22,428 nucleotides of DNA, taken from positions 1-22,428 of the IMG/VR virus record IMGVR_UViG_3300037104_000355; one strand, 5' to 3'. The stretch is from a virus. Shown here one piece after another: positions 1 through 22,428 of this stretch. Positions within the stretch are counted from its first letter, which is position 1. Each line of letters begins with the position of its first letter. The position numbers and the translations under genes were made by a program. Under the pieces are notes generated by a model, which was not told the origin of the DNA, did no database searches, and was given only the letters and a program-made list of their open reading frames with translations.

Positions 1-249
1 ATTCTCTGTGACTAATTTAACTTCAATATTAGGAATGAAGTTTCTTATTTTAAGTAACTGCGCACTAGTCAAGAACAGCGCAGCATATGAATTGTCTTTG
101 ATTTCGTCAAAATAAAAACCACCATACTCGCCTGTAGTATAGTGGTCAACTCTCGTGATATTAGGTTTAGAGGCTAAGTACCTTGAATATAGACAAGCCT
201 CTAAAGAATCACCTACTACATTTACTACATCTTCTGATATTTGCACCAT
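1..249 (-). CDS. Unknown protein, cut by left edge (N-terminal 83 residues)
   Basis: An open frame runs from an ATG at 249-247 to the left edge with no stop, so 83 N-terminal residues are visible and the C-terminus is missing. It begins MVQISEDVVNVVGDSLEACL and contains a Gly/Tyr/Phe-rich stretch (GEYGGFYFDEI). I recognise no family, signal peptide or membrane segment. It lies 31 bases downstream of the thioredoxin-like gene in the same direction. No Shine-Dalgarno sequence precedes the ATG; the hexamer CTAAAT lies 6 bases before it, a weak match to the leaderless start arrangement seen elsewhere here. A competing ATG at 277-275 opens only a 22-codon frame. The long frame is probably coding; the start is less certain. 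Confidence 0.6.
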   Translation of the reverse strand, partial: MVQISEDVVNVVGDSLEACLYSRYLASKPNITRVDHYTTGEYGGFYFDEIKDNSYAALFLTSAQLLKIRNFIPNIEVKLVTEN

Positions 250-280
250 CCGAATATTTAGTTGTCGTTTTTGACATTTT

Positions 281-745
281 CTACTCGAAATGCGAAGACC
301 AGAACAACTCCAAGTAGTTAACTGAGATGACGCCTTGAACTACGTCTATCAAACCTAGATTAGAATCGAAAAATAGTGTCACCGGAACATCATCGAAACT
401 AACCTTTAATTTCTCCCAGATTTTCCTGTCATCGAATCCATTCTTAGCGTCAATCATCAATATTCTTAGTCTATTTTCAAATTGACTGTTCTTATCAGCC
501 CATTCGCTAATATTTGAAAGATTCTCGCTACAGGAGGAACATGGATCTGCAGAATATATGTTGGTTATTAGTATCAAAACCAAATCAGGTGAATTATTTA
601 ATAGTAATGTCGGATTAGTCTCAATTAACATATCCTTAATATCTGAAGATATTGTCTTATGAAAACCTTTTAATTCCCGATCCGCATAATCGACAATACC
701 ATCTAATATTTCAGGTGCTACATCATTTAAGTGTGAATCCGACAT
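281..745 (-). CDS. Thioredoxin-like protein with CSSC motif
   Basis: The 154-residue product looks like a thioredoxin-fold protein with an N-terminal extension of about 50 residues. A hydrophobic beta strand (LVLILI, about 55-60) leads to the redox motif C69-S-S-C72, then a helix, a second strand (RLRILMIDA) and the cis-proline region DVPVTLFF (P121). The active site is CSSC rather than the CGPC of classical thioredoxin. A plausible role is dithiol reduction, for instance of the class II ribonucleotide reductase at 13318-15792, which needs an external reductant; that partnership is inferred. The ATG at 745 is preceded by AAGGA at about 7 bases. It follows the Lys-rich 219-residue gene by 8 bases and sits in the clamp/clamp-loader unit. 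Confidence 0.7.
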   Translation of the reverse strand: MSDSHLNDVAPEILDGIVDYADRELKGFHKTISSDIKDMLIETNPTLLLNNSPDLVLILITNIYSADPCSSCSENLSNISEWADKNSQFENRLRILMIDAKNGFDDRKIWEKLKVSFDDVPVTLFFDSNLGLIDVVQGVISVNYLELFWSSHFE

Positions 746-753
746 TTCAATCC

Positions 754-1413
754 TTAGTTAATCTTAAATCTCTTCAAGTTATCAAACGCTTCCTTATATT
801 TACTTAGATACTCGGCTAGTTCAGGATTGGTATTTGCGATTGATGAGATGAATGGATCAACACCTTCGACCGATTCTGATTTTACGTTTAGTTGTTTCTT
901 AGGTTCAGTAGTTTTATTTGGATTCATCCTACTTAATGCTACTGGATCAACAAGCGTTTGATATGATTTTTCTTTTTCATATGCATCTGGTGCAGTATTG
1001 TTTTCTACTTCACTAAGCTCGTCGTAAAAACCAGAGAATCCCTTTAATCTGGAATGAAGACTTCCATAATTATCATCCCGATCAGGAAATTCAGCATTCT
1101 CGTTAGCATCTAACATCGCTTTTAGTACTGGATTATCCTTCGTATTGGCTTCAACCAGCTGAGCTTCCAATATGTCAGATTGAACTTCCACCATCGTCCT
1201 GGCTACTTCATTGACTGAGGTATAATCAAGGATTGGTCCGGTAATGTCGCTAAGAATTTCAACTGGCTCTTGAATCTCTTCAGTTGAGTAAAGCTGTTCA
1301 AGAGGTACAGACGCCTTGAGAGGCTCCTGCGGGGTAGCCTTCTTCTTAGGAGTTGCTGTTTTCTTCTTAGTCGCCGCTACCTTTTTAGGCTGAACGATAG
1401 TCTTCTTCTTCAT
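754..1413 (-). CDS. Unknown protein with Lys-rich N-terminus, in the gp62 position
   Basis: This 219-residue product starts with a strongly basic, low-complexity tract rich in Lys, Ala, Thr and Pro (residues 2-32), reminiscent of histone-H1-like tails. A largely acidic, polar and probably disordered middle follows, then a short helical C-terminus ending in KRFKIN. I recognise no enzyme motif. It lies directly downstream of the clamp-loader ATPase, where T4 carries gene 62 (small clamp-loader subunit), but I see no resemblance to gp62. The basic tail suggests nucleic-acid or polyphosphate binding; this is inference. The start is supported by AAGGGAAG about 6 bases before the ATG. A TACAAT hexamer lies 19 bases upstream in the 31-base gap after the clamp-loader gene. 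Confidence 0.75.
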   Translation of the reverse strand: MKKKTIVQPKKVAATKKKTATPKKKATPQEPLKASVPLEQLYSTEEIQEPVEILSDITGPILDYTSVNEVARTMVEVQSDILEAQLVEANTKDNPVLKAMLDANENAEFPDRDDNYGSLHSRLKGFSGFYDELSEVENNTAPDAYEKEKSYQTLVDPVALSRMNPNKTTEPKKQLNVKSESVEGVDPFISSIANTNPELAEYLSKYKEAFDNLKRFKIN

Positions 1414-1432
1414 TTTATCTTCCCTTTTATGT

Positions 1433-1438
1433 ATTGTA
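1433..1438 (-). promoter_or_regulatory. Possible -10 box before the Lys-rich 219-residue gene
   Basis: TACAAT on the minus strand lies 19 bases before the ATG at 1413, in the short gap after the clamp-loader stop. The preceding bases are CGA, so the TG of an extended -10 is missing, and the -35 region (around ATTGAA) is poor. Unlike the leaderless sites, this would give a short leader carrying the ribosome site AAGGGAAG. It could be chance. Confidence 0.3.
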
Positions 1439-1444
1439 TCGAAA

Positions 1445-2413
1445 TCAGTTACTCTTCAATGTCATAATAATTTCGGCAAACATCGAAGCTATATTTATTT
1501 CCTGGTCGATTACCGTATTATGGGGAACCATATGTTTCCTAATTGAGCATACAACTCTCATCTGCTTAATTGGATCTGAAATCTTATTAATCAAATCGCT
1601 CATTAGTGCAGTGAAAATATCATTCTCAGGTGGCATTGAATTGTAGATATTTCTAGAACCTACGAAATCACCGGCAACTAGAAGCTCTTGAAGTCTAGAA
1701 TACTTATCGAATGTAGCGTTATTAGAGAAGTCTGTTCCTATGATTTCTCCATGGCGGAGATAGCAGCTATATAGCCGAGTCATCATCTTCCTGGCGTCGG
1801 GGAAGTATGTGATGATTAGAGATTGTAGAGTCTTTACATCAAACTTGATATTCTCTCTGGTGCAGATGTCAATCAAACGACTGTACATCTTCTTCTTCAT
1901 CTCTTGTATCTCTTCAGGATTCTGAAGCGAGAAATCTATAACTTCAATACGAGAGTCAGAATATTCTGAGAAATTCATCAAGCTGTTGGCCGTCATGATG
2001 AATCTAACTGATTGATTCAATAGTTCAATCGAAGACAGTAGCGGGTCTAAGAATGTCTTAGCGTTAGACTTATCGGTTTCATCCAATATTACAATCTTTG
2101 GAGCCTTGGAATATCCATTGAAGGAACCCCATTCAATAATCTCCTGCTTGATTGTCTCTTTGTTACCATCCTGCGACGAGTTAATCAGCTTATACTTAGT
2201 TCCATATCTACGAACTAACTCTTTAGCCAATACTGTGGCGGTGGTGGTCTTCATCAACCCTGCACCGGATGAATGGAACATCATATTTGGGAACTGCATT
2301 GGATTTTCAAGAGACTTCCTGAAGAAAGTCAATAATCTTTCAGGTAGAATCAAGTCATCAATAGTTTCTGCACGGTATTTTTCGCACCAGATGGTATTGG
2401 GTAGATCACTCAT
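1445..2413 (-). CDS. 44: Clamp-loader ATPase (T4 gp44-like)
   Basis: The 322-residue AAA+ protein matches phage clamp-loader large subunits, which open the sliding clamp and load it at primer-template junctions. Visible elements are the N-terminal WCEKYRAETIDDLILPE (typical EKYRP...DL start), a P-loop at 48-57, Walker B IVILDET (D111, E112), sensor-1 MTANS (140-144) and a DSRIEVIDFS segment where SRC-type loaders carry the trans-acting arginine. Two departures stand out: the P-loop reads SSGAGLMKTT, so the Gly before the catalytic Lys is Met, and SRC is SRI. Length is close to T4 gp44 (319). The start has GAGGAT about 7 bases upstream. It follows the clamp gene by 2 bases, the T4 gene order. 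Confidence 0.92.
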   Translation of the reverse strand: MSDLPNTIWCEKYRAETIDDLILPERLLTFFRKSLENPMQFPNMMFHSSGAGLMKTTTATVLAKELVRRYGTKYKLINSSQDGNKETIKQEIIEWGSFNGYSKAPKIVILDETDKSNAKTFLDPLLSSIELLNQSVRFIMTANSLMNFSEYSDSRIEVIDFSLQNPEEIQEMKKKMYSRLIDICTRENIKFDVKTLQSLIITYFPDARKMMTRLYSCYLRHGEIIGTDFSNNATFDKYSRLQELLVAGDFVGSRNIYNSMPPENDIFTALMSDLINKISDPIKQMRVVCSIRKHMVPHNTVIDQEINIASMFAEIIMTLKSN

Positions 2414-2415
2414 TA

Positions 2416-3222
2416 TTAAATCCTCGACGGACAGGATGCGTTGAAGTTAACCTTGACATTTCCATTCAAATATTCACCAGTGAAGGCTAATATTCCTCGG
2501 CCTTCAGCGCCGAACACGTAAATCCGAGCGTCGATTGCTGCAGATCTTAGAATATGGAAGAATGCGTATGGGAATTTGGTTTCCGATGTGATATTGGCAG
2601 TGTCAAAGTTCAAAACCTCATCAGGTTCTAGATCGTATGTGTATTCACAGATCTTATCAGACTCTGAAGTGAAATTGATGACAACGCCATTTGAATTCTT
2701 AGAGAATGATAGAATTTCAGACTTGAATTTCGATGCTTTCTCGTAAATAGCCTGAATAGTTTCCTTCGAGAGGTCGAAAGCCAACATTTTAGGCAGATCT
2801 TCGTCTGCTACCATCGCTGAAATGTCAGCGTACTCGTCAAATCCATATCTAGCTGCGTATCTATCCTTGCTACTTAGTCGATGATAGATATTTGACTTAC
2901 CCTGTTTGATCAAAACAGAGTCTGTTCCTCTATAGACTTGCCTACTCAGAGCTACATCGCTCTTAGGATAGTCCTGGATCTTCAGTGCGTTGAGGAATTC
3001 CTTGATATTGTGGAATGTAATATCCTTTTCCTCAAAGGAAAAAGCATAATCATCTAATTCCATGTTCATAATTATAGTGCCGATGCTCTCATCGCACTTA
3101 CGTGAAGCTATTTTCCCATTCTCTCTAACAAAATGCCATGTTTGTCCCATCGCAGTGGTTGACAAACTAGCCATTAGATTAAAGAAAACAGGTGAAATCG
3201 ACAGTTTAGTCTTATCACCCAT
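2416..3222 (-). CDS. 45: DNA polymerase sliding clamp (T4 gp45-like)
   Basis: This 268-residue protein is called as the trimeric processivity clamp that tethers replicative polymerase to DNA. Similarity is mainly in pattern: alternating beta strands throughout, and a C-terminal stretch (HILRSAAIDARIYVFGAEGRG followed by ILAFTGEYL) that parallels the gp45 end, where a strand and Gly-rich turn precede a KFEGEH-like strand. It is about 40 residues longer than T4 gp45 (228). Its position supports the call: the clamp-loader ATPase begins 2 bases downstream, as in T4 genes 45-44. The ATG at 3222 has AAGGGG about 10 bases upstream, inside the end of dUTPase. It is probably translated from the dUTPase transcript. 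Confidence 0.8.
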   Translation of the reverse strand: MGDKTKLSISPVFFNLMASLSTTAMGQTWHFVRENGKIASRKCDESIGTIIMNMELDDYAFSFEEKDITFHNIKEFLNALKIQDYPKSDVALSRQVYRGTDSVLIKQGKSNIYHRLSSKDRYAARYGFDEYADISAMVADEDLPKMLAFDLSKETIQAIYEKASKFKSEILSFSKNSNGVVINFTSESDKICEYTYDLEPDEVLNFDTANITSETKFPYAFFHILRSAAIDARIYVFGAEGRGILAFTGEYLNGNVKVNFNASCPSRI

Positions 3223-3228
3223 TACAAA

Positions 3229-3756
3229 TTACCCCTTTTTCGAGTCTGTGGATCCAAATCCACCAGTTCGTTCTCCACCTACAGTATCTTCATCATCGTC
3301 GGAGATTAGATACTTCATGAAAATACCCTGAGCGATTGCATCTCCGGCCTTGATTACAATTGGTTCATCATATGGGTTTCTGATTTTGATGAAGATCTCC
3401 TTCAAATAATCAGAATCTATGATGCCTGTTGAATTAGCAAGCCTTGCGCTATACTTAAACCCATGTCCACTGCGGACAAAGATAGAAAAGTATTCATCGT
3501 CTAGCATATAGGCGATGACACCAGTTGAAATCTTACCTGAAGTCTTATTAGGTGGTAGAATTATGTCTACACCTGTGTTATTGTATAGATCATATCCTGC
3601 AGATTTTCTAGTTGAACGCCGGGGCTTCTTAAATCCCTCAGTATTCGCAACTTCACTATCAAAAGCCTTATAAAATCCTCTAATTCTTGGCTTACCTGCC
3701 AACTTGGAGGGTTCGATTTCAAGTTCAAGGTCGAGCTGCTGTGTCGTTTCGGTCAT
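3229..3756 (-). CDS. dut: dUTP diphosphatase (dUTPase)
   Basis: The 175-residue protein hydrolyses dUTP to dUMP, keeping uracil out of DNA and supplying dUMP for ThyX. All five motifs of the trimeric dUTPase family are present: AGYDL (53-57), RSGHGFK (95-101, in place of the usual RSGLA), GIIDSDYLKEI (111-121), AGDAIAQ (137-143) and the C-terminal arm RTGGFGSTD (163-171). An N-terminal extension of about 45 residues precedes motif 1. The ATG lies exactly 6 bases after TGCTACAAT with no Shine-Dalgarno sequence, so the mRNA is probably leaderless. The gene opens a transcription unit just after the NAMPT terminator and is followed 6 bases later by the sliding clamp. Confidence 0.95.
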   Translation of the reverse strand: MTETTQQLDLELEIEPSKLAGKPRIRGFYKAFDSEVANTEGFKKPRRSTRKSAGYDLYNNTGVDIILPPNKTSGKISTGVIAYMLDDEYFSIFVRSGHGFKYSARLANSTGIIDSDYLKEIFIKIRNPYDEPIVIKAGDAIAQGIFMKYLISDDDEDTVGGERTGGFGSTDSKKG

Positions 3757-3762
3757 GTCTGT

Positions 3763-3771
3763 ATTGTAGCA
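3763..3771 (-). promoter_or_regulatory. Extended -10 promoter, leaderless type, for dUTPase
   Basis: TGCTACAAT on the minus strand ends 6 bases before the dUTPase ATG. With normal spacing the transcript would begin at or next to the A of the ATG. No TTGACA-like -35 is visible and no Shine-Dalgarno sequence lies between. The box starts immediately after the U-run of the NAMPT terminator. Confidence 0.7.
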
Positions 3772-3774
3772 ATG

Positions 3775-3804
3775 AAAAACGGAGGTGGCTGTCTGCCACC
3801 TCCG
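3775..3804 (-). terminator. Strong rho-independent terminator after NAMPT
   Basis: On the minus strand a perfect 10-bp stem (CGGAGGTGGC with GCCACCTCCG, loop AGACA) is followed by TTTTT. It lies 30 bases downstream of the NAMPT stop and ends the long ThyX-to-NAMPT unit. The dUTPase promoter follows directly. Confidence 0.92.
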
Positions 3805-3834
3805 TAGAGTCTACTGAGTCTATGCTGTCTAAAC

Positions 3835-5259
3835 TTAGGCTGTTGCTCGCGCCCGAATGTCTTCGAATCGAGGATGAACCAAGATCTCTCCGTTTTCGAA
3901 GATGACCTCCATCTCGTCCTTGGCGAAGTCGTAGTCTGCGTCCAGGGCTGTGACAGTCCTGAAGCCGTCGCCGTCCTTGACCAGCTTCATATTGCCCTTC
4001 TTCGAGGTCTTGAAGCTGAAGACAAGCTCGCCGTTCTCATTGATCTCGACCGGAGTCTTGTCGATGTATCGAATCTCTCCGTCAACATCAACTTCGCAGC
4101 ACTTGATTGCGAAATTGAAATCGTCTCGGTTGAAATCCTGGATCAACTTTCCACCCGATCCAAATCCGATGTTGTCCGCCGACCATCCTGCATTCTTCAA
4201 AGTTTCAAGGATGTGTGCAATGCTGGTACGCGAAACACCGTCACCCTGAATAACCCGAATATAGTCAGGGAGAACCTTGTAACCCTTAGCGTTCACAGTA
4301 TATCCGAAGATCGAACCGATCTTCTCGATGACTGCGAGGTCAGTGCGAGCCGGATCTCCCGAGTCAGGTCGAATCACAAGGCGACCCTTGCGAGTTTCGA
4401 TCTTATGCTTGAGGGTTCCCCACTTGTCGATGGCTTCCAGGATGTGGAACGAATCCGAAACGCAAGCGACGATTCCCTCAGGGTAGGTGTCGAGCATGTT
4501 TTCGAATGCCTTGACCTCGTCAACCTTACCCCAGCTGGTGATTGTGCTGTGTTCGCTGGCCGGAACCGAGAAACCAATCATCTCTTCGGTGTTGTATACG
4601 TCCTGAGCCAGGAAGATACCTGCGACGGTATCGGTACCCATGAACGAAAGCAGGTGAGCCGATCCACCAAGGGCTGCAGTTTCCTCCGACGAAACACCAC
4701 GGTATCCGAAGTCGTGACACTTGAACCAAATGTCTCCAGGAGTTCCGGTTTCTTCGAGATACTGAAGGATAGTCTTCCGAATCTCAGCCGAGTTGGTAGC
4801 CACTGTGCTGGTATACCAAACCTTCATGAGAAGAGTCTCGATGAAATTGGTAAGCCACCAGCACTTGTCGTCGGTGTTCTCGATAATCATGAGAACATTG
4901 TGATTTCCGACCTTAGTTCCTTCCTTCACCGCACGAATCCGAACAGGCAGCTTGCCTCCGTGATTCTCAACGATGTAGTCCCAATGCTCGCGCTTGAATA
5001 CATTGTATCCGAAGTGAGCATTCCAGAACTTCTCGGCCTTATCGACATCAGTCTTGGTGATGACGACTCCGGCAAGGTACTTCTTCAGGTAGTAGTAAAT
5101 ACCATACCACAGAATATAATCTGCGATCTTGCTGCCACGGGCGACCATATGCGAAGTAACTCGGCGAGTCTTCTTCGGATACTGTTCAGCGTGGCTAGCC
5201 TTATACGAGTCAGTTGCAACCGCAATGCTCATTCCAAACATCTTCCAAGTATTAAACAT
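3835..5259 (-). CDS. nadV: Nicotinamide phosphoribosyltransferase (NAMPT/NadV)
   Basis: The 474-residue enzyme joins nicotinamide and PRPP to make NMN, the salvage step to NAD+. Hallmarks are clear: DSYKASHAEQYP (17-28), DFGYRGVSSEET (183-194, with Arg187), GTDTVAG (208-214, Asp210), SVPASEHSTITSWGK (231-245, His237 matching the catalytic phospho-His), VIRPDSGDP (295-303) and FGSGGKLIQ (366-374). Length matches the family (about 490). The ATG at 5259 has GGGAG about 9 bases upstream and overlaps the end of the NMN adenylyltransferase fusion by 8 bases, suggesting coupled translation of consecutive steps. Base composition is unlike the neighbours: 33 of 60 bases are G+C at 4381-4440 against 23 of 60 at 8881-8940. 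That suggests recent acquisition or strong expression. Confidence 0.97.
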   Translation of the reverse strand: MFNTWKMFGMSIAVATDSYKASHAEQYPKKTRRVTSHMVARGSKIADYILWYGIYYYLKKYLAGVVITKTDVDKAEKFWNAHFGYNVFKREHWDYIVENHGGKLPVRIRAVKEGTKVGNHNVLMIIENTDDKCWWLTNFIETLLMKVWYTSTVATNSAEIRKTILQYLEETGTPGDIWFKCHDFGYRGVSSEETAALGGSAHLLSFMGTDTVAGIFLAQDVYNTEEMIGFSVPASEHSTITSWGKVDEVKAFENMLDTYPEGIVACVSDSFHILEAIDKWGTLKHKIETRKGRLVIRPDSGDPARTDLAVIEKIGSIFGYTVNAKGYKVLPDYIRVIQGDGVSRTSIAHILETLKNAGWSADNIGFGSGGKLIQDFNRDDFNFAIKCCEVDVDGEIRYIDKTPVEINENGELVFSFKTSKKGNMKLVKDGDGFRTVTALDADYDFAKDEMEVIFENGEILVHPRFEDIRARATA

Positions 5260-6463
5260 TTTCAGTGCTCCCTGTTTTTAGTTTACGTGCAGTCTCCGAG
5301 TCTCCGGATGCCTCTAGCTGTCTAATTTCCGACGAAGAAACTTGACAGTCAAAATCTTCATGAAATACGTGCTTAGTCTTGATTTTGCTTTTCGCGATTG
5401 GAATTTGCCGTCCAAATACATGAAAAGTAACATCGTTAAAAGCCAAATTGAAAATCCTAGAAGTGTATCTTTCAATTACATCAGCTATTGTGTTGCAGTG
5501 TCCAACCATATCAGAATCTTCAATCTGATTATAGATGAAAGTTTCTTCATTGTACGAAAAATCAAGTTTCTTATAGCAGTCCAATAGTCGATTGAAAGTG
5601 TCAACTCCCATCGCTAAGTCTACTGGCAACCCTGTTCTATTCTTAAGATACTGAAGATTATCGAAAAAGTAACCATTTTCGAAGATGGCTACCACAAAAC
5701 CTTCCTGGTTGATGTCTGCGATACGCTTGATGAACGAATCACTATCAAGCTGACCCTTCTCATAGGTGTTTTTCGAGATGGCTAAGATTACTAGATTTTC
5801 CTCGCCTATCACCTTTCTTGCAATTTTCACATGACCATGGTGAATGGGATTGAAGGATCCCTTATACAAAACGATACGGTTACAGTCCCTCGATACATCT
5901 TCGAGTCTGAAAGGTTTGAAGTTCTTGAAAAAGACTGCACCCTTAGAATCGAAAATCGAAGTTCCTTCACAAATATCAACGTATTTGGTCTTCTGTGTTT
6001 TCGTAATTATTCTCTCAATTTCATAACCAATCTCATGGATCGATTCTTTTCGACCATATAAGTGACCTAATTCACTTGCAAGAGTTAGATGGAAAAATTC
6101 ATCAACCCACTGCCCTTCGATCAGTGTCGAAATACCAACCCATCCATGAGGTACTCTAGTGTCGTTTCCTCCCGATCTAATCTGAAAGGAAGTCGCCACT
6201 ATCATATTGAAGTGCTTAATAATCTGATCTTTCACAGAATCAAGAATACCTTGAACAGCTTCTTTCGAAACCATTCGATGATTCCCAATAGCACTTCCGT
6301 AAATGTCTTTTGCGCTGCCATATGGGCATTCGCTATGATATACTACACGAGACGCACCTGGGCATTCGTACAATCCCTGAGCGAGAGGACAGCCTGCTCC
6401 GTTCTCGACAATGTAGATTTTACGATCTTGGTTTTCCAAATAGTCTCGTAGAGTATTAAGCAT
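5252..6463 (-). CDS. CinA-like domain fused to NMN adenylyltransferase
   Basis: This 403-residue product has two parts. Residues about 1-130 resemble the CinA C-terminal / NMN deamidase (PncC) fold: a strand then ENGAGCPLA where CinA has ESCTGGLLA, CPGASRV (34-40), a Tyr/Lys pair Y48...K52, and IVATSFQIRSGG (88-99) matching the TGIAGPGG loop. The usual Ser of ESCTGG is Asn21, so deaminase activity is doubtful. Residues about 195-385 are a nucleotidylyltransferase: GSFNPIHHGH (202-211, HxGH), GVDTF (286-290) and SSSEIR (376-381). With NAMPT encoded next, the likely reaction is NMN + ATP to NAD+ and PPi. The start has AGGAGC 7 bases upstream, inside the end of the Nudix gene. Substrate specificity is inferred from context. 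Confidence 0.85.
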   Translation of the reverse strand: MLNTLRDYLENQDRKIYIVENGAGCPLAQGLYECPGASRVVYHSECPYGSAKDIYGSAIGNHRMVSKEAVQGILDSVKDQIIKHFNMIVATSFQIRSGGNDTRVPHGWVGISTLIEGQWVDEFFHLTLASELGHLYGRKESIHEIGYEIERIITKTQKTKYVDICEGTSIFDSKGAVFFKNFKPFRLEDVSRDCNRIVLYKGSFNPIHHGHVKIARKVIGEENLVILAISKNTYEKGQLDSDSFIKRIADINQEGFVVAIFENGYFFDNLQYLKNRTGLPVDLAMGVDTFNRLLDCYKKLDFSYNEETFIYNQIEDSDMVGHCNTIADVIERYTSRIFNLAFNDVTFHVFGRQIPIAKSKIKTKHVFHEDFDCQVSSSEIRQLEASGDSETARKLKTGSTENV

Positions 6464-6465
6464 TT

Positions 6466-7002
6466 TTAAGCTCCTATGAATTTCTGCAAGGCTTTAATGA
6501 GAATCTTATGCGAAGGTTGAATGTAAGGGTCATCCTTTTCAACCAAGGCAAAACGATCCTTCAGACTAAACCACCGAGTCTCGGCAATCTCTGGATCCTT
6601 TGGCACCGAAACGACCTTAGTCGAATCGATATTCAAAAGGAAATAATGGGTTCTAATTGCATGAGGTGTTCCCTCATATCGACCGTCAGGAATCTTGAAA
6701 TTTCCAATGAATCTGAGATCGCTTTGCGATGCGGTCAAACCCGTCTCTTCATCCAATTCTCGGATGGCGTCTTCCTCGTCGCAAATCGAAGTGGGGTCCG
6801 TAAATCCGCCGATAATGACCCACTTACCAGTAGCCCTTTTCTTTCCAAGCAAAATCACGTCTCGGTACAAATCGACAATTGCAATATCAACTGTCGAAAA
6901 TGCAGTAGGCCATGGGAGATAAGCCTTCTCCTTGTCGTGGAGAATGATACCGAATCGATTGAAGATAGCTTGTAGGAAACGATGGATGCGAGGGTGGATC
7001 AT
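6466..7002 (-). CDS. Nudix hydrolase, probably ADP-ribose/NAD-related
   Basis: The 178-residue Nudix protein carries the box at 65-89 (GGFTDPTSICDEEDAIRELDEETGL). The RELxEExGL half is perfect (R81, E82, E85, E86), while the first Glu of the consensus is absent and the Gly-to-Arg spacing is one residue longer. The surroundings (KKRATGKWVIIGGF, then a later PEIAETRWFSL) resemble the Nudix domain of NadM-type NMNAT/Nudix proteins, in which it cleaves ADP-ribose. In vibriophage KVP40 the NMNAT and Nudix activities are in one protein; here they are adjacent genes with a 2-base gap. AAAGG lies about 9 bases before the ATG. Substrate is inferred: ADP-ribose or another NAD breakdown product is most likely. 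Confidence 0.88.
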   Translation of the reverse strand: MIHPRIHRFLQAIFNRFGIILHDKEKAYLPWPTAFSTVDIAIVDLYRDVILLGKKRATGKWVIIGGFTDPTSICDEEDAIRELDEETGLTASQSDLRFIGNFKIPDGRYEGTPHAIRTHYFLLNIDSTKVVSVPKDPEIAETRWFSLKDRFALVEKDDPYIQPSHKILIKALQKFIGA

Positions 7003-7033
7003 TATGTAGAACCTTTCTGTTACCGGAAAGATA

Positions 7034-7375
7034 CTACTTGATTCCGCCTACGTCAACTAGAACTTCTCCATCCATTCCGATAGTCTTCATTTGACTTTTC
7101 TTAATTGCTTCAGATCCGTCAACTTTAAGAACAAAAGTTTCCCATTCGTGTTGTTTTTCATCGACATGATGCAACTCAAATGGGGCTTCTCTATCTCCGC
7201 AAGCCAAATACACAACACCGGACTGAGCGTCGGCCACTAAACCATTTAGGTCTAGTATATTCAACCTAGCTTCAGAACCTTCTTGAACATAGAGTCCGAT
7301 CTTCATTTCGGTATGAAGAGGGACTCCACTAGAAATCAAATGTTCAAGTATGTTGTATAACTTAGCTATTATCAT
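7034..7375 (-). CDS. Unknown 113-residue protein
   Basis: I recognise no family. The sequence is mixed alpha/beta: an N-terminal helix (AKLYNILEHLI), then several short strands (KIGLYVQE, RLNILDLNG, GVVYLACGD) and a C-terminal GEVLVDVGGIK. There is no signal peptide or membrane helix. Its start overlaps the end of the von Willebrand A gene by 14 bases and has no clear Shine-Dalgarno sequence, so it is probably translated by coupling. It is placed between the vWA protein and the Nudix hydrolase and may act with one of them; that is speculation. Confidence 0.75.
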   Translation of the reverse strand: MIIAKLYNILEHLISSGVPLHTEMKIGLYVQEGSEARLNILDLNGLVADAQSGVVYLACGDREAPFELHHVDEKQHEWETFVLKVDGSEAIKKSQMKTIGMDGEVLVDVGGIK

Positions 7376-8012
7376 TCTTGACTAGAGCTTCACGATCATC
7401 AAGTGAATATGATGCCAAGTTAACCATCGAAGAATAATCTTCTGCACCCTTAGCTCTCAACATCTTGGAGCTAACCATGCTTAGAGTATGTCCTAGATTG
7501 TTGTCTGAGTAATTCGCGCAGAGTCCGCGAGCAATACCCAACTGACTTCCAGCCAATATAGCATCCTGGTTAGATCCTACATAGGTGAACAACCAAGAAT
7601 ACTTTTCGGTCTGATGTTCAACCATCTCCTTGACTTGTTCTGGAGAATAATTCTTTGAGGAATTCTCCTCACCGTCAGTCAAAATCATGACCTGAATTTT
7701 TTCAGGTCGATCTTCTTCTGCCATTTCGTTCAGTTTACAACCAACATCCTTGATGGTGTATCCAATTGCATCGCGAAGTGCAGTCCATCCATTACACTCA
7801 TAATCAAACTGTGAGACTTCACTAACATGCTTGAAGTCTAGAATATTCTTAGTGTCATTCGCAAATTGATAGATAGAAATCAATTCGTCGCTATTGGCGT
7901 CTTTACGATCCTTAATAGCCTGATTTACCGATGAAACTACTTCAGGTGCTTTCATTGTCATTGATGACGATGCATCAATGATGAAAACTAAAAGTGAAAG
8001 ATCCTTCTTCAT
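7362..8012 (-). CDS. von Willebrand factor A domain protein
   Basis: The 216-residue protein is essentially one vWA domain with a complete metal-ion-dependent adhesion site: DASSS (D13, S15, S17) after a hydrophobic strand, Thr77 in NGWTALRDAI, and D113 in MILTDGEENSS. It should bind a divalent metal and a partner carrying an acidic ligand. No signal peptide or transmembrane helix is visible, so it acts in the cytoplasm. Stand-alone cytoplasmic vWA proteins often work with AAA+ ATPases, tellurite-resistance-type proteins or other partners; none is encoded next to it, although the two small unknown genes flanking it are candidates. The start has AAAGGA about 6 bases upstream. It lies in the same unit as ThyX and the NAD genes. 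Confidence 0.9.
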   Translation of the reverse strand: MKKDLSLLVFIIDASSSMTMKAPEVVSSVNQAIKDRKDANSDELISIYQFANDTKNILDFKHVSEVSQFDYECNGWTALRDAIGYTIKDVGCKLNEMAEEDRPEKIQVMILTDGEENSSKNYSPEQVKEMVEHQTEKYSWLFTYVGSNQDAILAGSQLGIARGLCANYSDNNLGHTLSMVSSKMLRAKGAEDYSSMVNLASYSLDDREALVKNDNS

Positions 8013-8014
8013 GA

Positions 8015-8320
8015 TTATTCCTTTGATGTTGGGGATGATCTCTTCATCGAGTCGCCAGTTGCTCTACGGTGGGACTTAATCAAAACACGAGAATCTACAG
8101 GATCAACCACCAAATTACCTGAGACAGTTAGAACCATCCAATGGACCCATTCAGTTCCATCGAATAATTCAAGACCTCGACCAACCTTGGCATACTTCTC
8201 TGGAATCAATGAGGTGGTGTGTGCCACTCCTTCAATTTCGGTTAGAGGTCGCACCAATCTACAAGATCGGAAATTACCCTTGATGACTCCAGTGTCGTTC
8301 TGTGCGGTATTGACGTTCAT
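8015..8320 (-). CDS. Unknown 101-residue protein
   Basis: I recognise no family. The sequence has a beta-rich core (GLELFDGTEWVHWMVLTVSGNLVVDP) and a basic, Ser/Arg/Lys-rich tail (KSHRRATGDSMKRSSPTSKE). Its ATG overlaps the ThyX stop codon (TAATG) and AAAGGA lies about 8 bases upstream. It ends 2 bases before the vWA gene, so the ThyX, 101-residue and vWA proteins are probably co-translated from one message. Confidence 0.75.
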   Translation of the reverse strand: MNVNTAQNDTGVIKGNFRSCRLVRPLTEIEGVAHTTSLIPEKYAKVGRGLELFDGTEWVHWMVLTVSGNLVVDPVDSRVLIKSHRRATGDSMKRSSPTSKE

Positions 8321-9885
8321 TAGAAAGTTCCTTTTGCTTTTTCAATCTTAGCTTGAATTCTCTCTTCAGCTTCTCTACGATCAGTATATCCACTCATATC
8401 AACTCTGATATACTTAGAAAAACGCTTGTAGTCGTGTTCTATTTCCTTGTACATCTCTTGAGCTAATCTACGATATGAATAGTGACCTGCAGGCCCGCTT
8501 CTCAATTCAATGAAATAAGCCAACTGCCTGAGATTGCAATTATATACTACATTGATATTTGTTCCTAGTATTAGGAAGTACGCAGCAGTGAATCTATCGT
8601 TTTCGTATAGCTTGCCGATGACATCTGCAATTCGATCACACAGTGCGACGTATTCAGCCTTCAATTCAGAGGCTTCTGCTTCTTCTAAGAAATTAGGAAT
8701 TGAATATCCATATGAGGGGCACCAGTCAGATGGGATCTGAACGCCAACTCTATGACGCTGAACGTCTCGATATGCACCAATATCAAGTACAAACCTAAAA
8801 GTGTTATCTCCGAAAGCGGTCCACTTAGGGAATTCGTCGTACTTTCCGCGAGAACTCATCACTGCTTCTATTGCAGTGTCTAGATCACTCTCTTCTAATG
8901 TTCTAGGATCGAAAATTCCGCAAGATGCTATGAAAGCCATGCAAATCTTAGCTTCCACCTCAACACCAACAGGTGAAGCATATTGCAACTGCCTATTATT
9001 GGTGTTAATTGCTTCTTGCTTAGCTTTCTTGAACAATTCAAGAGAAGGTTCTAGAGTCTTAGTGACTAAGAACGAGTTAGTTTCGACATGTCGCAGCAAA
9101 CCTGGGTTTATCTTAACGCATTCGATCTTGATTAGTTCAGCCAGATCTCTAATTTCCTTTTCAGGGCTTGCAAATAATTCAGACAACCATCTTTCAGTTT
9201 CTCTCGTTGGGAGAGTTACACCTAATGAAGTTTTGGTTGATGTTGGTAGCAAATATCTAGCTTCGTCAAAAGCCTTAGCCTTGCAAGTTCTAATCCAAGC
9301 AGCTTCAGACTTAAACTCATCCTTTGAGATCTTAGTCTGAAAGAATGTAGTTGCAGCCTCTAGAACTTTTCTATATAGAACCATAGCATCTGTTAATATC
9401 TGAAGTTCAATTTCAGTTACGAATTCAGATTCTGGAATGTAGAAATTATCAACTGAGAAATTCATATATCTCGTTGACTTTTCCTGGAATGCACCCAACG
9501 AAGAATTCTCTAGGATCTTAGTGGATCTAATTGATACTTGTTCAATAGCCAATCGATCAACAGCTGAATCCTTTAATGAAGCATGTGAATATTCAACAGC
9601 CCATTTTCTCATAAATTCTTCAGATCTTTTTAATAGTCTGTTATACGAATAACTAGAATATTCGTCTCCAATTAATTGGAGTAGCGAGTTATGATATTGT
9701 TCTTCAGTCATATCCTTAAATATATCTAAGAATCTATCACGCATAGTAAGATCAGATCTAGAATACCCGCCTAATAGAAAAGCCCATAGTGAAGTAGGCA
9801 TAGCATCAGTAGCAGCATAAACATTTGAATCAATGTTTGTGAAGAACTTAAGTAATACCTTAGTCTCTAATTCATTGTATTTCAT
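8320..9885 (-). CDS. thyX: Tandem flavin-dependent thymidylate synthase (ThyX)
   Basis: ThyX makes dTMP from dUMP using FAD, NADPH and methylene-tetrahydrofolate. This 521-residue protein is about twice the usual size (220-250) and appears to hold two ThyX repeats. Repeat 1 (about 95-265) has YSHASLKDSAVDRLAIEQVS and FQEKSTRYMNF but lacks the RHR motif, reading ILENSSLGAF at that place. Repeat 2 (about 355-490) has VQRHRVGVQIPSDW (RHR 377-379) and CNLRQLAYFIELRS followed by a HYSYRRLAQEM helix. Repeat 2 is probably catalytic and repeat 1 structural, or they form a composite site. The start has GAGGAT 7 bases upstream. It follows the HNH gene directly. It needs dUMP, which dUTPase can supply. 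Confidence 0.88.
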   Translation of the reverse strand: MKYNELETKVLLKFFTNIDSNVYAATDAMPTSLWAFLLGGYSRSDLTMRDRFLDIFKDMTEEQYHNSLLQLIGDEYSSYSYNRLLKRSEEFMRKWAVEYSHASLKDSAVDRLAIEQVSIRSTKILENSSLGAFQEKSTRYMNFSVDNFYIPESEFVTEIELQILTDAMVLYRKVLEAATTFFQTKISKDEFKSEAAWIRTCKAKAFDEARYLLPTSTKTSLGVTLPTRETERWLSELFASPEKEIRDLAELIKIECVKINPGLLRHVETNSFLVTKTLEPSLELFKKAKQEAINTNNRQLQYASPVGVEVEAKICMAFIASCGIFDPRTLEESDLDTAIEAVMSSRGKYDEFPKWTAFGDNTFRFVLDIGAYRDVQRHRVGVQIPSDWCPSYGYSIPNFLEEAEASELKAEYVALCDRIADVIGKLYENDRFTAAYFLILGTNINVVYNCNLRQLAYFIELRSGPAGHYSYRRLAQEMYKEIEHDYKRFSKYIRVDMSGYTDRREAEERIQAKIEKAKGTF

Positions 9886-10521
9886 TTAAATCCTCGAATC
9901 TTTCATTTTAGCCATTTCCATCTGTTTGTTGAAGGTTTCTCGCCATGTTGAACACATATTAGGTTCTAAATTCATTTTAGTGGTCCAATAGACACTACAT
10001 GCATCTTCAGCTGAATTAAAAACCCCTAAATGTCTTTCTCTTGCATATCTATTATATTGCAATCTAGCTCGCCATTTACCTGATCGTAGCTTAGAAATTC
10101 CTATTAGTCTACTATTCGAATCAGATCTAGCTTTTCTTTTATTCATTGAATTTTCTACTTGTGATACTAATCTTAAATTACGAGGGTCATTATTTAATTT
10201 ATTTCCGTCTATGTGATCTACAACTTCATTAATTATTAATTTGTTTGTTGTAATTGTCATTACTATTCTATGACATTTTAAAGTTTTCTTTATTCCGTTT
10301 ATTTTAATTTTAGTCTCTCTATATCCGCCGACTCCAACCCATCCAACTATATCACCCATAATATGTTCACTAGGACCAACACCTCCATTTATTTTCCATT
10401 TAAGCGATCCAATCGTATTCCATACTAAACAATCTTCTTTTATTTTACATTCGCCATATTCAATATAAAATAATAAATTAAATAATTCTATAATATTATC
10501 AGTCTCTATTTGACTGTACAC
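9886..10521 (-). CDS. HNH homing endonuclease with AP2-like domain
   Basis: The 211-residue protein is a free-standing phage HNH endonuclease. The nuclease core is at about 82-125: LKCHRIVM (H84), VVDHIDGNKLNNDPRNLRLVS (D102, H103, N115), then ENSMNKRKAR. The C-terminal DNA-binding part (about 138-180) is AP2-like: GISKLRSGKWRARLQYNRY followed by LGVFNSAEDA. It was probably inserted between the 239-residue gene and thyX. Its 5' part is very AT-rich (8 of 60 bases G+C at 10441-10500), unlike the neighbours, which fits mobility. The GTG start at 10521 overlaps the preceding gene by 23 bases and has no Shine-Dalgarno sequence; a start further in is possible. Confidence 0.9.
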   Translation of the reverse strand: MYSQIETDNIIELFNLLFYIEYGECKIKEDCLVWNTIGSLKWKINGGVGPSEHIMGDIVGWVGVGGYRETKIKINGIKKTLKCHRIVMTITTNKLIINEVVDHIDGNKLNNDPRNLRLVSQVENSMNKRKARSDSNSRLIGISKLRSGKWRARLQYNRYARERHLGVFNSAEDACSVYWTTKMNLEPNMCSTWRETFNKQMEMAKMKDSRI

Positions 10522-11218
10522 GTCTACGCTTTCTGCGATTGTTATTTTCGACTGCAGCTATCCGCTCTTCTCTATTTTGGATAACCACTATGTCGATGGG
10601 GTCTGGCTCTTCATCTGGATTATTCTCTAACCATTCGGTGATACTAGCTAATTCACCAGACAATGAAGCAGTGAACTCTGCAAAGTATTCAGGTATTACC
10701 TTAAACTTTGAATTTCTTCCATACCATACAGTTGCAATACCAAACTGAGAATAGGAAACCTTCAATTCAATGTAAGGGTCAATGTTTGATTCATCGCAAT
10801 TAACTAAGTAAATTTCAGCGACTGAAACTGATCGCAAAGTATCAGTTGGAGTCATCTGTAAGCCTTCCATTCGCTGTACAGAATGCTGAACGTATACTTC
10901 AGGGATCACAAAAGCGGCAACTGAATTTCCTTCTTCACTATATTGCTTATAGAACCAGTCTTTTGAATTATTAGAATTCCCGTAGAAACCCTCAGGGAAA
11001 TTCCTATCGTACAAAAGCATGTAAGCATCATTACCTTCATCGAAGGTGAATCTGTAATGCTCTTCAACGTCGTTTTTTAGAAAATCAATAAAGCTATATA
11101 GCCAATTGAAACGGTCACTGATGTTTGTCTTAATTCTAGATAAGAATGAAGGATTTGATTCAGAATCATAATCAGCCCCACCTATCCGGAGTCTAACTGA
11201 AAGATCGAAGTCTATCAT
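10499..11218 (-). CDS. Unknown 239-residue protein with Arg-rich tail
   Basis: I recognise no family. The body is beta-rich with aromatic residues (HYRFTFDEGNDAYMLLYD, SVAEIYLVNCDESN, VSYSQFGIATVWYG), followed by an acidic helix and a basic tail (NNNRRKRRRVQSNRD). The tail lies where the HNH gene overlaps, so its end may have been altered by insertion of that endonuclease. AAAGG lies about 8 bases before the ATG, within a 17-base gap after the 110-residue gene. No signal peptide or membrane segment is visible. A role cannot be assigned. Confidence 0.78.
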   Translation of the reverse strand: MIDFDLSVRLRIGGADYDSESNPSFLSRIKTNISDRFNWLYSFIDFLKNDVEEHYRFTFDEGNDAYMLLYDRNFPEGFYGNSNNSKDWFYKQYSEEGNSVAAFVIPEVYVQHSVQRMEGLQMTPTDTLRSVSVAEIYLVNCDESNIDPYIELKVSYSQFGIATVWYGRNSKFKVIPEYFAEFTASLSGELASITEWLENNPDEEPDPIDIVVIQNREERIAAVENNNRRKRRRVQSNRD

Positions 11219-11235
11219 TCAGACAGCCTTTCTGG

Positions 11236-11568
11236 TTATAGAGAAAGCAATGAGAGCATTTCGAGGTCAAGTCCGGTTGGATCCTTCAATCTTTCCGTGA
11301 ACTTAATCTTCAATGCACTATAGATGATCTCTGGGATTTCAACTTCGAGAGGCTTGATATGCTCAGCCTCTACATCAGTATCCCATGACAATCCATTTTC
11401 ATCTACTTGGAAGTTCAAGTTCTCGACGGCCAATTCATCTTCCTTCGGAGCCAGGAAGCCAATGAATCCGTCTGCAGACTTGATCAAATCGGTTGTAGAT
11501 GCGAGGCTACCGATGGAATCGATGAGCCAGAGACGCTGCGACAAGTTAAGTTTAGTACTCATGTTCAT
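11236..11568 (-). CDS. Unknown 110-residue acidic protein
   Basis: No family is recognised. The product is acidic and probably mixed alpha/beta, with DLIKSADGFIGFLAPKEDE, WDTDVEAEHIKPLEVEIP and a C-terminal helix ending in LEMLSLLSL. Two starts compete. ATG 11568 overlaps the TGA of the preceding gene (ATGA), giving coupling. ATG 11562, two codons in, lies exactly 6 bases after TGCTACAAT and matches the leaderless arrangement of four other genes; I prefer it as an alternative promoter-driven start. Either would give nearly the same protein. Confidence 0.72.
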   Translation of the reverse strand: MNMSTKLNLSQRLWLIDSIGSLASTTDLIKSADGFIGFLAPKEDELAVENLNFQVDENGLSWDTDVEAEHIKPLEVEIPEIIYSALKIKFTERLKDPTGLDLEMLSLLSL

Positions 11569-11969
11569 ATTGTAGCACTCGACTTGGGCTTCCTGCCTCT
11601 CTTCTTTGGCTCCGGCTTAAGTACTGCACCTTCAGCTACATCATCTCCACTTGCCATCTTAATTCGGTTATCGTCAGACTCTTTTTGAGCCTTCAATCTA
11701 GCATTTTCTTTTTCGGATTCAGTTCTCTTTTTAAGAGTTACCTGATGCCTAGATTTAACCTCAAATATTACAAGTTCTACAGCTTCAAAACCCCAATTAT
11801 CTAGATACGATTGGGCTACATCTTGAACTCTAGCCTTTTCTTCTTTAGTATTGAATCTGAATAAAGTTGGACAGTCTTCACTGAATTCGAAATGACCATC
11901 CACCCAATACTTGTTATGTTTTTCAACATTGACAAATCCAGCGAATGTAGTTTGCTTAGTGTGATCCAT
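11565..11969 (-). CDS. Unknown 134-residue protein with AT-hook-like tail
   Basis: The N-terminal part (about 1-75) is a compact, partly beta region (GFVNVEKHNKYWVDGHFEFS, then FEAVELVIFEVKSRHQVTLKKR), followed by a charged helix (KENARLKAQKESDD) and a Lys/Pro-rich tail containing PKKRGRKPKS, which looks like an AT-hook (RGRKP) for minor-groove DNA binding. I do not recognise the N-terminal domain. The ATG is not preceded by a normal ribosome site; GGAGG lies 26 bases upstream, separated by a small hairpin that could bring it close. The stop overlaps the next start (ATGA). Confidence 0.75.
   Translation of the reverse strand: MDHTKQTTFAGFVNVEKHNKYWVDGHFEFSEDCPTLFRFNTKEEKARVQDVAQSYLDNWGFEAVELVIFEVKSRHQVTLKKRTESEKENARLKAQKESDDNRIKMASGDDVAEGAVLKPEPKKRGRKPKSSATI
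11569..11577 (-). promoter_or_regulatory. Extended -10 promoter, leaderless type, for the 110-residue gene
   Basis: TGCTACAAT on the minus strand lies within the last codons of the 134-residue gene and ends 6 bases before the in-frame ATG at 11562. No Shine-Dalgarno sequence precedes that ATG. Being inside coding sequence makes this the least independent of the five strong sites. Confidence 0.55.
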
Positions 11970-11972
11970 TTC

Positions 11973-11993
11973 AAAAAGGATTCAAATGAATCC
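11973..11993 (-). terminator. Hairpin plus U-run: terminator or ribosome-site-shaping stem
   Basis: On the minus strand GGATTC-ATTT-GAATCC is followed by TTTTT, 10 bases after the macrodomain stop and only 3 bases before the next ATG. It has the form of a short rho-independent terminator. Alternatively it folds out 16 bases between GGAGG (11996-12000) and the ATG at 11969, giving an effective spacing of about 10. Both roles may apply. Confidence 0.55.
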
Positions 11994-12002
11994 ATCCTCC
12001 GA

Positions 12003-12494
12003 TTAAATCTTCTTAATCCAGTTATCACCCAAAGCGGCAACCTTTTCTGGTAGTACTACTATTGTAGCATTAGGTATTGTTTCTTCAATTATCGATTTAA
12101 CAGTAGGCCAGTGACCTCCGGCCAGATCTGAACCTAATAGGTAAGGAACATAAATCTTCAACTTACGAGTGTTTATGAAATTTAGTTTAGTCAATGCCTT
12201 AGTCAATGCATCATAGCTAGTATGGACGCCAGACCCTGCATAACTCAATTGTCCAAATACATTTGCAACCCTTAAGGGTGGAAAGTCCTTAATAGGGATA
12301 AGCTGAATAGTACCTAATAGTTCGTTTTCCATACCTATCTTAGACTTGCATAGCTTATAGTATTCCTTGAATACACTAGGGTAGTTAGCCCTAATCTGTG
12401 CTGCTAATCCTCGACCCATAACGCCAAGGCAATTAACTTGATGCACAATTATACCTTCTGTAATATCGAGAAGATTTCCCTCAATGATCTCCAT
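12003..12494 (-). CDS. Macrodomain protein (Poa1p-like ADP-ribose phosphatase family)
   Basis: The protein (163 residues from the preferred start) is a single macrodomain. It begins EIIEGNLLDITEGIIVHQVN, with the conserved HQVNCLGVMGRGLAAQI loop that binds ADP-ribose, then FGQLSY (third loop) and VPYLLGSDLAGGHWPTV, the Gly-rich phosphate loop of the Poa1p/ALC1-like branch. Members remove phosphate from ADP-ribose-1''-phosphate or ADP-ribose from proteins or nucleic acids. With the Nudix and NAD genes it suggests handling of ADP-ribose products. An earlier ATG (12500) abuts the GGAG, so I chose the ATG at 12494, which has GGAG 7 bases upstream. An extended -10 box lies 50-60 bases before it. 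Confidence 0.9.
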   Translation of the reverse strand: MEIIEGNLLDITEGIIVHQVNCLGVMGRGLAAQIRANYPSVFKEYYKLCKSKIGMENELLGTIQLIPIKDFPPLRVANVFGQLSYAGSGVHTSYDALTKALTKLNFINTRKLKIYVPYLLGSDLAGGHWPTVKSIIEETIPNATIVVLPEKVAALGDNWIKKI

Positions 12495-12545
12495 TTTCAT
12501 TCTCCGATTAAAATTCTAAAACCGCCTTGACAGGCTCCTACATAG

Positions 12546-12554
12546 ATGATAGCA
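12546..12554 (-). promoter_or_regulatory. Possible extended -10 promoter for the macrodomain gene
   Basis: TGCTATCAT on the minus strand, immediately after the stop of the gp4-type gene, matches TGnTATAAT with one mismatch. Transcription from it would give a leader of about 45 bases containing the GGAG site of the macrodomain gene. No clear -35 is seen. Confidence 0.4.
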
Positions 12555-12557
12555 AGT

Positions 12558-13076
12558 CTAGTGGCCGTCCGACGAGAACGATCTACATAGGCTCTTAATC
12601 TCATCGTCCGTGAAGATCTTAAACTCATACCCTCTATGTTGACAGTATGCTCTAGCCGCAGTCCATTTAGCCACATTTATCACATATTCATTCATTTGAT
12701 ACGCCCAAGTCTTAGTTCTTTTCTTCTGTTTTGGTGGATGTAGTTTATCTGCAGGCTTAACTTCTATTACCCACTTAATATATTTCCCATTCTTATCTTT
12801 GAATTCAACATAGAAATCTGCAAAGTATCTATGTACTTTACTATCTATTGGATTCATGTATGGAATTTCTAGAATTTCAGAACCCCACCTAGTAACAAAT
12901 GAATTCATATCAAATAGATACATCATATTTGCCTCCCAGCTAGATCTGAATATTGGTGGTTTATTTGACATGTACTTTTTATAATTCACAACTTTGTATA
13001 CACCCTGATGCCAGCCACCTTCACTTTTAGGTCGCTGAATAGGTAAATCTTGATCCTCAAATGATCTATAAGCCAT
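12558..13076 (-). CDS. 4: Head-completion nuclease (T4 gp4-like)
   Basis: The 172-residue protein resembles T4 gp4 (150 residues), needed to complete DNA-filled heads and thought to be a PD-(D/E)XK nuclease that trims packaged ends. Matching landmarks are FRSSWEANMMYLFD (43-56), the turn VTRWGSEILEIPYMNPIDSKVHRYFADFYV (D87 being the acidic metal ligand) and VIEVKP (E105, K107; the ExK motif), then PPKQKKRTKTWAYQ. It is the only obvious virion-assembly gene in the window. No Shine-Dalgarno sequence precedes the ATG; ATAAAT lies 6 bases before it, a weak leaderless-type match. The stop of the broken homing-endonuclease fragment overlaps its first codons. Confidence 0.88.
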   Translation of the reverse strand: MAYRSFEDQDLPIQRPKSEGGWHQGVYKVVNYKKYMSNKPPIFRSSWEANMMYLFDMNSFVTRWGSEILEIPYMNPIDSKVHRYFADFYVEFKDKNGKYIKWVIEVKPADKLHPPKQKKRTKTWAYQMNEYVINVAKWTAARAYCQHRGYEFKIFTDDEIKSLCRSFSSDGH

Positions 13077-13256
13077 TTAAATATTTATCATTGAAATAAA
13101 TAGATTTTTCTATCATATCTTTAATAGAATTCATCCTATTATCATCTTTCAAATCACTTTCCCATATAACTATTACTTTATATCCTAATGACTCTAAAAA
13201 TTTTGCCTATTCATGTCATAAGTCCATTTATCTAAAGCCGAATATTTTACACTCCA
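13066..13256 (-). pseudogene. Broken C-terminal fragment of an EDxHD/Vsr-like homing endonuclease
   Basis: Between nrdJ and the gp4 gene the minus strand encodes about 64 codons in two frames. The first frame (13256-13206) reads KYSALDKWTYDMNR; the second (13206-13066) continues AKFLESLGYKVIVIWESDL and ends NDKYLNGL-stop inside the gp4 gene. The frames meet where AGG-GCA has become AGGCA, a one-base loss. GYKVIVIWESD is the typical final strand of Vsr-fold endonucleases found free-standing or in introns of phages (EDxHD family). There is no start codon and no N-terminal half; the nrdJ terminator abuts it. I read it as a decayed mobile endonuclease. Family assignment rests on the motif alone. 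Confidence 0.72.
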
Positions 13257-13258
13257 TT

Positions 13259-13290
13259 AAAAAACCTCCACCTATATTTAGATGGAGGTT
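13259..13290 (-). terminator. Rho-independent terminator after nrdJ
   Basis: On the minus strand AACCTCCA pairs with TGGAGGTT (8 bp, 12-base loop), followed by a U-rich run (the last stem TT plus TTTT). It is 28 bases downstream of the nrdJ stop and ends the RuvC-to-nrdJ unit. Confidence 0.88.
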
Positions 13291-13317
13291 GTTAATGATG
13301 TTATTGTTATTTTAAAC

Positions 13318-15792
13318 CTAACAACGGCTATAACCACACGAACAACTCTTACACCCTTCAGTGAATATCATGTCAGCTCCGCATTGAGGGCACTTCTCGC
13401 CTGATTTGGTTCCATCCTTAATGTGATGTTTCAATACTCTAGATAGAACTTTATTGAATGAATAAATGTCAGCTTCTTCATCGGCCTTGTTTAGAATATC
13501 AAGTACATACTTGACACCCATACCAGTTCTTAGTAAACCGGAAACAGCCAGAGTGTGAAAAGCGTAACTTTCGTCTGCGAAGGCTTTTACTATGTCCTTT
13601 ACTACAATTCGATCTTCGCCTTCTCCATGTATGAAGGAATATATCCCTCTTCCTTCCTTCTTACCAGTCTTACTTATGGTACCCGTTCTAATCTTCTTAG
13701 GTATTTGGATGTTCTCAGCAATACCTCCGAAGACTTCATATGGTCTACCTTCCATCAATCCAACGAAGATGACCCACTGCTGACTCTTTATACGAACATG
13801 AGAAACTTCACACTCTAAAGTTTCAGGACGCTTAGCTGCATTGATTTCCACAAACTTAGGAGCTTCTTCCTTCTTAGTCTCAGTTGGATTGTCGATTAAA
13901 ATTCCAGAACGGCATCCGTCTCGATATACTGTGAATCCCTTGCATCCTTTTTCCCATGCATCCATGTAAACCTGAGACACAAGCTCCTCAGATACGTCTG
14001 AAGGCAAGTTACAGGTCTTGGAGATAGAATGGCACACCCACTTCTGCGCAGCCGCCTGGATGTCTACAGAGGCTCTCCAGTCAACATCATTTGCTGTTGC
14101 ATTGAAGTAAGGAGATTCCTCGTATTGCTCTTCAGTTTTTCCAGTGACATCCATCCAATCCTTAAAGGCGTGATGGAAAATCTTAGATTCAGTAAACTTA
14201 TCGCCTACTGCGTCTACGTAGGTAACCTTAGCATCTACATTTTCAGGATTGATCTTACGTCTACGAGTATAGCTTACTCGGAATGCAGGTTCTATTCCTG
14301 AAGTGGTTTGAGTCATCATCGAAACCGAACCTGTAGGTGCGGTTGTAGTTAGTGCGATATTTCTACGACCGAACTTCTTCCACTTCTTCAAATATTCAGG
14401 TCCTAATTCACTAATGACTCTTAGCAAATAAGGGTGCTGTTTTTCTTTCTCATAGTCGAATACTTCGAATGCTCCACGAGTTTCAGCCATATCAATGGTT
14501 GCTCGATACGCATTGATAGTCATCTCTCGATAGATGGCTTCTGTGATTCTAATCGATTCAGGTGAACCGTATCTGACATTTAGTGCAGCCAGAGCATCGC
14601 CCAATCCAGTAATACCTAGACCAGTCCGACGGCCATTTCTAGCAGCCTCTTTGATATTCTTCCATAGTGTAAGTTCAATAGACTTAACAGCCTCGGACTC
14701 TGGATCATTTTCGATCTTAGATATGATCTTATCAATTTGACCTAATTCGATGTCGATCATCGAATCCATCAAATGTTGAGCCTTATACGAAACCTCAGCC
14801 AACTTCTCATAATCAAAAGAAGCGTCTTCTGTGAACTTATTCTGTACAAATGAATATAGGTTAATCGCCATTAATCGACAGGAGTCGTTTGGCGACAAAA
14901 CAATTTCACCGCATGGATTTGTCGAAGTGCTACCAAATCCAACATCAGAATAAACATCTGAAGGAGTGTTGTTGATAGCATTATCCCAGAATAGAATTCC
15001 TGGTTCTGCTGATTCCCAAGCAGCATGTACAATCTGGCTCCAGATAGTACGAGCTTTTACTACTTTTGTGATTTTTGGATTACTGGAATCAACGGGCCAT
15101 TGCTGAACATAAGTTTCATCATTCTTAACCGCTTCCATAAAGCGATCACTCACTCTGATGGATATGTTAGCTCCGGTCACTCTAGTCTGATTACGCTTAA
15201 TATTGATGAAAGTTTCTATTTCAGGATGGTGTACTGAAATAGTGAGCATCAAAGCTCCACGACGACCACCTTGCGCAACTTCTCGGCAAGTATTTGAGAA
15301 TCTATCCATGAACACTGCAATACCATCTGTGGTTTTTGCTGCGTTCGAAGTAGAAATACCCTTAGGTCTAATTTCAGATAGATCAAATCCAACGCCACCA
15401 CGACGCTTCATGATTTGAGCTTGCTGTTGATCAGCCTGGAAAATTCCACCATATGAATCTACAGGTGATGGAATTACGAAGCAATTTGAAGCTGATTGAA
15501 TTGAAAATGGATTTCCTATGGCGGACATAGGGGAACCTTGCGGGATTACATATTTGAATCCTGCAAAAAGTTCATAAATCTCATCCTCACCCATACCATC
15601 TGAGTACTTGGCCTCAGATGCTGCAAAATTTCGACCTAATCTATGATGCATGTCATCAGGATTAAGTTCAACTAATTGATCTTTGTTATTTTTTAACGCA
15701 TATTTTCCAGTGAAAACTGTTGCGCCGGTCACGTCACCTCTGAAAAACTCAGTAGATGACTTATTTGCCTCTTCTAGCGTGAAGGTCTGCAT
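13318..15792 (-). CDS. nrdJ: Class II (adenosylcobalamin-dependent) ribonucleotide reductase
   Basis: This 824-residue single-chain enzyme reduces ribonucleotides to deoxyribonucleotides using adenosylcobalamin. Residues fit class II: ASNCFVIPSP with C104, STNPCGEIVLSPNDSC with N292, C294 (radical Cys), E296 and C305 (C104/C305 the redox pair), and TAPTGSVSMMTQTTSG for the substrate phosphates. The C294-C305 spacing of 11 matches Thermotoga NrdJ. The C-terminus is a Cys-rich ribbon (CPQCGADMIF then CKSCSCGYSRC) that probably passes electrons from thioredoxin. There is no radical-generating subunit, as expected. Host or environmental B12 is needed; no cobalamin riboswitch is visible upstream. 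AAAGGAT lies about 12 bases before the ATG. Confidence 0.97.
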   Translation of the reverse strand: MQTFTLEEANKSSTEFFRGDVTGATVFTGKYALKNNKDQLVELNPDDMHHRLGRNFAASEAKYSDGMGEDEIYELFAGFKYVIPQGSPMSAIGNPFSIQSASNCFVIPSPVDSYGGIFQADQQQAQIMKRRGGVGFDLSEIRPKGISTSNAAKTTDGIAVFMDRFSNTCREVAQGGRRGALMLTISVHHPEIETFINIKRNQTRVTGANISIRVSDRFMEAVKNDETYVQQWPVDSSNPKITKVVKARTIWSQIVHAAWESAEPGILFWDNAINNTPSDVYSDVGFGSTSTNPCGEIVLSPNDSCRLMAINLYSFVQNKFTEDASFDYEKLAEVSYKAQHLMDSMIDIELGQIDKIISKIENDPESEAVKSIELTLWKNIKEAARNGRRTGLGITGLGDALAALNVRYGSPESIRITEAIYREMTINAYRATIDMAETRGAFEVFDYEKEKQHPYLLRVISELGPEYLKKWKKFGRRNIALTTTAPTGSVSMMTQTTSGIEPAFRVSYTRRRKINPENVDAKVTYVDAVGDKFTESKIFHHAFKDWMDVTGKTEEQYEESPYFNATANDVDWRASVDIQAAAQKWVCHSISKTCNLPSDVSEELVSQVYMDAWEKGCKGFTVYRDGCRSGILIDNPTETKKEEAPKFVEINAAKRPETLECEVSHVRIKSQQWVIFVGLMEGRPYEVFGGIAENIQIPKKIRTGTISKTGKKEGRGIYSFIHGEGEDRIVVKDIVKAFADESYAFHTLAVSGLLRTGMGVKYVLDILNKADEEADIYSFNKVLSRVLKHHIKDGTKSGEKCPQCGADMIFTEGCKSCSCGYSRC

Positions 15793-15831
15793 TTAAACCA
15801 TTATCCTTTCGTGGATTTTATTTAGCCGGTA

Positions 15832-16782
15832 TTACCAGCCGAGATTCTTCACATTTTTCTGAGAAAATATATTCAAATGTGACATTTGAGCTATCAAATC
15901 ATAATTCTCGGGGTAGAAATCGCTCAATAATAGATGATCAACTTCAGAAATAGGTGTTGATGTATAGGTATTCCAAATCAAATCTTTTATGTTCTGTGGA
16001 ATTCTATCCAAATTGATTAATCTTTGGTTACGTTCGAATGCATCCAATAGTCCTTCATTGAGTGCATATGCGTAAATATTCCCTTGACTTTCGAGAATGA
16101 TCTTCTCGGCTGTCTTTTCACCTAATCTAGGCTTCAAATTAGGAATATTATCTCCAGTGTCACCTGTGAGAATCTTCATTTGGATCAGCTTAACAGGATC
16201 CACGCCAACTACTTCAGTTCGACCCTCGGGTCCTCGGCTGAAATAGGCTGTTGCGCTATTGTCGTTTATCTTAAACACCCTAAAATTAGGATATTTGAAC
16301 AATTGATGCCAGTCGCTATCGTTTGATAGTGCTATTATTTCATGTGTTTCGTTTAGATGTTCAACTAGAACGGTAACAATATCGTCAGCTTCTATATGAT
16401 CAAGTAAAATAGTCTTGATTGGCATATTTGCCGCTATATCGCGCATCAATTTGTCGCGAGTATTATAGAAAAGGTTCCAGTCAATGGGGATTTTAGCCTT
16501 TGTTGATTTGCGATTGTCCTTATATTCTGGGAATATTTCCTTGCGCCATAGGTTCTTACCGTCGCAAGCCAAAGTCAGAAAATCAGGATTGAAACTCTGG
16601 ATAATATCCAGTATCTCCATCTTGACATCATAAACCCATTCCTTAAAGCCACCCTCAGATTCCATCGCCAGGATAGCTTCCTTAACCAGACCAAGTTGTT
16701 CACACTTGGACTTGCTAGCTAGCGAATGTAATTTCCAATAGGACAGGCCACCTACGTCAACAACCACATGTCTTAGAGTCAT
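15832..16782 (-). CDS. rnh: 5'-3' exonuclease / flap nuclease (T4 RNase H-like)
   Basis: The 316-residue protein belongs to the FEN/5' nuclease family, which removes RNA primers and flaps during lagging-strand synthesis. The metal-binding acidic residues are in place: VVVDV (D9), LACDGKNLWRKEIFPEYKDNR (D74 with the conserved R..YK.nR helix), HIEADDIVT (E131, D133, D134), LSNDSDWHQL (D155, D157) and ILTGDTGDNIPN (D208, D211), then the helix-hairpin-helix GEKTAEKII. Length is close to T4 RNase H (305). It starts 6 bases after TGCTACAAT, without a ribosome site, so a leaderless message is likely, and it is followed by nrdJ. Confidence 0.95.
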   Translation of the reverse strand: MTLRHVVVDVGGLSYWKLHSLASKSKCEQLGLVKEAILAMESEGGFKEWVYDVKMEILDIIQSFNPDFLTLACDGKNLWRKEIFPEYKDNRKSTKAKIPIDWNLFYNTRDKLMRDIAANMPIKTILLDHIEADDIVTVLVEHLNETHEIIALSNDSDWHQLFKYPNFRVFKINDNSATAYFSRGPEGRTEVVGVDPVKLIQMKILTGDTGDNIPNLKPRLGEKTAEKIILESQGNIYAYALNEGLLDAFERNQRLINLDRIPQNIKDLIWNTYTSTPISEVDHLLLSDFYPENYDLIAQMSHLNIFSQKNVKNLGW

Positions 16783-16788
16783 GCTTTT

Positions 16789-16797
16789 ATTGTAGCA
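16789..16797 (-). promoter_or_regulatory. Extended -10 promoter, leaderless type, for the 5' nuclease
   Basis: TGCTACAAT on the minus strand, 3 bases after the stop of the nucleotidyltransferase gene, ends 6 bases before the nuclease ATG. No Shine-Dalgarno sequence or clear -35 is present. It would drive the nuclease-nrdJ pair. Confidence 0.7.
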
Positions 16798-16800
16798 GTG

Positions 16801-17532
16801 TTAGATGCGGTCTAGTGCTGCGATGCGAGTCTTAATCTTGTCCAGGGTGCCGTTCCTACGAAGAATCTTGTAGGTGAGCGTTTCTGTTGAAAATTCTCCA
16901 CTACTGTGCAATCCACTATACCTCATGCGCCATAGTTTCTCCTGAAGTTTCTCCAATTGGCTAATAGTTTCACACTTATCAACCAAATCCATAATTTCTG
17001 CAGCTTTTTCTCGAACTTCAGAAAGATCAACAACTATATTCTTCCTATCAGGCTTTACGATCCATTCACCCTTAATCAAACTATAATAAGCAGCTCCCTT
17101 AACTCTATCTTCATTTGAGTCTGCTGCATAACATTCAACTGGAATGGATTTAACCTTTATATCATATTTCAAAGTCCATAATAGCTTTTTATCGTATAAG
17201 TATTGAGAAACTAAGTCTGGATTATCAGCAACACTAGAATAATCAACAATTAAATGCATGTCTAAATCGCTAGTTGGTGTGTAATTGAAGTTACAATTAG
17301 ATCCAGTCAATTCAATATCTAGAACTTCTATCTTAGATCCTTTATATCTCAAATAGTCAGAAAACTTATCAGCTATTGCCAATAATTTTACCTTAATATT
17401 ATCTTTTAATAGATATTCTCCGTTAGCCTTATCCCAAATAATAGGATTCAATTCACTATGAAATTTAATAGATGATACGTCAATATCTTCAGGGTTAACA
17501 TCTTCCTCAAGTAATTCTAGATAATCAATCAT
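16801..17532 (-). CDS. Nucleotidyltransferase-fold protein
   Basis: The 243-residue protein carries a DNA polymerase beta-type nucleotidyltransferase signature: LTGSNCNFNYTPTSDLDMHLIV (G77-S78 ... D89-L-D91) in the usual helix-GS-strand arrangement. It starts with an acidic segment and KFHSELNPIIWD, a beginning I associate with a widespread but uncharacterised phage nucleotidyltransferase family. Members may transfer nucleotides to a protein or RNA, but no substrate is known to me. The C-terminal half is helical (LEKLQEKLWRMRYSGLH). There is no Shine-Dalgarno sequence; ATAAAT lies 6 bases before the ATG, a weak leaderless-type match. The gene follows the RuvC-like gene by 8 bases. Confidence 0.85.
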   Translation of the reverse strand: MIDYLELLEEDVNPEDIDVSSIKFHSELNPIIWDKANGEYLLKDNIKVKLLAIADKFSDYLRYKGSKIEVLDIELTGSNCNFNYTPTSDLDMHLIVDYSSVADNPDLVSQYLYDKKLLWTLKYDIKVKSIPVECYAADSNEDRVKGAAYYSLIKGEWIVKPDRKNIVVDLSEVREKAAEIMDLVDKCETISQLEKLQEKLWRMRYSGLHSSGEFSTETLTYKILRRNGTLDKIKTRIAALDRI

Positions 17533-17540
17533 ATTGCTAT

Positions 17541-18335
17541 TTATGGATTAGGTACTACTAACTTCTTCTTAGGTTCTCTCTTTTTCTTCTCTACAACAGG
17601 CTTTGGTTCTTTCTTGATCTTCTTTTTCTTCTTGACTCTAGTAAACTCCCCAAATGTTATCATTGGGTGTTCAATTGATGGTCGGGTCTTAGCTCCTGGC
17701 TTGCCTTTAACTATTGCTGTCATACTATGTTCGAGATCCATTCCCAAATCGGATGGAAATACTCCGGTTGCAATATAACATAATTCAGCTCTTAGCGTAT
17801 TAGCCATATAAATTGCATCTACTAGATCTTCTTGAGGGTTATCGTATTCAGGTAAATTGAATAGATATGAATTAACAAACCTAGCTAATAATGATTTCTT
17901 AAAATGCATACCCATCATAACTTTATCTGCAGTGCCACTCCCAGTCACACATAGTTTAACCGTCATAGGCGGGAATTTCTTAGTTGGTATTTTATCAACA
18001 TAGAAATAATTCTTCAATCCACCAGCAAATTCAGCTAAATCAAATACTTTACCTTTAGCTCCAAATGCATAATCTTCAATTGCCACATAATCGATATTAT
18101 CAATAAATGGTTGAACAATGTCATATACTAAAGTCGGCCTATAATGTGATGGGTGTGAATTATAATCCTTTGGGAATTGATGAATTGTTAATCCGTCACC
18201 TTCAAATTTCCACTTATCCGTCTTAGTGAAACCATGTAATTTTATAGACTTGACTGCATACTCTTCGTTTTCATCAATGTCCATAATACAAAATCCAGGT
18301 GAAGTTATGCTAAGGTCAAGTCCTAGTATTCTCAT
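17541..18335 (-). CDS. RuvC-like resolvase / RNase H-fold nuclease
   Basis: The 264-residue protein has the RNase H fold pattern of phage RuvC-like Holliday-junction resolvases: GLDLSITSPGFCIMD (D7), DYVAIEDYAFG (E87) and NPQEDLVDAIYMAN (D170, D173) form the acidic site. It likely resolves branched recombination or replication intermediates before packaging. The last 40 residues are extremely Lys-rich (KKKKKIKKEPKP, then KKKREPKKK), probably an additional DNA-binding tail. The ATG at 18335 lies exactly 6 bases after TGTTAACAT and has no ribosome site. A terminator lies just upstream, so the gene opens its own transcription unit with the nucleotidyltransferase downstream. Confidence 0.85.
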   Translation of the reverse strand: MRILGLDLSITSPGFCIMDIDENEEYAVKSIKLHGFTKTDKWKFEGDGLTIHQFPKDYNSHPSHYRPTLVYDIVQPFIDNIDYVAIEDYAFGAKGKVFDLAEFAGGLKNYFYVDKIPTKKFPPMTVKLCVTGSGTADKVMMGMHFKKSLLARFVNSYLFNLPEYDNPQEDLVDAIYMANTLRAELCYIATGVFPSDLGMDLEHSMTAIVKGKPGAKTRPSIEHPMITFGEFTRVKKKKKIKKEPKPVVEKKKREPKKKLVVPNP

Positions 18336-18341
18336 AAATGT

Positions 18342-18350
18342 ATGTTAACA
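18342..18350 (-). promoter_or_regulatory. Extended -10 promoter, leaderless type, for the RuvC-like gene
   Basis: TGTTAACAT on the minus strand ends 6 bases before the ATG at 18335. It follows the HNH-gene terminator directly, the same order (terminator, box, leaderless ATG) as at the NAMPT/dUTPase boundary. Confidence 0.6.
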
Positions 18351-18352
18351 AT

Positions 18353-18380
18353 AAAGCCTCCTTATTAGGGGAGGCTTTTT
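18353..18380 (-). terminator. Rho-independent terminator after the 203-residue HNH gene
   Basis: AAAGCCTCC pairs with GGAGGCTTT (9 bp, loop of 8). On the minus strand the stem is followed by ATTGTT, a weak U-run; on the plus strand it is followed by TTTTT, so it may also stop antisense transcripts. Confidence 0.8.
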
Positions 18381-18392
18381 AATAGGCTGCAA

Positions 18393-18442
18393 CCTATATT
18401 TTTTTTATTTCCCTATAAGCTATAGCCTATAACAAACCTATA
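18393..18442. repeat. Four short CCTATA direct repeats
   Basis: CCTATA occurs at 18393, 18412, 18426 and 18437 on the plus strand (start spacings 19, 14 and 11), across the end of the HNH gene and the gap before the terminator. A run of eight T lies between the first two. The irregular spacing and short unit make function uncertain; slippage debris is possible. Confidence 0.4.
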
Positions 18443-19038
18443 GTACTTAAAATAAATCGCAAATTTTCATCTTCATATGCTATTGATGGGATGGTATCGT
18501 GTTTTGTTCTATTTTCATAGGATGAGATCCATCTCAAATTACAACTCGAATTTGCTAATCTGACGTGTAAAATATCATCTAAATTAAATTTAACCAATGG
18601 TATTATATGATCTAATTCATATCCAGAACCTGGGCATTTTCCTATTTTTTCAAATATTTCATTAAAATCTATACCATATTCTTTACATGTCATTACTTTG
18701 CCATTTACGCTAAATCGTTTAAATGCTTTTCTGATTCTATCTCGTAATCTTCTAGTAAGTAAATATTTAGAATCAGTGAGTTTTCTTTCCCTCTCCCTCG
18801 TCACTGCTAATTTAATATATTTTTCTCTATTATTGATATAGTCTAACGTATTACGAGCCCTCATAGTTTCTTTATGTCGTTCGCGATTAATTTTATTATG
18901 TTTAGCTATTTGTTCTTTTGATTTTAATTTATTACTCAATCTACAACATTCAATACAGTAATGATATAACTTATTGTTCTTTTTAACATAGAAACAAGAA
19001 TCTTCAAGAAGCTCTTTACACTTGTAACATTTCTTCAC
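18427..19038 (-). CDS. HNH homing endonuclease with zinc ribbon
   Basis: The 203-residue protein starts with a zinc ribbon (C4-x2-C7 and C28-x2-C31), then a long, highly basic helical region (about 38-110, many Arg/Lys) and a C-terminal HNH nuclease: CPGSGYELDHIIPLVKF (D143, H144) and LANSSCNLRWISSYENRTKH (N167, N176, H180). This is the layout of free-standing phage HNH endonucleases. The GTG start overlaps the HAD-phosphatase stop (GTGA), so translation is probably coupled. It sits between the HAD and RuvC-like genes and ends with its own terminator, consistent with insertion as a mobile unit. Confidence 0.9.
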   Translation of the reverse strand: MKKCYKCKELLEDSCFYVKKNNKLYHYCIECCRLSNKLKSKEQIAKHNKINRERHKETMRARNTLDYINNREKYIKLAVTRERERKLTDSKYLLTRRLRDRIRKAFKRFSVNGKVMTCKEYGIDFNEIFEKIGKCPGSGYELDHIIPLVKFNLDDILHVRLANSSCNLRWISSYENRTKHDTIPSIAYEDENLRFILSTIGLL

Positions 19039-19754
19039 AGTAATTCAATTAGTTCATTGAAATTAGTTATAATATTCACACCCTGAGGTCTTTCGGTTTT
19101 AGGATCACCAACCCATGAATTATCGCATCTATTAACCAATACAGTCCTAAGTCCAATCAAAATGGCAGGTATAATATCATCTTTTATAGAATCACCTACA
19201 ACAACGGTAGTATTAATATCTAGTTGCGCTGCTTCGACAACACCTCTCCAGGTATGTTCGTTCTTATGTGGTAATACAAATAAACCATCAAAAATCTCAC
19301 CTAGCATTGCAGCCTTACGAGCCTGTCCATAAAAACTGCCCTTAGTTACGACATACATAGAAACTCCACTATCTTTTAATATTTTTAAAACAGACGGAAC
19401 ATCATCATATATAGAATATGGAGCTTCATACACACTAGAAACAAAACTAATTAATTTAAACGAAAGATCAGATTCATAAAAGAATTGCGCTCGATCTTCA
19501 TCTATTTCTTTTAATTTAGTATATATGTACACCCTAGCATTATTAACAGAGTCTAAAAATGCTTGTTTAGTAAATCCATTCTTCTGGTTAACTCTAATAG
19601 TTTCAATCTCGTTAAAAATATCAGAAATCTCACTAACAGAAAATCCTGATATTTTAGCTAATGTTGAATATAGGTTTTTACGAATAAAATCATAATATAC
19701 CATACATCTAACTAAAGTATTATCTAAGTCGAATAAAATTGTTTGCGTTTTCAT
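19035..19754 (-). CDS. HAD-family phosphatase
   Basis: The 239-residue protein is a haloacid dehalogenase-type hydrolase. Motif I FDLDNT (D9, D11, T13), motif II VVTKGS (T137), motif III K164 and motif IV VVVGDSIKDD (D188, D192, D193) are all present, with a helical cap between motifs I and II. It most likely dephosphorylates a nucleotide or a small sugar phosphate; a 5'-nucleotidase or DNA 3'-phosphatase role fits the neighbouring dNMP kinase but is not shown. The ATG overlaps the kinase stop by 4 bases, and AAGGAG lies about 12 bases upstream. Confidence 0.88.
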   Translation of the reverse strand: MKTQTILFDLDNTLVRCMVYYDFIRKNLYSTLAKISGFSVSEISDIFNEIETIRVNQKNGFTKQAFLDSVNNARVYIYTKLKEIDEDRAQFFYESDLSFKLISFVSSVYEAPYSIYDDVPSVLKILKDSGVSMYVVTKGSFYGQARKAAMLGEIFDGLFVLPHKNEHTWRGVVEAAQLDINTTVVVGDSIKDDIIPAILIGLRTVLVNRCDNSWVGDPKTERPQGVNIITNFNELIELL

Positions 19755-20308
19755 AGGTTATTAAACTCCTTTATTTTTTCAAGCTGCCAATTTAAACTAT
19801 CAACATCTGTTCCTTCGTTATTAATTACGAAATGATCAATTAATGTCTCATTTATGCCTTGTTCTGAAGAGTGTTTCAATGCAGTTTCATCCATTCCAGA
19901 TCGACCTCGATCTGATTCTACCTTAATAACTATTCCGCCTAATGATTTCACCCACTCTGCTTCATTATCGAAGCGTAAATCAGCTACTACAAATTTATCA
20001 ATACTATTTGATTTATTAATTTGATACATCCACGCTTCTAATGCATCACACCAAACATTTTCTCCATATACATCTCTACCTTCTTCTGTTCCTATTTGCT
20101 GCAATCGATGCCTAACATGTGCTGGTTTAGTATTAAAGACCTCTTCATATGTGAATATATGTTTTCTTACAATATCTATTTTAAAATGATTAGCTAATGC
20201 AACTTTAAAATAATCTCTTAGACAATTAGATGCAATAAAATCTTTACCTGAACCAGCTCTACCATGTAAACCGATCAATTTGACTTTCTGACCTAACAAA
20301 TCCAACAT
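19751..20308 (-). CDS. 1: Deoxynucleoside monophosphate kinase (T4 gp1-like)
   Basis: The 185-residue P-loop kinase phosphorylates dNMPs to dNDPs. The Walker A is GLHGRAGSGKDFIA (K22, ending GKD as in T4 gp1 rather than GKT). VVADLRFDNEAEWVKSLGG (about 108-126) matches the DLR..NE motif of phage dNMP kinases, and a conserved C-terminal segment HSSEQGINETLIDHFVINNEG follows. The length is shorter than T4 gp1 (241). The ATG has AAAGGA about 7 bases upstream and lies inside the last 50 bases of the primase gene, an unusually long overlap for this genome. It channels dTMP and other dNMPs towards dNTPs. Confidence 0.88.
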   Translation of the reverse strand: MLDLLGQKVKLIGLHGRAGSGKDFIASNCLRDYFKVALANHFKIDIVRKHIFTYEEVFNTKPAHVRHRLQQIGTEEGRDVYGENVWCDALEAWMYQINKSNSIDKFVVADLRFDNEAEWVKSLGGIVIKVESDRGRSGMDETALKHSSEQGINETLIDHFVINNEGTDVDSLNWQLEKIKEFNNL

Positions 20309-21392
20309 TCTTTTTCCTTTCGAGTACGTTTACGCCTAATTGGAGGGCTTCCATTTGAAAACAAAGAATCTCACCTATGGATGGTTCGATTACATGCTTC
20401 AGTATTACTTCTGTTTTTACGGTTCCGTCTTCATTGAATTCATCATCTTTAAAATATCCAACCTGCACGAGTCCATTGAGGTCATGTACTCCATATTTTA
20501 GCATCTCGGCTGTCCACTTGAACGCCTTGAAGCCCTTCTTCAGAAACTTGAAGGTGGCTCGAATGCCGTCTTCATCTCCGTCTGCAAACATAATTCCATT
20601 CCTATGTAATGATCTATGTATTTGTTCAAAAAAGTAATCATATTTTTGTGCTCCACCACATGCACCAGAATTATCTAAGAATTGACTATCGATCACGCCT
20701 TCAAATGCAAAATAAGGAATACCCAAGTCTATATTTGGTAGATTATAGTTGTTAGGTTTCCAATTATCAGGATATAAGTATTTCACCCAAGGATTGCTTC
20801 TCAAATCTCTGGCTTCGAAATGCTTATATGTCATATCTTTATTGTAATGAGGTATTATGATTCTATTTGCGTATCTACCTTCTTCACAATATAGAAAATG
20901 CCGAGCAAATTTCTTAGGTATTTTACGACTACATACAAATTCCATTGCTTTGCGGTATATTATTGAAGGACTTGATTTAGCTAATGGTTTGAATAGCGAA
21001 TAATCAACTACTTCTTCATCTAGGGCTACTTGAACATATTCAGCTAGTTCTTTTTCAACTTTGTCATCTAGAGACATTCCAACAAATACATCTTGTATCC
21101 ATTGATTGTATAATTCAATGCGCTCATGTTTTAGAAAATTAGAGAATGAAGATTTGTATCCACAATTATGGCAACCCATTGCGCCATTTCCATCCATATT
21201 ACTTATTAAAAAGCCACGCCTCTTAGATTTAATAGTTGCAGAATCTCCACAAATAGGGCAGCGGAATACAAATTTCCGACCCTTTTGTTCGATACCTTCT
21301 ACTCCGAATTTAACCAAATATTCGTGAAATTTAGACGGTGGTGTTGTGACCGAATGATTCCATCTGCATACGAATACGTCGCCACCCTGCAT
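20259..21392 (-). CDS. 61: DNA primase (T4 gp61-like)
   Basis: The 377-residue primase makes RNA primers for lagging-strand synthesis. An N-terminal zinc ribbon (FRCPICGDS, C45/C48, and GCHNCGYKS, C74/C77) precedes a TOPRIM core with FEGVIDSQFLDNSGACGG (E231, D235) and MFADGDEDGIRA (D271, D273), close in pattern to gp61. Length is near gp61 (342). The ATG lies 6 bases after TGCTACAAT with no Shine-Dalgarno sequence, so translation is probably leaderless. A partner helicase is not encoded in the window. The C-terminus overlaps the dNMP kinase gene by 50 bases. Confidence 0.94.
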   Translation of the reverse strand: MQGGDVFVCRWNHSVTTPPSKFHEYLVKFGVEGIEQKGRKFVFRCPICGDSATIKSKRRGFLISNMDGNGAMGCHNCGYKSSFSNFLKHERIELYNQWIQDVFVGMSLDDKVEKELAEYVQVALDEEVVDYSLFKPLAKSSPSIIYRKAMEFVCSRKIPKKFARHFLYCEEGRYANRIIIPHYNKDMTYKHFEARDLRSNPWVKYLYPDNWKPNNYNLPNIDLGIPYFAFEGVIDSQFLDNSGACGGAQKYDYFFEQIHRSLHRNGIMFADGDEDGIRATFKFLKKGFKAFKWTAEMLKYGVHDLNGLVQVGYFKDDEFNEDGTVKTEVILKHVIEPSIGEILCFQMEALQLGVNVLERKKNVGFVRSESQIDRFTW

Positions 21393-21398
21393 AGCTTG

Positions 21399-21407
21399 AT
21401 TGTAGCA
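21399..21407 (-). promoter_or_regulatory. Extended -10 promoter, leaderless type, for primase
   Basis: TGCTACAAT on the minus strand ends 6 bases before the primase ATG, in the 22-base gap after the preceding gene. No ribosome site and no clear -35 are seen. Confidence 0.7.
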
Positions 21408-21414
21408 TCCAAGT

Positions 21415-21972
21415 CTAGCTCAGGCTGTTCCTGTGGCGCTGAAGCCTGTTGATGATGGACTTTGAAATCTTACACAAAGCCTCGCATTTAAACTTATTAC
21501 TGTATAGATCGTATAGTGTTCTTGTTAATTCAGCTTCAGCAACTCTTAAAGCTCTCGTTGATCTAATATCAGGATTACTATTTTCAGTTTCATATTCAAT
21601 AATATCCTTAACAATTTCATCCATATCTTCAGGCTCAACACCACTCCGCATAACTTCAATACTTCTCAATCCATTTAGAGTACCTACAATATGATTATGT
21701 TCTTTTTTAAAATCAGCCATATCCATTGTAAATCTTTTCAGATATGTCAGTTGCTTATTTCTAAACTTAGAAAGTTCTGAAATAGCCTTATTAATTTCTT
21801 CTACTTTACTGAGATCATATTTGTTACCAGTAAGTTCAGATGAAACCTTAGCTAATTGATTCAAGTGTCTACTTTGATTGAAAACACTTATCGCATTACT
21901 ATACATCAAATATAAATCATACCTATTTTTATACAGGTCTGTGAATATTGTATGTCTCTTAGCAAAGCTCAT
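21415..21972 (-). CDS. Unknown helical protein between putative SSB and primase
   Basis: The 185-residue product is predicted almost wholly alpha-helical, with long charged helices (NKAISELSKFRNKQLTYLKR, TRALRVAEAELTRTLYDLYS, CKISKSIINRLQRHRN) and no enzyme motif. In T4, gene 59 (helicase loader) lies directly after gene 32, and UvsY is another small helical SSB-interacting protein, so position suggests an SSB-associated loader or mediator. I cannot align it with either, so the role is a guess from context. GGAG lies 7 bases before the ATG. The gene follows the SSB terminator, so it needs readthrough or its own promoter, which I could not see. Confidence 0.8.
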   Translation of the reverse strand: MSFAKRHTIFTDLYKNRYDLYLMYSNAISVFNQSRHLNQLAKVSSELTGNKYDLSKVEEINKAISELSKFRNKQLTYLKRFTMDMADFKKEHNHIVGTLNGLRSIEVMRSGVEPEDMDEIVKDIIEYETENSNPDIRSTRALRVAEAELTRTLYDLYSNKFKCEALCKISKSIINRLQRHRNSLS

Positions 21973-21989
21973 CTAAAACTCCATGTAAT

Positions 21990-22013
21990 AAAAAAGGGAA
22001 GGTTACCCTTCCC
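21990..22013 (-). terminator. Rho-independent terminator after the putative SSB gene
   Basis: On the minus strand GGGAAGG-GTAA-CCTTCCC is followed by TTTTTT. It lies 30-53 bases downstream of the stop codon at 22043. The stem is perfect over 7 bp. Confidence 0.88.
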
Positions 22014-22042
22014 CCTTATTTACACTCAATAATTACTGATTT

Positions 22043-22428
22043 TTACTTAAACCAGTTCTCATCATCAACGGGTTTATCGTTGGTATGAGGTTGAACAGTA
22101 GCTGGTGCCTGAGGAATAGGAGTTACTCTATTCTGTGCCTGTGGTAGAAGACTCTCTGGAGTCTGTACCGCTGGACGGACTGGAACCGCCAGAGGAGCCT
22201 TAGGTGGCTGTTGCACTGCAACGGGTGCCTGGATGCTCGGGCGAGCAGCTAGACCTGCTGTAGGGGCTGTTTGACCAGCCTGTGCGAAAGCCTGTTCGAA
22301 CTCATCGGGGGGTGCTACTTGTGCAGGGGCAAATCCACCAACGGAAGGAGTCGAAGGCCCATTACCGCCAGAAAAACCTGCGTTCACATTTGCATATGTC
22401 TTTTGAACACCTGCAATGGGAACTGTAC
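22043..22428 (-). CDS. C-terminal part of a probable single-strand DNA-binding protein, cut by right edge
   Basis: The frame is open from the right edge to a stop at 22043, so about 127 C-terminal residues are visible; the apparent start at 22387 is only an internal GTG (...AGVQKTYANVNAGFSGG). The visible part is low complexity, rich in Pro, Ala, Gln and Val, and ends in an acidic-aromatic tip, PVDDENWFK. A disordered linker with an acidic tip is the usual plan of SSB proteins, whose tip recruits partners. With primase and a possible loader gene next, a gp32-like SSB is the best guess; the folded domain lies outside the window. G+C is high (38 of 60 at 22201-22260), as expected from Pro/Ala codons. 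Confidence 0.6.
   Translation of the reverse strand, partial: TVPIAGVQKTYANVNAGFSGGNGPSTPSVGGFAPAQVAPPDEFEQAFAQAGQTAPTAGLAARPSIQAPVAVQQPPKAPLAVPVRPAVQTPESLLPQAQNRVTPIPQAPATVQPHTNDKPVDDENWFK

Follow-up and report, generated by a model that had tools for sequence, protein, structure and literature searches.

The closest described relatives of the locus studied here are phage NAD+ salvage systems in which NadV, a nicotinamide phosphoribosyltransferase (NAMPT), is accompanied by a NadM-Nudix protein (e.g. NadV/NatV of KVP40; NARP2-type systems). A survey of 21,191 viral proteomes describes phage NMN adenylyltransferases (NMNATs) of just two types, NadM and NadR (PMC9503650). The cassette presented below resembles the NadV and NadM-Nudix systems in placing NAMPT beside a predicted NMN-adenylyltransferase and an ADP-ribose-type Nudix protein, and in its predicted net reaction. 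It differs from them in that the putative NMNAT is a CinA fusion instead of NadM, and the Nudix protein is encoded by a separate gene. It shares a NadM-clade Nudix domain with the bifunctional enzyme NatV, whereas its NMNAT and Nudix parts are not joined in one polypeptide. NadR-type phage NMNATs, also used with NadV, are likewise HIGH-superfamily adenylyltransferases, but the P-loop nicotinamide-riboside kinase of NadR was not found in the fusion by a Pfam scan, and residues 1-156 have a predicted CinA fold instead. No description of the CinA-fusion type was found in the phage literature searched, and we predict that it adds a third kind to the NadM and NadR NMNATs of phages.

Organization of the cassette

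The window, i.e. the whole stretch of DNA analysed (22,428 nucleotides), comes from a large phage and represents only part of its genome; it belongs to an IMG/VR record. It contains three ORFs on the minus strand, arranged head to tail in the order Nudix, CinA-like/nucleotidylyltransferase fusion, NAMPT, with the following features:

7028-7056, minus strand: TTGACG-17-TATCTT, weakly resembling a sigma-70 promoter, upstream of the Nudix gene
6466-7002, minus strand: Nudix protein, 178 aa (ORF)
5252-6463, minus strand: predicted CinA-like/NMN(NaMN)-adenylyltransferase fusion, 403 aa (Pfam, NCBIfam, hhalign, AlphaFold2)
5996-6463, minus strand: CinA/PncC-fold domain, residues 1-156 of the fusion (structure match, residue table)
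5267-5884, minus strand: NadD/NMNAT-fold adenylyltransferase domain, residues 194-399 of the fusion (structure match, NCBIfam)
5252-5259, minus strand: 8-base overlap of the fusion stop and the NAMPT start (shared bases)
3835-5259, minus strand: NAMPT (NadV-type nicotinamide phosphoribosyltransferase), 474 aa (Pfam, PHROG, NCBIfam)
3779-3805, minus strand: hairpin resembling an intrinsic terminator, with an 11-bp stem and TTTT after it, 30 bases past the NAMPT stop

The first-pass annotation had read this region as three consecutive genes, with an 8-base overlap and a 2-base gap, encoding NAMPT, an NMNAT-type enzyme and a Nudix protein in one operon. The ORFs lie exactly so (the gap, between the Nudix and fusion genes, occupies positions 6464-6465), and profile and fold matches agree with the assignments. 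The structure prediction that it had proposed as a check on the 403-residue protein recovered a CinA/PncC fold joined to a NadD/NMNAT fold.

Translational coupling of the fusion and NAMPT genes through the 8-base overlap is likely, and gene overlaps are also present in viral contigs L013 and L014. Sigma-70-like matches in the region do not exceed chance (6 matches against 7.9 in shuffled sequences). The identical three-gene order occurs in two other phage contigs, with identities of 63-67% (Nudix), 49-56% (fusion) and 84-86% (NAMPT); the trio is therefore not a chance set of ORFs. A megablast comparison of the window with phages gave no match, and PADLOC reported nothing on the cassette. Neighbouring genes in the window encode a sliding-clamp loader, dUTPase, RNR, ThyX and a 5'-3' exonuclease. 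A macro-domain protein is encoded in the window as well.

NAMPT and Nudix proteins

The 474-aa protein matches PHROG 448 (5.6e-148) and NCBIfam NF006629 (542.7 bits; cut-off 405), i.e. it is a NAMPT of the NadV type found in NARP2-type phage NAD+ salvage.

The Nudix protein (Pfam, 1.1e-11) has an intact REL-DEETG box. Its best NCBIfam model is NF003787, matched in the Nudix half only (positions 195-323; 2.3e-7), and its BLAST alignments to phage NadM-Nudix proteins start at about residue 155 of these and cover the C-terminal halves only. By sequence, the lone Nudix protein belongs to the class of Nudix domain found in NatV-like NadM-Nudix proteins. The NadM Nudix structures 2qjt and 2r5w match its AlphaFold2 model (pLDDT 86.5) at Z ~16, as do many further Nudix folds; because comparable scores go to hundreds of Nudix structures, the fold does not discriminate the substrate. 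The Nudix protein is a separate ORF in the window and in L013, L014 and L029. In close relatives of the NAMPT a NadM-Nudix gene adjoins the NAMPT gene, and the lone Nudix gene therefore looks like the left-over half of such a gene.

The 403-residue fusion protein

The AlphaFold2 model of the fusion has a pLDDT of 89.2 and a pTM of 0.88. Residues 1-156 match the PncC fold at Z 14.5-15.9 over 139-144 residues (in VIA, 15.9 to 5kvk, 15.1 to 4ct8 and 14.8 to 2a9s), and residues 194-399 match NadD (5vir/4ymi; Z 14.1) and human NMNAT with NMN (1nus; Z 13.1). In a whole-domain structure search with the latter domain, NadD/NMNAT structures rank top. At the profile level, Pfam CTP_transf_like lies above its cut-off and Pfam CinA below it (E 0.016); the CinA assignment is based on profile comparison and fold, and not on the Pfam CinA model. 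With bacterial CinA-nucleotidylyltransferase fusions, hhalign gives a probability of 99.0% (E 4.6e-18, 335 columns), while tblastn against named phages and plasmids returned weak NadD-like matches only.

Both adenylyltransferase motifs, GSFNPIHHGH (HxGH) and SSSEIR (SSxxxR), are intact. The C-terminal domain thus shares its fold and both signature motifs with NadD, the NaMN adenylyltransferase, and the best NCBIfam models are those of NadD, but the protein scores far below the NadD family cut-offs and carries a CinA domain that NadD lacks. An NMNAT fold with its motifs, encoded next to NAMPT, corresponds to the linked NMNAT of NARP2-type salvage. From fold, motifs and gene linkage we infer that the C-terminal domain is an NMN/NaMN adenylyltransferase; the NadD-like fold is also compatible with NaMN or other substrates.

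The CinA-like domain was compared with PncC/CinA NMN deamidases using the functional residues reported in PMC5384747 and PMC3855486. It retains their fold and the phosphate-site residues G36, S38, Y48 and R138 (G46, S48, Y58 and R145 of PncC). In contrast to these deamidases, the fusion carries an adenylyltransferase, and has lost the amide-binding TGIAGPxGG block and the Ser/Lys dyad: N21 occupies the Ser31 position (N, I, I and L in the four window-type phage members), and a lysine at the Lys63 position is absent from this protein as from all 45 fusion sequences compared. Since the dyad is missing and the phosphate residues are kept, the domain is probably a nucleotide-binding pseudo-enzyme, and no NMN-deamidase step would be expected of it. 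By analogy with PncC, it may contribute to dimerisation and ligand binding.

Might the domain nevertheless be an active deamidase that uses other residues, converting NMN to NaMN for adenylylation to NaAD, with host NadE completing NAD+? The retained PncC fold and phosphate site would fit, as would the affinity of the second domain to NadD, a NaMN enzyme, and the Ser or Thr found at the Ser31 position in some bacterial members. We nevertheless regard this as unlikely: the S31A and K63A substitutions each abolish the activity of AtCinA, whose dyad is essential (PMC5384747), and neither the lysine nor the amide-binding block is available here.

The fusion family in bacteria

Bacterial relatives were retrieved with two bait sequences, a planctomycete consensus and a plant protein (putatively At3g27610, for which the literature gave no function). 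The baits served solely to find genuine bacterial loci, and no conclusion depends on their own sequences. In this way 80 bacterial fusion loci (231 candidates) were recovered, from Planctomycetota, SAR86 and other Gammaproteobacteria, Chloroflexota and Rokubacteria. They matched no NCBIfam equivalog, and literature searches yielded no paper on a CinA/nucleotidylyltransferase fusion family. The first-pass annotation had mentioned such fusions in some eukaryotic proteins; that they exist outside phages is borne out here for bacteria. Its view that the architecture is new holds in the sense that the protein differs from NatV and NadM, but the fusion already exists as an uncharacterised bacterial family.

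The 403-aa protein has the colinear CinA-like and NadD-like domains of this family, its phosphate-site and adenylyltransferase motifs, and the same loss of the Ser/Lys dyad. The phage members differ in being highly divergent (about 20% identity) and in forming an operon with NAMPT and Nudix genes. Seven residues (G36, Y48, R138, H208, H211, D288 and R352, window numbering) are invariant in 45/45 sequences, and the HxGH, GxD, R352 and SS..R positions are conserved or nearly so in the 45 relatives.

In the order SAR86, NadD is present in 30 genomes and the fusion in 26, and no genome has both. A sample of NadD-less SAR86 genomes contained no other NadD/NadM-sized candidate among PF01467 proteins. 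This exclusion is one evolutionary switch; many independent swaps were rejected, the RpoB tree requiring a single change. In a large SAR86 lineage, the fusion is apparently the sole NMN/NaMN adenylyltransferase. In 7/8 other bacteria it coexists with NadD, so that NMNAT activity there does not have to depend on the fusion alone.

The fusion in other viruses

The fusion recurs near NAMPT in several unrelated viral contigs with varying gene order (the window, L013, L014, L029, L225, L226, L228, L231 and L232). Both genes are present in nine other records; the chance that they lie within 6 kb in eight or more of these is, as a rough estimate, 1.7e-7. The C-terminal motif is degraded in L029. In L224 (532 kb) NAMPT lies far from the fusion, and NAMPT is missing altogether from three records with the fusion or a stretch related to it: L222 (485 kb), L223 (595 kb) and L230 (169 kb). 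None of the CinA-fusion records contains a NadM-type NMNAT; among relatives searched with NF003787, the 306-kb G001 gave no match, and G002 and G003 matched in the Nudix half only. For the window, the result covers the 22.4-kb fragment. The tree gave no support to a single clade of all viral fusions: it required 2 changes, and 3% of bootstraps placed them in one clade. Long-branch sequences make this result unsure.

The linkage bears on the idea that the nucleotidylyltransferase acts on another substrate (FMN, phosphopantetheine or a sugar phosphate), its proximity to NAMPT being incidental. CTP_transf_like proteins do use varied substrates, and CoaD models score nearly as high on the first motif. 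We consider this very improbable in view of the top rank of NadD/NMNAT structures over the whole domain, the retained SSxxxR motif, the recurrence beside NAMPT in differing orders and the lack of NadD in those SAR86 genomes that have the fusion.

A predicted NAD+ salvage operon

We propose, with a probability of roughly 0.78 for the reading with all its steps and its benefit, that the cassette is an operon with which the phage rebuilds NAD+ from nicotinamide. NAMPT, on strong homology, would convert nicotinamide and PRPP to NMN, and the C-terminal domain of the fusion, judging from fold, motifs and gene linkage, would convert NMN and ATP to NAD+. The most likely role of the CinA-like domain, a dead relative of NMN deamidase that keeps the phosphate-binding residues, is to bind a nucleotide, NMN or another, and to help the enzyme dimerise, acting as a substrate-holding or regulatory module. 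The most likely reaction of the Nudix protein yields AMP and ribose-5-phosphate by hydrolysis of ADP-ribose (or NAD(H)), which would remove the product of NADases and feed PRPP synthesis. The ancestral arrangement was probably NAMPT with an adjoining NadM-Nudix gene, whose NadM half would then have given way to a CinA-type NMNAT from the cellular family.

The likely benefit would be that NAD+ is upheld during infection, also against NADase defences. The operon could instead be a general metabolic booster, raising NAD+ for phage DNA replication and host metabolism with no specific anti-defence role. Replication and nucleotide genes surround the cassette, and for salvage of the KVP40 type a functional pathway had been described before any link to defence (Lee et al. 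2017, as cited in PMC9503650). We see this as a serious but less probable explanation, given that NAD+ rebuilding is an established phage counter to NADase defence (Osterman et al. 2024, as cited in PMC13292451; PMC12774641), and that the Nudix and macro-domain proteins of the window suggest ADP-ribose handling.

Beyond the salvage operon itself, we tentatively suggest, at a little under even odds, that the fusions form a distinct, uncharacterised class of NMN/NaMN adenylyltransferase that can replace NadD in SAR86 cells and NadM in phages. Their dead deamidase domain would now be an NMN-binding regulatory or substrate-delivery module, and viruses would have taken up the class more than once beside NAMPT, which would give NAD+ rebuilding a third form. 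As phage NMNATs have been described as NadM and NadR alone, annotation of counter-defence genes by these two families would miss the CinA-fusion form. Fusions of this type are widely distributed among bacteria and have no family name, so that assaying a single enzyme could reveal the function of them all and test whether the retired deamidase domain serves to sense nucleotides.

Organization of the cassette

In the window, a 22,428-base fragment of an IMG/VR virus, the three genes of the cassette are consecutive and are followed, 30 bases past the NAMPT gene, by a strong terminator-like hairpin:

6466-7002, minus strand, Nudix hydrolase (178-aa ORF)
5252-6463, minus strand, CinA-like/nucleotidylyltransferase (CinA-NTase) fusion (403-aa ORF)
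3835-5259, minus strand, NAMPT (474-aa ORF)
3805-3779, minus strand, terminator-like hairpin

The 2-base gap and 8-base overlap described in the first-pass annotation are both exact in the ORF coordinates; a promoter-like match ahead of the Nudix gene is no better than chance. The surrounding genes have replication and nucleotide functions (sliding-clamp loader, dUTPase, ThyX, RNR and 5'-3' exonuclease), and we therefore infer that the window is a replication region of a large phage. Other minus-strand genes encode an unusually long ThyX-like protein (8320-9885, 521 aa, two Thy1 matches), a conserved phage protein of unassigned function (16801-17532; PHROG 36119 at 5.4e-42) weakly matching a poly(A)-polymerase-like nucleotidyltransferase, and a macro-domain protein (12003-12500; Pfam Macro 3.5e-6, PADLOC DarG 1.7e-15, PHROG 335 'phosphatase'), possibly an ADP-ribose-processing partner in the same phage.

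The CinA-NTase protein

In a Pfam scan of the 403-aa protein, CTP_transf_like scored above the cut-off and CinA below it (E 0.016), so the CinA assignment needed independent proof. The structure prediction proposed in the first-pass annotation (AlphaFold2 with a 45-sequence alignment; pLDDT 89.2, pTM 0.88) yielded a CinA/PncC fold joined to a NadD/NMNAT fold. In VIA-align comparisons, residues 1-156 matched the CinA/PncC structures 5kvk, 4ct8 and 2a9s (Z 15.9, 15.1 and 14.8; rmsd 2.4-2.8 over 139-144 residues), and residues 194-399 matched the NadD/NMNAT structures 5vir and 4ymi (Z 14.1 each) and human NMNAT with NMN (1nus, Z 13.1). A viral structure search found similar folds in one uncultured Caudovirales protein and one Terrestrivirus protein.

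The catalytic dyad of AtCinA is S31/K63, the phosphate being held by R145, Y58 and S48; S31A, K63A, Y58A and R145A each abolish activity (PMC5384747). Equivalent residues were fixed through HMM alignment to 2a9s, except that R145 was assigned by place: the CinA blocks include Rxx[VI]R at the start of the last helix (PMC3855486), and R138 opens helix 138-154 in the model. All 45 fusions keep the residues equivalent to G46, Y58 and R145, and 44 keep the one equivalent to S48; the Lys63 equivalent is absent from all 45, and the Ser31 position holds N, I, I and L in the four phage proteins and S, T or A elsewhere (one N by alignment). With the phosphate site kept, Lys63 lost and Ser31 varied, the N-terminal domain has the look of a pseudo-deamidase that would bind nucleotide phosphate. 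In the adenylyltransferase domain both HxGH histidines, GxD and R352 are identical in 45/45, and the SS..R positions are kept in nearly all.

A genome scan baited with two sequences that served as probes only gave 231 candidate stretches and returned 80 loci from Planctomycetota, SAR86 and other Gammaproteobacteria, Chloroflexota, Rokubacteria and others. Nearly all look like genes for a CinA-like plus NadD-like protein ending in a DISSTELR-type motif, and hhalign matches the phage profile to these proteins over the full length (99.0%, E 4.6e-18, 335 columns). We found neither an NCBIfam equivalog or solved structure covering this family nor a description of it in the literature searched. The architecture, initially regarded as new, differs from NadM-Nudix in its CinA-type NMNAT and separate Nudix, but the fusion itself is an existing bacterial family.

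Origin of the cassette in phages

The NAMPT identity is unambiguous (NF006629, 542.7 bits against a cut-off of 405; PHROG 448, 5.6e-148), and the enzyme is ordinary in phages (1,909 records). Two viral contigs, L013 (306 kb) and L014 (80 kb), carry these three genes in this order. NAMPT is far more conserved (86% and 84% identity to the window, respectively) than the adjoining fusion (49% and 56%), and its third-position G+C (window, and L014 6001-7425) is 0.62-0.63, against roughly 0.2-0.5 for other window genes. In a fourth contig (L029) the order is fusion-Nudix-NAMPT, the fusion being 26% identical. Among contigs with a NAMPT sharing 45-51% identity with the window protein (L004, L005, L015-L023), most have a NadM-Nudix gene beside or near it.

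The window Nudix is best matched by the Nudix half of NadM-Nudix (NF003787 positions 195-323, 2.3e-7) and aligns solely with the C-terminal half of phage NadM-Nudix proteins, linker included. No NadM was found in the 306-kb relative, whose single PF01467 domain is the fusion. The simplest reading of these sequences is that the NadM half of a NadM-Nudix gene was lost and a CinA-type enzyme took its place, the Nudix half remaining as a separate gene. In phage LR756504 (L005, 636 kb), a second Nudix-like protein (8761-9423, 220 aa) upstream of the NadM-Nudix and NAMPT genes may be an NrtR-like regulator.

Gene content of viruses and bacteria

A further viral scan, using the bacterial profile, yielded 12 contigs. 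In L225 (4-base overlap), L226, L228 (1-base gap), L231 and L232 the fusion and NAMPT genes are near neighbours, both orders being represented. Leaving the window out, the two genes are at most 6 kb apart in 8/9 records holding both (chance 1.7e-7, a rough uniform-placement estimate that ignores shared descent), and none of 15 fusion-bearing viral records searched contains a NadM NMNAT. The strongest argument for NMN, the NAMPT product, as the substrate of the fusion is this recurring linkage in varied orders. The huge phages LR745208 (485 kb) and LR756511 (595 kb) encode, respectively, an unannotated fusion (L222 5932-7083) and a related adenylyltransferase stretch (L223, around 6001-6375); no NAMPT was found in either record. 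A glutamyl-tRNA-synthetase-like protein (8269-9738) is encoded near the gene pair of L228, a 172-kb contig.

Among 61 genomes of the SAR86 order, 30 carry NadD, 26 the fusion, none both and five neither (G030, G037, G042, G061 and G065); the last are probably incomplete, because close sisters carry one or the other. In a sample of the NadD-less genomes, the remaining PF01467 proteins are CoaD-sized or longer (about 260-325 aa) with, judged by size alone, few NadD-sized exceptions. Across an entire SAR86 lineage, the fusion thus appears to be the sole recognizable NMN/NaMN adenylyltransferase. A single NadD/fusion switch suffices on the RpoB tree, and the exclusion therefore counts as one event. 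Outside SAR86, fusion and NadD occur together in 7/8 genomes.

Proposed function

NAMPT chemistry, an adenylyltransferase fold with intact motifs and a Nudix box are shown by homology. In the proposed pathway the adenylyltransferase domain would use NMN, the CinA domain would bind nucleotide and dimerise, the Nudix hydrolase would act on ADP-ribose, and ribose-5-phosphate would be recycled to PRPP, the cassette giving a benefit against NADase defences. In a survey covering 21,191 viral proteomes, NadM and NadR are the sole phage NMNATs named, every NadM phage is stated to have NadV, and CinA goes unmentioned (PMC9503650). The cassette would work like NadV plus NatV, but its NMNAT belongs to the CinA-NTase fusion family, being neither NadM nor NadR. 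It also points to a function for this unnamed bacterial family.
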